Below are positions 1 through 64,000 of a stretch of 64,000 bases of DNA, piece after piece. Position 1 is the stretch's first letter. Every line of letters begins with the position of its first letter. The notes under the pieces were generated by a model, which searched no databases, was not told the DNA's origin, and was given only the letters and a program-made list of their open reading frames with translations. The stretch is from Paracoccaceae bacterium (GTDB lineage Bacteria; Pseudomonadota; Alphaproteobacteria; Rhodobacterales; Rhodobacteraceae): contig JABBAP010000004.1 of assembly GCA_018607905.1 (NCBI GenBank), forward strand, positions 1-64,000, given 5' to 3'. The translations under genes and the position numbers were made by a program.

Positions 1-1
1 T

Positions 2-145
2 GCGAAAATTGTGAAATCCGAAAGCAAAGGCAAGACGTTTTGGCGTGTCATAGCAGGCCCAGCCACAAGCGCTACCGATCAACGTCAATTGTTAGGCATG
101 GTCAAAGGGCAAGGCTTCGCCGATGCCTATTTAGTAAAGGGCTAA
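2..145 (+). CDS. SPOR-domain protein, C-terminal end (partial)
   Basis: The frame beginning at base 2 is open to a TAA and encodes about 47 residues that read like the last half of a SPOR domain: FWRVIAGPATSATDQRQLL followed by a GFADAYLV ending. SPOR domains bind denuded septal peptidoglycan, and a SPOR protein just upstream of a dacA-type carboxypeptidase is common in Rhodobacterales. The 5' part lies outside the window, so the full architecture is unknown; an RlpA-like lytic transglycosylase or a plain SPOR anchor would both fit. The family call rests on a short fragment. Confidence 0.6.
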   Translation, partial: AKIVKSESKGKTFWRVIAGPATSATDQRQLLGMVKGQGFADAYLVKG

Positions 146-247
146 CCCCTTCCCTTGCGCCCCCCGCTTAGCTAAGATCAAAGCTAAGTTGAACGGGGTT
201 TCATGAGCATCTGCGCATATAGCCCCTCCCCCCATTCGGAGTGCCAA

Positions 248-1375
248 ATGCGGCTTGCTAAAATTCTATCTGCCATCGTGGTATCGCTTTGCTTTTCCTT
301 GCCTGTTTTTGCGTTTGACACGATTGCATCGTCTGCATTGGTTCTCGATCAATCCAGCGGCACAGTTTTGCTCGCAAAGAACGATGATCGACCTGTACCG
401 CCAGCATCCATGTCAAAATTAATGACATTGAATATGTTGTTCGAGGCGCTTCAAGACGGGCGAATTAACCTTGATACGAAATTTACCGTATCAAAAAAAG
501 CCTCTGAAAAAGGCGGCTCAAAAATGTTCGTCAAACAAGGCGAGCGTGTCAGCGTCGAAAATTTGATCCGTGGAATAATTGTTCATTCAGGTAATGACGC
601 CTGTATAGTTGTCGCAGAAAATCTTGCGGGGTCCGAAGCAGATTTCGCACGAATAATGACAGCACGCGCCCGAAAACTCGACATGAACGAAAGCACGTTT
701 GCGAATGCGACTGGATGGCCAGATCCCAACCACCGGATGAGCGCGCGTGATTTAGTAGCGCTTGCCAATCGGCTAATGACGCAATTTCCCGAATATTATG
801 GATACTTCCAAGAACGCAATTTTACTTGGGCAAAAATCACGCAAAACAACCGCAATCAGTTGCTCGGGCTCGGGATTGGCGCAGATGGTTTAAAAACAGG
901 CCACACGTCCGAAGCTGGTTACGGCCTTGTGGGCACAGCACGCCAAGGCGATCGTCGTGTTATCCTCATGATCAACGGGCTCCAAAGTTCATCTGAGCGC
1001 ACCGCAGAGGCGGAACGCCTTATGAATTGGGCTTTCCGTCAATTCGCACAGGAGACCTTAATCAAAGCGGGAAAGAACGTCGCCCAGGCAAACGTTTGGC
1101 TGGGCAAAACGAAGACTGTGGCGTTGGAGGTTGCCGATGATATTTCGGCGCTCGTGCCTTACTCTGCGCGCGATGATATCAAAATGACTGTAACCTATGA
1201 TGGCCCGATCCAAGCACCCATTACCAAAGGCGCTGAATTGGGTGTCCTGAACATTGATATTCCAGGGCTTCCGTCGCAAAACTATCCTGTTTTTGCAGCT
1301 GCAGACGTTGGAGCTGGTGGTATTTTGAAACGCATGCGCGTTTCGGCTAACAAACTCATGAAGGCCGTTAATTAA
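248..1375 (+). CDS. dacA: D-alanyl-D-alanine carboxypeptidase (PBP5/6 family)
   Basis: Low-molecular-mass penicillin-binding protein that removes the terminal D-Ala from peptidoglycan stem peptides in the periplasm. From the chosen start it is 375 residues with a Sec signal peptide (MRLAKIL, a hydrophobic stretch, then VFA). The three serine-acylase motifs are visible: SMSK near residues 54-57, SGN near 114-116 and KTG near 216-218. A C-terminal PBP5-type beta domain follows. The ORF track starts at 203, but ATG 248 has a GGAG six bases upstream and puts the signal peptide at the N-terminus. The stop at 1373-1375 abuts the tmk GTG, so the genes are probably co-transcribed. A short AGCTAAG direct repeat lies upstream (170-188). 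Confidence 0.93.
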   Translation: MRLAKILSAIVVSLCFSLPVFAFDTIASSALVLDQSSGTVLLAKNDDRPVPPASMSKLMTLNMLFEALQDGRINLDTKFTVSKKASEKGGSKMFVKQGERVSVENLIRGIIVHSGNDACIVVAENLAGSEADFARIMTARARKLDMNESTFANATGWPDPNHRMSARDLVALANRLMTQFPEYYGYFQERNFTWAKITQNNRNQLLGLGIGADGLKTGHTSEAGYGLVGTARQGDRRVILMINGLQSSSERTAEAERLMNWAFRQFAQETLIKAGKNVAQANVWLGKTKTVALEVADDISALVPYSARDDIKMTVTYDGPIQAPITKGAELGVLNIDIPGLPSQNYPVFAAADVGAGGILKRMRVSANKLMKAVN

Positions 1376-1999
1376 GTGTCCAAAGGTCTGTTTATTACGT
1401 TCGAGGGCATTGACGGCTCTGGTAAATCTACGCAAGCGCGATTGCTGGCCACGCTTATGCGCGACTATGGCAATGACGTGAGACACACACGTGAACCAGG
1501 TGGCAGCGCAGGTGCTGAGGATATTCGCCGCCTATTGGTCGAAGGTGATCCTGCCCGTTGGTCCCCTGAAACGGAAATCTTGTTATTTACTGCTGCGCGT
1601 CGCGATCATCTTGAACGTACAATTTTACCTGCGCTTGAGGCGGGCCAAATTGTCGTTTCCGACCGTTTCGCCGATAGCACACGAGTCTATCAAGGTGTCG
1701 CACGGGCAGATTTGCGCAAAACGGTGGACACTTTGCACGAATTGATGATCGGGAGAGAGCCCGACCTCACTTTTATCATCGACATGGACCCCGAAGTTGC
1801 CTTGCAGCGCGGACTTGCGCGAAATTCAGGCGAGGATCGTTTTGAGGACATGGGCCTGCAATTTCAAAAAGACCTCCGCGCAGGTTTCTTAGGGCTCGCA
1901 GCGCAGTTCCCCGAACGCTGCATGCTGATCAACGGGAATCAATCGCCTGCAAACGTGTCAGGTGAAATTCAAGCGGTGATCGAAACATGGCAAGCCTAA
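1376..1999 (+). CDS. tmk: Thymidylate kinase
   Basis: Phosphorylates dTMP to dTDP in cytosolic dTTP synthesis. The 207-residue protein has the family's usual length. It has the P-loop GIDGSGKST at residues 11-19, the nucleotide-monophosphate-binding SDRFADST (DR motif) near residue 95 and a LID-type segment with several arginines (RGLARNSGEDRFE). The start is GTG, directly after the dacA TAA with no spacer. The 3' end overlaps holB by 13 bases, indicating translational coupling. The tmk-holB pairing couples a dTTP-synthesis enzyme with a replication clamp-loader subunit and is widespread in bacteria. Confidence 0.95.
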   Translation: MSKGLFITFEGIDGSGKSTQARLLATLMRDYGNDVRHTREPGGSAGAEDIRRLLVEGDPARWSPETEILLFTAARRDHLERTILPALEAGQIVVSDRFADSTRVYQGVARADLRKTVDTLHELMIGREPDLTFIIDMDPEVALQRGLARNSGEDRFEDMGLQFQKDLRAGFLGLAAQFPERCMLINGNQSPANVSGEIQAVIETWQA

Positions 2000-3120
2000 C
2001 CATCGAGGACATTCCACAACCAGATTGCGCGCCAGATGCGCCCCATCCGCGCGAAACCGTTCGATTGTTGGGGCAAGAAGCTGCCGAAGCTTCCTTTTTA
2101 GATGCATTTACCAGTGCGCGCATGCACCATGCTTGGCTTATCACTGGGCCACGCGGTGTTGGTAAAGCCACACTCGCTTGGCGCATTGCCAAATTCCTTT
2201 TGTCCCAACCCCAAGACGATGGGCCCCAAGACAGCATGTTTGGTGCTCCACCCGTGCCAACCACATTGGACGCTGACGAAAATCATCCTGCCGTGCGGCG
2301 GTCCCAATCCCTTGGCGAGCCACGTCTGTTCCTGTGTCGCCGTCCATGGGACGACAAAGCCAAGCGATTGAAAAAAGACATTACAGTCGATGAAGTTCGC
2401 AAACTGAAATCATTCTTTGCCTTATCTGCGGCCGATGGCGGCTGGCGCGTTGCGATCGTCGATGACATGGATCAGATGAACACATCTGCGGCAAATGCAT
2501 TATTAAAGGTTCTCGAAGAACCGCCAGAAAAAACGATCCTTTTGTTGATCAGCCACCAACCTGCCCGCCTGCTTCCAACTATTCGATCCCGTTGTCGTAA
2601 TCTAAAATGCGTCAGCTTATCGCCTGAATTGCAAGCAGCGGCACTACAACAAGCGGGATATGAAAACACTGGCGATGCGGCCACCACTGAGTTATCTGGC
2701 GGCTCTGTCGGTGCAGCCTTGCGATTGGCACAGGCCGATGGAGCATCGCGCTACGCTGCCCTTGTTGCGCTAGCCTCCACTGCACCCGGGCTTGATCGAT
2801 CAGCGGCCTCTTCCATTGCAGAGAAATGTGTCGGCGCTGCAAATGCCGAAACCTACGACATCACCGTTAACCTCATTGATCTGCTACTAAACCGCCTCGC
2901 ACGATTTGGTGCCTTGCAGCCAGGCAACTGGTCAGAGGCCGCGCCGAATGAGGCTCAAACTCTCGCGAAGCTGGCACCCCACGCCCATGCCGCCCGAAAA
3001 TGGGCGGATTTGGCGCAAGAACTGTCCGCCCGTGTTGGCCATGCCCGTGCGGTTAACCTTGACCCATCGGGCGTGATCCTTGATATGTTGCTCAAACTCG
3101 ATGACGCCGCGCGGCCTTGA
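1987..3120 (+). CDS. holB: DNA polymerase III subunit delta' (clamp loader)
   Basis: Clamp-loader delta' subunit of the replicative polymerase. The 377-residue protein has an AAA+ fold with an intact-looking Walker A, GPRGVGKAT (residues 54-62), followed by a Walker B-like region (VAIVDDMDQMN) and sensor segment (NALLKVLEEPPEKT). The SRC motif appears as RSRCRNLKC, placing the arginine that stimulates the neighbouring ATPase subunit. The zinc-binding module of the E. coli protein is not evident. It overlaps tmk by 13 bases and is followed by tatD after about 29 bases. Confidence 0.92.
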   Translation: MASLTIEDIPQPDCAPDAPHPRETVRLLGQEAAEASFLDAFTSARMHHAWLITGPRGVGKATLAWRIAKFLLSQPQDDGPQDSMFGAPPVPTTLDADENHPAVRRSQSLGEPRLFLCRRPWDDKAKRLKKDITVDEVRKLKSFFALSAADGGWRVAIVDDMDQMNTSAANALLKVLEEPPEKTILLLISHQPARLLPTIRSRCRNLKCVSLSPELQAAALQQAGYENTGDAATTELSGGSVGAALRLAQADGASRYAALVALASTAPGLDRSAASSIAEKCVGAANAETYDITVNLIDLLLNRLARFGALQPGNWSEAAPNEAQTLAKLAPHAHAARKWADLAQELSARVGHARAVNLDPSGVILDMLLKLDDAARP

Positions 3121-3149
3121 TCTGCGCCCTCGGCAAAGATTGCAAAAAC

Positions 3150-3950
3150 ATGACACCAGAACTCGTAGACAGCCATTGCCACCTCGATTTTCCCGACTTT
3201 GAAGGCGAAATCGACGATATCGTAGCACGTGCCGCCGCTGTGGGGGTCAAACGCATGGTCACAATCTGCACACGGCTCAAGAACGAACCGATCGTGCGCG
3301 CAATCGCAGAAGCACACCCACCTGTTTTCTACGCTGCTGGTACCCACCCGATGAGTGTGGCAGAAGAGCCATTGGCAACAGTAGACGAGTTAATCGTTCT
3401 AACTCAACATCCCAAAATGGTGGGTATTGGCGAAACGGGCCTCGATTATCATTACACATCAGAAAGCGCGCAAATCCAGAAAGACAGCCTGCGTGTCCAC
3501 ATTAACGCTGCCCGCCAAACGGGGTTACCGTTGATTATTCACGCCCGCACTGCCGACGATGACATGGCGCGTATCTTAGCCGAAGAACACAAAAATGGCG
3601 CGTATTCCTGTGTCATGCACTGCTATTGCTCCGGCCCCGAACTTGCAAAAGCCTCGCTTGATCTTGGTTTTTATCTGTCGATGTCAGGCATAGCGACCTT
3701 CAAAAACAGCCAAGAAGTACGCGATATTTTTACCGCAGCGCCCGTAGATCGCGTGTTGGTCGAGACAGATGCGCCCTACCTAGCGCCAACACCCTATCGC
3801 GGTAAACGGAACGAGCCAGCCTATACTGCCAACACAGCGAAAGTGGGCGCAGAGGTGTTCAAAATGGATTACGTAGATTTTGCTGCACAAACCACTGCCA
3901 ACTTTGATCGCCTGTTTTCAAAAGCTGCACATTTCAAGGCACCGTCATAA
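3150..3950 (+). CDS. TatD-family metal-dependent deoxyribonuclease
   Basis: TatD-type TIM-barrel hydrolase of 266 residues, of the YcfH/TatD group that follows holB in many genomes; the family has 3'-5' DNase activity. Metal ligands visible are HxH at residues 9-11 (DSHCHLDF), the glutamate in GETGLDYH, a histidine in IIHART, a histidine in MHCYCS and the late aspartate in VETDAPYLAP. The ORF track opens at a TTG at 3117, but ATG 3150 puts the DSHCHLD motif at the usual distance from the N-terminus; its ribosome-binding site is weak. The stop overlaps the next ATG in a TAATG junction. Confidence 0.9.
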   Translation: MTPELVDSHCHLDFPDFEGEIDDIVARAAAVGVKRMVTICTRLKNEPIVRAIAEAHPPVFYAAGTHPMSVAEEPLATVDELIVLTQHPKMVGIGETGLDYHYTSESAQIQKDSLRVHINAARQTGLPLIIHARTADDDMARILAEEHKNGAYSCVMHCYCSGPELAKASLDLGFYLSMSGIATFKNSQEVRDIFTAAPVDRVLVETDAPYLAPTPYRGKRNEPAYTANTAKVGAEVFKMDYVDFAAQTTANFDRLFSKAAHFKAPS

Positions 3951-4747
3951 TGGCAGAATACATCTTCACCATTCTTGGCTGTGGCTCATCAGGCGGCGTC
4001 CCGCGTTTGGGCGGCAATTGGGGCGATTGCGACCCAAACGAACCAAAGAACCGTCGTCAAAGATGCTCCCTGTTGGTTGAGCGTGTCACATCAAATGGCA
4101 AAACGTCCGTACTCATCGACACATCACCTGATCTGCGCAATCAACTTTTGAATGCCGAAGTCGGCTCACTTGATGGCGTTGTCTACACACATGATCACGC
4201 AGACCACACGCATGGCATCGACGACCTGCGCATGATCGTGTTCAACATGCGCAAGCGCCTGCCAATTTGGGCGGATGCAACAACACAAATCACCCTTCGC
4301 CAACGCTTTGGTTACACGTTCGAACAGGTTCCGGGAACACTCTACAAACCCATCTTAGAGATGAACGATATGACCGGCCAAGTTTCTATCACAGGCGACG
4401 GAGGCACGGTTACACTTACTCCGTTTCTTGTGGATCACGGTCCGATTCAAGCCAACGGATTTCGGATCGGAAACTTGGCCTACCTTCCCGATGTGTCCGC
4501 GATGAACGACATCGCATGGGAGCAGGTCGAAAACCTCGATATGTGGATCGTTGATGCCCTGCGCCGCGAACCTCATCCAACCCATTCTCATCTGGATCAA
4601 ACGCTCGATTGGATCAAACGCGCGGCGCCAAGAAACGCGATTCTGACGAACATGCACAACGATTTGGACTACCAAACCGTGTGTGACGAAACACCAGATC
4701 ACATCACCGCTGCTTTTGATGGGATGCAAATCGGGATGCCTGCGTGA
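3950..4747 (+). CDS. MBL-fold metallo-hydrolase, PhnP-like
   Basis: Metallo-beta-lactamase-fold hydrolase of 265 residues. The zinc-ligand motif HDHADHTHGID sits at residues 81-91, and further histidines lie in LVDHGPI and HPTHSHLD. The N-terminus (LGCGSSGGVPRLGGNWG) and RRQRCSLLVE match the COG1235/PhnP-type phosphodiesterases, whose substrates include cyclic phosphates. No phn genes lie nearby, so a role in phosphonate catabolism is not supported; the recurrent tatD-MBL pairing suggests nucleic-acid or nucleotide housekeeping, which is inference. It starts in a TAATG overlap with tatD and ends in a GTGA overlap with the transporter gene. Confidence 0.88.
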   Translation: MAEYIFTILGCGSSGGVPRLGGNWGDCDPNEPKNRRQRCSLLVERVTSNGKTSVLIDTSPDLRNQLLNAEVGSLDGVVYTHDHADHTHGIDDLRMIVFNMRKRLPIWADATTQITLRQRFGYTFEQVPGTLYKPILEMNDMTGQVSITGDGGTVTLTPFLVDHGPIQANGFRIGNLAYLPDVSAMNDIAWEQVENLDMWIVDALRREPHPTHSHLDQTLDWIKRAAPRNAILTNMHNDLDYQTVCDETPDHITAAFDGMQIGMPA

Positions 4748-5682
4748 TTGAGATCTTCTCAGTTGTTTTACCCGTCTTCCTTGTGGTGGGCGCAGGATAC
4801 GGTGCAGTCTATTTCAACTTGTTTCGCGACGAATACGCCGATGCCTTGATGAAGTTCACACAGAACTTTGCCATTCCCTGCCTGTTGTTTGGCGCAATCG
4901 CCCGTCTGGATCTTGCGACAGTCTTCAAACCTGAATTGCTCGGTTCTTTCTACACAGGCTCCGCGCTGTGCTTTCTTCTCTGCACACTTGGCGCAAAATA
5001 CATCTTTAAACGCCGCGCTGGCGAAGCAGTCGCCGTCGGGTTCTGCGCGCTTTTTGCAAACTCTGTTCTCCTCGGTTTTCCAATCATTGAACGTGCCTTT
5101 GGAACCGAAGCACTCGGCCCAATCACCGCAATCGTCGCAATCCACGCGCCGTTTTGTTACCTGCTTGGAATAACCACAATGGAGTTCGCGCGCGCGGATG
5201 GCCGTGCCTTGCCAGAAACTGCGAAAGTCGTGGCAAAGGCAATGTTCTCTAACGCGCTGATGATTGGGTTGTTACTTGGCTTTATCGTGAATCTTACCGG
5301 CCTATCCCTGCCCGAAGGCCTATGGGCCGCAACCGATATGATGGCCCGCGCAGCCCTGCCCGCCGCCCTGTTCGGGCTTGGCGCAGTTTTGGTGCGCTAC
5401 GGAGTTGCGCCTAACATCGGTGAAACAACAATGATTCTTGTGCTTCGGCTTGTCATTCACCCCAGTATCGCGCTTTTCATGGCCACACAAGTTTTCGCGC
5501 TCTCTACCGAGGTAACACGCGTCGTTGTCCTAACCGCCGCGATGTCGCCAGGCATCAACACCTATGTCTTTGCCAACATGTATGATCGCGCCAAAGCGAC
5601 AGCCGCCAGCGGCGTGCTATTGGGAACAATTGGTGCCGTTTTCAGCGTAACCGTTTGGTTGATTATCCTACGCGCCCTCTGA
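4744..5682 (+). CDS. AEC family transporter (auxin efflux carrier-like)
   Basis: Inner-membrane carrier of 312 residues with about ten hydrophobic segments in the two five-helix bundles typical of the AEC family, which exports organic acids or auxin-like anions. It starts at GTG 4744 inside the preceding stop (GTGA overlap), so it is translationally coupled to the MBL gene. Conserved features include a FAIPCLLFGAIAR stretch near residue 45 and MSPGINTYVFANMY near residue 265, resembling the helix-breaking Asn/Pro region of the fold. The substrate cannot be read from sequence. It is the last gene of the run and is followed by a terminator. Confidence 0.87.
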   Translation: MIEIFSVVLPVFLVVGAGYGAVYFNLFRDEYADALMKFTQNFAIPCLLFGAIARLDLATVFKPELLGSFYTGSALCFLLCTLGAKYIFKRRAGEAVAVGFCALFANSVLLGFPIIERAFGTEALGPITAIVAIHAPFCYLLGITTMEFARADGRALPETAKVVAKAMFSNALMIGLLLGFIVNLTGLSLPEGLWAATDMMARAALPAALFGLGAVLVRYGVAPNIGETTMILVLRLVIHPSIALFMATQVFALSTEVTRVVVLTAAMSPGINTYVFANMYDRAKATAASGVLLGTIGAVFSVTVWLIILRAL

Positions 5683-5686
5683 AACG

Positions 5687-5717
5687 AAAACGAGGCAGCC
5701 AAAGCCACCTCGTTTTT
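5687..5717. terminator. Bidirectional intrinsic terminator between convergent genes
   Basis: AAAACGAGG (5687-5695) pairs with CCTCGTTTT (5708-5716) around a 12-base loop. The A-rich and T-rich flanks make it work on both strands. It separates the AEC transporter gene from the end of the ABC permease operon. Confidence 0.85.
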
Positions 5718-5738
5718 AAATTCAATGGCGTTTTTAAC

Positions 5739-7013
5739 CTACGCTGGTGATAGCCCACGCATCCGTTCCGAACGTCGACGCAGCATTTCAACAACTGTCA
5801 AAAGACAAATCGAGATGATCACAAGTATCGTCGCCACCGCCAAGATTGTTGGGCTGATCTGCTCACGAATACCCGAGAACATCTGACGCGGGATTGTACG
5901 TTGCGAAACATCAGCGAGTTGTAGTGTCAAAACCACCTCATCAAAGGATGTGATGAAGGCGAACAAGGCACCAGAAATCACACCGGGCAAGATCAACGGC
6001 ATTTGCACCTTAAAGAAGGTCCGTATCGGGCTTGCGCCCATATTTGCCGCAGCCCGTGTAAGGCTATTGTCAAACCCAACCAACGTCGCTGTTACTGTGA
6101 TGATGACATAAGGCGTGCCCAAAACAGCGTGACCAATGATCAAACCAAGATAGCTTTTCGCGATCCCTTTTTCGTAAAAGTACGGGATTTTGAAGTCTGA
6201 AAAGGCAAAGAACATACCAGATGCGATAATAACCAACGGTACAATCATCGGTGAGATCAGCAGCGCCATAATCGGTTTCTTGAACGGCATTTCAGAGCGT
6301 GACAAACCAATTGATGCCAACGTCCCAATGCTCGTCGCAACAATCGTCGCCATAATACCAACATAGAAGGAGTTGCGAACCGAACGAATCCACTGTGCGT
6401 TATTCCACATATCAGACCACCAACCGATGATCGCATCAGGTGCGCTCATGCCGTTGCGGAAGATATCAGCGTACCAACGAAGCGAGAACGCATCCGCATC
6501 CAGTGACAACATCCCAGCTGTGAAGGAGAAATACGGCTCTTGGTTAAACGACAGCGGAACCACCACAACGATTGGCGCAATCAAGAACAAGAAGATCAGC
6601 CCACAGAGGCTGCGGAACGTGTAAAACCACAGAACCTCGTTAGATGTCACATAAGGCGGCTGGTTCAGACGGTAATCCCCTGTCGAAAGCCAGATAGCCA
6701 TCCGTGCCAATATAAACCCAACCAATGCAATCAGCAGGCCATAAGAAAAGCTAAACACGGCCCAACCCGCAGCAAAAAACAGCAACGCACCAAATGGCCC
6801 AGCCAGAGCACGGGTTTTCAAGAATGTAATCGAAACAAACGCAAGCAATGCCGCAATGATACCGCCTGCAATCGCGTAAGGGATCATCCAAGCAAACTGC
6901 CCTTGCGCCGTCAGAAAGCCGACAACAGCGCCAAATCCGCCTGTCCAAGCAAGATTGAACCACATCGGTGGGCGTGGCGGCGTGTAGCGGAATTGTTGAG
7001 CAACTGTCGTCAT
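5739..7013 (-). CDS. Spermidine/putrescine-type ABC transporter permease (PotC-like), N-terminally extended
   Basis: Inner-membrane permease of a type I ABC importer. The C-terminal ~270 residues are a canonical binding-protein-dependent permease domain with the EAA loop: AAANMGASPIRTFFKVQMPLI. The preceding ~140 residues contain three or four additional hydrophobic segments and a STGDYRLNQPP linker, absent from E. coli PotC (about 264 residues). Total length is 424. It follows the other permease gene by 4 bases and ends at the shared terminator. Polyamine specificity is inferred from family similarity and gene order only. Confidence 0.87.
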   Translation of the reverse strand: MTTVAQQFRYTPPRPPMWFNLAWTGGFGAVVGFLTAQGQFAWMIPYAIAGGIIAALLAFVSITFLKTRALAGPFGALLFFAAGWAVFSFSYGLLIALVGFILARMAIWLSTGDYRLNQPPYVTSNEVLWFYTFRSLCGLIFLFLIAPIVVVVPLSFNQEPYFSFTAGMLSLDADAFSLRWYADIFRNGMSAPDAIIGWWSDMWNNAQWIRSVRNSFYVGIMATIVATSIGTLASIGLSRSEMPFKKPIMALLISPMIVPLVIIASGMFFAFSDFKIPYFYEKGIAKSYLGLIIGHAVLGTPYVIITVTATLVGFDNSLTRAAANMGASPIRTFFKVQMPLILPGVISGALFAFITSFDEVVLTLQLADVSQRTIPRQMFSGIREQISPTILAVATILVIISICLLTVVEMLRRRSERMRGLSPA

Positions 7014-7017
7014 CTGA

Positions 7018-8283
7018 TTATCCCAACTTCATATTATCAATGCCCACGATCCGATCGTAGAGCCAGTAGAGGAAAAGCACGATAACAAGCAGTACAGCGC
7101 CAAGTGCAGCGGCAAGCGACCAGTTCAATGAGGATCGCATGTGGAAATCAATGATGTTCGAAATCATCGTACCCGTTTGCCCCCCCACCAATGCTGGTGT
7201 GATGTAGAAAGAGATCGCGAGGATAAATACCAAGATACCGCCCGCACCAATACCTGGAATGGATTGCGGAAAATACACGCGCCAAAAGGCGGTCCATGGT
7301 GTTGCACCCATTGATTTGGCGGCACGTACATAGGTCGGCGGAATGGTTTTCATCACAGAATACAGCGGCAGCACCATGAACGGCAGCAGGATATGCGTCA
7401 TCGAAATCAGCGTACCTGTTTTGTTATAGATCAAACTGAACCTGTCATCATCCGTGGCCAATCCAAAGACCACGAACAAATCGTTTAACACACCCTGCCC
7501 CTGCAACACTGCAATCCATGCAGTTGTCCGCACCAACAAGGATGTCCAGAAGGGCAACAACACAAGAATCAACAACAAGTTCGACGTGCGAACCGACAGC
7601 GTCGAAAGCAAAAACGCGATCGGATACCCAAGGATAACGCCCATAATCGTCACGATCACCGAAATCTGCATCGTGCGCATGAACAATTGGATATTCACCC
7701 GTCTGGTTTCGTCTTTGCGTTCAATCGATCCGTCAGCTTGCACCTTCAAATCAACTGCGGACGCCAGATAGGCCCCTGTAAACGACTTTGATGCAATTTT
7801 CATGGCGTGCCATGTTTCGATTTCGCCCCACTTTGCCTTCACACCGATCAACGCTTCCTTAAAGGGTGCTTCCAATTTGGCAGCCTTACGGGCGGAGGAT
7901 GTGAAAAGGGATCGTGTTCCCGACAATTCGCGGTTCACGCGGGTGGCGACTTTACCAACAGTACGATCTTCGCGGCTTTTCACCAAATCAGCGACCAGTG
8001 CCGCGTACATTGCTTCGGTTGGCTCAGATGTTGTATCCCATGCGGCCAATTCAGGCGTCAGGTTCGGCATATATTGCTCGAACGTGTCGTTATAAACGGC
8101 ACGGCTTAGGAACAGAACAATCGGGATCAGAAAGGCCATGATGATCAGGATCAACAGCGGTGTCACCAGTCCGAATGCACGCACACGACTGCGAAACAGC
8201 GCTTGGCGAAGCTTTTTCTTAAGCGGGGTTCCATCAGCAGCGGTCAATGACCCTGCGACTTGATCAACTGAGGTGTCTGTCAT
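7018..8283 (-). CDS. Spermidine/putrescine-type ABC transporter permease (PotB-like) with a large insertion
   Basis: Second permease, 421 residues. The first transmembrane helix (residues ~40-65) is separated from the permease core by about 135 mostly hydrophilic residues, probably periplasmic, containing NLTPELAAWDTTSEPTEAMY and a Lys/Glu-rich helical part. The core from about residue 200 carries the usual six helices and the EAA loop AAKSMGATPWTAFWRVYFP. E. coli PotB lacks this insertion (about 285 residues). The start is ATG 8283. A GC-rich hairpin lies between it and the upstream binding-protein gene. Confidence 0.87.
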   Translation of the reverse strand: MTDTSVDQVAGSLTAADGTPLKKKLRQALFRSRVRAFGLVTPLLILIIMAFLIPIVLFLSRAVYNDTFEQYMPNLTPELAAWDTTSEPTEAMYAALVADLVKSREDRTVGKVATRVNRELSGTRSLFTSSARKAAKLEAPFKEALIGVKAKWGEIETWHAMKIASKSFTGAYLASAVDLKVQADGSIERKDETRRVNIQLFMRTMQISVIVTIMGVILGYPIAFLLSTLSVRTSNLLLILVLLPFWTSLLVRTTAWIAVLQGQGVLNDLFVVFGLATDDDRFSLIYNKTGTLISMTHILLPFMVLPLYSVMKTIPPTYVRAAKSMGATPWTAFWRVYFPQSIPGIGAGGILVFILAISFYITPALVGGQTGTMISNIIDFHMRSSLNWSLAAALGAVLLVIVLFLYWLYDRIVGIDNMKLG

Positions 8284-8309
8284 GGCACTTCTTAAATTCT
8301 TGAAAAGGT

Positions 8310-8334
8310 GGATGGGGCCAACACGGCCCCATCC
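8310..8334 (-). other. Intercistronic hairpin between binding-protein and permease genes
   Basis: GGATGGGGCC pairs perfectly with GGCCCCATCC around a five-base loop. On the transcribed (minus) strand the stem is followed by ACCTTTTC, a poor T tract. It therefore looks more like an mRNA-stabilising or partially terminating structure than a full terminator. Confidence 0.65.
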
Positions 8335-8342
8335 AAAGCTCT

Positions 8343-9425
8343 TTAGTTAGCCAACCATGTGTTGAAACGTTCGTTCAACTCGTCTTGGTTGTCAGCCCAG
8401 AATTCAAAATCGTTCTGGATCGCTGTGCCAAAGTTTTCAGGTGCTGTTGGCATCTGTGGCGCCATCGCTAGGTCTGGTTTGTTGTGGAAAGAACCCACAA
8501 GCGGCGCAGAAGATGCACGCGCTGGACCATAAGAGATGTAAGAGGCTTGAGCAGCCAACTGTTCAGTTGCAGTGGAGAACGCAAGGAAATCCATCGCAGC
8601 TTCTTTGTTTGGTGCGCCTTTTGGAATTACCCAAAGGTCCAAGTCATAAATTTGGGAATCCCAAACGATTGCAAAATCTTGGTCTTCGGCAGCAACCGCA
8701 TTGAAGATACGACCATTGTAAGCAGTTGTCATAGCAACTTCGCCATCAGCCAACAGTTGTGGTGGCTGCGCGCCAGCTTCCCACCAAACTACGTCACCTT
8801 TAAGAGTGTCGAGTTTTGCGAAAGCACGATCAACACCTTCTGGAGTACCCAGAACAGTGTAGATGTCAGCAGCAGCAACACCGTCAGCAGCCAGAGCAAG
8901 CTCTAGGTTTGCTTTAGGAGATTTGCGCAGGCCGCGTTTGCCTGGGAATTTCGCTGTGTCAAAGAAATCAGCGATTGTTTTTGGTGCATTGTCGCCAGCT
9001 TCAGAAATGTCATAGGCGAAAATTGTGGACCAAACGATGTTTGCAACAGCACATTCGTGCAGGGTACCAGGCAAGAAATCGTCAACAGCTTTTGTGCCGT
9101 CTGGCGCGTCTGGCAATGCAGATGCGTCGATTGTTTCTAGCAGACCTTCGTCACAACCACGTACGGCGTCGGACAATTCTACGTCAACCAAATCCCAAGT
9201 TACGTTGCCAGCTTCCACTTGCGCTTTAACTTCGGCCAAACCGCCATTGTAGTCTTCGGAAACGATTGTGTTGCCAGTTTTGGCCATCCAAGGTTTGTGA
9301 TAAGCCTCAACTTGGGATTTGGTATATGCACCACCCCAAGAAACGACTGTCAGGTTCTCAGCAGCAGCAGCACCTGCGAAAAGTGCGGTCGCAGCAGCGC
9401 CCATCAGTAATGTTTTAACGTTCAT
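8343..9425 (-). CDS. Extracellular solute-binding protein of a polyamine-type ABC transporter
   Basis: Periplasmic binding protein of 360 residues of the PotD/PotF-like class. A signal peptide is clear (MNVKTLLMGAAATALFAG then AAAA), and the mature protein begins ENLTVVSWGGAYTKSQVEAY, typical of the family. The ORF track begins at 9551, but ATG 9425 has GGAG eight bases upstream and gives a proper signal peptide. It lies between the ATPase gene and the permeases. The 89-base gap upstream can fold (CCTGTA with TACAGG, inner GACC with GGTC). The ligand is unproven; polyamines or related amines are the family expectation. Confidence 0.9.
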   Translation of the reverse strand: MNVKTLLMGAAATALFAGAAAAENLTVVSWGGAYTKSQVEAYHKPWMAKTGNTIVSEDYNGGLAEVKAQVEAGNVTWDLVDVELSDAVRGCDEGLLETIDASALPDAPDGTKAVDDFLPGTLHECAVANIVWSTIFAYDISEAGDNAPKTIADFFDTAKFPGKRGLRKSPKANLELALAADGVAAADIYTVLGTPEGVDRAFAKLDTLKGDVVWWEAGAQPPQLLADGEVAMTTAYNGRIFNAVAAEDQDFAIVWDSQIYDLDLWVIPKGAPNKEAAMDFLAFSTATEQLAAQASYISYGPARASSAPLVGSFHNKPDLAMAPQMPTAPENFGTAIQNDFEFWADNQDELNERFNTWLAN

Positions 9426-9514
9426 ATGAACTTCTCCTAGTTTTGTTTTCCCGCTTCTCCCTATCCTGTATGACCACGGGTCAGTCCTACAGGTTAACCA
9501 AAAACCCTCTTCGC

Positions 9515-10609
9515 TTACGCGTCGAGCGCTCGGCAATCTTCTGTTTCCCAACTGATCATGGTCTTTTCACCAACTTCTAGGTGCTTGTGACCAGACGCAT
9601 TTGGAACTTTGACAACAAATTCGTCGTTGCCATGCACATTCATGCGGCAGCGAATATGGTCGCCCAAATAAATCAGCTCTTTAACCTCGGCTTCGGTTGT
9701 CACCAAACCTTCGCGTCCACCAACAAAAATCCGCTCTGGGCGAACTGAAAGCGTCGCACGCGTGCCCACAGCACCCGAGTTTACAGCCAGACCACGTACT
9801 TCAGCGCCATCGTCCAGCGTGATCGACGCAACATTGCCATTAATCGCTTTAACTGTTCCGACTAGCGTGTTGTTTTCACCGATAAATTGCGCACAGAATG
9901 CGTTATCAGGGCGCTCATACAAATCTTCTGGCGGAGCCAATTGTTGGATCACGCCGTCATTGAACACTGCGATACGATCAGACATCGTCAAAGCTTCGGA
10001 TTGGTCATGCGTCACGTAAACAACAGTAATCCCAAGGTTCTCGTGGATATGTTTGATTTCAAACTGCATGTGTTCGCGCAGTTGTTTGTCCAAGGCACCA
10101 AGTGGTTCATCCATTAGAACCAACTCAGCATCGAAAACCAAAGCCCGTGCCAAAGCGATCCGCTGTTGCTGGCCACCAGATAGCTGTGCTGGACGTCGCC
10201 CAGCAAAATCACCCATTTGCACCATATCAAGCGCGCGTTTTACTTTATCTTCCCGCTCAGACTTGCCCATGTTGCGCACTTCCAATGGGAAAGACAGGTT
10301 CTCTCCGACTGTCATGTGTGGAAACAAAGCGTAATTCTGAAACACCATGCCAATTCCGCGTTTGTGCGGTGGAATGTTGTTAATTGGATTGCCGCCAAGC
10401 AGGATATCCCCGCTTGTGGCGGTTTCAAACCCAGCCAACATCATAAGACACGTTGTCTTCCCAGACCCTGATGGGCCAAGCATTGTAAGAAACTCGCCTC
10501 TGGCGATTTGAAGGTTCAGATCCTTAACAACAAGAACCTCCCCATCGTAACTTTTTTGCACGTGATCGAATACGACGAACGACTCGTCTTGCAAATTAGC
10601 AGCCAACAT
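9515..10609 (-). CDS. Polyamine-type ABC transporter ATP-binding protein (PotA-like)
   Basis: ABC ATPase of 364 residues. Walker A is GPSGSGKTT at residues 45-53, followed by a Q-loop (VFQNYALFPHMT), the signature LSGGQQQRIALARAL, Walker B with DEPLGALD, and a switch histidine in VTHDQSEALTMSD. The C-terminal ~120 residues form the TOBE/OB regulatory domain of PotA/MalK-type proteins (LSVRPERIFV). GGGAG lies close upstream of the ATG. It is the first gene of the four-gene minus-strand transporter operon, so the promoter should lie in the divergent region 10610-10949. Confidence 0.92.
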   Translation of the reverse strand: MLAANLQDESFVVFDHVQKSYDGEVLVVKDLNLQIARGEFLTMLGPSGSGKTTCLMMLAGFETATSGDILLGGNPINNIPPHKRGIGMVFQNYALFPHMTVGENLSFPLEVRNMGKSEREDKVKRALDMVQMGDFAGRRPAQLSGGQQQRIALARALVFDAELVLMDEPLGALDKQLREHMQFEIKHIHENLGITVVYVTHDQSEALTMSDRIAVFNDGVIQQLAPPEDLYERPDNAFCAQFIGENNTLVGTVKAINGNVASITLDDGAEVRGLAVNSGAVGTRATLSVRPERIFVGGREGLVTTEAEVKELIYLGDHIRCRMNVHGNDEFVVKVPNASGHKHLEVGEKTMISWETEDCRALDA

Positions 10610-10949
10610 TTTCTCCCAGCGACATTAGTCTCGGACTTTAGCAGTCTCGTTTTTCCCACTGAACCGTATTCGATGCGGCGCGTACAATGCAACAGCCAAA
10701 AACGCCCATTTGAAAAGAGTCTCCGACACATCAAGGCAAACCCATGGCCAATAAGACCGAATAATTCAGGTCAAAAGCGCAAATACCGTTCATTTTTTGG
10801 CAATAAATCGCATAGATCTAAAAAGGGGCAGAATCTGGCCGTATTTGCGCCTCATTTGGTCTCCAAACATTTCTCAACAAATACGTCACTGTGATTTGCC
10901 AAAAAATCAGACCACCGTGAACAGTGTAGCCAAGTAGTGAGTGAGTAAA
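10610..10949. other. Divergent intergenic region with repeated CAAATAC motifs
   Basis: No credible gene is seen in these 340 bases, which must hold the promoters of the ABC operon (minus) and the Hint gene (plus). The motif CAAATAC followed by CG or CC occurs three times: plus strand at 10780 and 10878, minus strand at 10840-10847. Two of the copies form a perfect 10-bp inverted repeat, GCGCAAATAC (10777-10786) with GTATTTGCGC (10841-10850). A second perfect repeat, ATTTTTTGGCAA (10792-10803) with its complement (10896-10907), interleaves with the first, so they cannot nest as one hairpin; repeated protein-binding sites are more likely. Confidence 0.45.
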
Positions 10950-11840
10950 ATGTCAACAAACCAGTACACATATGTCGTTTCACCTAATGTAACGCCATTT
11001 TCAATTATTCCTGGTGGCTTTGCCAATTTCACCAACTCAGCTTGTGAAACAACTCACTCAAAGGAACGAACCACCGTGAACCAAATTACCTGGAAGCTGC
11101 GCGATCGTTTTACAAACGAGGTTTTCACCGCGCGCCAAGATGTTTCCACGGATCACGCGGCCCTTTACTCCTCTTTGGTATCTGAAATTCCACTGATGGA
11201 AAATCATGTTTACGAAACACTCAGTGTTTCAGTTCCGTCAGCGCTATCTAAAAACATTAAAACGCCTAGCCAACATTCTGAAAAAGCAGAAAACCGGATC
11301 GGCGTTGCACGTGGCACTCATATCATGACCGCACGCGGGGAACTTCCTGTCGAAAAACTGAATGTTGGCGACCGCGTCATCACAAGAGATCACGGAATGC
11401 AGGTCGTCCGTTGGGTTGGCTCAGAAAAAGCAGCTGTAACTGCCGAAAATGCCCCGATTCTCTTTCGCAAAGGTGCTATTAAAAACGCCCGCGACCTTAT
11501 CGTGAGCGCGGATCACCGCGTTGTGGTCAAAGGCGCCGAAGCAATGATGCTTTATGGAGTGAAAGAAGTACTGATCCCTGCCCACAAACTGGTGAATGGC
11601 GATACAATTATTCGTGCCATAGGAGGCGAAGTGGAATTTTTCCAGATCGTGACCGACCAACACGAAGTTATCTACTGCGAGGCCGCGGCAGGCGAAAGCT
11701 TTATGCCAGACGAGAACGGTATCGACGCATTGAGCGCAGACAACCAGGCCAAGATGCTCGAAGCCTTTCCAGCACTAGCGGTCGCATCAAATTGCTACGG
11801 GCCAACTGCGCGCGGATTTGTTGACGTCCAAAGTTGCTAA
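10950..11840 (+). CDS. Hint-domain protein
   Basis: 296-residue protein whose residues ~115-235 form a Hint (hedgehog/intein) module. It opens with VARGTHIMTARGELPVEKLNVGDRVITRD and continues with SADHRVVVKGAEAMMLYG and VEFFQIVTDQHEVIYCEAAAGESF, corresponding to intein-like blocks A and B and the C-terminal part. The first ~110 residues are poorly conserved and hydrophilic, and no signal peptide is evident. Hint proteins of this kind are frequent in roseobacters, often attached to calcium-binding repeat or secreted proteins; here no repeats follow. A catalytic Cys is not at block A (Thr/Ala context), so self-splicing is doubtful. GTG 10941 is an alternative start. Confidence 0.75.
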   Translation: MSTNQYTYVVSPNVTPFSIIPGGFANFTNSACETTHSKERTTVNQITWKLRDRFTNEVFTARQDVSTDHAALYSSLVSEIPLMENHVYETLSVSVPSALSKNIKTPSQHSEKAENRIGVARGTHIMTARGELPVEKLNVGDRVITRDHGMQVVRWVGSEKAAVTAENAPILFRKGAIKNARDLIVSADHRVVVKGAEAMMLYGVKEVLIPAHKLVNGDTIIRAIGGEVEFFQIVTDQHEVIYCEAAAGESFMPDENGIDALSADNQAKMLEAFPALAVASNCYGPTARGFVDVQSC

Positions 11841-11872
11841 AACTTTAGCAATCCCAGCACAAAACCATCCCT

Positions 11873-11907
11873 GGCCTCGGTTATCTAATTAGCTGAGGCC
11901 CTTTTAT
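11873..11907 (+). terminator. Intrinsic terminator of the Hint gene
   Basis: GGCCTCGG (11873-11880) pairs with CTGAGGCC (11893-11900, one G-T wobble) and is followed by CTTTTATT, about 33 bases after the Hint stop codon. Confidence 0.75.
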
Positions 11908-11958
11908 TGTCTGCCCAGCTGACGCATTTCCTTTCTTACCCGTTTTCCGAATGCCCAT

Positions 11959-11992
11959 AAAAAAGCCGCATCAAAATGCGGCCAATTTTTTT
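11959..11992 (-). terminator. Strong hairpin terminator for the 30-residue peptide gene
   Basis: GCCGCAT (11965-11971) pairs with ATGCGGC (11976-11982) around a four-base loop. Six T follow on the minus strand; seven T also follow on the plus strand after CAA, so it may act both ways. The Hint gene already has its own terminator, so this one is best assigned to the small minus-strand gene that ends 19 bases away. Confidence 0.75.
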
Positions 11993-12010
11993 AATTTGTG
12001 CTCGCTTGAA

Positions 12011-12103
12011 TTACGCGAGGAATGTGTAGATCAATGTGAAGCTTACGAATCCTACCAGAAACCCAATTGCAATACCCGACGCGAAGATGCTTGCTACAAC
12101 CAT
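12011..12103 (-). CDS. 30-residue single-pass membrane peptide (untracked small ORF)
   Basis: Too short for the ORF track. Read from ATG 12103 on the minus strand, it encodes MVVASIFASGIAIGFLVGF followed by VSFTLIYTFLA and TAA. Nearly the whole peptide is one hydrophobic helix with GxxxG-like small-residue spacing (G10, G14, G18). Upstream lies AAGTGAG at about ribosome-binding distance, and a strong hairpin terminator follows directly, which argues for a real transcription unit. I do not recognise a family; it resembles in size the one-helix accessory subunits of membrane complexes, but nothing ties it to one. The alternative is a chance ORF in an sRNA-like transcript. Confidence 0.5.
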   Translation of the reverse strand: MVVASIFASGIAIGFLVGFVSFTLIYTFLA

Positions 12104-12504
12104 TATTTTTACTCACTTACTTGTTCAATTTACTTGCAGCCTGCCCACATGAGCCCTCGCTACTTCTGTCTATTTATACCGTATAATATGACCAAACTTT
12201 GTTTCTAATTTGAAACAAGTTTGTTCTTTGAACGGCGACATTCCGCGCGACGCCGGAAGCAATAAATGAAGCAAACTATTGATTTTAAATTGCATTTAGC
12301 AATTCCCATACTAAAGAAGATCACAACGCAACCTCCACCATTGGTGGTTTTTAACACCCCGAACTCCACTCAATGCGTCACGTCATTAACGAGTTAAGCA
12401 AAATAGGACTGACTTTCGAATCGTAAACCGATGCAATAAACTGATCGAAATACACAGGAACGGACTTACAACATGCATCAGTTGTTTTTTCCCGTTTTCT
12501 GAAT
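12104..12504. other. AT-rich intergenic region with an operator-like inverted repeat
   Basis: No gene is supported here. AAACTTTGTTTC (12194-12205) faces GAAACAAGTTT (12212-12222), a near-perfect inverted repeat lacking one base, upstream of the 30-residue peptide gene and beside a TATAAT-like stretch (12182-12188). A weak hairpin, ACAAC with GTTGT followed by six T (12468-12490), could end a short plus-strand transcript. CCACCATTGGTGG followed by five T (about 12336-12352) is another minor symmetric element with too small a loop for a good terminator. Confidence 0.35.
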
Positions 12505-12552
12505 AGGAGTTGTAAATGCTCTGCTGACTGTTATCCAAAAGTCAGTATTTTT
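12505..12552 (+). promoter_or_regulatory. Candidate attenuator leader of aroQ: mini-ORF plus terminator-like hairpin
   Basis: AGGAG (12505-12509) is spaced six bases from ATG CTC TGC TGA (12516-12527), a three-residue ORF with an ideal ribosome-binding site. Its stop overlaps the hairpin CTGACT (12524-12529) / AGTCAG (12540-12545), which is followed by TATTTTT. The aroQ GGAG and ATG follow within 20 bases. Ribosome occupancy of the mini-ORF would block the stem. That it regulates aroQ is inference. Confidence 0.4.
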
Positions 12553-12564
12553 CGGAGACGCCAA

Positions 12565-13002
12565 ATGTCAAAGCTTGTAACGATCTTGAACGGTCCAAAC
12601 CTCAATCTGTTGGGCAAACGCGAGCCCGAAATTTATGGCCATGCTACATTGAACGATGTTGAAGTGGATTGTACAAAAGTTGCCGCTGAATTTGGGCTGA
12701 CCTGCGAACTCAAGCAATCCAACATCGAGGGCGAATTGGTAAACATGATCCAAGCCTGTCGCGAGACCTCGGTTGGAATTATTATCAACCCTGCTGCTTA
12801 CACCCACACATCTGTTGCCATACTTGATGCCTTGAACACCTTCGATGGCCCTGTTCTAGAAATACATATTTCAAACGTGCACAAGCGCGAAGAATTTCGT
12901 CACCACTCCTTTGTGTCCAAACGGGCAGATGCGTCAATCATCGGCATGGGCGTTGAGGGTTACGCACTCTGCATGCGCCACATGGGCTCTTTACTGTCGT
13001 AA
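12565..13002 (+). CDS. aroQ: 3-dehydroquinate dehydratase, type II
   Basis: Dodecameric type II dehydroquinase of the shikimate pathway, converting 3-dehydroquinate to 3-dehydroshikimate. The 145-residue length is exact for the family. [18 protein letters not shown] near the N-terminus holds the active-site asparagine, arginine and tyrosine; [13 protein letters not shown] carries the substrate-binding Asn and neighbours; [17 protein letters not shown] carries the catalytic histidine region. GGAG lies seven or so bases before ATG. The preceding leader has an attenuator-like hairpin. The gene stands alone, with a tRNA gene downstream on the other strand. Confidence 0.95.
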
Positions 13003-13070
13003 CCCAGTCAAACCCTCGTATAATGTTGGGGTTTAGAACCAGTTGTTGCTGATAATTGGATAAACTTGGG

Positions 13071-13098
13071 ACTGTTTGGCTTTGCCCATGCAAACAGT
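13071..13098. other. Hairpin between aroQ and tRNA-Leu
   Basis: ACTGTTTG (13071-13078) pairs perfectly with CAAACAGT (13091-13098) around a 12-base loop. On the plus strand TTTTGG follows, so it may end the aroQ transcript weakly; on the minus strand it lies three bases past the tRNA CCA and may define the precursor 3' end. Confidence 0.5.
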
Positions 13099-13100
13099 TT

Positions 13101-13187
13101 TGGTGCGGCCGAGAAGACTCGAACTTCCACTCCGGTTAAGGAACAGCGACCTCAACGCTGCGCGTCTACCAATTCCGCCACGGCCGC
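13101..13187 (-). tRNA. tRNA-Leu, anticodon GAG
   Basis: On the minus strand the 87 bases fold as a class II tRNA. Acceptor GCGGCCG pairs with CGGCCGC, and A plus an encoded CCA follow. The D-arm contains GGTAGACGCG, the anticodon stem CAGCG/CGCTG encloses TTGAGGT (anticodon GAG, reading CUC and CUU), there is a variable arm, and the T-loop is GTTCGAGTC. The long variable arm and GAG anticodon make it leucine. Confidence 0.95.
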
Positions 13188-13202
13188 ACGCGAGGTACGC
13201 GC

Positions 13203-13231
13203 CGTATAGCCAAGGCTTTTCGCCTTGTGAA
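13203..13231 (-). promoter_or_regulatory. Putative sigma-70 promoter of tRNA-Leu
   Basis: On the minus strand TTCACA is followed after exactly 17 bases by TATACG, placed about 15 bases upstream of the mature tRNA 5' end. It is close enough to the consensus and well positioned. Confidence 0.5.
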
Positions 13232-13255
13232 GGGCAAAAGCACCACCACCCAAAA

Positions 13256-13738
13256 TTAACCGACTAACTCTTTTCGTGCAGCGCGATATACGATTGCGGC
13301 AATGAGCAAAAAACATGTCACGGCGATACCAAAAACGATCCGTGGTTCAAAAAATGGAACCATGTCATTCATCAAACGACCAGGCAAAAAGGCAAACAAC
13401 CCAGCAATCCCAATCGCTTGGGAATACAGGCGCCACATTGAACGTTTATGCGCCCTGATGTTCTTAATCTTAATGCTGTACAGCGCAAAACTAACGCTAA
13501 CCAATGACACAATCGATAGTATGTGAATGGGCGAAAATGGCCCAATCATTCGGATCGAAAAAATAAAAAACGAACTAAATGCCGCAATCACAATGCCAAC
13601 CACAAAAATGTAGCCCGCGATTTTGTGAAATATATCGCGCCGCTTTCGGATCAGGGCAATAGGACCGACAAGAAATGCGGCGACAGCAGCGATCACATGA
13701 AGTTGGATAACGAGGCTGGCGTTTATGAATTCTGACAT
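13256..13738 (-). CDS. DUF2306-like four-helix membrane protein
   Basis: 160-residue integral membrane protein with four hydrophobic segments, the first two spanning roughly residues 5-60. Histidines lie near helix ends (IQLHVIAAVAAFLVGP, FHKIAGYIF, PIHILSIVSL, HKRSMWRLYSQ). The spacing of His and RxxHxxxGYxF/HRRxM elements matches DUF2306 proteins, whose role is unknown. The ORF track starts at 13816, but ATG 13738 has GGAG about ten bases upstream and begins near the first helix. Its start codon overlaps that of the divergent LytTR gene by 14 bases; the two probably form a functional pair. Confidence 0.75.
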   Translation of the reverse strand: MSEFINASLVIQLHVIAAVAAFLVGPIALIRKRRDIFHKIAGYIFVVGIVIAAFSSFFIFSIRMIGPFSPIHILSIVSLVSVSFALYSIKIKNIRAHKRSMWRLYSQAIGIAGLFAFLPGRLMNDMVPFFEPRIVFGIAVTCFLLIAAIVYRAARKELVG

Positions 13739-14615
13739 TTTGCGAGGGCTCCTATTGTCGGATGTTGATGTTGAGTTATACTCAGCCATCCGACGAGCCC
13801 GCGATCCATTCCTCATTCGTCAAATACGAGAAAACACCTTGAAACAACGCCTTTCATCACTCGCGCTTCGTAAAACACGACATCATTTTCAGAGCAAATT
13901 TGTGATGCCGGTACTGATCTGCGCAATTCTTGTGATCGGGTTGTCTGGTCCGTTTGGCACTTTTGAAACGCTGCCACTCATTTTACGGATTGGATATTGG
14001 GCATTCATAGTTGTCTTCACCTATACCACTGCAATCTTTGTCGTGTCCTTCGCGGGGTTGCTGCTGCCAACATCATGGCCAGAAATGCTCATTGATGGTG
14101 TATCTGGTGCGCTGGCTGGGCCTTTTGTCACGGCGGTGGTTTACGCAATTAACACAATGACATTCACGCAAAGCAATGCTGCAATCAGCGCGCCGCCAAC
14201 TTTTTCCCTCCTCATTTATTGCACAGCGATTGCCATTGCGGTGTCTATTCTGATCGGGCTATTTCAGGGATCAATACACATCGAACAAGGCTCCCGGTCA
14301 GCGACACCACTACTCATTGATCGGCTCCCATTTGATAAACGGGCGCCGCTTGTTTCACTTCAGGCGCAGGATCACTATGTCCGTGTCGCGACCACAAAAG
14401 GTAGCGAATTACTATTGATGCGCATTGCAGACGCTATCAACGAGGTTGGCGATACGATTGGCTTTCAAACGCATCGCTCCTACTGGGTTGCGCAAGACCA
14501 GATTTCAAAATCCAAACAACTTGGAGAACGCGGCATGCTCATACTTCAAGACGGTTCAGAAATCCCTGTAAGCCGAAAATACCTTCAAGATTTGAAATCT
14601 CGCGGTTTTTTTTAA
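13725..14615 (+). CDS. Membrane-anchored LytTR-family transcriptional regulator
   Basis: 296 residues. Four hydrophobic segments (about residues 58-175) are followed by a C-terminal LytTR DNA-binding domain (residues ~200-296) with LVSLQAQDHYVRVATTKG, an FQTHRSYWVA motif and a late LQDGSEIPVSRKYLQDL, all typical of the family. The N-terminus is hydrophilic with several Arg. The start at ATG 13725 lies inside the 5' end of the divergent DUF2306 gene; a TTG at 13740 or 13755 would reduce or remove the overlap. No kinase partner is nearby; membrane LytTR proteins of this type often pair with a membrane partner that holds them inactive, which DUF2306 could be (inference). Confidence 0.82.
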   Translation: MNSDILRGLLLSDVDVELYSAIRRARDPFLIRQIRENTLKQRLSSLALRKTRHHFQSKFVMPVLICAILVIGLSGPFGTFETLPLILRIGYWAFIVVFTYTTAIFVVSFAGLLLPTSWPEMLIDGVSGALAGPFVTAVVYAINTMTFTQSNAAISAPPTFSLLIYCTAIAIAVSILIGLFQGSIHIEQGSRSATPLLIDRLPFDKRAPLVSLQAQDHYVRVATTKGSELLLMRIADAINEVGDTIGFQTHRSYWVAQDQISKSKQLGERGMLILQDGSEIPVSRKYLQDLKSRGFF

Positions 14616-14669
14616 ATCGATCCAAGGCGTTCGTTTGACAAAGTCGCGACCATATTGCACTTCGCACGG

Positions 14670-15329
14670 ATGGTTGAATGGAAACACTCTCGCACGTTGG
14701 TACCCTACCCTGATGCAATTGCACAAATGGAAACCCGGGTGGACGCCATGATTGCCGGCACGGCGGACGAGCAAATTTGGCTGTTGGAACATCCACCGCT
14801 TTATACCGCTGGCACCTCGTCGAACGTAAATGATCTAACTGATCCTGATCGCTTCCCAGTCTACACATCCAAACGGGGCGGACAGTACACCTATCACGGG
14901 CCTGGGCAGCGGATCGCTTATGCAATGCTCGATCTAAACAGGCGCGGGCGGGATGTTCGTAAATTTGTTTGGGCATTGGAAGAATGGGTCATCCAAACAC
15001 TCGCAGAATTCAACGTGGTCGGCGAACGCCGCGAAGGCCGCGTTGGCGTCTGGGTTGTGCGCCGCGACAAACCACTCACCGCGTTTGGCCTGCCACACGA
15101 AGACAAAATAGCAGCCATCGGTGTGCGGTTGCGCAAATGGCACAGCTTTCACGGTATCTGCATCAACGTAGAACCCGATCTGTGCCACTACGACGGGATC
15201 GTCCCTTGCGGTATTGCCGAACACGGCGTCACATCGCTCGTTGATCTTGGTTTACCAGTGACTTTGAACGATCTGGACATCGCATTGCAGCACACGTTCA
15301 CAAAGGTTTTCGACGCCCCAAAAGACTAG
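14670..15329 (+). CDS. lipB: Octanoyl-[acyl-carrier-protein]:protein N-octanoyltransferase
   Basis: Transfers octanoate from acyl-ACP to lipoyl domains, the first step of lipoate assembly on PDH and related complexes. The 219-residue protein has the signature [12 protein letters not shown], the lysine of [14 protein letters not shown] and the catalytic cysteine in [11 protein letters not shown] 14670 is chosen over TTG 14655. The stop TAG is embedded in CTAG shared with the stop of the convergent DUF2235 gene. Its products modify the lipoyl domains of PdhB and PdhC encoded elsewhere in this window. Confidence 0.94.
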
Positions 15330-16909
15330 GGTACCATCGTGATTGTCACGTCCAACTCGCCGCTATTGTTGTGATACATTTGCCAAACATCATTCGGGAA
15401 GCAGTACAAATACCCGCCTTTTTCAATTGGATGGGCAGTGCCAGCCCCGACACGAACTCCTTTGCCAATCTCAAAAGTCGTGTGCGGTTTCGCTAGCGTT
15501 ACACCTTCTATACTTTGAACTCCGCGTCCACCAGCAACAACACCCATCAAAACAAACGCTTTGGATTCAGGAATACGCCACGCACCTGGCACACGCCGAT
15601 AGGGCGCATTGCGGCGTAATTGACGCGCAACAGTAGCAATAGCTTTGGGGAAAACATGTGCATCGAGAAGTTTACCCATAAAACCAGACGGCTGATTGAT
15701 CCATTCTCCGTCAGGCCCGTAATCCCGTTTCAAATCGTGCCAAACACCCTGCGCCGCAATCTCGTAGGTCTTGTCTGGCTCCAAAAACACGCCCATCGGG
15801 CTCCAACGTTTTGCAGCTTTCGCAACGCGTTTGACCTCTTGGCCTTCAGTCATTTCATTCGCGGCCCAATCAGGGATCGACGCCCGCTCGTCGTTAGAAT
15901 ATCGCGCCAAAACAGAAGGGTGGAACAAAGCTTTATTTGCCTTATCAGACAGATTAGGAACGCCACGCGGACGCGACCACATCTTTTTAAACACCGATGT
16001 CATGGAATCGTTCACAACACCCAAAGCGCGGTCTTTCGGGATCGGTCTCGCTGGATCAGGATCAACCAGCAATCCCAATCCCGTAGCCTCTTTGGTCATC
16101 CATCCCATAGCGATATTTCCAAGATCACGATGTTCATAGCCACCACCAATATCTGTGTGAACACCCGAAAACCAAAGCTGTTTTACCCGCGCATCATTTA
16201 TCATGTCGCCATTTTCATCAGTCCAGAACGCAGGAACAAAAGATTCGCGATATTCGTCCATACCAATGGCATGTCGACCATTCTGGACAACATCACTCAG
16301 CAGCATATTCGCCCAATTATGCCCTTTTGAAACACCATCAAAGGCATTCAGTATTCTGTAATGATCTGGAATTCCGGCAGTTCCAACAGTGTCCCAAACG
16401 CCGACCAAATGGATTTCCGTTCTACCAACTGCATCTTGCGGAGTATCAGCATTGAAAAACGGAATAGCACCAATTTCACTTACATTTGCTTCTTTTTTAT
16501 AGACTTTATAGAGTGTCTGGCAGATTTCCTTACGCTTTTCAGGATCTGCAACCCCGCTTAGATCAACCAAACCGACACTTGCGATCATGTCTGCTGCAGT
16601 GCGAACTGTGTAAGCTCCACGACTAAAACCAAAAAAGTATATTTTGTCGCCAACCGCGTATTCCTCGGATGCAGATTGGTAGGCTGCGCAAATTCCGTCT
16701 TTCAAGCCGCGCCCAAAAACCCCGCCCAATGCCTTATCTACAAATCCGCCAGACCCAACACCGTCCATGTAACGGACGACTTGATCGTCTCTCGAGATTG
16801 CAGCGCATTCGCACAGCTCCCGCAACCAAACCACATTTGTAAGCAAAGATCGTTCTTGGTTGTCGTCATCATTCCAAGTTCCGTTCACTAAAATCACAAC
16901 ATTCTTCAT
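15326..16909 (-). CDS. DUF2235 alpha/beta-hydrolase (phospholipase effector-like)
   Basis: 527-residue protein of the DUF2235 family, which includes T6SS Tle1-type phospholipases and stand-alone hydrolases. The nucleophile elbow [10 protein letters not shown] lies near residue 105. The N-terminal strand is [11 protein letters not shown], an aspartate-containing segment follows at [10 protein letters not shown], and a late [10 protein letters not shown] holds a candidate catalytic His/Asp. No T6SS, VgrG, PAAR or immunity gene flanks it, and no signal peptide is seen. ATG 16909 has GGGGA seven bases upstream and replaces the ORF-track start at 16933. The 3' end overlaps lipB by four bases in a shared CTAG. 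Confidence 0.8.
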
Positions 16910-17169
16910 CGTAAATCCCCACAAAAATATCAAAATTAAAAAATGATCTTCGGTAATCCAAAAACCTTACATGATTTTACTCAACCTTCAATAGTTCTGC
17001 TCACTCTCTATTCCGCCCACCGCGCCTGCGACAGATGTGCTCGCTTGACGAATTAGTCGTTCAATACAGTTGAGGCAGACGCAGCACTGCGGTATGCAGG
17101 CGGCGGGTAACTGCGAACTCCAGCTTTGGGGATTCGCGGCAACAAAAAAGACGTGTCAGGAGAATTATA

Positions 17170-18846
17170 ATGGCAGACGCAGCCACCCACGGTCACGATG
17201 ACCACGCTCGACCGGGTTTCTTTACGCGTTGGTTCATGTCAACCAACCACAAAGATATCGGTATCCTTTATCTATTCACCGCAGGCCTTCTTGGTTTTGT
17301 GTCCGTTTGTTTTACCGTTTTCATGCGGTTGGAACTTATGGAACCTGGTGTTCAACATATGTGTATGGAAGGGGCGTCCTTACTCGCCTCTACGGTTGAA
17401 AACTGTACACCGAACGGTCACCTCTGGAACGTTATGATCACAGGCCACGGCATCTTGATGATGTTCTTTGTGGTTATCCCTGCCCTTTTCGGCGGGTTTG
17501 GTAACTACTTCATGCCTCTGATGATCGGTGCGCCTGACATGGCGTTTCCTCGGATGAACAACTTGTCTTACTGGATGTATGTTGCAGGTTCCACTTTGGC
17601 AGTTCTGTCGGTTGTAATGCCAGGCGGAAATGGTCAAGCAGGCTCTGGCGTTGGTTGGGTGCTTTACGCACCTCTATCGGTCAAAGAAGCAGGCTCCTCG
17701 ATGGATTTCGCAATCTTCGCGGTTCACGTTTCTGGTGCCTCGTCCATCCTTGGCGCGATCAACATGATCACCACCTTCTTGAACATGCGTGCGCCGGGTA
17801 TGACCCTGCACAAAGCACCGCTGTTCGCTTGGTCGATCTTCGTCACAGCCTTCTTGATCCTTCTGTCCTTGCCTGTTTTGGCTGGCGCGATCACAATGTT
17901 GCTGACAGATCGTAACTTTGGAACAACCTTCTTCGATCCAGCAGGCGGCGGCGATCCAATCTTGTACCAGCACCTGTTATGGTTCTTTGGCCACCCAGAA
18001 GTATACATGATCATTGTTCCGGGCTTTGGCATCGTGTCACACGTCATCGCAACTTTCTCGCGCAAACCTATCTTTGGCTACCTGCCAATGGTTTACGCGA
18101 TGGTTGGTATTGGCGCGCTTGGCTTCGTTGTTTGGGCACACCACATGTACACGGTTGGTATGTCACTGACGCAGCAATCCTACTTTATGCTCGCCACGAT
18201 GGTGATTGCGGTTCCGACAGGGATCAAAATCTTCTCATGGATCGCAACAATGTGGGGTGGCTCTATCACGCTAAAAACACCGATGCTCTTTGCACTGGGC
18301 TTCCTTTTCCTCTTCACCGTTGGTGGGGTAACAGGGATCGTTCTGTCACAGGCTGGTGTGGACCGTGCCTACCACGACACCTACTACGTGGTTGCTCACT
18401 TCCACTACGTGATGTCACTGGGCGCTGTGTTCTGTATCTTTGCGGGTGTGTACTATTGGATCGGCAAAATGTCGGGACGTCAGTATCCTGAATGGGCTGG
18501 TAAGCTACACTTCTGGATGATGTTCATCGGGGCAAACGTAACCTTCTTCCCACAACACTTCTTGGGTCGCCAAGGTATGCCACGTCGTTACATCGACTAT
18601 CCCGAGCAGTTCTCGCTTTGGAACGAAGTATCGTCTTACGGTGCATTCCTGTCGTTCGCGTCTTTCGTCTTCTTTATCGGCGTTGTGTTCTACACAATCA
18701 AATTCGGTAAAAAGATCGTTGAGAATAACGAGAACTATTGGGGTGAAGGCGCTGATACGCTGGAATGGACTTTGCCGTCCCCTCCACCGGAGCACACGTT
18801 CGAAATCCTTCCCACACCTGACATGTGGGATCACCAAAAGCATTAG
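17170..18846 (+). CDS. ctaD: aa3-type cytochrome c oxidase subunit I
   Basis: Catalytic heme-copper subunit of the terminal oxidase, with 558 residues and twelve transmembrane helices. Visible are the early heme a ligand region ([14 protein letters not shown]), the CuB/Tyr-crosslink motif [14 protein letters not shown], the CuB histidine pair in [11 protein letters not shown], and helix X with AHFHYVMS holding the heme a3 and heme a histidines. AGGAG precedes the ATG. Subunits II, III and assembly genes are not in the window; in Rhodobacterales ctaD often stands apart from the coxBC cluster. A strong terminator follows, then a truncated paralogue of its C-terminal third. Confidence 0.97.
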
Positions 18847-18867
18847 CTTTAGGTCGAAACAAAATCC

Positions 18868-18898
18868 AAAGGGCCGCACAAACGTGTGGCCCTTTTTT
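18868..18898 (+). terminator. Intrinsic terminator after ctaD
   Basis: AAAGGGCC (18868-18875) pairs with GGCCCTTT (18888-18895), with further CAC/GTG pairing inside, and runs into TTTTTT, 22 bases after the ctaD stop. Confidence 0.88.
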
Positions 18899-18927
18899 GT
18901 GATCACCCCTCCATATAGGTGCCAAAT

Positions 18928-19401
18928 ATGCGGATCGTTTACATCTGGCTTACAGGCCTAATCCTTTTCGCAATTATTGCGATCATGGCCGCATATCTGC
19001 TTATGAACCAAGCTGTTGATCGCACCTACCACGATACCTATTACGTGGTCGTCCAATTCAACTTTTTCAAAAGCATGGGCGTTCTTTTCGCAATTTTCAC
19101 CACTTTCTACTTTGTCATTCACAAATGGACGCCGCGCCATGTGCCTTTTTGGATGGGCGCATCGCAATTCTTTCTGATGTTTGTTGGTGTTCTGATGATA
19201 ATCCTGCCCCAGCACTTTTTAGGGCGCGACGATATGCCAAGGCGCTACGTCGATGACCCAGATTCTTTCGCCCTTTGGAACCAGATCAGCTCCATCGGTG
19301 CAGTGCTGTGTGTTCTGTCCCTCTTTGGGTTCATACTGATTGTTGTTTACCTGATCTTTTGGGGCCGTTCCAAACCACCGCGCGACGACACCTTTGATTA
19401 A
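18928..19401 (+). CDS. Truncated cytochrome oxidase subunit I-like protein lacking heme ligands
   Basis: 157-residue, four-helix protein aligning with helices IX-XII of the adjacent Cta[13 protein letters not shown] matches [33 protein letters not shown] matches [21 protein letters not shown], and FALWNQISSIGA matches [12 protein letters not shown]. The heme a3 and heme a histidines of CtaD (AHFHYVMS) are replaced by Gln and Asn (VQFNFFKS). The frame is fully open with its own ATG and AGGTG seven bases upstream, and the new N-terminal helix is divergent. It therefore looks like a maintained paralogue rather than decay. A role in oxidase assembly or stability is inference. GTG 18919 is an alternative start. 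Confidence 0.8.
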   Translation: MRIVYIWLTGLILFAIIAIMAAYLLMNQAVDRTYHDTYYVVVQFNFFKSMGVLFAIFTTFYFVIHKWTPRHVPFWMGASQFFLMFVGVLMIILPQHFLGRDDMPRRYVDDPDSFALWNQISSIGAVLCVLSLFGFILIVVYLIFWGRSKPPRDDTFD

Positions 19402-19494
19402 GGACCGTCCAAACGACATCGAATCAAAGGCAATTTTATTGCCGTCCGCTGCAATGCCCCTATCTTAAACAGATACCAACCGCGCCTAGGAATT

Positions 19495-20034
19495 ATGTCT
19501 ACACCGCCCCCAATACCAAACGAGGCTCAGCAGGCCTATTACACCGCCACAGATCGCAGTGACGCGCCTGTGTTCAGCACACGCATTGCACCCCATCGCT
19601 CGCTTTCCAATAAAGGCTTCTTTGCCACGATCATGTTCACGGCAACTGCGTTCCTGCTGCCTTTGCTGGCGTTCATCGGAACCTATGCCCTGTGGACCCT
19701 TCTGCCCTTCGTTGGCGCAGCGGTCGCGGCTCTGTGGTATTTCATCCGTCGCAATGACAAGGACGGGTCACTGTGTGAACACATCACCATTTGGCCTGAT
19801 CTTATGGCAGTACACCGTGAAAATCCGCGCAGCCCGGGTCAGTTTTGGCACGCAAATCCTTACTGGGTCACGGTTCAAATGCGCGATACAAAAGACTGCC
19901 CAAATTATCTTACACTAAAAGGCGCAGGGCGGGAAATCGAGCTAGGCGCATTTCTGACAAGCGAGGGACGCAAGAACCTTTGCCTAGAGCTGCGTGACAA
20001 GCTTACTCAAGCGACAAATACAGCGCCTAAATAG
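19495..20034 (+). CDS. DUF2244 integral membrane protein
   Basis: 179 residues with two adjacent hydrophobic segments (about residues 40-80) after PVFSTRIAPHRSLSNKGF, then a cytosolic beta-rich part with a WPDLMAVHRENPRSPGQFWHANPYWV stretch, diagnostic of DUF2244. The function is unknown; members frequently lie near cytochrome oxidase genes in alphaproteobacteria, as here, 93 bases after the CoxI-like paralogue. The ATG has AGGA five bases upstream (TAGGAATT). A small GGCAAT/ATTGCC hairpin (19429-19443) lies in the gap. Confidence 0.85.
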   Translation: MSTPPPIPNEAQQAYYTATDRSDAPVFSTRIAPHRSLSNKGFFATIMFTATAFLLPLLAFIGTYALWTLLPFVGAAVAALWYFIRRNDKDGSLCEHITIWPDLMAVHRENPRSPGQFWHANPYWVTVQMRDTKDCPNYLTLKGAGREIELGAFLTSEGRKNLCLELRDKLTQATNTAPK

Positions 20035-20080
20035 GCATGTAGTTGCAGTCTATTAGACTGATAGAGTTTGAACTGCTGGT

Positions 20081-20536
20081 TTAGCCAGCCAGCAATTCCT
20101 TCACGACGCAGCCGGCTTTGCCAAAATCCATTTGGCCCGCGAATTCGCCTTTCAGCGATCCCATAACGCGGCCCATATCACGAATGCTTTCGGCACCCGT
20201 TCCCGCAATGGCTTTTTGAACGGCGTCACGCAATTCGTCATCAGTCAGTTGCTTAGGCAAGAACTGTTCGACGACAACGATCTCGCTGCGCTCCTTTTCA
20301 GCCAATTCCAAACGGCCACCTTCTTCGTAGATCTTGGCGCTTTCGGTGCGCTGTTTGATCATTTTCGCCAACACCTGCAAGATTTCATCATCGGACACAC
20401 CGTCATAATTGCCATCGGATCGCGCAGCAATATCCCGGTCTTTGATCGCAGCATTTATCAAACGCAACGTCGTCAAACGCTCTTTTTCTTGATCTCGCAT
20501 GGCTTGTTTTACCTGCGTATTGATCTCGTCTCGCAT
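20081..20536 (-). CDS. GatB/YqeY-domain protein
   Basis: 151-residue YqeY-type protein, homologous to the C-terminal tail domain of GatB that contacts tRNA in the amidotransferase. It begins MRDEINTQVKQAMRDQEKER and carries the conserved TLRLINAAIKDRDIA and EQFLPKQLTDDELRDAV segments, then DMGRVMGSLKGEFAGQMDFGK. The exact role of free-standing YqeY is not established. The ORF-track start (20563) is replaced by ATG 20536, which has GGAAG seven bases upstream. It is divergent from carA, a neighbourhood often seen in alphaproteobacteria. Confidence 0.92.
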   Translation of the reverse strand: MRDEINTQVKQAMRDQEKERLTTLRLINAAIKDRDIAARSDGNYDGVSDDEILQVLAKMIKQRTESAKIYEEGGRLELAEKERSEIVVVEQFLPKQLTDDELRDAVQKAIAGTGAESIRDMGRVMGSLKGEFAGQMDFGKAGCVVKELLAG

Positions 20537-20662
20537 ATGTTTGCTTCCCCGCCGTTTCGACAATTCGAAGGGACGCTTCTACCCTGAAAATCGCGCAGAG
20601 ACAACTCTGAACAAAAATCTCAACTTATTGTTTTCAAAAGGAATTACGATTCAGCATTCCCC

Positions 20663-20691
20663 TTGACCATTTTGTGTCCCCCGCGTAGTTT
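20663..20691 (+). promoter_or_regulatory. Putative carA promoter
   Basis: TTGACC and TAGTTT are separated by exactly 17 bases, and the -10 ends about 29 bases before the carA ATG. The -10 element is a moderate match. Confidence 0.45.
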
Positions 20692-20720
20692 CGCGCAAAT
20701 TTGGCTGAAGGAACCTGCTC

Positions 20721-21872
20721 ATGACGTCGCCAGAAACACACGATCATCCAACTGCATGTATTGTTCTTGCTGACGGCAGCACCTTTTACGGACGCGGCTT
20801 TGGCGCACCTGGGAAAATCGTTGCAGAACTGTGCTTTAACACGGCAATGACGGGTTATCAGGAAATCATGACTGACCCATCTTACGCGGGTCAGGCGATC
20901 ACATTTACCTTCCCGCACATCGGTAACACTGGCGTAAACACGCAAGACGACGAAACTGCCGATCCAGTCGCACGCGCTATGATTGTTAAATGGGATCCGA
21001 CTGAACCGTCAAACTGGCGCAGCCAGGAAACCCTTTCAGCATGGTTATCTCGGCGTGGTCGTGTAGGCGTTGGTGGTGTTGACACACGCCGATTGACTCG
21101 CGCTATTCGCGCACAAGGCGCCCCCCACGTTGCGATTGAATATAACCCAGACGGCGTTTTTGATATGCCTGCCCTACTCCAAGAAGCCCGTGATTTTGTC
21201 GGCCTCGAGGGATTGGACCTCGCCAAAGATGTCACCTGTGCGCAATCTTACCGCTGGGATGAACAGCGTTGGGCATGGCCAGATGGCTATCCAAAACGCA
21301 CAGGCGTTGGCAAACGGGTTGTCGCAATTGATTACGGCGCAAAACGCAACATTCTGCGTTGCCTTGCTTCTGCTGGATGCGATGTAACTGTTTTGCCTGC
21401 CACGGCAACAGCCGCGGACGTTTTAGCCCACAACCCTCAGGGTATTTTCCTCTCAAATGGTCCCGGCGATCCTGCCGCCACTGGTGAGTATGCTGTTCCA
21501 ATGATCCAAAGCATTTTGGAAACAACAGATCTACCAGTTTTCGGAATTTGCCTTGGACATCAAATGCTTGCCCTCGCGCTTGGTGGGAAAACGCTCAAGA
21601 TGAACCACGGTCATCACGGTGCGAACCATCCAGTGAAAGATCATCAGACGGGCAAGGTTGAAATCACCTCGATGAACCATGGCTTCGCTGTCGATGCACA
21701 AAGCCTTCCAGAAGGCGTTGAAGAAACGCACACCTCACTGTTTGATGGCTCCAACTGTGGCATCCGCCTAAAAGACCGCCCCGTGTTTTCCGTTCAACAC
21801 CACCCAGAAGCCAGCCCTGGCCCACAAGACAGCTTTTATCTGTTTGAACGGTTCGCTTCCAATATGGCCTGA
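20721..21872 (+). CDS. carA: Carbamoyl-phosphate synthase small subunit
   Basis: Glutamine amidotransferase subunit that feeds ammonia to CarB for pyrimidine and arginine synthesis. 383 residues, standard length. The N-terminal CPSase_sm domain (CIVLADGSTFYGRGFGAPG, FNTAMTGYQEIMTDPSYAGQ) precedes a class I GATase domain with the nucleophile Cys277 in FGICLGHQ and the His/Glu pair in QHHPEASPGP near residue 360. AAGGA lies upstream of ATG. carB is not adjacent. The next gene, a glycosyltransferase, is separated by a 67-base region with a CtrA-like box. Confidence 0.97.
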   Translation: MTSPETHDHPTACIVLADGSTFYGRGFGAPGKIVAELCFNTAMTGYQEIMTDPSYAGQAITFTFPHIGNTGVNTQDDETADPVARAMIVKWDPTEPSNWRSQETLSAWLSRRGRVGVGGVDTRRLTRAIRAQGAPHVAIEYNPDGVFDMPALLQEARDFVGLEGLDLAKDVTCAQSYRWDEQRWAWPDGYPKRTGVGKRVVAIDYGAKRNILRCLASAGCDVTVLPATATAADVLAHNPQGIFLSNGPGDPAATGEYAVPMIQSILETTDLPVFGICLGHQMLALALGGKTLKMNHGHHGANHPVKDHQTGKVEITSMNHGFAVDAQSLPEGVEETHTSLFDGSNCGIRLKDRPVFSVQHHPEASPGPQDSFYLFERFASNMA

Positions 21873-21883
21873 GGCCCAATCTG

Positions 21884-21898
21884 TTAACCATCTGTTAA
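21884..21898 (+). promoter_or_regulatory. CtrA-type binding site TTAA-N7-TTAA
   Basis: TTAACCATCTGTTAA is a full match to the alphaproteobacterial CtrA consensus (TTAA, seven bases, TTAA), including the frequent CCAT after the first half. It lies 42 bases upstream of the glycosyltransferase ATG. The decamer ATCTGTTAAC is also directly repeated here with an 11-base period (21879-21888, 21890-21899). Confidence 0.6.
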
Positions 21899-21939
21899 CT
21901 ATTGCTAATCACAGTGTTACCAAATCTTTTGGGGCACTC

Positions 21940-23883
21940 ATGTCTTTGCGAAATAAAAAAATATCTGCGTTTGCAGAACAGCAAACCGTGTTCAGGGGGA
22001 AAACCCCGTCGTTGCAAGATGTGCTAGTTACGCGGGGCGATGTTTCTCCTGATGAGATGTTCAAAGCGGTTGCGCTGCAACAATTTGAAAACACAAAACT
22101 TAGCGATCTTTTACAAGGGCTCGGCTACGCAACCGAAGACGTGATCCTACGCGCCGCCTCTGAACAAACCGGGATGCCAATCGTTGACCTGATGATTGAT
22201 CCTCCAAGTCGGATCATTTCGTCGCTCGTAAATCCAACAATCAGTTTGCGCCATTCCTTTGTTCCGTGGAAATTTATCGACGATGTTCTAGTGGTCGCGG
22301 TGTCCAATTCCGAAGATATTCCTGGAATACTTCCCTATATCAATGACTTCGCTGCACGGTTTGAATTTGTGCTTGCGCCCAAATCAGCCATCATTCGCTA
22401 TCACGAGGTCACGCACCGCTCCAGCTTGTCCAACGCCGCAAACAAATATGTCGACGAAAAACTTAGCTGTCGAAATTGGACAGGCAAGCGACCGCGCCGC
22501 CTTGGATTGGCTCTGGTGATAATATGCGCAAGCCTGATCTATTTGGCTCCTGCGCTCTTTTTAAATATGATGTTTATCTGGATATTTATTGCCCTGCTAA
22601 CCAATGGTATTTTCAAAGCCTCGATGTTGATATCAAGCCGCAAAAACGCCCCAAAAACTCGTGCCTACCAACGACCAAAGAAATTTCCCAAAATGTCAAT
22701 ACTCGTGCCTTTGCTGCGCGAAGAAGACATTGTTGATCGTTTGATAAAGCGCATGGCGCTGCTCGTTTATCCCAAAGAGCTGTTAGAAATCTGTCTGATT
22801 TATGAAGAAACAGATGAGGCCACCAAAAACCATCTTGCAACGTGCCGATTGCCCTACTGGATGAAAACAATCGAAGTTCCTTCTGACACCCTGCAAACCA
22901 AACCACGTGCGATGAACTATGCGCTCGATTTTTGCAGTGGCGATATCATTGGCGTTTACGATGCAGAGGACGCGCCGGAGCCAAACCAATTGTACCGCAT
23001 CGCTCAAAGGTTTGAAAACGCAGATGAAAATGTTGCATGTGTGCAGTGCCAACTAGATTATTATAACAGTGCAACCAACTGGATTTCGCGCTGTTTCACA
23101 ATCGAATATTCCATCCTATTTCGCATCATTCTACCCGCACTGGAGCGGTTCAAGCTGCCGATTCCTCTGGGTGGTACATCCGTCTTTTTCCGTCGCAGTG
23201 TTCTTGAAAAACTCGGTCGGTGGGACGCCCAAAACGTAACCGAGGACGCTGATCTTGGCCTACGCTTACACCGCCTTGGCTATCGCTGTCTCTGGAGCGA
23301 GGCCACGACTTACGAGGAAGCAAATTTCCGCATTCTGCCTTGGGTCCGTCAAAGATCTCGCTGGCTCAAGGGCTTCTTGCTCACCTGGATGATCCACATG
23401 CGCACCCCAATCAAATTGTACCAACAACTCGGATTTCGCGGCTTTCTCGTCTTTCAAATCCAAATGCTGGGCACAGTTTCCTCCTTTGCGGCGGTTCCGA
23501 TCGTTTTGCCGATGTGGCTTTTTACTGTCGGGGTCAAATTGCCGATGTACGACATGATTAACCCAACCCTGTTTATCACTCTGATTGTTTGTTTTGTTAC
23601 GACCGAATTGTTCCTACTGATACTTGGTGCATTCGCTGTCAAAACACGCGGCGGTGGGTCTCTTTATGCGTATGTTCCGATGATGTTGCTGTATTGGCCG
23701 CTTGGCGCTTTCGCCGCCTACAAAGCAATATGGGAGTTGTTCATGTACCCAACCTATTGGGACAAAACGGAACACGGCATCAATGATCACAAGTATCAGG
23801 ATGAAATTGACAGGCTTACTTCTTCACCAGACAACAGCGAGAAACCGTACATTCCCTCTGCACCGATGACCATCGGCGGGTGA
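21940..23883 (+). CDS. Family 2 glycosyltransferase with N-terminal MshEN/T2SSE-type domain
   Basis: 647-residue inner-membrane processive-type GT2. Residues ~20-165 resemble the N-terminal domain of GspE/MshE ATPases (LQDVLVTRGDVSPDEM, LSDLLQGLGYATEDVILRAASEQTGMPIVDL), which in MshE binds cyclic di-GMP. Two helices (~178-225) follow, then the catalytic domain with DAEDAPEPNQ (DxD), TEDADLGLRL and QRSRWLKG (RxxRW type), and three to four C-terminal helices. ATG 21940 with GGGG upstream is preferred to the track start inside carA. The CtrA-like box suggests cell-cycle or motility-linked control of an exopolysaccharide, which is inference. The end overlaps the convergent hydratase gene by 88 bases. 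Confidence 0.85.
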   Translation: MSLRNKKISAFAEQQTVFRGKTPSLQDVLVTRGDVSPDEMFKAVALQQFENTKLSDLLQGLGYATEDVILRAASEQTGMPIVDLMIDPPSRIISSLVNPTISLRHSFVPWKFIDDVLVVAVSNSEDIPGILPYINDFAARFEFVLAPKSAIIRYHEVTHRSSLSNAANKYVDEKLSCRNWTGKRPRRLGLALVIICASLIYLAPALFLNMMFIWIFIALLTNGIFKASMLISSRKNAPKTRAYQRPKKFPKMSILVPLLREEDIVDRLIKRMALLVYPKELLEICLIYEETDEATKNHLATCRLPYWMKTIEVPSDTLQTKPRAMNYALDFCSGDIIGVYDAEDAPEPNQLYRIAQRFENADENVACVQCQLDYYNSATNWISRCFTIEYSILFRIILPALERFKLPIPLGGTSVFFRRSVLEKLGRWDAQNVTEDADLGLRLHRLGYRCLWSEATTYEEANFRILPWVRQRSRWLKGFLLTWMIHMRTPIKLYQQLGFRGFLVFQIQMLGTVSSFAAVPIVLPMWLFTVGVKLPMYDMINPTLFITLIVCFVTTELFLLILGAFAVKTRGGGSLYAYVPMMLLYWPLGAFAAYKAIWELFMYPTYWDKTEHGINDHKYQDEIDRLTSSPDNSEKPYIPSAPMTIGG

Positions 23884-24542
23884 TGCGCGCCGCATAGAAT
23901 GACCTCACCAGCTTTCACAACTGAACCACGTGATGTGAAGTGATTGGTCACAAAAAGGCACGCCTCTAGCGGGTTTTGGGGCGCAGTTCCTTCACACGAA
24001 AAGATCACCTCACCCGCCGCCGTAAATTGTGCGCAGTATTCACCAGCATCCAATGCCGCGATATCAAGAATTGCATTTGATAGAACAATCCCAGCGTTAA
24101 AGACGTTGTTCGCAACAAAACTAGGGGCGTGCATCCCTCCGGTGTCGTGGCGTCTATCCAACACCTCAAATGCCATCGAAAACCGTTCTATGTACCTCGA
24201 TAGCGACGATTTATCCAAAACCATCCCCGCAGGAATGTCTTTTCCAATCACTGCTGCAAATTCAGGCTCCAACGCCAATTGCGCGTAATTTGACAGGCGC
24301 AACGTCGCCCCAGACCCAAGCGCCACCTGCCCCAATATTTGTCCAACAATCGGTTCGCCAATACCTGCCATTTCCATCAAGGTAGGCGCATTCATTGCAA
24401 TTTTCCGTCCACAAATCGCGCCCAGTTTGGAAACCACTTTGTCTTGCAGATCATAAGCTTGCGCCAAATCGCTCAGAACAGGTCGAACGGGCCGCCCAAA
24501 CAATATATCATCGGCAATATCTTGGGCCAAAGTGTCACTCAT
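23796..24542 (-). CDS. 2-keto-4-pentenoate hydratase/FAH-superfamily protein
   Basis: 248-residue cytosolic protein of the MhpD-like hydratase/decarboxylase group. It has KLGAICGRKIAMNAPTLME and YAQLALEPEFAAVIGKDI, where the glutamates and lysine of the FAH-type metal site fall, and GEVILCGAHHPPMVIGAEG near the C-terminus. Members hydrate 2-oxopent-4-enoates in aromatic meta-cleavage pathways; no other such genes are here, so the substrate is open. It starts eight bases inside the end of the GntR gene, so it is translationally coupled, and its 3' end overlaps the glycosyltransferase gene by 88 bases. Confidence 0.78.
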   Translation of the reverse strand: MSDTLAQDIADDILFGRPVRPVLSDLAQAYDLQDKVVSKLGAICGRKIAMNAPTLMEMAGIGEPIVGQILGQVALGSGATLRLSNYAQLALEPEFAAVIGKDIPAGMVLDKSSLSRYIERFSMAFEVLDRRHDTGGMHAPSFVANNVFNAGIVLSNAILDIAALDAGEYCAQFTAAGEVIFSCEGTAPQNPLEACLFVTNHFTSRGSVVKAGEVILCGAHHPPMVIGAEGMYGFSLLSGEEVSLSISS

Positions 24543-25182
24543 TTGCAGATTTCACCCCACCTGCATCTGCTTTCAAGCGGGTTTGAAAGGCAAAGGACAG
24601 ATGATCCTTTAGCAATTGATCCGCGCTTACAGCATCCCCCTTTTCAATGGACTGAACCAGCGCCAAATGCTCGGCCAACGCCATTTCGCCACGGCCATCA
24701 GCCGCAAGCGAAGTTTCTGCCAACAATGCCATCGAGCGATGCACCATTTCCAGCTGTTGCACCAAATAACGGTTACGGCTGGCCAAATGGATTTGCCGAT
24801 GAAAGCGCCTGTTTGCAATCGACAACGCCCGTGGGTTGCCTAAATACTGACGGTCTTCCTCGACCATATCGTAAAGAACTTGAATCTCTTCGCCCGATGC
24901 ATGTTTCGCCGCCAATGCCGCCGCCAAACCCTCTAATTCGGCTCGCACTTCGTACAGCTCTGCCATTTGGTTGTGATCCAGAGACGATACAATCAAAGAG
25001 CGCCCATCCCGTGTCAACATTGCTTGCGTTTCCAACCGCTGCAAAGCCTCGCGCACAGGAGTTCGTGACACACCAAAACGTTCTGCCAATTCACTTTCGA
25101 CCAAACGATCACCAGGGCGATACACACCAACGTCAATTGCATTCAAGATCAACCCGTAAGCGTCTTTTGGTTCGCTCTGCAT
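24535..25182 (-). CDS. GntR-family (FadR/FCD subfamily) transcriptional regulator
   Basis: 215 residues. The N-terminal winged helix is clear: GVYRPGDRLVESELAERFG followed by VSRTPVREALQRLE. The all-helical C-terminal FCD ligand domain follows, with ELYEVRAELEGLAA, FHRQIHLASRNRYLV and HLALVQSIEKGDA supplying the Asp/His ligand residues. ATG 25182 is chosen for its GGAGG; it lies four bases after the FkbM gene stop. It probably controls its own operon with the downstream hydratase, responding to a carboxylic acid (inference from the FCD class). Confidence 0.9.
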   Translation of the reverse strand: MQSEPKDAYGLILNAIDVGVYRPGDRLVESELAERFGVSRTPVREALQRLETQAMLTRDGRSLIVSSLDHNQMAELYEVRAELEGLAAALAAKHASGEEIQVLYDMVEEDRQYLGNPRALSIANRRFHRQIHLASRNRYLVQQLEMVHRSMALLAETSLAADGRGEMALAEHLALVQSIEKGDAVSADQLLKDHLSFAFQTRLKADAGGVKSANE

Positions 25183-25186
25183 CACT

Positions 25187-25966
25187 TCATGCCTCCTGTT
25201 TTGCGCGGCGTTTTCGGAAAATATCATCCACGCCTGCAAATTCAATTAAATCAAACCCATTGTCCCGCATCAATTCGGGAATTGTCGCATCTTGAGCGTT
25301 GTTTTCAATGCTCCAAACCTCAATATCCACTGCATCAAAATCAAAATTCGCCAAAATGCCCGTCTCACCGCCTTCAACATCCAGCGAAAGGAAATCGACC
25401 TTCATAATCTTCTCGGCACTCAAAATGTCATTTAGCGTTTTGGTTTCCAACTTGTGGACAACCTCTTTGTGTCGTTTGTCGCCCCGCACCCGTTTCAACA
25501 AATCAGGTTCATAACTATCCAAAAAGCCGCTCATTTGTGTGAACCCTTTTGTAACTTCCATAAACTCTAGCGTCCCGGGTTCGCCAGCCGCAGCGTACCC
25601 CAAACACGGGCAACGTCGCACGGCTTCCGCTTTGCGCAGTTGTGTAGGCGCTGGTTCAACCAAAACTCCACTCCACCCTCTGAATAGCTCAAAAAATAAG
25701 GAATTTGAACCTGTTACCCCGTCATATCCGCCCACATCGACAAACACACCGCCCGTTTTCTGGCCCAGTACATTATCAACAATACGGTCTTGACCCGCTT
25801 GCGAATAGTACTGGGCGACCTCCCCACGCAACGGTGCCAATCCATGCAATTCGCGCATGATCGCACCACGTGCACGACTGCGTTCCGATTGTAACTGCGC
25901 GCTCAATTCGCGGCCAGCTTCGTCCAACAGCTTGCGGGCCTGCGCTATTTTTTCTGTCGGGGTCAT
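25187..25966 (-). CDS. FkbM-family methyltransferase
   Basis: 259-residue SAM-dependent methyltransferase-like protein. A helical N-terminal part (residues 1-55) precedes the Rossmann core with motif I-like GGVFVDVGGYDGVTGSNS, the acidic end of strand 2 (GVLVEPAP), and MKVDFLSLDVEGGETGIL followed by VEVWSIENN, all typical FkbM motifs. Members O-methylate sugars or other small molecules. ATG 25966 has GAGGA seven bases upstream; ATG 25984 is an alternative. It is first in a three-gene minus-strand operon with GntR and the hydratase, an unusual grouping. Confidence 0.82.
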   Translation of the reverse strand: MTPTEKIAQARKLLDEAGRELSAQLQSERSRARGAIMRELHGLAPLRGEVAQYYSQAGQDRIVDNVLGQKTGGVFVDVGGYDGVTGSNSLFFELFRGWSGVLVEPAPTQLRKAEAVRRCPCLGYAAAGEPGTLEFMEVTKGFTQMSGFLDSYEPDLLKRVRGDKRHKEVVHKLETKTLNDILSAEKIMKVDFLSLDVEGGETGILANFDFDAVDIEVWSIENNAQDATIPELMRDNGFDLIEFAGVDDIFRKRRAKQEA

Positions 25967-26115
25967 TTGAATTTCCTCAAACATTGGGTGTGATTTCACC
26001 CGGTTCCTCACAATTAACGACTTTACGCCGCTGCACAAAGGGATTGCCTGACAAAACGACCAATATTTGTCGAAATGTGGTTTCCCGCGTCACGCCAGCC
26101 CTTTACGCTGCCGAA

Positions 26116-26757
26116 ATGAAAAACCAATTCTCACACGTATCAACTTGGGTGTTCGACCTCGACAATACCCTGTATCCGCCCGAATGTGCGCTGTTCGCCC
26201 AAATCGAAATCAAAATGACCGATTACGTCATGCGCGAACTTGGCGTAAACAAGGCCCGTGCCAATTATCTACGCGACCACTATTGGCAAACCTACGGCAC
26301 AACCCTCTCGGGTATGATGCGTGAACATGAAATTGATCCAACCCCGTACCTCTTTGAAGTGCATGATATAAATTTGGATCATGTCCCCCAAGATTTGATC
26401 TTACGCGGCCATATTAAATCGCTTCCAGGGCGAAAAATCGTCTACACAAACGGCTCAGAATTCCATGCAGACCGCGTCTTAGAAGCGCGCGGTCTTTCAG
26501 GTATCTTTGATGCCATTTACGGGATCGAACACAGCGATTTTCATCCAAAACCATCATCTGAGGCCTATGACGCGATAATCGCACGCGATAAGTTCGCGCC
26601 GCAAACAGCCGCGATGTTCGAAGACGATCACCGCAATCTAAAAGTGCCACACACAATTGGAATGCGCACTGTTCTTGTTGGCCCCAAAGTCGAGGGTGAC
26701 CACATTCATCACCAAACCACCGACCTTACGGCCTTTCTGTCGCAGATTGTTGGCTGA
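26116..26757 (+). CDS. HAD-superfamily pyrimidine 5'-nucleotidase-like phosphatase
   Basis: 213-residue HAD hydrolase of the SDT1/YjjG-like group. Motif I is FDLDNTLYPP near residue 16, motif II is KIVYTNGSEFHADR, the motif III lysine is in HSDFHPKPSSEAYD and motif IV is AAMFEDDHRNLKVP. Members dephosphorylate pyrimidine nucleotides or phosphosugars. ATG 26116 places motif I at the usual distance; the long track extension (from 25870) runs antisense over the FkbM gene and is rejected. No clear ribosome-binding site precedes the ATG, so translation may be leaderless or weak. Confidence 0.85.
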   Translation: MKNQFSHVSTWVFDLDNTLYPPECALFAQIEIKMTDYVMRELGVNKARANYLRDHYWQTYGTTLSGMMREHEIDPTPYLFEVHDINLDHVPQDLILRGHIKSLPGRKIVYTNGSEFHADRVLEARGLSGIFDAIYGIEHSDFHPKPSSEAYDAIIARDKFAPQTAAMFEDDHRNLKVPHTIGMRTVLVGPKVEGDHIHHQTTDLTAFLSQIVG

Positions 26758-26795
26758 CCCTTCCCTTGCCCACTAAATCACCCTACCTCTAAGCA

Positions 26796-27989
26796 ATGGC
26801 ACGAGAGCATTTTGACATATTTGTAAGCGGTGGGGGCCTAGCGGGGCTCATCGCGGCCTGTTCATTTGCTGCCAAGGGCCTGTCCGTCCTCTGCGTCGAT
26901 CCAACGCCGCCAATCACATCAAACACTGATCCCAAAGCAGATCGTCGCAGCACCGCGTTCCTACAACCCGCACGCGCCACGCTTCAATCCGCAAATATCT
27001 GGCCTCGCTTGGATGCCTACGCCGAGGCGTTACAAATCATGCGTCTTGCCGATGCGGGTGGTATTGAAAACGAAATCCGTTACATCGCTGATTTTGATGC
27101 AAGCGATGTATCTGATCACCCCTTCGGCTGGAACTTCCCAAATTGGGTGCTAAAACGCGAAATATTGGCGCAGCTGAACAGCCTAGACAACTCCACATTC
27201 CGCGCAGGAGTTGGCACAAAACGGGTTACACCGCGGGGCGCAGAGGCACTCATCGCTTTAACAGACGGCGCACAAATCAGCGCCAACCTGATTATCGCCG
27301 CGGATGGACGTAATTCTGCAATCCGCGAAATGGCAGACATTGGCGTGCAAACATGGCGATATGGGCAAAAGGGCATGGTCTTCACCGTCTCTCACCCAAT
27401 CGCGCACGAAAACGTCTCAACCGAAATTCACAGAACAGGAGGGCCTTTCACATTGGTTCCCCTGCCCGATCACGACGGCTCCCCGCAATCTGCGATTGTC
27501 TGGATGGAAACTGGCGCCGAAGCCGCACGCCTCATGGCCCTAACTCAATCCGAATTCGCAACCCAAGCAACCACACGCAGTTGCGGCGTCCTTGGCCCAC
27601 TCGCGTTGACCAGTGAACGTGCCATCTGGCCGATCATTTCTCAAAAAGCGGATCGCATAACCGCAGAACGCACGGCCCTAATCGCAGAAGCGGCTCATGT
27701 AATGCCGCCTATCGGCGCGCAAGGGCTGAACATGTCGCTCGCGGATATTCAAAGCCTTCTGGACTTAATAGACGAGGGCCACCTACTTGGTTCTGAACCC
27801 ATGCTTACAGCTTACGAAAATGCCCGCAAATCAGATATCGCGTTGCGTATTCACGGCGTCGATTTACTAAATCGCGCCGCCCTTGCAGCGGGCCCAAACT
27901 TACGGGCCTTGCGCCTCAAGGGTCTGCAATTTCTGCACGGCTCCACAATGGCCCGCAAACTTGCAATGCGTGCAGGCCTTGGGGTCTGA
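26796..27989 (+). CDS. UbiH/UbiF-family FAD-dependent monooxygenase
   Basis: 397 residues. The FAD dinucleotide fold is at FDIFVSGGGLAGLIAACSFA (GGGLAG, residues 12-17), the DG motif at LIIAADGRNSAIRE and the second FAD motif at PPIGAQGLNMSLADIQSL (GD-like region). This matches ubiquinone-biosynthesis hydroxylases that add ring hydroxyls; alphaproteobacteria carry related paralogues (UbiL/UbiM), and which position it hydroxylates cannot be decided here. Its TGA is directly adjacent to the TAA of the convergent oxidoreductase gene with no base between. Confidence 0.88.
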   Translation: MAREHFDIFVSGGGLAGLIAACSFAAKGLSVLCVDPTPPITSNTDPKADRRSTAFLQPARATLQSANIWPRLDAYAEALQIMRLADAGGIENEIRYIADFDASDVSDHPFGWNFPNWVLKREILAQLNSLDNSTFRAGVGTKRVTPRGAEALIALTDGAQISANLIIAADGRNSAIREMADIGVQTWRYGQKGMVFTVSHPIAHENVSTEIHRTGGPFTLVPLPDHDGSPQSAIVWMETGAEAARLMALTQSEFATQATTRSCGVLGPLALTSERAIWPIISQKADRITAERTALIAEAAHVMPPIGAQGLNMSLADIQSLLDLIDEGHLLGSEPMLTAYENARKSDIALRIHGVDLLNRAALAAGPNLRALRLKGLQFLHGSTMARKLAMRAGLGV

Positions 27990-30900
27990 TTACTCTGCCG
28001 CTGCGGTTTGAACCGCACCACCGCCCTGAATAGCTGCCAGCAATTCTTCACGCCGCTTTGCAACCGTTTGCACGTTTTGCATCTTCACAGGGCCAAACCC
28101 ACGCACCTGCATCGGCAATTCCGCCAACGCCAAAACCAAATCTTTGGTCGCGGGTGAAGAAAGCGGCAACACCTCAGCCATGTCACGCTCAAATTCTGAA
28201 ATCAACGCACGTTCCATCCGCCGTTCCGCAGAATACCCAAACACGTCCAACGGCGTTCCGCGCAGCGCCTTTCCTTTTTGCAGCAGTTTGAACAGGTTCA
28301 AAACCCAAGGTCCGAATTTACGTTTTTTTGGTCGACCATCCGCCGTTTTGCCGGGCAACATTGGCGGCGCGAGATGAAACCGCAATGCTTTCACATTCTC
28401 GAAATTCTCGGCAACCATGCGTTCAACATTCTGCGCATGCAATCGTGCAACTTCATATTCGTCTTTATATGCCAATAACTTATGATAAGATTTTGCAACC
28501 GCTTCGCGCAGCTCTGCGTCTTTCACTTGCTCGACAAAGCTGCGATACCGCGTGGCCAGTTTCGCATTTTGATAGGCCGTTAACTCATCCGCACGATAGC
28601 TGATCATTTCCTCAATCGATTTCGGCAATTCAACAATATTAGATCGCATCGAACGCGCCGCATCTTCTGGATACAAAACCGCCCAACGTCCAATTTCAAA
28701 CGCACGTTTATTACCCTCGACCCCAGCACCATTCAGCGCAATCGCCTGCAAAACCGATTCACGGGACAGCGGGATCAATCCATTTTGCCACGCCGATCCA
28801 ACAATCAGCATATTGGCATAAATGCTGTCGCCCAGATGAACTCGCGCCAATTCTGTCGCGTTCAAAAACGCCACCGCGTCTTCACCCAGTCGCCCGGTCA
28901 GGGACAATTGCATCCGATCACTCGGTAATGCGAACTCAGTGTTTTGGGTAAACTCACCCGTGATAATCTCATGGCTATTACACACAACTTTCGTACGATC
29001 TCGCGCCATTAACCCCAGCGTTTTCGCGCCTGCGGTTACGACCAAATCCCCGCCAATAACACTGTCCGCTTCACCCACAGCAACGCGAACCGCGCTGATA
29101 TCTTCGGGTGATTGTGCAAAACGGCAATGGATGTGAACCGCACCACCCTTTTGGGCTAATCCAGCCATTTCCATCATGCCAGCGCCCTTGCCCTCGACAT
29201 GCGCGGCCATCGCCAGAACGGCACCAACCGTGACAACACCCGTGCCACCAACGCCTGTAATCACCATGTTATGCGTTCCGTTGATCGCAGGTACCTTGGC
29301 TTCGGGCAGGTCAGGCAGAACCATCGCGCTGGCTTCTTGCTTCTTCGGCGTGCCGCCTTCAACGGTCACGAAACTTGGGCAAAACCCATTCACACAGGAA
29401 AAATCTTTGTTGCAGCTGGATTGATCAATCTTGCGCTTGCGCCCCAGTTCCGTCTCAAACGGCGTCACAGACACACAGTTTGATTGAACACCACAGTCAC
29501 CGCAGCCTTCACAAACCGCTGGATTGATGAAAATCCTCTGATCTGGATCAGGAAACAACCCGCGTTTACGGCGCCGGCGCTTTTCTGCTGCACAAGTTTG
29601 GGCATAAACAATGGCCGACACACCTTTGATTTTGGTGAAGTTTTCTTGAACGGTTTGCAATTCAGCACGTTCATAGGTCGGTACACTTGATGGAAATTCT
29701 GACAGGTCCATGTCTTCTTTTTCATCATAAACCAACGCGATATTTGCAACGCCCATCGCCTTAATCTCAGCTACAATTTTGGCAGCCGACAAATCGCCAT
29801 CGTTCTGCTGTCCACCCGTCATGGCAACCGCATCATTGAACAGGATTTTATAGGTAATGTTGGTTTTCGCCGCCAACGCTGCGCGAATGGCCTGAACACC
29901 CGAATGGTTGTACGTCCCATCGCCAAGGTTTTGGAACATATGCTCGCGTTTTGAAAACAGCGATTCACCAGTCCAATTCGCACCTTCGGCCCCCATGTGG
30001 GTGAACCCAATGGTTTCGCGGTCCATCCATTTCGCCATGAAATGACAGCCAATCCCCGCAAAGGCGCGTGATCCTTCTGGAAGTTTTGTCGATGAATTAT
30101 GCGGGCACCCTGAACAGAACCAAGGCGCGCGAACCGCAACTTCTTCTGCATTGTCCCCCGCCGTGGCCTCGTCCAGTTTAGCCAATGCTTTGGTCGCCTT
30201 TTCAGATAAAAATCCTTCTTCGCCCAGTAACATTGCAATCTTTTGCGCTATCGTCACAGGATCCAGCGCACCTTTGACTGTGAAAATTGTTTCCGTTTTG
30301 CGTTTGTCGTGTTTCCAGCCAACCACACGCCGCCCATCACGATTATCAAACAGCGCCTCTTTGATCTGCACTTCGATCAGCTTGCGTTTTTCTTCCACCA
30401 CGATGATCAGATCGAGCCCGTCAGCCCATTCCTCAAGTGATTTCATATCGAGAGGCCAAACCATGGCCACTTTATACGTGGTGATCCCTAACCGCGTGGC
30501 CTCGGTATCATCAATGTTCAACAAATCGAGCGCATGCTGTGTATCGAGCCAATTTTTACCCGATGAAACGATCCCGATTTTCGCGCCGGCCTTGCCCGCC
30601 ATACGTTTATCCAGCTTATTTGAGCGACCAAATGCCTCTGCTGCAAACCGTTTATAATCATGCAAACGCGCCTCTTGCGGAACGCGATCATCTACCGCGC
30701 GGATATTGATACCATCCGCTGGCATTTCAAAATCAGTCGGGGTTTTGATCTCCAAACGATCAGGCGCAGTGTTCACAACCGCCGTTGCCTCGATCGTATC
30801 CTTCACGCATTTCAACCCAACCCAACAGCCAGAATAGCGGCTTAACGCATAGCCGTAGGCGCCGTAATCCAAGATTTCCTGCACACCCGCAGGTGACAGG

Positions 30901-31409
30901 ATCGGCATCATTGCATCAACAAACGCAAACTCCGATTGATGTAAAACAGTCGAGCTTTCGCCCGTGTGATCATCGCCCATACACGCCAGAACACCGCCAA
31001 ATTTCGATGTCCCGGCCATATTTGCGTGGCGAAACACGTCGCCAGAACGATCAACGCCCGGGCCTTTGCCGTACCACATGCCAAAGACGCCGTCGAATTT
31101 GCCCTCGCCATATAATTCTGCCTGCTGTGCACCCCAAATTGCGGTTGCCGCAAGGTCTTCGTTCAGGCCAGATTGAAAAACCACGTCATGCGCCGTCAGC
31201 TGTTTTTCAGCTCGTTGCATCTGCATATCAACCGCGCCAAGTGGCGACCCGCGATACCCGGTGACAAATCCAGACGTATTTAATCCTGCCGCGCGATCCC
31301 GCTCTTTTTGCTCCATCATCAATCGAACGAGCGCTTGTGTCCCATTCAACAAAACCGTTTCTTTCGAAAGGTCATAACGATCCGCGAGTGTGATTTCTGG
31401 CTTGGACAT
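27990..31409 (-). CDS. Indolepyruvate ferredoxin oxidoreductase, fused alpha-beta type
   Basis: 1139-residue thiamine-pyrophosphate and iron-sulfur enzyme oxidising aryl-2-oxoacids (from aromatic amino-acid transamination) to acyl-CoA. An N-terminal pyruvate:ferredoxin-like pyrimidine domain (TSGFVTGYRGSPLGAVD) is followed by the TPP domain with GCPHNSSTKLPEGS and FQNLGDGTYNHSG, a cysteine cluster CEGCGDCGVQSNC with further Cys, and the gamma-type domain VITGVGGTGVVTVGAVL. A C-terminal extension of ~250 residues is present, usual for the aerobic fused form. ATG 31409 has GGGAGG five bases upstream. It is divergent from a LysR regulator with a palindromic operator between. Confidence 0.93.
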   Translation of the reverse strand: MSKPEITLADRYDLSKETVLLNGTQALVRLMMEQKERDRAAGLNTSGFVTGYRGSPLGAVDMQMQRAEKQLTAHDVVFQSGLNEDLAATAIWGAQQAELYGEGKFDGVFGMWYGKGPGVDRSGDVFRHANMAGTSKFGGVLACMGDDHTGESSTVLHQSEFAFVDAMMPILSPAGVQEILDYGAYGYALSRYSGCWVGLKCVKDTIEATAVVNTAPDRLEIKTPTDFEMPADGINIRAVDDRVPQEARLHDYKRFAAEAFGRSNKLDKRMAGKAGAKIGIVSSGKNWLDTQHALDLLNIDDTEATRLGITTYKVAMVWPLDMKSLEEWADGLDLIIVVEEKRKLIEVQIKEALFDNRDGRRVVGWKHDKRKTETIFTVKGALDPVTIAQKIAMLLGEEGFLSEKATKALAKLDEATAGDNAEEVAVRAPWFCSGCPHNSSTKLPEGSRAFAGIGCHFMAKWMDRETIGFTHMGAEGANWTGESLFSKREHMFQNLGDGTYNHSGVQAIRAALAAKTNITYKILFNDAVAMTGGQQNDGDLSAAKIVAEIKAMGVANIALVYDEKEDMDLSEFPSSVPTYERAELQTVQENFTKIKGVSAIVYAQTCAAEKRRRRKRGLFPDPDQRIFINPAVCEGCGDCGVQSNCVSVTPFETELGRKRKIDQSSCNKDFSCVNGFCPSFVTVEGGTPKKQEASAMVLPDLPEAKVPAINGTHNMVITGVGGTGVVTVGAVLAMAAHVEGKGAGMMEMAGLAQKGGAVHIHCRFAQSPEDISAVRVAVGEADSVIGGDLVVTAGAKTLGLMARDRTKVVCNSHEIITGEFTQNTEFALPSDRMQLSLTGRLGEDAVAFLNATELARVHLGDSIYANMLIVGSAWQNGLIPLSRESVLQAIALNGAGVEGNKRAFEIGRWAVLYPEDAARSMRSNIVELPKSIEEMISYRADELTAYQNAKLATRYRSFVEQVKDAELREAVAKSYHKLLAYKDEYEVARLHAQNVERMVAENFENVKALRFHLAPPMLPGKTADGRPKKRKFGPWVLNLFKLLQKGKALRGTPLDVFGYSAERRMERALISEFERDMAEVLPLSSPATKDLVLALAELPMQVRGFGPVKMQNVQTVAKRREELLAAIQGGGAVQTAAAE

Positions 31410-31437
31410 AACGCCTCCCAACGTGATTGTTACATCA

Positions 31438-31466
31438 AATATAGGTCACAAATTCTGACCTATCAA
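31438..31466 (-). promoter_or_regulatory. Promoter of the indolepyruvate oxidoreductase gene with embedded perfect operator
   Basis: On the minus strand TTGATA, a 17-base spacer and TATATT form a good sigma-70 promoter 28 bases from the start codon. ATAGGTCA (31441-31448) and TGACCTAT (31456-31463) form a perfect inverted repeat with a seven-base centre that fills the spacer and touches both hexamers. A protein bound there would block RNA polymerase. The adjacent LysR protein is the obvious candidate. Confidence 0.65.
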
Positions 31467-31550
31467 GGTAATTCTTCTAACCTGTTTTGATTGCTATTAC
31501 TGTCCTAAAATCGTAGTAGAATTGCAATTAACATTTGTAGGGGCAGTATT

Positions 31551-32444
31551 TTGGATTGGGACAAACTACGGATATTTCATTCCGTTGCTGACGCAGGCAG
31601 CCTCACGCACGCTGGGGAATCCCTTCATTTGTCACAATCTGCCGTCAGCCGCCAAATTCGCGCGCTCGAAGAAAGCCTCGGGGTAACGCTGTTCCACCGT
31701 CATGCCCGTGGATTGATCCTAACCGAGCAAGGCGAGCTGCTTTTTGACGCCACGTCAGACATGAGCAAAAAGCTCGATAACGCAGAAGCCCGCATTCGCG
31801 ACTCAGAAGACGAAGTCTACGGTGAACTGAAAGTCACCACCACCGTCGGCTTTGGCACGCTCTGGCTCGCGCCCCGAATGGGCCGCCTGTACGATCAATA
31901 TCCTGACCTGAAAATCGACCTCCTTCTCGAAGAACGTGTCATCGATCTGCCCATGCGCGAAGCAGACGTCGCGATCCGCATGAAAGAGCCGAGCCAAGCC
32001 GATTTGGTCCGCCGCCGTTTGATGGATGTGAACATGCGCCTCTATGCGTCCGACACTTATCTTGAAAAACTGTCCATGCCCAAAGATTTTGAAGATTTGC
32101 GCAACCACCGCATCATCAGCCAAAGCCTGAATTCACAACAAGTCAGCGCCAGCCTAAACTGGATGCGCCCCCTGCTTTCAGGCGAACACAACTCGCACCT
32201 CACGGTAAACAACTACTTTGGTGTACTTCAAGCCGTGCTTTTTGGCGTTGGGATTGGCGTGCTTCCTAGCTATGTGACCGTCGACTTCCCGCAACTCATC
32301 CGCGTCCTTCCAGACGAGGAAAGTTCGCAAGTTCCCGTCTATTTAGCCTACCCCGAGGAACTGCGGCATTCAAAAAGAGTGGCGGTGTTCCGTGATTTCG
32401 TTCTGGAAGAAATCAAGGCTGACAAGAAATTGTCACAATTTTAG
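31551..32444 (+). CDS. LysR-family transcriptional regulator
   Basis: 297 residues. The N-terminal winged helix-turn-helix is FHSVADAGSLTHAGESLHLSQSAVSRQIRALEES, split here as AGSLTHAGESLHLSQ and SAVSRQIRALEESLG, and the LysR substrate domain follows (residues ~90-290). The start is TTG with AGGGG about nine bases upstream; no ATG fits the conserved N-terminus MDWDKLRIFH. It is divergent from the indolepyruvate oxidoreductase gene, whose promoter contains a perfect inverted repeat, so it very probably regulates that gene. The inducer is unknown, perhaps an aryl 2-oxoacid. Confidence 0.9.
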   Translation: MDWDKLRIFHSVADAGSLTHAGESLHLSQSAVSRQIRALEESLGVTLFHRHARGLILTEQGELLFDATSDMSKKLDNAEARIRDSEDEVYGELKVTTTVGFGTLWLAPRMGRLYDQYPDLKIDLLLEERVIDLPMREADVAIRMKEPSQADLVRRRLMDVNMRLYASDTYLEKLSMPKDFEDLRNHRIISQSLNSQQVSASLNWMRPLLSGEHNSHLTVNNYFGVLQAVLFGVGIGVLPSYVTVDFPQLIRVLPDEESSQVPVYLAYPEELRHSKRVAVFRDFVLEEIKADKKLSQF

Positions 32445-32492
32445 TGATTAAAATTAAAACATAAGGTGATTTTGGTCGCTCAAATCAGCAAG

Positions 32493-32511
32493 TTATGCGC
32501 TCAGCGCATAA
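32493..32511. repeat. Perfect 19-bp palindrome between convergent genes
   Basis: TTATGCGCTCAGCGCATAA has nine-base arms and a single central C. A related half, TATGCGCGCA, follows at 32516. As RNA it would give a 7-bp stem with a CTCAG loop but no adjacent T tract. It lies 49 bases after the LysR stop; its role is unknown. Confidence 0.6.
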
Positions 32512-32571
32512 ACGATATGCGCGCAGTGTGGCGTTTTTACACTTGTTCTTAATGTTTCCGATTTATACCTT

Positions 32572-32619
32572 GGAGGTGAAGCGAGCGGTTGAGCGTAAGT
32601 TCTAGCTCTCTTCACCTCC
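32572..32619. repeat. 10-bp inverted repeat at the 3' end of the sigma gene
   Basis: GGAGGTGAAG (32572-32581) and CTTCACCTCC (32610-32619) match perfectly with a 28-base loop. The right arm lies inside the last codons of the sigma factor gene and the left arm beyond its stop. It could fold at the mRNA 3' end. Confidence 0.5.
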
Positions 32620-33897
32620 CTGTTGGACTTCAAGGCCGAGCAATTGCTCGGCCTCTTTTTTTGCCTCACGGCGTTTGGCATCCAAGAACCGCGCATCACT
32701 TCCATTTTCAGATAATTCAATCGCCCGCCCATAGGCAAAATCGGCATCCTCAAACTTCCCTGCAGCACGGTAAAACGCGGCCCGTGCCGCGTGATAGGGC
32801 TGGTATTGATCCAAATCTGCCGCCAATTCACCGCTCGCGTTCAATGCCGCCTCTGCGCCATTAACAAATGACAGCGCAACACACCAATTCAAGCGAACTA
32901 CAGCAGATGCGTCATACTGCATCAACGCCCCGTATAAACCCATTATCTCTGCCCAGCCAGTCGCTGCAAAACTCTCAGCCTCGGCATGCACGGCTTGGAT
33001 CGCGGCTTGAACCTGATACGGGCCAAGTTCATGCCGATTTAGGGCCGTTTTGACACCTTTCAAACCGTTCGAAATCGCTTTTTCATCCCACAATCCTCGA
33101 TCCTGATCCTCAATTGAAATCATTGTCCCATCAGGCAACGCCCGCGCTGATTTGCGTGCGTGGATCAATGTCATCAACGCGATCAACCCTTCGGTTTCTG
33201 CCTGCTTTGGTTTCAACTTATCGACAACTTTGGCTAAATATAGCGCCTCTTCACACAAGTCTTTGCGAATTTGCTGATCTCCACGCGTCGCGGAGTAACC
33301 CTCGTTGAAAATTAGATAAATCACCGTCAAAACCGAATTCAATCGCTCTGGCCAGGCATCGGCATCTGGAACCGAAAACGGAATGCCTGATACTTTTATT
33401 TTGTGGCGCGCCCGAACCAGGCGTTGCGCCATTGCAGGCTCGCTATCCAAAAACGCCCGCGCAATTTCGCCCGTTGTTAACCCACCAAGCGTGCGCAACG
33501 TCAGCGCCACCCGGGTTTTAGAATCGAGCGCTGGGTGACAACAGGTAAAAATCAAACGCAGCCGCTCATCTGGAATCTCCTCTTGGCGTTCGTCTTCTGC
33601 GTCTTTTTGATCCAACTTCAAAAGCATCCCGTATTGCTCTGATTTCGCGTCAAAACTCTTTGCTCGTCTAATCCGATCAATCGCTTTGCGCCGCGCCGTT
33701 TGTAACAACCAACCCGCTGGATTATGGGGCACACCCGATCGTTCCCAATGCGAGATGGCCGAGGTCAGTGCATCTTGCAAACTGTCCTCGGCCATTTGAA
33801 AATCACGTAAGTTCGCGATCAACGCAGAAAGAATGCGGCCATGTTGATCTGCAATGACACCGTTTAAGGCTACCCGCACATCTTCGATAGCCGCCAT
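32602..33897 (-). CDS. ECF sigma factor with C-terminal TPR-like extension (ECF42 type)
   Basis: 431-residue extracytoplasmic-function sigma factor. Region 2 (residues ~20-85) contains DFQMAEDSLQDALTSAISHW and NPAGWLLQTARRKAIDRIRR; region 4 (~110-165) contains RLIFTCCHPALDSKTRVALTLR and GGLTTGEIARAFL. The remaining ~250 residues (DUF6596/TPR-like, with LNSVLTVIYLIFNEGYSAT) mark the ECF42 group. These sigmas are encoded beside DGPF/YCII proteins, as here, three bases away. No anti-sigma gene is seen; ECF42 control is thought to work through its C-terminal extension. Its last codons contain a terminator-like palindrome on the opposite strand. Confidence 0.92.
   Translation of the reverse strand: MAAIEDVRVALNGVIADQHGRILSALIANLRDFQMAEDSLQDALTSAISHWERSGVPHNPAGWLLQTARRKAIDRIRRAKSFDAKSEQYGMLLKLDQKDAEDERQEEIPDERLRLIFTCCHPALDSKTRVALTLRTLGGLTTGEIARAFLDSEPAMAQRLVRARHKIKVSGIPFSVPDADAWPERLNSVLTVIYLIFNEGYSATRGDQQIRKDLCEEALYLAKVVDKLKPKQAETEGLIALMTLIHARKSARALPDGTMISIEDQDRGLWDEKAISNGLKGVKTALNRHELGPYQVQAAIQAVHAEAESFAATGWAEIMGLYGALMQYDASAVVRLNWCVALSFVNGAEAALNASGELAADLDQYQPYHAARAAFYRAAGKFEDADFAYGRAIELSENGSDARFLDAKRREAKKEAEQLLGLEVQQGGEES
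32633..32662 (+). terminator. Terminator-like palindrome on the plus strand inside the sigma gene 3' end
   Basis: GGCCGAGCAATTGCTCGGCC with A/T closing pairs is a perfect palindrome followed by CTTTTTTT on the plus strand, an ideal intrinsic terminator for transcripts from the LysR side. It lies within the sigma factor coding sequence (codons for EAEQLLGL), about 190 bases after the LysR stop. Confidence 0.55.
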
Positions 33898-33900
33898 GTG

Positions 33901-34251
33901 TTACCCAACATCCATGATTGGGCGCACCTCTACAGTGCCGTTGCGCGCCGTTGGGATCATCGCAGCGTATTTTATCGCTTCGTCTAAATCCTTACACTCC
34001 AGCAGGTAATACCCGCCTAAATGCTCTTTTGTTTCTGCGAATGGGCCATCCATCGTTTCCAATTTTCCATCCCGTAACCGCAATGACGTCGCCGCTTCCA
34101 CAGGTTGCAACGCGTTGCCAGAAACCATCACGCCATCTTTGACGTAGGTTTCCGTCACATCTTTCCATTCTTGCATCATTTCAACAAATGCAGGCGACCC
34201 GTATTCAGGTGTAGGCTCGGGTTTAGAATAGATCAGGGCTAGATATTGCAT
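33901..34251 (-). CDS. DGPF-domain (YCII-related) protein
   Basis: 116-residue single-domain protein beginning MQYLALIYSKPEPTP. The DGPFAETKEHLGGYYLLE block names the DGPF subgroup of the YCII fold, and PIMDVG at the C-terminus is also typical. Such proteins are almost always encoded beside ECF41/ECF42-type sigma factors; here the sigma gene follows after three bases. Their biochemical role is unsettled. The track start (34308) is rejected in favour of ATG 34251, which has AAGGAA upstream. Confidence 0.9.
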   Translation of the reverse strand: MQYLALIYSKPEPTPEYGSPAFVEMMQEWKDVTETYVKDGVMVSGNALQPVEAATSLRLRDGKLETMDGPFAETKEHLGGYYLLECKDLDEAIKYAAMIPTARNGTVEVRPIMDVG

Positions 34252-34324
34252 AATATTTCCTTTCAAGGTGGGTTGAGTGTGGTCCATTTTCGAACCGTTT
34301 TGCAACAAAAGTTGCGATCTTAGA

Positions 34325-34714
34325 TTAACTGAATTGCGCGATGCCGATCAGAACAACGCTGATAACAATCGAAATATGCGTGCCAAGGTTGCCAATGATA
34401 CGCAGCGGATGATCGAACCGGTTAAGGTCCATTCCAAACGGTATAAGAATACGCGACGCGACCAACATCGCACCGGCAATATGCACCGCCAAACCGTTGC
34501 CGCCAGACATTTCAGCCAGCATCAGAACAATCAGAGCAATGGGTACAAACTCGGCAAAATTCGCGTGAATACGAACTTTCAGCGCCAGATCCATGTCGTC
34601 GCCATGCAAAATAGACAAGCCAGCGGCAGAGCGCGCCTTAATGACCCGCATCGTGTAAACAAGAAAAATAACAGCCAAGATAGCTGCATAAAGAGGGGCG
34701 ATTTGAAGCAACAT
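34325..34714 (-). CDS. MAPEG-family membrane protein
   Basis: 129-residue membrane protein with four hydrophobic helices. MRVIKARSAAGLSI and KVRIHANFAEFVPIALI correspond to the conserved loop and the RxxxNxxE segment of MAPEG (microsomal glutathione transferase-like) proteins, and FDHPLRIIGNLGTHIS to the later motif. Bacterial members may bind glutathione, but activity is unproven. ATG 34714 with AAGGAAA upstream replaces the track start at 34867. It is transcribed away from purL and ends 73 bases upstream of the DGPF gene start. Confidence 0.87.
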   Translation of the reverse strand: MLLQIAPLYAAILAVIFLVYTMRVIKARSAAGLSILHGDDMDLALKVRIHANFAEFVPIALIVLMLAEMSGGNGLAVHIAGAMLVASRILIPFGMDLNRFDHPLRIIGNLGTHISIVISVVLIGIAQFS

Positions 34715-34885
34715 TTCAATTTCCTTTTTGTTGGTCTCTACTAACAAGACGAACAGCAACGGCCCAAATCGACAAACATTTTCAAAAAAGTTGAAAAAAC
34801 TTTGAAAAGGCCTGCCTTGTACCCTTTCGCGCCCGCCCCCCATCCAGTAAGAAACCTTCAAAATCACGCTTTAGGGGCTATTTTC

Positions 34886-37045
34886 ATGACCGAACCAGCA
34901 ATCACCGAAAAACTTATCGCTGATCACGGACTAAAGCCCGATGAATATCAAATGGTGCTCGACATTATTGGTCGCGAGCCGACCTACACGGAATTGGGTA
35001 TTTTTTCCGCCATGTGGAACGAGCATTGTTCCTACAAATCTTCCAAGAAATGGCTCCGCACGCTACCAACCACGGGTCCGCAGGTCATTTGTGGTCCTGG
35101 CGAAAACGCGGGCATCGTCGATATCGGCGATGGCCAGTGCGTTGTTTTCAAAATGGAAAGCCACAACCACCCATCCTACATCGAACCTTACCAAGGTGCG
35201 GCCACAGGCGTTGGCGGCATTTTGCGCGACGTGTTCACCATGGGGGCACGCCCAATTGCCGCGATGAATTCACTGTCGTTTGGCGAAATCAGCCACCCAA
35301 AAACCAAATCCCTTGTGGCTGGCGTTGTCGAAGGTGTTGGCGGGTACGGCAACTGTTTCGGTGTTCCAACAGTTGGTGGCGAACTCCGCTTCCATGAGGC
35401 TTACAACGGCAACTGCCTTGTAAACGCATTCGCAGCTGGCCTCGCAAACACGGATGAAATTTTCTATTCAGCCGCCTCTGGCGTTGGTATGCCAGTCGTT
35501 TACCTCGGCGCGAAAACAGGCCGCGACGGTGTTGGAGGCGCAACAATGGCTTCTGCTGAATTTGACGACACCATCGAAGACAAACGCCCAACTGTTCAGG
35601 TCGGTGACCCTTTCACCGAAAAACGCCTGATGGAAGCAACGCTCGAGTTGATGCAAACTGGCGCTGTAATTTCCATCCAAGACATGGGCGCCGCTGGCCT
35701 TACGTGTTCGGCCGTTGAAATGGGCGACAAAGGCAACCTCGGTGTCCGCCTGAACCTCGAAGACGTGCCAATTCGCGAAACCAGCATGTCGGCCTATGAA
35801 ATGATGCTGTCTGAATCCCAAGAACGCATGCTTATGGTCTTAAAACCCGAACTTGAAGCAGAAGCAAAGGCCGTGTTCGATAAATGGGACCTCGATTTCG
35901 CCATCGTCGGCGAAACCATCGCCGAAGACCGTTTCCTTGTAATGCACAACGGAGAGGTCAAAGCTGACCTACCGCTCAAAGCGCTCTCAGGAACCGCCCC
36001 AGAATATGACCGCCCGTGGGTCGAAACACCCGCACGACCTGCCCTGACAGATGCACCGGCTGTGAACGCAGGCGAAGCGCTCCTTGCGCTGCTGTCCTCC
36101 CCAAACTACGCCTCGCGCGCTTGGGTTTACGAACAATATGACACCATGGTTATGGCCGACACCGTCAAACGCCCGGGCATGGATGCAGGCGTTGTACGCG
36201 TTCACGGCACCCCCAAAGCACTGGCGTTCACATCCGACGTGACACCGCGCTATTGCAAAGCCAACCCATATGAAGGCGGCAAACAAGCCGTCGCCGAGGC
36301 ATACCGCAATCTTTGCGCAACGGGCGCAAAGCCCCTTGCAACCACAGACAACATGAACTTCGGCAATCCAGAAAAGCCAGAAATCATGGGCCAATTTGTG
36401 GGTTGCATCAAAGGCATCGGCGACGCGGTTTCAGCACTTGATATGCCAATCGTGTCAGGCAACGTGTCGCTCTACAACGAAACCGACGGAACGGGTATTT
36501 TGCCGACGCCCACAATCGGCGCGGTTGGCCTGATGACCAACCTCGACCAGATGATCGGCACTGCGCCCCACGCAGGTGACACAATCGTCCTTCTCGGTGA
36601 AACCACGGGGCACCTCGGTCAATCTGCCCTGCTAAAAGAGCTGTTTAACCGCGAAGACGGCGATGCACCGCACGTTGATCTTAAGGCCGAATGGGCCGCA
36701 GGCGAACTCGTGCGCGCGTTACAATCAAACAAAGTAATCACCGCCGCACATGACCTTTCCGATGGCGGCCTCGCGCTTGCCGCAACCGATATGGCCCTTG
36801 CAGGAAACACAGGCATCACGTTGAAAGATGGTGATACAGGCTGGTTCTTTGGTGAAGACCAAGCCCGTTATCTGATCGCGACATCCAATCCAGACGCGGT
36901 TCTGGCCGCCGCCAAAGCCGCTTGTGTTCCCAGCGAAGTGATTGGAACCGCCACAGGAACCGATATAACATTAGGTGCAACGTCCGTACCGCTCGCCGCA
37001 CTGCGCGACGCCTTTACAACTGGCCTGCCAAAAGCGGTCGCTTAA
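34886..37045 (+). CDS. purL: Phosphoribosylformylglycinamidine synthase subunit PurL
   Basis: ATP-dependent FGAM synthase of the small-subunit type (719 residues), acting with PurS and PurQ in purine synthesis. Key motifs are [16 protein letters not shown] (catalytic histidine region), [27 protein letters not shown] (nucleotide-binding glycine-rich segment), [14 protein letters not shown], and the second PurM-like half with [16 protein letters not shown]. purS and purQ are not in the window. ATG 34886 with AGGGG upstream is used rather than 34802. bolA follows after 21 bases. Confidence 0.96.
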
Positions 37046-37066
37046 GCACGATTAAAGGAATACCAA

Positions 37067-37303
37067 ATGCCCATGACAGCCCCCGAAATCGAAACACTGC
37101 TGCGCGAAACGTTCCCAGATGCCGAAATCACCGTCCAAGGAGACGACGGCGTTCACATGGCCGCCCATATTGTTGCGAAAGAATTCATCGGCAAAAACCG
37201 CGTCGCCCAACAGCGCATGGTTTACGCGGCGCTCAAAGGTAAAATGGACGGCGCATCAGGCGAATTGCACGCCCTAGCGCTAACCACCAAGGCCCCTGAA
37301 TGA
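37067..37303 (+). CDS. BolA-family protein
   Basis: 78-residue BolA/IbaG-type protein with the class fold residues FPDAEITVQGDDGVHMAAHIVAKEF and NRVAQQRMVYAALKGKM. BolA proteins bind [2Fe-2S] clusters together with monothiol CGFS glutaredoxins; such a glutaredoxin is encoded about 450 bases downstream in the same direction, and the purL-bolA-grx order is common in alphaproteobacteria. AAGGA precedes the ATG. The stop overlaps the next small ORF (ATGA). Confidence 0.92.
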   Translation: MPMTAPEIETLLRETFPDAEITVQGDDGVHMAAHIVAKEFIGKNRVAQQRMVYAALKGKMDGASGELHALALTTKAPE

Positions 37304-37428
37304 CAGACGCTACGGTCATTGTTTTGTTGTTGGTCTTGATCCCGCTTTTGATACTGACAATTGTGGTCATGGCCCTACGATTACGTGCAAAAGTACGCAA
37401 TGATATGCGCAAAGGCCGCGCCAAATGA
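37300..37428 (+). CDS. 42-residue membrane peptide between bolA and the next small gene
   Basis: Too short for the ORF track. ATG 37300 overlaps the bolA stop (ATGA), and the frame encodes MTDATVIVLLLVLIPLLILT, a continuing hydrophobic helix, then a basic tail ([16 protein letters not shown]). Its own stop overlaps the following ATG (ATGA). Two coupled junctions and a positive-inside single-helix layout support a real gene. No family is recognised. Confidence 0.65.
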   Translation: MTDATVIVLLLVLIPLLILTIVVMALRLRAKVRNDMRKGRAK

Positions 37429-37652
37429 GCTTTCTGTACACTCTTCTGGCTTTCACAGGCGGCATACTGCTTTTACTTGTTCGCTCCAAATTGCGCGAAG
37501 AGCGCTGGTTGAAATCCAATCCACATCACACCCAAGAACACGCAATTCACGCCAATACATCCGAATCTGGCCACGCCCACACCTATTATGTGACCAAAGA
37601 TCCTGACGAATACGCCAAAATATTCGTCCCGAAAGACGCAAAAAACCAATAA
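37425..37652 (+). CDS. 75-residue small membrane protein
   Basis: One N-terminal helix ([17 protein letters not shown]), then a hydrophilic tail rich in His ([25 protein letters not shown]) and ending [18 protein letters not shown]. The start is coupled by ATGA overlap to the 42-residue ORF. The histidine-rich stretch could bind metal, but this is speculative. The position between bolA and a CGFS glutaredoxin, both iron-sulfur partners, is suggestive. I do not recognise the family. Confidence 0.65.
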
Positions 37653-37750
37653 CTCGCGCTCCAACACCTACCATTGTGTTCTTGCGCTGCCTTGATATAT
37701 CAACAGACAACGCTGGCCAGAACACGGCCAGATCGCAAAAGGATAAACCG

Positions 37751-38113
37751 ATGACCGATGCAAATGCACAAATTCAAGATACTGTAACCAACAACGACGT
37801 TGTTTTGTTCATGAAAGGCACGGCTTCAATGCCTCAATGTGGGTTTTCATCCCGCGTTGCTGGTGTGCTCAACTACATGGGCGTGCAATTTTCTGATGTG
37901 AATGTTTTGGCGGATGACGCCGTGCGCCAAGGCATCAAAGATTTCTCTGATTGGCCAACAATTCCGCAACTTTATGTCAAAGGTGAATTCGTCGGTGGCT
38001 GCGATATCATCACGGAAATGATGCTTTCAGGCGAACTTGATACGCTTTTCACAGAAAACGGCGTCTCTTATGATAAAGACGCCGCCGAAAAAATTCGCGA
38101 AGCTAACTCTTAA
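37751..38113 (+). CDS. grxD: Monothiol glutaredoxin (Grx4/GrxD type)
   Basis: 120-residue monothiol glutaredoxin that carries and delivers [2Fe-2S] clusters with glutathione. The active-site CGFS is at residues 30-33 (MPQCGFSSR), with the GSH-binding [19 protein letters not shown] segment later. ATG 37751 follows AAGGA; the track start at 37676 adds an unrelated leader. It probably acts with the upstream BolA. A clean terminator follows. Confidence 0.95.
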
Positions 38114-38137
38114 ATCGCCACTATTTGCGAAGCGTAG

Positions 38138-38161
38138 AGGCCGGTTTATCCGGCCTTTTTT
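38138..38161 (+). terminator. Intrinsic terminator of the purL-bolA-grx unit
   Basis: AGGCCGG (38138-38144) pairs with CCGGCCT (38150-38156) around TTTAT and runs into TTTTTT. The T side overlaps the last codons of the convergent zapA gene. Confidence 0.88.
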
Positions 38162-38589
38162 AATGTTTCAGCAGCATCTTCAACACGGCTCACCATGTCT
38201 TTGATTGTCTCAATTGCCGCGTCTCGCTGTTCACTCGTTTTGTTAGCTTCAGCCTGAACTTCCGCCAATTCCGCTTTGATTTCAGCCAATTCGGCTTGGG
38301 CGGCGCTCAGTTGCGCTTCAGTTTTCTTTGCCCGCTTTGAGGCACCCGTATCAACCGCGCCGTCTTTGCCGCTTGCTTTCAACTGGTCTTCAAGGCTGGC
38401 CGTTTTATCCGCCAGCATCAAACCCGCCATCAACAACATGCGCGTTTCTGGCATACGACCAAGCGCTTCGTTCAGCGCGCCCGCCTCATTATCCAACATC
38501 CCAGCAGCCGAGTGCAAAAAGTGCTCCTCGCCCTCACGACACGCAACTTCAAATTCACGTCCACCGATATTTATTTTTACATCAGCCAT
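38146..38589 (-). CDS. zapA: Cell division protein ZapA
   Basis: FtsZ-bundling protein. The first ~90 residues have the ZapA pattern (VKINIGGREFEVACREGEEHFLHSAAGMLD then MLLMAGLMLADKTASLEDQL). A C-terminal coiled coil rich in Ala/Glu/Lys follows, making 147 residues, longer than the ~105 of typical ZapA. It lies one base downstream of a coiled-coil gene. The 3' end overlaps the glutaredoxin terminator. Confidence 0.87.
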   Translation of the reverse strand: MADVKINIGGREFEVACREGEEHFLHSAAGMLDNEAGALNEALGRMPETRMLLMAGLMLADKTASLEDQLKASGKDGAVDTGASKRAKKTEAQLSAAQAELAEIKAELAEVQAEANKTSEQRDAAIETIKDMVSRVEDAAETLKKAG

Positions 38590-38590
38590 T

Positions 38591-39130
38591 TTATGCGCCC
38601 TCTACCAGTGGTGTCAGTCGGGCAAGAATGCCGTTCACTTCTTCCAAATCAATGTCCCGCTGTGCTTTGATCTGCTCCAGCTCTGTTACCAATGACGCAT
38701 TGATCAACTCAGGATCACCCACGTTGTCTTCGTTTGCTTTGCGCAGACTGGTGTTCAGCTTTTTCAAATGTTTGTTGTACTGGCGCGTTTTATCCAATTC
38801 TTCTTCACTTGATGCGCGCGCTTTATCCAACGCGTCGATCTGTTTAATCATCGCTGCCCGCTGCGCTTCTGCGCCGTCAGCACCAGATGCAACTTCTTTT
38901 TCCAACGCATCAACTCGCTCGCGTGCTTTTTGCAAGGCTTCACTGGCAGATGCTGCCTCGGCTTGCGCCGCTTTCGCCACATCGCTGGCCGTGTTTGCTG
39001 TTTTTTCAGCCGCCGCCAAGTTTTTAGCTAGTTTTTCGGTTTCTGCTGCGTTGCCATCGCCCCCAGAAGCCCCTTCGATAATTTCAAGCGCAGCGTCAAA
39101 CCGTGCCTGCATTTTTGGAAATTGTGTCAT
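38591..39130 (-). CDS. Coiled-coil protein upstream of zapA
   Basis: 179 residues, almost entirely predicted coiled coil, with Ala/Glu/Lys heptads (LAKNLAAAEKTANTASDVAK, VDALEKEVASGADG) and a conserved-looking C-terminal part ITELEQIKAQRDIDLEEVNGILARL (in fact VTELEQIKAQRDIDLEEV). No signal peptide or membrane helix is seen. ATG 39130 is preferred over GTG 39142, with GGTGA upstream. Only one base separates its stop from zapA, so the two are co-translated. The tight coupling suggests a ZapA partner, comparable in role but not sequence to ZapB; this is inference. Confidence 0.72.
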   Translation of the reverse strand: MTQFPKMQARFDAALEIIEGASGGDGNAAETEKLAKNLAAAEKTANTASDVAKAAQAEAASASEALQKARERVDALEKEVASGADGAEAQRAAMIKQIDALDKARASSEEELDKTRQYNKHLKKLNTSLRKANEDNVGDPELINASLVTELEQIKAQRDIDLEEVNGILARLTPLVEGA

Positions 39131-39265
39131 CGTTTCACCCACTGCTCGTCCGTCCAGGCACCAAGTGCCGCATTCGAATCAATTTTCTTTCCCCAATATG
39201 ACCATTTTCTTACTGGAAAAACAATTCACTGCAAAAGAAAGCTGAAGTAAACGGCTTTCCTCCGC

Positions 39266-39293
39266 TTGACCCCCTAATCTGAGTTGCTATCAC
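39266..39293 (+). promoter_or_regulatory. Putative tkt promoter
   Basis: TTGACC and TATCAC are 16 bases apart, ending about 45 bases before the tkt GTG start codon. It is a reasonable sigma-70 match for a housekeeping gene. Confidence 0.45.
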
Positions 39294-39338
39294 AGACCCA
39301 CAAAACACCATGCACATCACCCCAAGAAAGGGCTTTTC

Positions 39339-41357
39339 GTGGATATTTCTGAGTTGAAAACAAAACACCCCGAACACTGGAAAAACGCCGCCGCACTGCG
39401 GATTTTGGCCGCAGACGCCGTACACGCCGCTGCTTCTGGCCACCAAGGCATGCCAATTGGTATGGCAGATGTTGCCACTGTCTTGTTTGGCAAACATCTA
39501 AAGTTTGACGCTGCAAATCCAGATTGGCCAGATCGTGACCGGTTCGTTTTGTCTGCGGGTCACGGCTCCATGCTCATCTACGGCCTGTTGCACCTTACAG
39601 GTTACGAAGACATGACAATGGATGAAATCCGCAACTTCCGCCAATGGGGCGCGAAAACTGCAGGCCATCCTGAATACGGCCACGCCAAAGGTATCGAAAC
39701 AACAACAGGTCCCCTTGGACAAGGCATCGCAAACGCGGTTGGCATGGCGATGGCTGAACAATCCATGATGGGACGCTATTCCAAAAAAGCTGTCGATCAC
39801 TACACCTACGTTATCGCAGGCGACGGTTGCCTGATGGAAGGCGTCAGCCACGAGGCAATCGGCCTTGCTGGCAAACAGAAACTCGGAAAATTGATCGTGC
39901 TTTGGGATGACAATAACATCTCCATCGACGGCGAAATCAGCATTTCCGACGTGACCGACCAACAAAAACGCTTCAAGGCGGCAGGTTGGTCTGTGTTCGA
40001 AGTTGACGGCCACAACCCAGATGAAATCGACGAAGCAATCACTTTGGCGAAAAAGACCAATACCCCATCGATGATTGCTTGCAAAACCACCATCGCAGTT
40101 GGCGTTGAAGGCGTTGCTAACACCAACAAAGGCCACGGTTACGCGATCAAAGACGATCAGCTGGCCCAAATGCGTAAATATTACGATTGGCCCTACCCAG
40201 CCTTTGAAATCCCTGCCGATGTGAAATCGTCTTGGAAAGCAATCGGCGCACGCGGCGCTGCGGATCGTGAAGCATGGGAAGAGCGCATGGCAGGTTTGTC
40301 AGAAAACCGCCAAGCAGATTTCCACCGCGTAATGGCGGGTGATCCCCACAAACGTCTGTCTGCCGTGATTAAACAGCTGAAACGCAAAGTTTCCGAAGAG
40401 CAGCCGAACAAAGCGACCCGCGCATCCAGCCAAATGGCGCTTGAAGTGATCAATCCGATCATGAAGGAAACCATGGGCGGTTCAGCCGATCTTACGGGTT
40501 CTAACAACACCCTGACCGAAGGTTTGGGCTGGTTTGACGACGACAATCGCAAAGGCCGCCACATCGCCTACGGCATCCGCGAACACGGAATGGCATCTGC
40601 GATGAACGGCATGGCGTTGCACGGCGGCGTGCGCCCTTATGGGGGCACGTTCATGTGTTTCACCGATTATGCGCGTCCTGCAATGCGTTTGGCCGCGCTG
40701 ATGAAAATCCCAACGGTTTTCGTGATGACCCACGATTCAATTGGCTTGGGCGAAGACGGTCCGACCCACCAACCTGTGGAACATCTGGCGATTTCGCGCG
40801 CAACGCCAAACACTTGGGTGTTCCGCCCCTGTGATACCGTGGAAACAGCCGAAGCATGGGAACTTGCCATGACGACGAAAGAAACGCCGTCTGTTTTGTC
40901 CCTAACCCGCCAAGGCCTGCCAACAGTTCGCACGCATCACACGAATAAGAACCTGACCGCCCAAGGCGCTTACGTTCTGGCCGATGCCGAAGGCAAACGC
41001 CAAGCGATCATCATGGCAACTGGCTCCGAAGTTGAAATCGCGCTCCAAGCCCGTGAAAAACTGCAAGCCATCGGCATCGGCACCCGCGTTGTCTCCATGC
41101 CTTGCTGGGAGCTGTTTGAAGCACAAGACGAAAGCTATCGTCGCAAAGTCCTTCCAGGTGGCCCAGTACGCGTTGCCGTAGAAGCAGCCGTGCGCATGGG
41201 CTGGGACAAATGGCTGACTGGCGAACGCGGCAAAGCGCAAAAAGCCGATTTTGTTGGCATGGACAGCTTTGGTGCCTCTGCACCAGCAGAAGAGTTGTAT
41301 GCGAACTTTGGCATCACCGCAGATGCCGTGGCAGAGCGGGTTAAAAACCTGCTGTAA
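39339..41357 (+). CDS. tkt: Transketolase
   Basis: Thiamine-pyrophosphate enzyme of the pentose-phosphate pathway, 672 residues. The TPP motif is [33 protein letters not shown] (GDG...NN), here split as [12 protein letters not shown] and [22 protein letters not shown] and [14 protein letters not shown] lie earlier, and the pyrimidine domain [17 protein letters not shown] and [15 protein letters not shown] later. The start is GTG 39339, with AAGGG upstream. In Rhodobacterales tkt commonly precedes gap, as here. Two consecutive inverted repeats fill the tkt-gap interval. Confidence 0.97.
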
Positions 41358-41365
41358 GCCGCGCT

Positions 41366-41394
41366 TTATCGTTAACATGTAGCTTTAACGATAA
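41366..41394. promoter_or_regulatory. Perfect 10-bp inverted repeat upstream of gap (operator candidate)
   Basis: TTATCGTTAA and TTAACGATAA face each other across nine bases. Each arm followed by CA resembles a LacI-type half-palindromic operator with a central CG (TTAWCGWTAACA). It may be two tandem regulator sites rather than a hairpin. Position in the glycolytic cluster fits a global carbon regulator, which is inference. Confidence 0.5.
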
Positions 41395-41407
41395 CATTTA
41401 CCGTTTC

Positions 41408-41441
41408 CATAACGCCCGATGGTTTCCATTCGGGCGTTATG
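41408..41441 (+). terminator. Long hairpin between tkt and gap
   Basis: CATAACGCCCGA pairs perfectly with TCGGGCGTTATG over 12 base pairs with a 10-base loop. Only TGTTTAC follows, so the T tract is weak and termination may be partial. Confidence 0.6.
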
Positions 41442-41514
41442 TGTTTACGCGAGGCGTTAAAGCAGGCTCGCACCAGAACTGCGTCTGCACTTTAAATGTT
41501 TTGAGGAGAGTATC

Positions 41515-42516
41515 ATGGCTATCAAAGTTGCCATCAACGGATTTGGCCGCATTGGTCGCTGCACCCTTGCCCACATCATCGAAAGCAATCGCGACGATAT
41601 CGAAGTGGTTGCAATCAACGCCACTGGCCCGCTCGAAACAACGGCTCACCTTTTGAAATACGATAGCGTGCATGGCCGCTTCCCAGGTAAAATAACCCTT
41701 GGTGCAGACAGCATGAACGTCGGCAAAGGCGACATGCGTATGTTTTCCACCTACGATCCCTACGAACTGGATTGGACAGGCGTTGATCTGGTTCTTGAAT
41801 GTACTGGTAAATTTAACAACCGCTCCGCTGCATCTGTCCACTTGGATCGTGGCGCGAAACGTGTTTTGAACTCTGCCCCTGCTAAAGGTGCTGACAAAAC
41901 AATTGTTTACGGCGTGAACCATGATGATCTTACAGCTAACGACGTGATCGTTTCCAACGCATCCTGCACAACAAACTGCTTGGCCCCTGTCGCCAAAGTC
42001 CTCAACGATTCCGTCGGTATCGAAAAAGGCTTCATGACCACAATCCACAGCTACACTGGTGATCAACCAACACTCGATCGGCGCCACAAAGACCTGTACC
42101 GCGCCCGCGCCGCCGCAATGTCATTGATCCCGACAACAACAGGTGCCGCCAAGGCGGTTGGTTTGGTCCTACCAGAACTCGAAGGCAAACTTGATGGCTC
42201 CGCGATCCGCGTACCAACGCCAAATGTGTCCGCTGTTGACCTAAACTTCATCTCTTCACGTGATACGACTGTAGAAGAAATCAACGCCGCGATGAAAGCA
42301 GCCGCAGACGGGCCGATGAAAGGCATCCTTGAATATGTCGATGAACCAACCGTTTCCATCGATTACAATCACGACAGCCATTCCTCTAACTTTGCATCCT
42401 TGCAAACCACTGTGATGGGCGGCAACCTTGTTCGCATCCTGTCCTGGTACGATAACGAGTGGGGTTTTTCTTGCCGTATGGCCGACACAGCGGTAGCAAT
42501 GGGCAAACTCATCTAA
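41515..42516 (+). CDS. gap: Glyceraldehyde-3-phosphate dehydrogenase, type I
   Basis: NAD(P)-dependent GAPDH, 333 residues. INGFGRIGR near the N-terminus binds the dinucleotide. The catalytic Cys151 is in SNASCTTNCLAPV, and the histidine about 27 residues on is in HSYTGDQPTLD. WYDNEWGFSCRM is near the C-terminus. GAGGAG precedes ATG. It heads the gap-small ORF-pgk-aldolase run and follows two palindromes. The residue after the first strand and the cofactor preference were not resolved. Confidence 0.97.
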   Translation: MAIKVAINGFGRIGRCTLAHIIESNRDDIEVVAINATGPLETTAHLLKYDSVHGRFPGKITLGADSMNVGKGDMRMFSTYDPYELDWTGVDLVLECTGKFNNRSAASVHLDRGAKRVLNSAPAKGADKTIVYGVNHDDLTANDVIVSNASCTTNCLAPVAKVLNDSVGIEKGFMTTIHSYTGDQPTLDRRHKDLYRARAAAMSLIPTTTGAAKAVGLVLPELEGKLDGSAIRVPTPNVSAVDLNFISSRDTTVEEINAAMKAAADGPMKGILEYVDEPTVSIDYNHDSHSSNFASLQTTVMGGNLVRILSWYDNEWGFSCRMADTAVAMGKLI

Positions 42517-42555
42517 TGGGCACTTTGCCCGTCATCAACGCGGGCAGCACTTTTA

Positions 42556-42699
42556 ATGAATAACTCCGTCGCCGTGATAATTGGTCTTTGCCTTTTGGGA
42601 TTGATCGCCTTTGATTGGCGCGTAAATGATGCTGAATACATTGTCTTATGGGGCAAACAACTGCTCCGTTTGATCGACTGGATTGCCTTCTGGCGCTAG
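42556..42699 (+). CDS. 47-residue membrane protein between gap and pgk (untracked small ORF)
   Basis: ATG 42556 to TAG 42699 encodes a 47-residue peptide: a hydrophobic helix ([15 protein letters not shown]), a [15 protein letters not shown] middle and an amphipathic end [12 protein letters not shown]. It sits 39 bases after gap, and the pgk AGGA overlaps its stop, so it is part of the operon. From memory, roseobacters tend to carry a short ORF of this shape here with a conserved WxAFWR end, but I cannot check that. Its ribosome-binding site is weak. A glycolytic link is suggested by position only. Confidence 0.65.
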
Positions 42700-42707
42700 G
42701 AAAACAC

Positions 42708-43892
42708 ATGACTTGGAAAACGCTCGACGCGATGGATCTGGCTGGAAAACGCGTTTTGACGCGCGTTGATATCAACGTCCCGATGAAAGATGGCGCAATC
42801 ACTGACGCCACGCGTATCGAACGTATTGTGCCCACTATCGCAGAAATTGTCGCTAAAGGCGGCTCGCCGATCCTTCTGGCGCATTTTGGTCGCCCCAAGG
42901 GGCAAGTCGTCCCTGAGCTCTCGCTTAAACAACTGGTTCCCGCCCTGTCCCAACACTTTGGCCAAGACGTGATCTTTGTGGAACGCCCGTCCCGTGATTT
43001 CATTGATACCCAGCCCGCAAACGCGATCATCCTCGTGGAAAACACCCGCTTTTCCGCAATGGAAGAAGCAAACGATCCAAAAATGGCGCAATTCCTTGCG
43101 ACATTGGGCGATATTTACTGCAACGATGCGTTTTCCGCCGCGCACCGTGCCCATGCCTCTACTGCTGGCGTTGCCGCGCACCTGCCATCGTGTGCAGGTC
43201 GTTTGATGCAAGCCGAGCTGACCGCGCTCGAAGCAGCACTTTCCCACCCAGAACATCCCGTTGTGGCCGTGGTCGGTGGCGCCAAAGTTTCAACAAAAAT
43301 CGAACTCCTCGCCAACCTCATCCCGAAAGTCGATCAAATCATCATCGGCGGCGGCATGGCCAACACGTTCCTCGCGGCCCAAGGCCATAACGTCGGCAAA
43401 TCCCTATGTGAACACGACCTGCTGGATTTAGCCCGCGAAATCATCGCCCAAGCCATCGCAGGCAAATGCGCCCTGATCCTGCCGAAAGACGTGGTCAGCG
43501 CCACCGAATTTGCCGCCAATGCACCACACACAATCCACGCCGCGTCTGCCTGTCCATCCGATATGATGATCCTTGATGCTGGCCCCCAAAGCGTTGAACA
43601 GATCAAATCCATCTTAGACGACGCCAAAACACTGGTTTGGAACGGCCCGCTTGGCGCGTTCGAAATCGAACCTTTCAACATGGCCACAGATGCCGCCGCG
43701 CTCTATGCCGCAACGCTCTCAAAAGCAGGCAAACTGCGATCCGTTGCTGGGGGCGGCGACACAGTTGCAGCACTCAATATCTCGGGCGCTGCCGATGATT
43801 TCACTTATATTTCCACCGCTGGCGGAGCCTTTCTTGAATGGCTCGAAGGCAAAACGCTTCCAGGCGTCGCCGCACTCGAAGCCAGCGCATAA
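42708..43892 (+). CDS. pgk: Phosphoglycerate kinase
   Basis: 394-residue two-domain kinase converting 1,3-bisphosphoglycerate and ADP to 3-phosphoglycerate and [18 protein letters not shown] holds the substrate-binding Arg/Asp/Asn, HFGRPKG the next, and [23 protein letters not shown] and the C-terminal [13 protein letters not shown] (nucleotide phosphate loop) complete the family signature. ATG 42708 follows AGGA; the track start at 42648 runs over the small ORF. It is followed by the aldolase gene after 28 bases. Confidence 0.96.
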
Positions 43893-43920
43893 CTTGACAC
43901 ATCTTTAGAACGGACACCCA

Positions 43921-44814
43921 ATGACAAACGCCGCGCAAACCAAACAAATGCAATCTGGTCCGGGCTTTATCGCCGCTCTTGATCAAAGTGGCGGCTCAAC
44001 GCCCAAAGCCCTCGGTCTGTACGGTGTGTCCGAAACAGCTTACGCCAATGACGGTGAAATGTTCGATCTGATCCACGGAATGCGGGCCCGCATCGCCCAA
44101 GCGCCTGCTTTCACGGGTGAAAAAGTTATCGGCGCGATCTTGTTTGAAATGACAATGGACCGCCTGATTGATGGGAAGCCCTCTGCAACCTATCTGTGGG
44201 AAGACCGAAACGTGGTTCCGTTTCTGAAGGTCGACAAAGGGCTGGAAGACGGCGCAAACGGCGTGAAACTCATGAAACCAATGCCTGATCTTGATGCGCT
44301 TTTGATCCGCGCCAAGGCCGCAGGCATTTTCGGCACCAAGATGCGCTCCGTCATTGATGCGGCCAACGCAGATGGCATCAACGCCATTGTTGCACAACAA
44401 TTCGAAGTGGGCGCGCAAATCTATGGTCACGGCCTGATGCCAATCATTGAGCCCGAAGTGAACATCACCATTGTAGACAAGATACAGGCCGAGGAATTGC
44501 TTCTCGCTGCTCTTACCCGCCACCTTGATACCCTGCCCGCTGGTCAACAAGTTATGTTAAAACTGACCCTGCCCGAAAAAACCAATCTCTATAAATCGCT
44601 GGTTGATCACCCCTCGGTTATGCGTGTTGTCGCCCTTTCTGGTGGCTATGATCGTGGTGAAGCAAATGATCGTTTGTCCAAAAACACAGGCGTGATCGCC
44701 AGCTTTAGCCGGGCTCTGACCGAAGGCCTCTCTGCAGGCCAATCAGACGATGAATTCAACGCAACCATCGGCGCCACAATCAACAGCATCGCCGCTGCAT
44801 CCAACGCTGGATAA
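43921..44814 (+). CDS. Fructose-bisphosphate aldolase, class I
   Basis: 297-residue Schiff-base aldolase of the bacterial class I group. GFIAALDQSGGSTPKALGLYG is the characteristic N-terminus, and VPFLKVDKGLED and MLKLTLPEKTNLYKSLVDHP carry lysines, one of which forms the imine. GGYDRGEANDRLSKNTGVIASFSRALTEGL near the C-terminus binds the phosphate. It catalyses reversible cleavage of fructose-1,6-bisphosphate. It closes the gap-pgk-aldolase run; a 14-bp perfect hairpin follows before ftsB. Confidence 0.93.
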   Translation: MTNAAQTKQMQSGPGFIAALDQSGGSTPKALGLYGVSETAYANDGEMFDLIHGMRARIAQAPAFTGEKVIGAILFEMTMDRLIDGKPSATYLWEDRNVVPFLKVDKGLEDGANGVKLMKPMPDLDALLIRAKAAGIFGTKMRSVIDAANADGINAIVAQQFEVGAQIYGHGLMPIIEPEVNITIVDKIQAEELLLAALTRHLDTLPAGQQVMLKLTLPEKTNLYKSLVDHPSVMRVVALSGGYDRGEANDRLSKNTGVIASFSRALTEGLSAGQSDDEFNATIGATINSIAAASNAG

Positions 44815-44835
44815 GAGCGAATCAAAAAAGATCTT

Positions 44836-44873
44836 AAGTGATTCGTTTTAGGGATTCACAAAACGAATCACTT
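44836..44873. promoter_or_regulatory. 14-bp perfect hairpin with clustered GANTC sites between aldolase and ftsB
   Basis: AAGTGATTCGTTTT pairs with AAAACGAATCACTT across a ten-base loop. GANTC (the CcrM methylation target) occurs at 44819, 44840, 44853 and 44865. The palindrome GGTGTACACC follows at 44874-44883. No T tract follows on the plus strand. It could be a terminator variant, a regulator site, or a methylation-sensitive promoter element of ftsB. Confidence 0.55.
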
Positions 44874-44926
44874 GGTGTACACCTTGTCATAACCCGTCGC
44901 TAGAACGGGTATGAGGTAAGAGCATC

Positions 44927-45232
44927 GTGTTACAGCAAGGAAAAACTGGGTCGGCAATTGGATCTGTGATGTTATTCATCACGGCTTTCGGCCTTACTGC
45001 TTACTTTGTGTTTGCCGCAGTCCAAGGTGATTTTGGTCACTTCCGCCGTGTACAAATCGAAGCTGATGAACAAGCTTTGAAAGTGCAGTTGGCACAACTC
45101 CATGCAGATCGAGCAACGCTACAAAACAAGACCCGACGTCTTTCAGATACCTATTTGGATCTGGATCTTCTTGATGAACGGGCCCGCAAAGTACTCGGCA
45201 TGGCAAGAGGGGATGAGATACTCATCCAATAA
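44927..45232 (+). CDS. ftsB: FtsB/DivIC-family septum formation initiator
   Basis: 101-residue bitopic divisome protein. One membrane helix (IGSVMLFITAFGLTAYFVFAA) is followed by a coiled coil (EADEQALKVQLAQLHADRATLQNKTRRL) and a short conserved end (LDERARKVLGMARGDEILI). FtsB links FtsL and FtsQ at the septum. The start is GTG 44927 with GAGGT upstream. ftsB upstream of pdhABC is a recurrent alphaproteobacterial order. The promoter region is rich in GANTC sites, and an intrinsic terminator follows. Confidence 0.88.
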   Translation: MLQQGKTGSAIGSVMLFITAFGLTAYFVFAAVQGDFGHFRRVQIEADEQALKVQLAQLHADRATLQNKTRRLSDTYLDLDLLDERARKVLGMARGDEILIQ

Positions 45233-45261
45233 ACCCGAACGATTTCTAAGGTGCAAAAATT

Positions 45262-45291
45262 CTGGCCGTTGTCCCAAGCAACGGCCTTTTT
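45262..45291 (+). terminator. Intrinsic terminator of ftsB
   Basis: GGCCGTTG (45264-45271) pairs with CAACGGCC (45279-45286) around TCCCAAG and is followed by TTTTT; an A tract precedes the stem. Confidence 0.85.
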
Positions 45292-45375
45292 GCTGTCCAA
45301 TTTGCAAATTTGGCATCTTCAAGTATATTTAAAAACAATACGAATATTTTATTGAACTTTGTAAGGACTCCTAAA

Positions 45376-45978
45376 ATGAATCCTAATCCTCGATCAAATA
45401 TCATTCCCCTATTGGTTATCGCCCTGTTTTTCGGACTGTTTGTGGCCCTTGGCACGCCCATCGCAGCCGATCCCGACGGTGACTTACCCAACCCCACAAA
45501 GAAATCCCCTTTTGATCCAAGCAATAAGATCAAACTCCTGAACTATGAATTGAACGGATGTCTTGGCAAAACCGATAAGCTGGAACAAAAGATTAAAAGC
45601 CTAAACAAAGCCATAAAAAGCGATGAGCAAAGTGTTGAGCAGTCCGCAACCCGTGAAGCTGATAAGAAAGCAAGGCGGGACAATGAGATCGCGTTCGTCA
45701 AGAATGGCCGTAAGATTTTGAAGAAAGGTGTTGATGCAGACGGGAACCCGCTCGGCAATGAACAACGCGCAAAACTTGAAAATCGGGTAATCCTTTCGGA
45801 CAATTACGGGGACAAATTGCAAAACGAATACGAAGAGGCGCGTGCTGATGCCAAAATCGCCAAAAAGCGGCTACGCGCGACCAAATCTGAACACAAACGA
45901 GCACGACGTGAACACGGTGTCACTTTGGGGAAATACGATGCCCTGAAACGAAAAATTGCCAAAGCCAAAGAAGTGTGA
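45376..45978 (+). CDS. Exported or membrane-anchored lysine-rich coiled-coil protein, unknown
   Basis: 200 residues. An N-terminal hydrophobic segment (IIPLLVIALFFGLFVALGTPIAA) acts as a signal peptide or anchor. A Pro/Asp-rich linker (DPDGDLPNPTKKSPFDP) follows, then ~150 residues of charged coiled coil with many Lys/Arg (KIKSLNKAIKSDEQSVEQ, KRLRATKSEHKRARREHGV). The start ATG 45376 has AAGGA upstream, replacing 45310. I recognise no family. It is bracketed by terminators or palindromes from ftsB and pdhA and may be a lineage-specific insertion in the ftsB-pdh synteny. Confidence 0.65.
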   Translation: MNPNPRSNIIPLLVIALFFGLFVALGTPIAADPDGDLPNPTKKSPFDPSNKIKLLNYELNGCLGKTDKLEQKIKSLNKAIKSDEQSVEQSATREADKKARRDNEIAFVKNGRKILKKGVDADGNPLGNEQRAKLENRVILSDNYGDKLQNEYEEARADAKIAKKRLRATKSEHKRARREHGVTLGKYDALKRKIAKAKEV

Positions 45979-46062
45979 CGGCCTGAATTTGGCGTAAAGG
46001 TCTGATTTAACGGGCCAATACAGTAACACAAAAAAACAAGTGCACTTTCTGACGGGGTGCTC

Positions 46063-46091
46063 TATAATATAGTTTAATATTAAACTATATT
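46063..46091 (+). promoter_or_regulatory. pdhA promoter region with a perfect 26-bp palindrome
   Basis: AATATAGTTTAAT (46066-46078) is followed immediately by its exact reverse complement (46079-46091), with no spacer. The left edge overlaps a TATAAT at 46063-46068, a candidate -10; upstream, AAGTGCACTT (46038-46047) is itself palindromic near the -35 position. The right edge touches the GGAG that serves pdhA. Protein binding would block transcription, and an RNA fold would mask ribosome access. Confidence 0.65.
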
Positions 46092-46104
46092 GGAGCCCTG
46101 CCCC

Positions 46105-47094
46105 ATGGCCACCGCGAAAAAGGCAAAGACGCCGAACGTTTCCGCCGAAGAGTTGATGACCCACTACCGCGAGATGTTGATGATCCGCAGGTTTGAAGAA
46201 AAAGCTGGGCAGTTATACGGCATGGGTTTGATCGGCGGGTTTTGCCACCTTTACATCGGCCAAGAAGCCGTCGTTGTCGGGCTAGAGGCTGCTGCCAAAG
46301 AAGGCGACCAGCGGGTCACGTCATACCGCGACCACGGCCACATGCTGGCCTGTGGCATGGATCCGAAGGGCGTCATGGCCGAATTGACGGGCCGCGAAGG
46401 CGGCTACTCAAAGGGCAAAGGCGGCTCCATGCACATGTTCTCTAAAGAGAAAAACTTTTACGGAGGCCACGGCATTGTTGCCGCTCAAGTCCCCCTCGGC
46501 GCGGGCCTCGCATTTGCCAACAAATACCGTGGCAATGACAACGTCTCATTCGCCTATTTCGGCGATGGCGCGGCCAACCAAGGCCAAGTCTACGAAACCT
46601 TCAACATGGCGAGCCTGTGGCAACTGCCCTGCATTTTCGTCATCGAAAACAACCAATACGCCATGGGCACCTCCCTGCAACGCGGCTCCTCCACGCCAGA
46701 ACTGTACACCCGCGGCGCCGCTTTTGGCATCCCTGGCGAAGCCGTGGATGGTATGGATGTTCTAGCCGTGAAAGAAGCAGGTGAACGCGCCGTGGCCCAT
46801 TGTCGCGACGGCAAAGGCCCCTACATTTTGGAAATGAAAACCTACCGCTACCGTGGGCATTCCATGTCGGACCCTGCAAAGTACCGCACCCGCGAAGAGG
46901 TCCAGAAAATGAAAGCCGAACGCGATCCAATTGATCACATCCGCGACATGCTGGTCTCTGGCAAACATTCCACTGAGGACGAGTTGAAGGCCATCGACAA
47001 AGAGGTGAAGAAAATCGTCTCTGAAGCCGCTGACTTTGCTTCTGAATCCCCAGAGCCCGCGCTAAGCGAACTCTACACTGACATTTACGCGTAA
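46105..47094 (+). CDS. pdhA: Pyruvate dehydrogenase E1 component, alpha subunit
   Basis: 329-residue TPP-dependent E1 alpha of the alphaproteobacterial/mitochondrial-type heterotetramer. [19 protein letters not shown] opens the domain. The TPP motif runs from [12 protein letters not shown] to IENN with [13 protein letters not shown] between. [15 protein letters not shown] is the loop that is phosphorylated in mitochondrial homologues. ATG 46105 follows GGAG; the TTG at 46090 in the track would lie in the palindrome. It is first in pdhABC; pdhB begins 11 bases after it. Confidence 0.96.
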
Positions 47095-47105
47095 GGATCA
47101 AAAAC

Positions 47106-48464
47106 ATGGCAATTCAAATACTTATGCCCGCCCTTTCGCCGACAATGGAAGAAGGCACGCTTGCAAAATGGCTCGTCAAAGAAGGCGACACCGTTCAAAG
47201 CGGTGACATCATGGCCGAAATCGAAACTGACAAAGCCACGATGGAATTCGAAGCGGTCGATGAAGGCGTGATCGGCAAAATCTTGATCGCTGAGGGCACT
47301 GAAGGCGTGAAAGTAAACACCGCCATCGCAACCTTGCTGGAAGACGGCGAAGACGCCTCTGCTGCAGAGGTGGCCCCTGTTGCATCTGCACAATCCGCTG
47401 AACCTGCCCCAACAGCCCCTGCAAAAGCAGCCGCGCCCGTTTCGGAAGCACCTCCGATGGAAGACGTCCCAGAAGGCACAACCTTCAAAAAACAAACCGT
47501 CCGCGAAGCAATCCGCGATGGCATGTCCGAAGAAATGCGCGCCTCTGATGATGTTTTCCTAATGGGCGAAGAAGTCGCCGAATACCAAGGCGCTTACAAA
47601 ATCTCCCAAGGCATGCTCGATGAATTTGGCCCCCGCCGTGTGATCGACACACCGATCACCGAACACGGGTTTGCAGGTATCGCGGTCGGCGCATCCTTCG
47701 CGGGCCTACGCCCGATTGTCGAATTCATGACCTTCAACTTTGCGATGCAAGCAATTGACCAAATTCTCAACTCTGCCGCTAAAACCCTGTACATGTCTGG
47801 CGGCCAAATGGGTGCGCCGATGGTGTTCCGTGGTCCAAACGGTGCAGCGGCGCGCGTTGGTGCACAACACTCCCAGGACTACGCCTCGTGGTACGCGCAA
47901 ATTCCCGGCCTAAAGGTGGTGATGCCCCACACCGCCGCCGATTACAAAGGCCTGATGAAATCCGCGATCCGTGACCCTAACCCCGTAATCTTTTTGGAAA
48001 ACGAAATCCTGTACGGTACATCGGGCGATGTTCCTGAACTCGATGATTTCACCGTTCCAATCGGCAAAGCAAAAATCGCCCGTGTAGGCGACGATGTCAC
48101 AATCGTTTCCTTTGGCATCGGGATGAAATACGCGCTTGAGGCCGCAGACGCCCTTGCCTCTGAAGGCATCAGCGCCGAAGTCGTCGATCTGCGCTCCTTG
48201 CGCCCAATGGACACCGAAACCGTTATCAAATCAGTGCAAAAAACCAACCGCTGCGTCACGGTCGAGGAAGGTTACCCCGTCTGTTCGATCGGCAGCCAAA
48301 TCTCGTCGGTTCTGATGCAACAAGCCTTTGATTACCTCGACGCGCCCGTGATTAACTGCACAGGCAAAGACGTTCCGATGCCATACGCGGCAAACCTAGA
48401 ACGTCACGCGCTTATCACAACGGCCGAAGTTATCGACGCCGTTAAATCCGTAACCTACCGCTAG
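47106..48464 (+). CDS. pdhB: Pyruvate dehydrogenase E1 component, beta subunit, with N-terminal lipoyl domain
   Basis: 452 residues. A lipoyl domain fills residues 1-80 ([20 protein letters not shown], lipoyl lysine in ETDKATME). A Pro/Ala-rich linker precedes the transketolase-type beta fold from ~135 ([52 protein letters not shown]). Mitochondrial E1 beta lacks the lipoyl domain; its presence is typical of Rhodobacterales and relatives. The lipoyl-coding DNA is nearly the same as that of pdhC. Confidence 0.96.
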
Positions 48465-48475
48465 GAGACAGCGAA

Positions 48476-49756
48476 ATGGCTATCCAAATACTTATGCCCG
48501 CCCTGTCCCCCACAATGCAGGAAGGCACGCTCGCAAAATGGCTCGTCAAAGAAGGCGACACCGTTGAAAGCGGCGATCTTTTGGCTGAAATCGAAACTGA
48601 CAAAGCCACAATGGAATTCGAAGCGGTCGATGAAGGCGTCATCGGTAAAATCCTGATCGCAGAAGGCACTGAAGGCGTAATAGTGAACACCGCCATCTGC
48701 ATTCTTCTGGAAGACGGCGAAGACGCCTCTGCCGCAGATGCAGCCCCAGCGGCCAAGCCCGAATCCTCAAAGACTGAGGCAGCACCAGCGGAAACACCCG
48801 CCCCCACCTCTCCTGCCCCAGCAGCCCCGCAAAAAGACGGCGATCGCATTTTTGCTTCACCACTCGCGCGACGGATTGCTGGCCAAAAAGGCCTCGACCT
48901 TTCTGCCCTTACTGGTTCTGGTCCACGTGGACGCATCGTTAAAGCAGATGTTGAAAATGCTGATCCAGCTGCAAAATCTGCTGCTGCCGCATTAACTGCA
49001 CCAACAGCTCCTGCCCTTGCCACATCTGCCGACAGTGAAACCGTCAAAAAGATGTACACAGATCGCGAATACGAGGAAATCTCGCTCAACGGCATGCGCA
49101 AAATCATCGCGTCGCGCCTGACCGAAGCAAAACAAACCATCCCGCATTTCTACTTGCGTCGTTCCATTACCCTCGACGCATTGTTGAAAACACGCGGTGA
49201 GATTAACTCAGGCCTCGCGGACAGCGGCGTGAAAATCTCGGTGAACGATTTCATCATCAAAGCCAGCGCCAAAGCCCTGCAAGACGTACCCGGTTGTAAC
49301 GCCGTCTGGGCTGGTGATCGTTTGCTGCAAATGAAAGCGTCAGATGTTGCCGTGGCCGTGGCAATCGACGGTGGCTTGTTCACACCTGTAATTCAAGACG
49401 CTGAAATCAAACCGCTTTCTGTCATTTCAACCGAAATGAAAGACCTCGCGACCCGTGCCAAAGAGCGCAAACTTGCGCCCCATGAATATCAGGGGGGCAG
49501 CTTTGCGATTTCCAACCTTGGAATGTTTGGGATAGAAAACTTCGATGCTGTGATTAATCCACCCCACGGCTCGATCCTTGCGGTTGGCGCGGGCCAGAAA
49601 CAGCCCATCGTCAACAGCGATGGTGCACTCGCAGCCGCCACAATGATGTCTGTGACCCTCTCCGTTGATCATCGCGTCATCGACGGTGCCCTTGGTGCTC
49701 AATTCCTCGCGGCTCTGGCAGGTTACATCGAAAAACCAATGTCGATGCTGGTCTAA
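48476..49756 (+). CDS. pdhC: Pyruvate dehydrogenase E2 component (dihydrolipoamide acetyltransferase)
   Basis: 426 residues. One lipoyl domain (ETDKATME, lysine near 43), a Pro/Ala linker, a peripheral subunit-binding domain ([20 protein letters not shown] then [13 protein letters not shown]) and the catalytic core with [21 protein letters not shown] and the active-site histidine in [14 protein letters not shown]. It forms the complex core and transfers acetyl groups to CoA. It starts 11 bases after pdhB with AGGAG upstream. E3 is not encoded next to it in the window. A strong terminator follows. Confidence 0.96.
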
Positions 49757-49787
49757 TTGCTGGTTTCTTTTGACGGTAAATACTCAA

Positions 49788-49821
49788 AGAAAAGGGCGCT
49801 GATATTTCAGAGCCCTTTTTC
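49788..49821 (+). terminator. Intrinsic terminator of pdhABC
   Basis: AAAAGGGC (49790-49797) pairs with GCCCTTTT (49812-49819), with inner CTGA/TCAG pairing across a single mismatch, and ends in TTTTT. It may also serve the convergent degP transcript. Confidence 0.85.
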
Positions 49822-49841
49822 AATTCAAAAAATCTGCTGGC

Positions 49842-51317
49842 CTATTCAATCAAAGACAACGCCACAAACCGTGGTGCACCATCGCGGCGAACCAACAACA
49901 ACACCGATTTACGACCAGCTTCTTTTGCTGCTTTCAATGCCTCTGCCACTTCATTTGGAGCGGACACAGGTTTTTGCCCAACCTCAGAAATCAGATCACC
50001 CGAGCGCATGCCCTTGGTAAACGCATCAGAACCTTCATCCACCGTCAACACGGCCACACCTTTGATTGACGCATCAAGGCCAAGCTGGGCGCGCACCTCT
50101 TCGCTTAACGCGGTCAAACGCATGCCCATTGCTTTTTCATCGCTTGTGTCTGGTTTGGCAACTGCAGGCACCACGCGACTGCGCTCTGCATCCTCACGAC
50201 GACCTAATACAACCTCGAGTGTCTGTGTGCTTCCATCACGAAACACGATCACACCAACGGCTTTGCCCACGGCTGCATTACCAACAGCGCGCACCAATCC
50301 GCGTGTATCTTCAACCTCGCGACCATCAAAATTCAGGATCACATCACCAGCCAAAATACCAGCTTCCCTGCCAGGGCCCTCAGGAACATTGCTAACCAAC
50401 GCCCCTTTGACAGAATCCAGACCAACGGCATTTGCGATATCTTCATCTACATCTTGGATTTGAACACCCAACCAACCACGGCGCGTTTCACCAAATTCTT
50501 TCAACTGGTCCACAACCTTGGTCACAACATTCGATGACATCGAAAACCCCAAACCAATGGAGCCGCCAGTGGGTGAAATAATCGCCGTATTCACGCCAAT
50601 AACATCGCCGTCCATATTGAACAGTGGCCCACCTGAGTTGCCTTTGTTGATCGCCGCATCCGTCTGAATGTAATCATCGTATGTTCCACGAAGAGAGCGT
50701 TCCCGCGCCGAAATAATACCAGCCGAAACTGAGAACCCCTGCCCGAGCGGGTTACCAATCGCAAGAACCCAATCGCCAACACGCGACACATTGCTGTCGC
50801 CAAAACCAACGAAGGGCAACGGGCGATCGGCATCTACTTTCAACAACGCGATGTCTGTTTTTGCATCTGTGCCGATCAATTTAGCGTCCAACAACGGGCC
50901 ACCTTCAAACAGTTCAATCTGGATTTCATCTGCGCCATCAATCACGTGATTGTTGGTCACGATGAAACCATCCGCTGAAATAATGAACCCGGACCCCAAT
51001 GCCGATGCACGGCGCTGGTTGGTGTTGTTATTCTGCCCTTCGGGGCCAAACAAATCTGGAAACAACTCCTCCAACGGAGAACCCTGAGGCGCACGAGGCA
51101 TCGCTGGGGCTTCTCGCCCTGCCACTACTGTGCTTGTGGTAATGTTCACCACGGCAGGGCTGAGGCGTTCGGCCAAATCCGCGAAACTGTCAGGGGCGCC
51201 ACGCGCTGCAGCAGAAATTGCCTGCAACATAATCATGGCAAGTGTCACAAAAACTCCAGTTGCATAACCCATGGCCCGCCGTGAGCTCAAAGCGCGTGTC
51301 GCTGTCATCGTTTTCAA
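49842..51317 (-). CDS. degP: Do/DegP-family periplasmic serine protease
   Basis: 491-residue trypsin-like protease/chaperone. A signal-anchor sequence (MGYATGVFVTLAMIMLQAISA) precedes the protease domain with catalytic His (VTNNHVID), Asp (KTDIALLKV) and Ser (INKGNSGGPLF). Two PDZ domains follow (from ~285 and ~390). It degrades misfolded envelope proteins. TTG 51317 has GGAG eight bases upstream, whereas the in-frame ATG at 51308 is 17 bases away, so TTG is preferred. It is the last gene of the hflKC cluster; a 219-base gap separates it from the DUF2065 gene. Confidence 0.93.
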   Translation of the reverse strand: MKTMTATRALSSRRAMGYATGVFVTLAMIMLQAISAAARGAPDSFADLAERLSPAVVNITTSTVVAGREAPAMPRAPQGSPLEELFPDLFGPEGQNNNTNQRRASALGSGFIISADGFIVTNNHVIDGADEIQIELFEGGPLLDAKLIGTDAKTDIALLKVDADRPLPFVGFGDSNVSRVGDWVLAIGNPLGQGFSVSAGIISARERSLRGTYDDYIQTDAAINKGNSGGPLFNMDGDVIGVNTAIISPTGGSIGLGFSMSSNVVTKVVDQLKEFGETRRGWLGVQIQDVDEDIANAVGLDSVKGALVSNVPEGPGREAGILAGDVILNFDGREVEDTRGLVRAVGNAAVGKAVGVIVFRDGSTQTLEVVLGRREDAERSRVVPAVAKPDTSDEKAMGMRLTALSEEVRAQLGLDASIKGVAVLTVDEGSDAFTKGMRSGDLISEVGQKPVSAPNEVAEALKAAKEAGRKSVLLLVRRDGAPRFVALSLIE

Positions 51318-51536
51318 TTTAGTCTCTCCTCAAGATACTGCTAGACTGTTGGGACTGGTACGCAGGGTGCGCAAATGTCCGTCCCTCTTATTTTGTGTCA
51401 CCACGGCAACATTGCAATGAATTCCGTTGCAACAAAAGGTGAAAATAACGTGATCAATTTGTGAGCCATTAAGCGCTGTTTCGCTCAAACACATTAATTT
51501 GAGGTTCATTTACTTAAAGTTTTATAGGTCAAACGA

Positions 51537-51725
51537 TCAAAAAGATCGCGACACCCAGACGATCAAAACCCCAAAAGCAACAACACCCAACCCAATATTG
51601 CGGCGTTTTTGTTCCGGGATTTCGCTCAGCGCCTTTAGCAGATCGTCAAACCGTAAAGGGACCAGTGCAAGCACCAGTCCCTCAATTACGGCCACAAGGC
51701 CGAGAGCTAATATCAGCTCTTTCAT
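51537..51725 (-). CDS. DUF2065 small membrane protein
   Basis: 62 residues, two helices: LILALGLVAVIEGLVLALVP and RRNIGLGVVAFGVLIVWVS with an ALSEIPEQKRR link. This is the DUF2065 pattern, and the gene is typically found directly after hflC, as here with an ATGA overlap. Function is unknown; an accessory role with the HflKC complex is inferred from coupling. Confidence 0.88.
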   Translation of the reverse strand: MKELILALGLVAVIEGLVLALVPLRFDDLLKALSEIPEQKRRNIGLGVVAFGVLIVWVSRSF

Positions 51726-52594
51726 TCGCGACCAGTGTCTGACTTCAAGAAGTCAAAGAACTCACTGTCAGGCGAAATCACCAGCGTCGAGTTAGAGCCC
51801 TTCAAAGCAGTTTCATACGCCGCAAGCGAGCGATAAAAAGCGAAGAACTCAGGGTCACGACCAAAGGCTTGCGCAAAGATTGCGTTTCGTTCCGCATCTG
51901 CTTCACCTCGGATAATATCCGAGTTTTTCTGCGCTTCGGACACAGTTTCCACGACTGTACGATCTGCTTGGGCACGAACCCGCTGCGCAGCCTCGTTACC
52001 ACGGGCAATCTCGTCGGCCGCTTCACGTTCACGCTCTGCACGCATCCGCTCGAATGTAGCCTTAAGGTTTTGCTCTGGAAGATCGGCGCGCTTGATCCGC
52101 ACGTCGATGATTTCCACACCCAACCCGCTGGCTTCTGTGCGGGCCAAATCACGGATTTGGTTCATCAGTGCAACACGATCAGCAGACAAAACTGCCCCCG
52201 ACGTCACACCGCCCAAAACACCACGCAACTGCGCATTTAGGATACGTTCCAAACGCGAACGCGCACCATTCACACCAGACGCGCCAACCGCGCGACGGAA
52301 CTGTTTGGCATCTGAAATCCGCCACCGCGCGAAGGCATCCACAACCAAACGACGATCATCCGCAGGGGTGACCTCCAGAGGCTGCGTATCCAATGCAAGG
52401 ATACGATCATCGTATTTCACGATTTCGTGGAACAGCGGTATTTTGAAATACAGCCCAGGCTCTTCGATCTCAGCCGTGACCTCACCAAACCACAAACGCA
52501 GTGCCTTTTCACGCTCATCAACGATGTAAAACGCGCTGAATGCTATGATAAGGGCAACACCCAAAACTGGGATAAGAAGTTGAATACGCTTCAT
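51722..52594 (-). CDS. hflC: HflC, SPFH-domain modulator of FtsH
   Basis: 290-residue membrane protein with an N-terminal anchor (IQLLIPVLGVALIIAFSAFYIV), the SPFH/band 7 domain (DEREKALRLWFGEVTAEIEEPGLYFKIP onward, in shorter motifs DEREKALRLWFGEV and EPGLYFKIP) and a coiled-coil C-terminal half rich in Ala/Glu/Arg. With HflK it forms a large cage around FtsH at the membrane. Its ATG overlaps the hflK stop by one base (TAATG). Confidence 0.95.
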   Translation of the reverse strand: MKRIQLLIPVLGVALIIAFSAFYIVDEREKALRLWFGEVTAEIEEPGLYFKIPLFHEIVKYDDRILALDTQPLEVTPADDRRLVVDAFARWRISDAKQFRRAVGASGVNGARSRLERILNAQLRGVLGGVTSGAVLSADRVALMNQIRDLARTEASGLGVEIIDVRIKRADLPEQNLKATFERMRAEREREAADEIARGNEAAQRVRAQADRTVVETVSEAQKNSDIIRGEADAERNAIFAQAFGRDPEFFAFYRSLAAYETALKGSNSTLVISPDSEFFDFLKSDTGRE

Positions 52595-53742
52595 TAGTTT
52601 GACCCCGCACGATTTTTGTTCAGCTCATTGAGCGGCAGATAAGGCACAACGCCCTGCCCGCCCGCGCTCTCGTCGATGATGATTTTCTCAACACCGCCCA
52701 AAACACGCTCCATTGTTTCAAGGTATAGACGTTTGCGTGTCACTTCGGATGCTTTCGCATACTCGTCGTAAACTGCGATGAAACGGCTTGCTTCACCTTG
52801 AGCTTGGTTCACTTGCTGTGCACGATAGCCTTCGGCTTGCTCTAACAATTGTGCCGCTTGACCACGAGCTGCCGCCAATTTTTGGTTGGCATATTTGTCA
52901 GCCTGCTTTTCCAACGTGTCACGTGTTTGTTCTGCTGCTTGTACTTCGCGGAAAGCGTCAATCACCTCTTCAGGTGGATCGGCCTTGTCAAAGTTTACAC
53001 GCACAACATTCATGCCGCTGTCATAGCTATCCAGCGTTAATTGAATCAATTCACCCAACTCTTGGCTAATCGCTTCGCGATCACGGTTCAAAATTGGCGC
53101 AAGGTTTGAGCGCGCAATAATTTCCCGCATCGCAGATTCAGAAACCGCACGAATGGTGTCTGTTGGCTCTGCCAGATTAAACAAGAATTTTTGCAAATCA
53201 TTGATGTTCCAGACAACTTGGAAATCAATGTCGACGATGTTCTCGTCGCCCGTCAGCATCAAGCCACTGTCCAAACGCGATCCACGGCCCACACCAATGT
53301 CTTCGGTGTTTTCCCGCGTCACACCGCGAATTTCTTTGGTCACAATCGGCCAAGGTGCAAAGTTAAGGCCCTCATCCCCTGTGGAGGAATATTTACCGAA
53401 TAACAACTCAACAGATTGCTCTGATGTATCCACGCGGTAAAAACTGGCAAAGGCCCACAACACAACCAAACCAGCAAGCGCCAGCCCAACCATACCACGG
53501 CTAATACCAAGGGGGGGCAAACCGCCCCCGCCTGAACCGCCTGGTCGACCACCGCCGCCCTTGCCGCCCATCAATACGCGCAGTTGCTCTTGGCCTTTGC
53601 GTACAATCTCGTCGATCTCGGGCATTTGGCCCTGATTTCCACCTTTAGGGCGACGATCATCGTCACCGCGTTTTTTGTCGTCGTCGTCGCCGCGGTTTCC
53701 ACCGCCGCCGCCCCAAGGACCACCAGAATTATTACCTGCCAT
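52594..53742 (-). CDS. hflK: HflK, SPFH-domain modulator of FtsH
   Basis: 382 residues. A Gly/Asn/Asp-rich cytosolic N-terminus (GGPWGGGGGNRGDDDDKKRG) precedes one helix (MVGLALAGLVVLWAFASFY), the SPFH domain (SVELLFGKYSSTGDEGLNFAPWP) and a coiled-coil tail with a TRKRLYLETMERVLGG motif. ATG 53742 is preferred to ATG 53754, which lies too close to the AAGGA. A bulged hairpin (AGCCACTAG with CTAGTTGGCT, 53773-53795) lies in the gap to gor upstream. Confidence 0.95.
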   Translation of the reverse strand: MAGNNSGGPWGGGGGNRGDDDDKKRGDDDRRPKGGNQGQMPEIDEIVRKGQEQLRVLMGGKGGGGRPGGSGGGGLPPLGISRGMVGLALAGLVVLWAFASFYRVDTSEQSVELLFGKYSSTGDEGLNFAPWPIVTKEIRGVTRENTEDIGVGRGSRLDSGLMLTGDENIVDIDFQVVWNINDLQKFLFNLAEPTDTIRAVSESAMREIIARSNLAPILNRDREAISQELGELIQLTLDSYDSGMNVVRVNFDKADPPEEVIDAFREVQAAEQTRDTLEKQADKYANQKLAAARGQAAQLLEQAEGYRAQQVNQAQGEASRFIAVYDEYAKASEVTRKRLYLETMERVLGGVEKIIIDESAGGQGVVPYLPLNELNKNRAGSN

Positions 53743-53825
53743 TTTAAACAGCATCCTTTCGTAACGTGTTCAAGCCACTAGTCTCCTAGTTGGCTGTGTT
53801 TGTCAAAAAATCAAGTCGTCCGCGC

Positions 53826-55175
53826 CTAACGTGTCGGCGTGGACATCGTCACCAATTCTTCCGCCGCCGTTGGGTGAACCGCGACAGTTCGATCAAAATC
53901 TTCTTTTGTTGCGCCCATTTTCACCGCAACCCCCGCCAATTGGATCATTTCACCCGCGCCGTGGCCCACAATGTGGCACCCCAGCACTTTGCGGGATGCT
54001 TTGGACACGATCAACTTCATCAACATCTTCTCGTCTTTACCTGCAAGAATATGCATCATCGGTCGAAATGCCGCACTGTAAACTTCGATTTCTTCAGCTG
54101 CGCGGGCCTCTTCTTCGCCCATTCCAACCGTGCCGATTTCAGGCTGCGTGAAAACAGCCGTCGCGATCAGCTCGTGATCTGGGCTGGTTGGGTTGTCTTT
54201 AAAAACTGTCTCAACAAACGCCATACCTTCGCGGATCGCCACTGGCGTTAGCGCCACGCGGTCCGTTACATCACCAACAGCATAAATCGACGGAACACTT
54301 GTGGCGGAATACTGATCAACGGCAACTTCACCCTTACGGCCCAGCTTCACGCCGATATCTTCCAGCCCTAAGCCAGCCGTGTTTGGCACGCGCCCCGTGG
54401 CATACAGAACCCGATCCACCTCAAACGAACCACCATCGCTGTCCGTCACCTTAATCCCACCAGATATCGCTTCAAGCGAGGCCACATCCGTGTTCACCCG
54501 CAGATCAATGCCCTTTTTGCGCATTTCATCCGCCACAAAATCACGCACTTCATTATCAAAGCCGCGTAAAATCTGCTCGGATCGGTAAAACTGCGTCGTC
54601 TTTGTGCCCATCCCGTTCAGAATGCCCGCAAATTCAGACGCAATATACCCACCGCCCACAACCAAAACCCGTTTGGGCTGCGTTGGCATCTGGAAAATCT
54701 CGTTTGATGAAATCGCCAGCTCCTTGCCCACAATATCGGGAATAAACGGCGTGCCACCTGTTGCCACCAAAATGGTGCGCGCCGTGATCACTTGATCGCT
54801 TGCTAAGGTCACCTCATGTGGCCCTGTTACAATCGCGCGCGCATCATGCAGTGTTACACCCGCCCCTTGTAGGTTCTTGGCATAGATCCCCTCAAGGCGA
54901 TCAATCTCTGCGTCTTTGGCAGCCATAAACGTGGCCCAATCAAAGGATCGCTCCCCAACTGTCCAACCAAACCCAGCCGCATCTTCAAAATGCTCTGAAA
55001 ATTGGGACGCATAAACCATCAGCTTTTTGGGAACACAGCCGCGGATCACACAGGTTCCGCCATACCGATATTCCTCAGCCAACCCGACCTTGGCGCCAGT
55101 TTGCGACGCAACACGCGCCGCACGCACACCGCCAGAACCGCCACCAATTACAAACAGGTCATAATCATACGCCAT
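53826..55175 (-). CDS. gor: Glutathione-disulfide reductase
   Basis: 449-residue NADPH-dependent flavoprotein disulfide reductase. The FAD fold is LFVIGGGSGGVRAAR, the redox-active disulfide is C42/C47 in GGTCVIRGCVPKK, the NADPH fold is RVLVVGGGYIASEFAGIL, and the C-terminal acid/base histidine is in AVHPTAAEELVTM. It keeps glutathione reduced in the cytosol. The gene follows rpiA by 42 bases and precedes hflK in the same direction. Confidence 0.95.
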   Translation of the reverse strand: MAYDYDLFVIGGGSGGVRAARVASQTGAKVGLAEEYRYGGTCVIRGCVPKKLMVYASQFSEHFEDAAGFGWTVGERSFDWATFMAAKDAEIDRLEGIYAKNLQGAGVTLHDARAIVTGPHEVTLASDQVITARTILVATGGTPFIPDIVGKELAISSNEIFQMPTQPKRVLVVGGGYIASEFAGILNGMGTKTTQFYRSEQILRGFDNEVRDFVADEMRKKGIDLRVNTDVASLEAISGGIKVTDSDGGSFEVDRVLYATGRVPNTAGLGLEDIGVKLGRKGEVAVDQYSATSVPSIYAVGDVTDRVALTPVAIREGMAFVETVFKDNPTSPDHELIATAVFTQPEIGTVGMGEEEARAAEEIEVYSAAFRPMMHILAGKDEKMLMKLIVSKASRKVLGCHIVGHGAGEMIQLAGVAVKMGATKEDFDRTVAVHPTAAEELVTMSTPTR

Positions 55176-55217
55176 AGTACACGTCCTTAACTTGCTGCCC
55201 GCAACGGCGGCACAGGC

Positions 55218-56006
55218 TTAATCTTCGATGTCGGCAAAAAGGTTTTCGTTCAGCAATATATCAATCTGCTCGCTCTCGACCGTGCCGTTGTTAATATCAC
55301 GGACTTCCACACGCCCATCACCATGACCAATCACAATGGCGTCAGCAATATCAAGGAACAGACCGTTTTCCACAACGCCTGGCACTTGGTTCATAATCAG
55401 CGACAATTCACGCGGGTTTTCAATCCGCTTCAGGTGCAGGTCCAGAATATAGTGTCCCTCATCCGTAATCATTGCCGCGTCGTTTTGCATCCGCAACGTC
55501 ACCGCACTGCCCAAAACATTCACGTTCGACAGGCACTCTTCGATCAGCTCTTTGGTAGTTTCCCAACCGAATTTCACCACTTCTACCGGCAACGGGAACG
55601 CACCCAGCGTTTCAACCGATTTGCTTGCATCCGAAATCACAACCATCTGATCGCTCGCCGTGGCCACGATCTTTTCTTGCAACAACGCACCGCCACCACC
55701 TTTGATCAGGTTCAACTGCGGATCAAACTCATCCGCGCCATCAATGGTCAAATCCAGCCACTTCACTTGATCGAGCGTGAATACATCAATGCCAACATCC
55801 CGTGCAAGCTGCGCTGTACGGTTCGATGTCGGAACGGCTTTAATCTTTAAACCCTCATCGCGCACCAACTCGCCCAGCATCTTTACCAGCCATGCAGCCG
55901 TTGATCCCGTACCCAATCCAACACGCATCCCGTCTTCTACATAATCAACCGCGCGTTTTGCGGCGACAAACTTGGCTTTATCAATGGGGGAAAATTCGCT
56001 GCTCAT
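55218..56006 (-). CDS. rpiA: Ribose-5-phosphate isomerase A
   Basis: 262 residues. It interconverts ribose-5-phosphate and ribulose-5-phosphate. GLGTGSTAAWLVKML, PTSNRTAQLARDVGI, LTIDGADEFDPQLNLIKGGGGALLQEKI and VVISDASKSVETLG are family signatures, with the catalytic Asp, Lys and Glu in the third and fourth. ATG 56006 follows AAGGTCC; the track start at 56129 is rejected. It heads the minus-strand cluster rpiA-gor-hflK-hflC-DUF2065-degP and diverges from sdaA. Confidence 0.95.
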   Translation of the reverse strand: MSSEFSPIDKAKFVAAKRAVDYVEDGMRVGLGTGSTAAWLVKMLGELVRDEGLKIKAVPTSNRTAQLARDVGIDVFTLDQVKWLDLTIDGADEFDPQLNLIKGGGGALLQEKIVATASDQMVVISDASKSVETLGAFPLPVEVVKFGWETTKELIEECLSNVNVLGSAVTLRMQNDAAMITDEGHYILDLHLKRIENPRELSLIMNQVPGVVENGLFLDIADAIVIGHGDGRVEVRDINNGTVESEQIDILLNENLFADIED

Positions 56007-56206
56007 AACGGACCTTTTTGGGTTAGAGGATTGGCACCTGTATAAAAGGTTCTGCGCCCTGCCGCGAGCGTGAAATGTATCGAAATTCGCGTTTTTTGCC
56101 GCTAATTCTGAACCGATGGCCCTTTGCATCCATTATATGTCGGATACGGCCATTCAATTGGTTGCGCGCTTGCGTAAACGAACCTCAAACCAACAGGATA
56201 GCCGCC

Positions 56207-57586
56207 ATGTTTCTCAGCATCTTCGAAATCTTCAAAGTGGGCGTCGGCCCCTCATCCTCCCACACAATGGGCCCCATGACCGCGGCCTCAATGTTTTTAG
56301 ACAAACTAAAAGCCGAAAACATCAACGCCACCGCACTTGGCGGCTCCCTGCACGGATCGCTTGCCTTTACAGGCATCGGCCACCGCACCGACCGCGCCAT
56401 TGTGCTCGGTCTTGACGGCTTTACCCCTGATAACTTTGATCCAGACGCCGCAAAAATGGCCGAGGATCGCATCACCATCCACAAAATCGTCAAACCCGAA
56501 GGCCATCCAGGATACACCTTCGATCCTGCGACCGACCTTATCTTTGATTACGACACGATCCTCACGGGCCACGCTAACGGCATGAAGCTCTGGGCCAAAG
56601 ATGAACATGGCGCAATCCTTGTGGAGCAAATCTATTATTCCATCGGCGGCGGCTTTGTTGCCACCGCCGAGGAAATGGAACAGGTTGAGGCCGAGCAAGG
56701 CGCGATCCCAGACGAGGTCCCCTACCCGTTCAAAAACGCCGACTACATGATGGACATGGCCAAATGCTCGGGCAATTCCATCGCACAGATGAAATGGGAA
56801 AATGAACTGTTCCGCTCTGGCCCAGAAAACCTACACGAACGGATCATGCGCATCTGGCACGTGATGAACAGCTGCATCGACAAGGGTTTGGTCACAGGCG
56901 GTATTCTACCCGGTGGCCTAAACGTGAAACGTCGCGCAATGGGCATCCATGATCAATTACAGGCCGAACAGGGCAAAAATCTAACACCGCCCCACGTCAT
57001 TAACGACTGGATCGCCGCCTACGCGATGGCGGTAAACGAGGAAAACGCCGCAGGTGGCCAAGTCGTCACCGCCCCCACCAACGGTGCCGCAGGCGTGGTT
57101 CCCGCAACAATCCGTTATTACCTCGACCACGTACCAACTGCCAAAGAAAGCGACATCGTCGATTTCCTACTCACCGCCGCCGCCATCGGGGGCATTATTA
57201 AAAACAACGCCTCCATCTCTGGCGCCGAAGTTGGCTGTCAGGGCGAAGTCGGCTCTGCCTCTGCCATGGCCGCCGCTGGATTATGCGCCGTTTTGGGTGG
57301 CACACCCCAACAAGTCGAAAACGCCGCCGAAATCGCACTGGAACATCACCTCGGCATGACCTGTGATCCAATTGCTGGCCTCGTTCAAGCACCCTGCATT
57401 GAGCGTAACGGCCTAGGCGCAATCAAGGCCGTCTCTGCCGCGTCTCTTTCTATGCGCGGTGATGGCACGCATCTCGTCTCCCTTGATGCCTGCGTGGAAA
57501 CAATGCGCCAAACAGGCCATGATATGTCCGAAAAATACAAAGAAACGTCGCTCGGTGGCTTGGCTGTTAATCTACCCGCGTGCTGA
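56207..57586 (+). CDS. sdaA: L-serine ammonia-lyase (L-serine dehydratase), single-chain
   Basis: 459-residue iron-sulfur enzyme converting L-serine to pyruvate and ammonia. It joins the beta part ([27 protein letters not shown]) and the alpha part ([55 protein letters not shown]), where cysteines bind the [4Fe-4S] cluster. ATG 56207 with AGGA upstream gives the conserved N-terminus. It is divergent from rpiA, and its 3' end overlaps the convergent thiamine pyrophosphokinase gene by 20 bases. Confidence 0.94.
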
Positions 57587-58259
57587 TCGCCAGCGCGTGG
57601 CAAACGGCATTGATCGCGTCCTTTAACAGATGTTTAGGCAGGATCATCAGCATATCGCCCGACCGGATTTGCACGTTCATATCGCCACCAACCGCCGCAT
57701 TGGAACAGCCAATCTGCCCGTTCGGTTGAAACGCCAATTCGTCCAACGCCCAGTTTAACCCCGTGCTACGCGCGTCGCAGGGCGACATCGGGAACAGTGA
57801 AACACGATCCCCTTCACGCAACTTTAACGATAGGGATTGAGGCACACGAAAAACGATATCTTGCTCGCCAACCAACACAACACACCGCTCTAACTCCTTT
57901 GATAATGCATTAAAGGCTGCCAATTGATGATCTAATCGTCCCCCAAAAAACCCAACCCCCAACACAACCCTTGCGGGTGCAACCTTCAAACACTTTTCTA
58001 AATCGTTGGAGTTTTGATCCTCCACAAAGACCATCGCCACATCCAGTTTCGTGGCGCGCAAAATCTCAACACTGTCTAAATCGCCGATAATCGCGTCAGG
58101 TTTGATATCCCAGTCAAACGCAATATTTGCTCCGCCATCTGCGGCCACCAAAACCGACGCGATCTCCAAGGCATGGCCCAAATCGGATTTATCGACAGAA
58201 CCACCGCCCAATAGTGTCATCATTGCGGCGTTGTGTACAATTTGCGGTAAGTTATCCAC
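57567..58259 (-). CDS. Thiamine pyrophosphokinase
   Basis: 230 residues. Transfers pyrophosphate from ATP to thiamine, giving TPP. Conserved features are VLVAADGGANIAFD, PDAIIGDLDSVE, FVEDQNSNDLEKCL (Asp/Asn metal and substrate site) and GFFGGRLDHQLAAFNAL, all hallmarks of the TPK catalytic domain, with a C-terminal beta-sandwich part. The start is ATG 58259 with AGGAACC upstream. TPP is used by the transketolase, PDH and indolepyruvate oxidoreductase also encoded here. It overlaps sdaA convergently by 20 bases. Confidence 0.9.
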   Translation of the reverse strand: MDNLPQIVHNAAMMTLLGGGSVDKSDLGHALEIASVLVAADGGANIAFDWDIKPDAIIGDLDSVEILRATKLDVAMVFVEDQNSNDLEKCLKVAPARVVLGVGFFGGRLDHQLAAFNALSKELERCVVLVGEQDIVFRVPQSLSLKLREGDRVSLFPMSPCDARSTGLNWALDELAFQPNGQIGCSNAAVGGDMNVQIRSGDMLMILPKHLLKDAINAVCHALAISTRVD

Positions 58260-58396
58260 ATTGGTTCCTAATCATGCTCAATCAGCGTTTTATTTTGCAT
58301 CTTCATGCTTTTTTTAGCGTTTTTTCCTAGGGTGTCCGCATGTGCAAGGCTAAATTAACCATAGTAACAATGTAAAAACGAGTAGTAGAGTTAATT

Positions 58397-59884
58397 ATGG
58401 AATCGCAAAACAAAGTAATGACAGTGTCCTACGGGACGTTCTCTTGTACGCTGGATGGATTCGACGATCCGTTCACGACAATGCAATTGGTTTCGGAATA
58501 TTTCCGCAAACTCTCTTCAGAGGACCGTTACTTTGGGGGCGAACCGCTCCAGCCAGATCACAACGCACTGCACCGGATCGCGCAAGATGCGAACCCCTAC
58601 AAGGTTGACGCCGAAGTTACGGATACAGGCGTAACGCTGCGCAAAGCCGATATTGTGGACGCACCTCAGCCAAAAGCCGAAATCGTCAGCAACGCGCCCG
58701 CCCCAGAAAAAGCCCCTATTGAGGAAGAAGCCGCACCGCTCTTTGCCTCTAAACGCGCAGCACCTCAACCAGTTGCAGAAATTGTAGAGGACATTGCTGA
58801 AGAAGACGCCGTTGAAGAAGACACGATTGACGAAGACATCGCTTCTTTCGTAGAAGCAGCCATGTTCTCCTCGCGTCGCGGGTCCCTAGAATCTGGCGAA
58901 ACAGAATCTGAAAAATCTGCCGCAGAACTGCTCGCTGAAGAAGACGATAGCGACGACACGGATCAATCAGCCGAGCTGGAAGCGATCAAAGCGCAAATCA
59001 AAGAAGACGTGAAATCGGTTGAAGATGCGCCGGCAGCAGACGAAAAAGCACCTGAAGATAAGGCTGCTGTTCATGCTGGCACAAATACGGACGACATTCA
59101 GCGCGAAGAAGAAGCATTGGAACGCTTGTTGGAAACAACAAACACCAAAATGGATAATCCTGCGCACGCCCGCAAATCCAACGCTCTGGAACGCCTAAAG
59201 GCAGCCGTTGCCGCAACCGAGGCAGAACGTCGTTTGCGCTCAGATCCAGAAAAAACCCAACGTCCCAAGGTTCAAGACCTCGGCAGCCCTGCTGAATTTA
59301 AATCTCGCATGGGCGACTTACGGCGCGGTCACGAAGAAGTGGTTAAAATCTCTCGTCCAAAATCCAAGAAAACAGGCGAACGTGCACGTGGTGCATTTGC
59401 AACGCTGATCCTTGGCAATGACCAACGTGTAGGTTCTAACGACGCTGCGGAGGCAGCCGCCGCCGGAAAAAAGCTCGGGGCTGACGGCCAGCAAACTGCC
59501 GCACAAACACCAATTGAACGCGCCAAACCAGCATTAAAGATCGTGCGGCCAGAAACGCAGGACACAGACAATGCAGTGCGTGGCACGATCAAAAAATCTG
59601 GCTTTGCAGGTTTTGCAGAAAAAATCGGCGCGAACTCGCTGCATGAACTGCTCGAAGCATCTGCCGCGTATCTTGCAATCGTAGAAGACGAACCGCGTTT
59701 CAGCCAAGATCGTATTTTGGAAAACCTCGGCGACTATTTGTCCAAAAATGACGTGTCAAACGAGGCCGCAAGCCGTTCGTTAAACCGCCTCATGCGCGAT
59801 GGCCGTATTTTGCGCGTAAAACAAGACAGCTACACGATTTCAAAATCTGCCAAACATGGTTTCAAAGACCGCATGGCAGGTTGA
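58397..59884 (+). CDS. Conserved acidic protein of unknown function
   Basis: 495 residues. The first ~75 form a compact, conserved-looking domain (VMTVSYGTFSCTLDGFDDPF, MQLVSEYFRKLSSEDRYFGG). A long acidic, low-complexity middle (~80-290, runs of Glu/Asp/Ala) follows, then a basic part (PKSKKTGERARGAFATLIL) and a C-terminal ~90-residue helical domain (IGANSLHELLEASAAYLAIV to RILRVKQDSYTIS) resembling a winged helix. No signal peptide or membrane segment is seen. Similar proteins are, to my memory, widespread and unannotated in roseobacters. An incomplete CtrA-like TTAACCATAGTAAC lies about 45 bases upstream. A terminator follows. Confidence 0.8.
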   Translation: MESQNKVMTVSYGTFSCTLDGFDDPFTTMQLVSEYFRKLSSEDRYFGGEPLQPDHNALHRIAQDANPYKVDAEVTDTGVTLRKADIVDAPQPKAEIVSNAPAPEKAPIEEEAAPLFASKRAAPQPVAEIVEDIAEEDAVEEDTIDEDIASFVEAAMFSSRRGSLESGETESEKSAAELLAEEDDSDDTDQSAELEAIKAQIKEDVKSVEDAPAADEKAPEDKAAVHAGTNTDDIQREEEALERLLETTNTKMDNPAHARKSNALERLKAAVAATEAERRLRSDPEKTQRPKVQDLGSPAEFKSRMGDLRRGHEEVVKISRPKSKKTGERARGAFATLILGNDQRVGSNDAAEAAAAGKKLGADGQQTAAQTPIERAKPALKIVRPETQDTDNAVRGTIKKSGFAGFAEKIGANSLHELLEASAAYLAIVEDEPRFSQDRILENLGDYLSKNDVSNEAASRSLNRLMRDGRILRVKQDSYTISKSAKHGFKDRMAG

Positions 59885-59906
59885 TCGCAACAATATCTCC
59901 AAGACC

Positions 59907-59934
59907 AAAGGCTCGCATCACGCGGGCCTTTTTC
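59907..59934 (+). terminator. Intrinsic terminator after the acidic protein gene
   Basis: AAAGGCTCGC (59907-59916) pairs with GCGGGCCTTT (59922-59931, one G-T pair) around ATCAC and runs into TTT, about 22 bases after the stop codon. Confidence 0.83.
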
Positions 59935-59973
59935 TTGTGGTGAACATTGTAATCTTGGTGTTCACTGGCCCCA

Positions 59974-61599
59974 ATGAACAGCTTTGACACCATCATCATC
60001 GGCGCAGGGTCCGCAGGTTGCGTTCTGGCCAATAGGCTTGGCGCAAACACAACCCGATCCATCTTGATAATCGAAGCAGGCCCCCCTGACCGAGACCTGA
60101 TGATCCACATCCCTGCAGGGGTTTACCGCGCATGGCGTGATCCAAAAATAAACTGGAACTACCAAACCCAGTCTGATCCAAAACTACACAATCGCAACAT
60201 TTTTATGCCACGTGGCAGGGTGTTGGGCGGCTCTTCTAGCATAAACTCAATGGTCTACATGCGGGGCCACCCGCTGGATTACGATGCGTGGGCATCCGAT
60301 CATACCCTCCCCGATTGGAGTTACGCCCACTGCTTGCCCTACTTCAAAGCAGGCGAAACCAGTGATCGCGGCGCAGACGATTACCGGGGAGGATCGGGTC
60401 CACTCGGCGTATCCAAAGGCACCTATGACAACCCCCTTTTCGACGCATTCATCGCGGCGGGGGAACAAGCGGGCCAAGGACGCACGCAGGACCCGAACGG
60501 ATTTAACCCAGAAGGCGTTACCCGATTAGACGCCACACGCAAAAACGGCGCGCGCTGTTCCGCCGCTGTCGCCCATTTACGCCCTGCCCTAAAACGCGGA
60601 AATGTTTCGGTGCTGACCCGCGCACAGGTCAGCCGAATCCTGTTGAACGGCACAAAGGCACAAGGCGTTGAATACACATTTCAAGGCGAACACCAAACCG
60701 CCCATGCCCCAGAAATCATCCTTTCGGGCGGGGCAATCAACTCGCCGCACCTGCTCATGCTCTCGGGCATCGGCCCAGCCAATCATTTGGCGCAAAACAA
60801 CATTTCTTGCACCCTAAACCTACCCGGTGTCGGCCAAAACCTCATGGATCATGCAAATTTCATCCTGCAATTCGAAAGCCTCAAACGCTTCCCGATCCAC
60901 AAAGTCGACCACCCGATCCGAAAAGGGCTGGCAGGCGCACAGTGGCTTTTCACCCGCACAGGCGTCGCGACCAGTAATATCTGGGAGGCAGGCGGCCTCA
61001 TCCGCTCGTCCGAAACGGTCGATTACCCAGACCTGCAATACCATTTTGGCCCCGTCGGTTTCGAATATATCGCGGATAAAATCACCCTAAACCAAGCCTT
61101 TGCCATTCACGTCGATCTGCTGCGGCCCAAGTCACGCGGCGAAGTTCGATTAAATACTTTAAGTCCAAACGGCAATCCATTGGTGTACATCAATTATCTC
61201 GAAAAACAGAAAGATTTTAACGACATAATCAAAGGCGTCCACAAAACCCGAGATCTGGTGTCACAACCCGCGTTTAAACACCTCGCAGGGCGCGAATTAT
61301 TCACCAGTGCAGACGCAAAATCAGACGATGAGATCGCAAATTGGATTCGCCACAACGTTGAAACCGATTTCCACCCCTGCGGCACCTGCAAAATGGGAAC
61401 GGACGACATGGCAGTCACCGATGATCAGGGCCGCGTGCACGGAATCACAGGCTTGCGCGTTGTGGACGCATCGCTGTTTCCAATGATCCCCAGCGGCAAT
61501 CTAAATGCCCCAACCCAAATGCTCGCCGCCAAAATCGCCGATAAAATCACCAAAACGCCGCCATTACCGCCCTTTTACGCAAAGTTTGCCTTCCAATGA
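59974..61599 (+). CDS. GMC-family FAD oxidoreductase (choline dehydrogenase-like)
   Basis: 541 residues. The ADP-binding fold is TIIIGAGSAGCVLANRLG, GMC signature 1 is in PRGRVLGGSSSINSMVYMRG and signature 2 in GGAINSPHLLMLSGIGP. The C-terminal half carries ETDFHPCGTCKMG (catalytic His) and VVDASLFPMIPSGNLNAPTQMLA. Members oxidise alcohols such as choline; the substrate here is not certain and no betaine genes flank it. The ribosome-binding site before ATG 59974 is weak. It is coupled to the LysE gene by an ATGA overlap. Confidence 0.9.
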   Translation: MNSFDTIIIGAGSAGCVLANRLGANTTRSILIIEAGPPDRDLMIHIPAGVYRAWRDPKINWNYQTQSDPKLHNRNIFMPRGRVLGGSSSINSMVYMRGHPLDYDAWASDHTLPDWSYAHCLPYFKAGETSDRGADDYRGGSGPLGVSKGTYDNPLFDAFIAAGEQAGQGRTQDPNGFNPEGVTRLDATRKNGARCSAAVAHLRPALKRGNVSVLTRAQVSRILLNGTKAQGVEYTFQGEHQTAHAPEIILSGGAINSPHLLMLSGIGPANHLAQNNISCTLNLPGVGQNLMDHANFILQFESLKRFPIHKVDHPIRKGLAGAQWLFTRTGVATSNIWEAGGLIRSSETVDYPDLQYHFGPVGFEYIADKITLNQAFAIHVDLLRPKSRGEVRLNTLSPNGNPLVYINYLEKQKDFNDIIKGVHKTRDLVSQPAFKHLAGRELFTSADAKSDDEIANWIRHNVETDFHPCGTCKMGTDDMAVTDDQGRVHGITGLRVVDASLFPMIPSGNLNAPTQMLAAKIADKITKTPPLPPFYAKFAFQ

Positions 61600-62183
61600 T
61601 CAATTTCATCTTCGCTTGCCTGTTCATCCTGTCCACCCCCGGCCCCGGTGTTTTATCCACCGCAGGCCTTGGCGCGGCTTACGGATTTCGCGCAGGTCTC
61701 GCCTATATCGCAGGGCTGTTCGTTGGCTCAAACCTTGTCATGCTCGCCGTCGTCAGCGGTCTTGCAGCGCTCGTTTTCCAATTCAACGGTCTACGCATCG
61801 CGCTGCTCATCGCATCTACCGCCTATCTACTCTACCTCGCCGCACGTATCGCTTTTGCAGGCAGCAAAGTCGCCTTTATCCATTCCGATAAACAGCCCGG
61901 GTTCTGGGCTGCCGTCACCCTACAAATCATCAACCCAAAGGCCTATGTCGTTGGAACCACAATGTTTTCGGGGTTTTCAATCTATCCAGATGCGTTCTTG
62001 ATCGAAGTCATCATCAAAGCAATCATCCTTAATACAATCTGGATTCCCGTACATTTCGCATGGCTTTATGCAGGTGCATCGCTGAAAAAACTCAACCTAG
62101 CGGACACCACACAACAGGCGATCAACATCTTCATGGCGCTCGCAATGTTGGCCGTCGTCGGCCTTGCGGCACTTTCAACCTGA
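61596..62183 (+). CDS. LysE-family exporter
   Basis: 195-residue inner-membrane protein with six hydrophobic segments. The N-terminal STPGPGVLSTAGLGAAYGFRAGL is the LysE/RhtB signature around the first loop, and NPKAYVVGTTMFSG matches the NPKA motif. It probably exports an amino acid or related solute. The start is in an ATGA overlap with the GMC gene, so the pair is co-translated, and export of a product or toxic side-product of that oxidase is possible (inference). The TGA directly abuts the convergent prfB TAA. Confidence 0.9.
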   Translation: MINFIFACLFILSTPGPGVLSTAGLGAAYGFRAGLAYIAGLFVGSNLVMLAVVSGLAALVFQFNGLRIALLIASTAYLLYLAARIAFAGSKVAFIHSDKQPGFWAAVTLQIINPKAYVVGTTMFSGFSIYPDAFLIEVIIKAIILNTIWIPVHFAWLYAGASLKKLNLADTTQQAINIFMALAMLAVVGLAALST

Positions 62184-63308
62184 TTATTCAGCGTTCGCAT
62201 CCGCGCGCGACATGCCGGCTACGTCTTGGGCCAAAACCGCTTCCATAAATGCGGTGATATCCCCATCCAAAACACCCTTTGTGTCGGATGTTTCAAAATT
62301 CGTGCGCAAGTCTTTAACCATTTGATAAGGCTGCAAAACATAGGACCGGATCTGGTTTCCCCAACCCGCATCCCCTGCGTTTTCATGCACTTCATTCACC
62401 AGCGCAGATCGTTTATCCAGCTCGATTTGATACAAGCGCGATTTCAACGCTTTCATCGCAATATCACGGTTTTGGTGCTGCGATTTCTCCGAACTTGTCA
62501 CAACAATTCCTGTCGGCGCGTGGGTAATGCGCACAGCCGAATCCGTCGTGTTCACATGCTGCCCACCCGCACCCGATGATCGGTACGTATCAATGCGAAT
62601 GTCGCTTGGATTCACGTCAATCTCGATGCTGTCATCCACCACTGGATACACTTTCACTGACGTAAACGACGTGTGCCGCTTGGCAGCACTATCAAACGGG
62701 GAAATTCGCACCAACCGATGCACGCCGCTTTCTGATTTCAACCAACCATAGGCATTATGCCCCGAAATTTTGTACGACGCAGATTTCAAGCCAGCCTCAT
62801 CACCAGATTGTTCTGATTGAACCTCGACAGAATAGCCCTGCTTTTCGGCCCACCGCACATACATCCGCGCCAGCATCGCCGCCCAATCACAGCTTTCCGT
62901 GCCACCCGCGCCTGCATTAATTTCCAAAAACGTGTCATTGGCATCCGCTTCGCCGTTCAACAATGCTTCCAGCTCTTTTTGCGCAGAAACCTTCGCCAGT
63001 TTTTTGATCGCCTCTTCGGCCTCGGACACAACATCTGCATCTTCTTCCATCTCGCCCAATTCAATCAGCTCAATGTTATCCGCCAGCTCTTGTTTCAGGC
63101 CCGAAAACGTGTCCATCGCATCGACCAAGGCTTGGCGTTCGCGCATCAATTTCTGGGCCTTATCAGGGTCATTCCACAAATCGGGGTCTTCGGACATGGC
63201 GTTAAATTCTTCCAACCGATGCCCCGCCGTGTCCCAATCCATGCGCTGCTTTAACAGCTCAAGCGAGTTCTCGATGTTCGATGTAATATTTTCGATTTCT
63301 GCGCGCAT
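62184..63308 (-). CDS. prfB: Peptide chain release factor 2
   Basis: 374-residue class I release factor for UAA and UGA stops. SPF, the anticodon-like tripeptide, is in RISPFDSAAKRH, and GGQ, which triggers peptide release, is in SSGAGGQHVNTTDSAVR. The N-terminal GTPase-interaction helices and ARMYVRWAEKQGYSVEV region are present. No in-frame UGA or programmed frameshift is needed, unlike E. coli, consistent with alphaproteobacterial RF2. ATG 63308 follows AAGGA. Confidence 0.96.
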   Translation of the reverse strand: MRAEIENITSNIENSLELLKQRMDWDTAGHRLEEFNAMSEDPDLWNDPDKAQKLMRERQALVDAMDTFSGLKQELADNIELIELGEMEEDADVVSEAEEAIKKLAKVSAQKELEALLNGEADANDTFLEINAGAGGTESCDWAAMLARMYVRWAEKQGYSVEVQSEQSGDEAGLKSASYKISGHNAYGWLKSESGVHRLVRISPFDSAAKRHTSFTSVKVYPVVDDSIEIDVNPSDIRIDTYRSSGAGGQHVNTTDSAVRITHAPTGIVVTSSEKSQHQNRDIAMKALKSRLYQIELDKRSALVNEVHENAGDAGWGNQIRSYVLQPYQMVKDLRTNFETSDTKGVLDGDITAFMEAVLAQDVAGMSRADANAE

Positions 63309-63366
63309 GGGTCTGTCCTTGATAATCACTGTTTAGATACAACCGCAAATGCGCGGCGTCCACCCG

Positions 63367-64000
63367 TTACCGCCCCGCCTCTTTAGCCGCCATAAACGCG
63401 GCCAAACGGGTCAAACCTTCACGAATATCGCTGTTTGATCGGGCATAGGAAAACCGAATGGTTTGATGCCCGCGAACAGGGTCAAAATCCAATCCTGGCG
63501 TCACCGAAACTCCCGCATCGCGCAGGATTTCGCTGCAAAACGCGGCACTGTCATCCGTGTGACGCGACACATCCGCATAAACATAAAACGCGCCATCAGG
63601 TGGCGCGATTTGATCAAACCCCATCAACGGTAATTGCTCTAACATCAGCCTGCGATTTTCCGCATAAACCGCATAATTCGCTGTCAATTCGGCCTCGCCG
63701 TCCATCGCTCCAAGCGCGGCAACCTGCGCTGCATGGGGGGCGCAAATAAACATATTTTGCGCCAATCTCTCAACCGTTCGCACATGGCTTTGGGGCACAA
63801 CCATCCAGCCAATGCGCCATCCTGTCATTGAAAAATACTTGGAAAACGAGTTGATTACAAAAACCTCGTCACTCACCTCTAGCGCCGAAACTGCGCGCCC
63901 ATCGTATTGAATTCCATGATAGATCTCGTCAGAGATGAAAGCGATATCACGCGCTGCACAATGATCCATCAATACCTTCAACGCATCGCGGTCTAGCATC
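63367..64000 (-). CDS. Class I/II pyridoxal-phosphate aminotransferase, 3' part
   Basis: At least 211 residues, open to the window edge, so the N-terminal third or more lies outside. DIAFISDEIYHGIQYD holds the PLP-contacting Asp and Tyr, SFSKYFSMTGWRIGW the Schiff-base lysine, and the C-terminal SYARSNSDIREGLTRL the substrate carboxylate-binding arginine region. This is the aspartate-aminotransferase fold type I; substrate not assignable. The internal ATG at 63999 used by the track is not the true start. It lies 58 bases upstream of prfB, same strand. Confidence 0.9.
   Translation of the reverse strand, partial: MLDRDALKVLMDHCAARDIAFISDEIYHGIQYDGRAVSALEVSDEVFVINSFSKYFSMTGWRIGWMVVPQSHVRTVERLAQNMFICAPHAAQVAALGAMDGEAELTANYAVYAENRRLMLEQLPLMGFDQIAPPDGAFYVYADVSRHTDDSAAFCSEILRDAGVSVTPGLDFDPVRGHQTIRFSYARSNSDIREGLTRLAAFMAAKEAGR

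Follow-up and report, generated by a model that had tools for sequence, protein, structure and literature searches.

The DNA studied here is a window of 64,000 nucleotides from a Paracoccaceae bacterium, and it carries a long palindrome between the −10 element and the ribosome-binding site of pdhA, the gene for pyruvate dehydrogenase E1 alpha. The position raises the question of what acts there, at the step by which pyruvate enters the TCA cycle. An earlier note on the sequence suggested either a regulator other than PdhR of E. coli or an RNA thermosensor-like structure. We followed the palindrome from the promoter to its copies in other genomes, and then to a protein that may bind it.

The palindrome and the pdhA promoter

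The 26-mer AATATAGTTTAATATTAAACTATATT is palindromic with no mismatches, and it overlaps TATAAT and touches the GGAG of pdhA as the earlier note had described. The features of the promoter and the operon are listed here in their order along the window.

46038..46050, plus strand: AAGTGCACTTTCT region with the CGTGC / CTCGC element of the family, about 20 bp 5' of the −10; conserved, candidate non-canonical −35 or activator site
46063..46068, plus strand: TATAAT, the −10 hexamer, which borders on the operator core and overlaps the 26-mer; from sequence and fixed spacing in relatives
46066..46091, no strand: perfect 26-bp palindrome AATATAGTTTAATATTAAACTATATT; from sequence and simulations
46070..46087, no strand: conserved 18-bp operator core TAGTTTAATATTAAACTA, consensus TAGTTyAryrytRAACyA; from conservation and genome counts
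~46076, plus strand: predicted transcription start, about 7 nt past the −10 and within the left arm of the operator; placed from the −10 position
46092..46095, plus strand: Shine-Dalgarno GGAG, immediately 3' of the palindrome; from sequence
46105..47094, plus strand: pdhA, pyruvate dehydrogenase E1 alpha, ATG at 46105 and stop ending at 47094 (TIGR03182, E 2e-156)
47106..48464, plus strand: pdhB, E1 beta with an N-terminal lipoyl-like domain, presumed in the same operon; from the ORF sequence
48476..49756, plus strand: pdhC, E2 dihydrolipoyl acetyltransferase, presumed in the same operon; from the ORF sequence

Among the perfect gapless palindromes of the window, this one is the longest, and the runners-up measure 22 and 14 bp. 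The longest palindrome per simulated window was 14–20 bp in 40 first-order Markov simulations, and when the local stretch of 129 AT-rich bp was simulated 20,000 times, no palindrome was longer than 22 bp. The 26 bp exceed all simulated lengths, which bears out the view that chance symmetry is very unlikely here. The window holds a single copy of the 26-mer, even when 3 mismatches are allowed. A chance or structural palindrome without function, for example a cruciform or terminator, has the AT-richness of the region as the sole point in its favor; its length lies far above the simulations, the conservation described below refutes such a reading, and the regulon also counts against it. We regard its probability as negligible. 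The second-longest perfect palindrome of the window, the GC-rich 22-bp AGGCCGAGCAATTGCTCGGCCT at 32633–32654, is possibly a terminator or a repeat.

The −10 of pdhA is preceded at about 20 bp by CGTGC in the genus and by CTCGC in other Rhodobacteraceae, replacing a canonical −35. This −35 is non-canonical but conserved, so another input to the promoter is likely. In some relatives, the element equivalent to 46038–46050 is part of a palindrome, AAAAGCACGTGCTTTT.

Conservation and putative genomic targets of the proposed operator

In the upstream DNA of pdhA, read in 26 relatives of the same genus, a clear version of the core TAGTTyAAyrTTAAAC lies directly 3' of a TATAAT-like hexamer in 25, the exception being G012. 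The core in the wider Rhodobacteraceae is TAGTTtAAcgcTAAACtA, with GTT...AAC nearly invariant. The conservation on which the earlier note had made its proposal depend is therefore present in both the genus and the family. Changes in the arms at pdhA are often symmetric, for example from a central AT to CG. As read from the related sequences, the unit under conservation is the 18-bp core rather than the full 26 bp.

The spacing between the operator and the −10-like element is fixed across relatives, and the distance from the operator to the start codon varies between genomes from 15 to 87 nt. The variable distance argues against a leader hairpin that masks the ribosome-binding site in the manner of a thermosensor or riboswitch. 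Transcripts begun farther upstream would indeed fold (−14 kcal/mol, z −3.1), and the GGAG would then be paired. However, with the −10 directly beside the palindrome, transcription is predicted to begin within the left arm, so that the hairpin is lost, and RNAs beginning at 46072 or 46078 showed no more stable folding than shuffled sequences. Among transition-type asymmetries of the arms, pair-breaking A.C outnumber tolerated G.U by 68 to 26, in sequences that are related and events that are not independent. Copies in other promoters sit in the −35/−10 spacer, and Rfam gave no match that reached the gathering score. An RNA element is thus highly improbable, and this half of the earlier proposal is disfavored.

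Genome-wide counts came from pattern searches that tolerated a single mismatch to TAGTTYAAYRTTRAACYA, with the reversed pattern as control. Sites were present in 113 of 150 Rhodobacteraceae genomes, typically one to four in each and nearly all of them ahead of pyruvate-node genes, and the reversed pattern gave almost none. In a class-wide draw, the motif occurred in 13 of 385 genomes and was nearly confined to Rhodobacteraceae. The sites examined with their flanks fell before E1 alpha (49), before malic enzyme (48) and before lpd, the E3 gene (6); the 40 others lay mostly outside Rhodobacteraceae or beside unrelated genes. With malic enzyme, pyruvate dehydrogenase and E3 coupled in this way, what is controlled would seem to be the supply of acetyl-CoA from C4 acids or pyruvate.

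A search elsewhere in the genome of the window, which the earlier note had also proposed, returned one further intergenic copy of the core, before lpd (G000:C18:15547). The two malic enzyme genes of this genome have no site. A match at G000:C57:7911 overlaps a predicted coding sequence and is probably due to chance. In one Rhodobacteraceae lineage, an extra palindrome (L066:3073, L167:5605, L187:6772) lies upstream of a gene resembling threonine/serine dehydratase, a possible source of pyruvate.

A candidate MarR-family regulator and its paralogue

Two MarR-family proteins of the same genome are relevant to the question of which factor may bind the operator, and we refer to them as type A and type B.

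G000:C71:52320-52754: type A MarR; a carbon-nitrogen hydrolase gene lies beside it, and a gene for a ubiG-like methyltransferase is convergent to it
G000:C60 (L250:2956-4552): type B MarR and Acg-family oxidoreductase operon; relatives at L251, L255 and L257
TAGTTTAACGTTAAACTA: pdhA-type version of the operator, against CGATATCG of the paralogue

The type A protein passes the gathering cut-offs of PF01047 (E 3.6e-9) and PF12802 (E 9e-9), and its closest solved structures are MarR chains; every match to the curated MarR-type NCBIfam models is far below cut-off. It contains no cysteine, so a cysteine-based redox sensor is unlikely. The hydrolase encoded directly before it (G000:C71, L249) is a relative of deaminated glutathione amidase whose score falls far short of the cut-off of that model. 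ComF-like genes lie nearby, and in relatives glutaredoxin-like ones do too.

The presence of type A follows that of the site. In co-occurrence counts made by hand from the site and MarR tables, Rhodobacteraceae genomes of at least 90% completeness had a site in 103 of 116 cases with type A and in 0 of 17 cases without it (Fisher p ~1e-13). At the pyruvate dehydrogenase gene itself, counted in a set of genomes chosen with deliberate bias, the site was present in 71 of 74 type A genomes, and in none of those without type A (0/8 for pdhA and 0/7 for aceE). G012, the exception within the genus, is 98% complete, lacks type A by two queries and has a decayed pdhA site, and G181 has only type B and a pyruvate dehydrogenase gene without the site. 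Five genomes of 73–83% completeness have a site and no type A match, and three (G076, G158 and G202) have the MarR gene and no convincing pdhA site. On the E1 alpha tree, five independent pairs differ in MarR when all branches are used and two when only well-supported ones are used, and the site moves the same way as MarR in nearly all pairings. Phylogeny partly confounds the co-occurrence and limits its strength.

Genomes without E1 alpha often have aceE, which encodes the homodimeric E1. The palindrome stands before aceE in G205, G155 and G176, all three with the MarR gene, and in 0 of 8 aceE genomes without type A MarR.

Outside Rhodobacteraceae, the same palindrome occurs doubled, 21–24 bp from start to start, before an operon encoding a TAT-signal Acg/Rv3131-family oxidoreductase (NF047509) and a MarR protein. 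The operon was found in several unrelated families and MAGs. In several of its promoters, the first operator (O1) lies right after TTGACA, in the spacer, and the second (O2) near the start. Type A is the Rhodobacteraceae orthologue of these outgroup MarR proteins, and the recognition helix T[KR]GA[MIL]TN is common to both.

The operator could instead belong to a different regulator, with MarR co-occurring only through shared ancestry in the same lineages. The partial confounding by phylogeny fits such an arrangement, as does the fact that the type A gene of Rhodobacteraceae is not adjacent to the proposed targets and has no palindrome of its own that we could see. On the other hand, in the unrelated families and MAGs the identical palindrome is linked in cis to an operon whose MarR protein carries the same helix, the paralogue shows a joint change of helix and operator, and G012 lost both the MarR gene and the site. 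We therefore consider a different regulator quite unlikely, and keep type A as the candidate.

Types A and B each form one supported side of the protein tree. The recognition helices of type B are PKTTMTH-like, and its operon has a double palindrome of its own with a CGATATCG core, for example AATGCGATATCGCACC / AGTACGATATCGCATT, in the same promoter layout as the Acg-MarR operon. The joint change of helix and operator between the paralogues points to a natural specificity switch. Type B was rejected as the pdhA regulator: its recognition helix differs, and its own operon carries a different double palindrome. In addition, G021 has only type A as a close MarR homologue, yet retains intact sites at pdhA, lpd and malic enzyme.

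Proposed mechanism and comparison with known systems

The conserved operator, the coherent regulon at the pyruvate node and the MarR protein that tracks the site make the remaining half of the earlier proposal, a regulator other than PdhR, well supported at the level of sequence. We think it very probable that a homodimeric factor of the MarR family uses the palindrome as its operator, represses pdhA and acts on pyruvate-node genes. Starting from the observed site, its conservation, its regulon and its co-occurrence with type A, we infer the identity of the binding protein, the repression and the effector as follows. One MarR dimer would occupy TAGTTTAATATTAAACTA at 46070–46087. It would cover the start site, reaching from the −10 edge as far as about +12, and while bound would keep RNA polymerase from initiating at pdhA. 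A ligand would then release it, and this could be pyruvate or a CoA thioester. Beyond pdhA, the factor would also target lpd and, in most related genomes, malic enzyme (or aceE), and the route from malate through pyruvate to acetyl-CoA would be regulated as one module.

The direction of control deserves separate consideration, since the pdhA promoters with CGTGC or CTCGC instead of a canonical −35 may need an activator. Against an activator or dual role of the MarR protein, the site lies over both the edge of the −10 and the predicted +1, where binding typically represses, and the double operators of the Acg-MarR promoters, over the −35/−10 spacer and +1, also suggest repression. Such a role appears unlikely, if slightly less so than a different regulator, and the factor most likely works as a repressor, obstructing RNA polymerase at −10/+1.

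Taken further, type A would be an undescribed MarR master regulator of the malate–pyruvate–acetyl-CoA node in Rhodobacteraceae, recruited from a regulator that in other groups acts on its own Acg-oxidoreductase operon. Its operator would have followed enzyme function to the non-orthologous aceE, and its paralogue would have switched operator together with helix. We hold this wider account to be probable. The open-access literature searched, on Rhodobacter, Phaeobacter and Roseobacter and of the RegPrecise type, contained no description of the motif or of a MarR regulator of pyruvate dehydrogenase. Nor did the open-access papers searched describe the control of pyruvate entry into the TCA cycle in Rhodobacteraceae. 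This family, marine roseobacters included, comprises abundant heterotrophs, and type A, if the account is true, would be its own switch for carbon entry to the TCA cycle. The MarR protein, operator and regulon form a concrete and testable set for this step, and would offer a natural case of a transcription factor whose regulon shifted from controlling a local oxidoreductase operon to governing central metabolism.

Several known regulators resemble the proposed system in part. CceR and AkgR are alphaproteobacterial regulators of carbon metabolism and share with it the control of central carbon in Rhodobacterales; we take them to be different factors from type A MarR. Both are named in PMC11323563. 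The ligand-responsive repressors MarR, HpaR, OhrR and SlyA resemble the proposed system in having a winged-helix protein, here of about 145 aa (Pfam MarR/MarR_2), a gapless palindrome, here of 18 bp, and operators placed over promoter elements. Dimers of the family bind palindromes of 16–20 bp, and the candidate core, perfect or nearly so, falls within that range. The system differs from MarR-family repressors in its target, which here is central carbon metabolism, and from the thiol sensor OhrR in that type A of the window's own genome lacks cysteine.

The closest counterpart in function is PdhR, a GntR-family regulator of Enterobacteriales, Vibrionales and others that controls aceEF-lpdA (PMC5343134). 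Like PdhR, the proposed system would govern pyruvate dehydrogenase and E3 with a dedicated transcription factor that acts at a palindromic operator close to the promoter. The two differ in protein family (GntR for PdhR, MarR for the candidate factor here) and in host group, and malic enzyme is a core target here and E3 has its own operator. The operator here, TAGTTTAAyrTTAAACTA, probably also differs from the motif of E. coli PdhR. The system is best read as a probable functional analogue of PdhR from outside the PdhR family.
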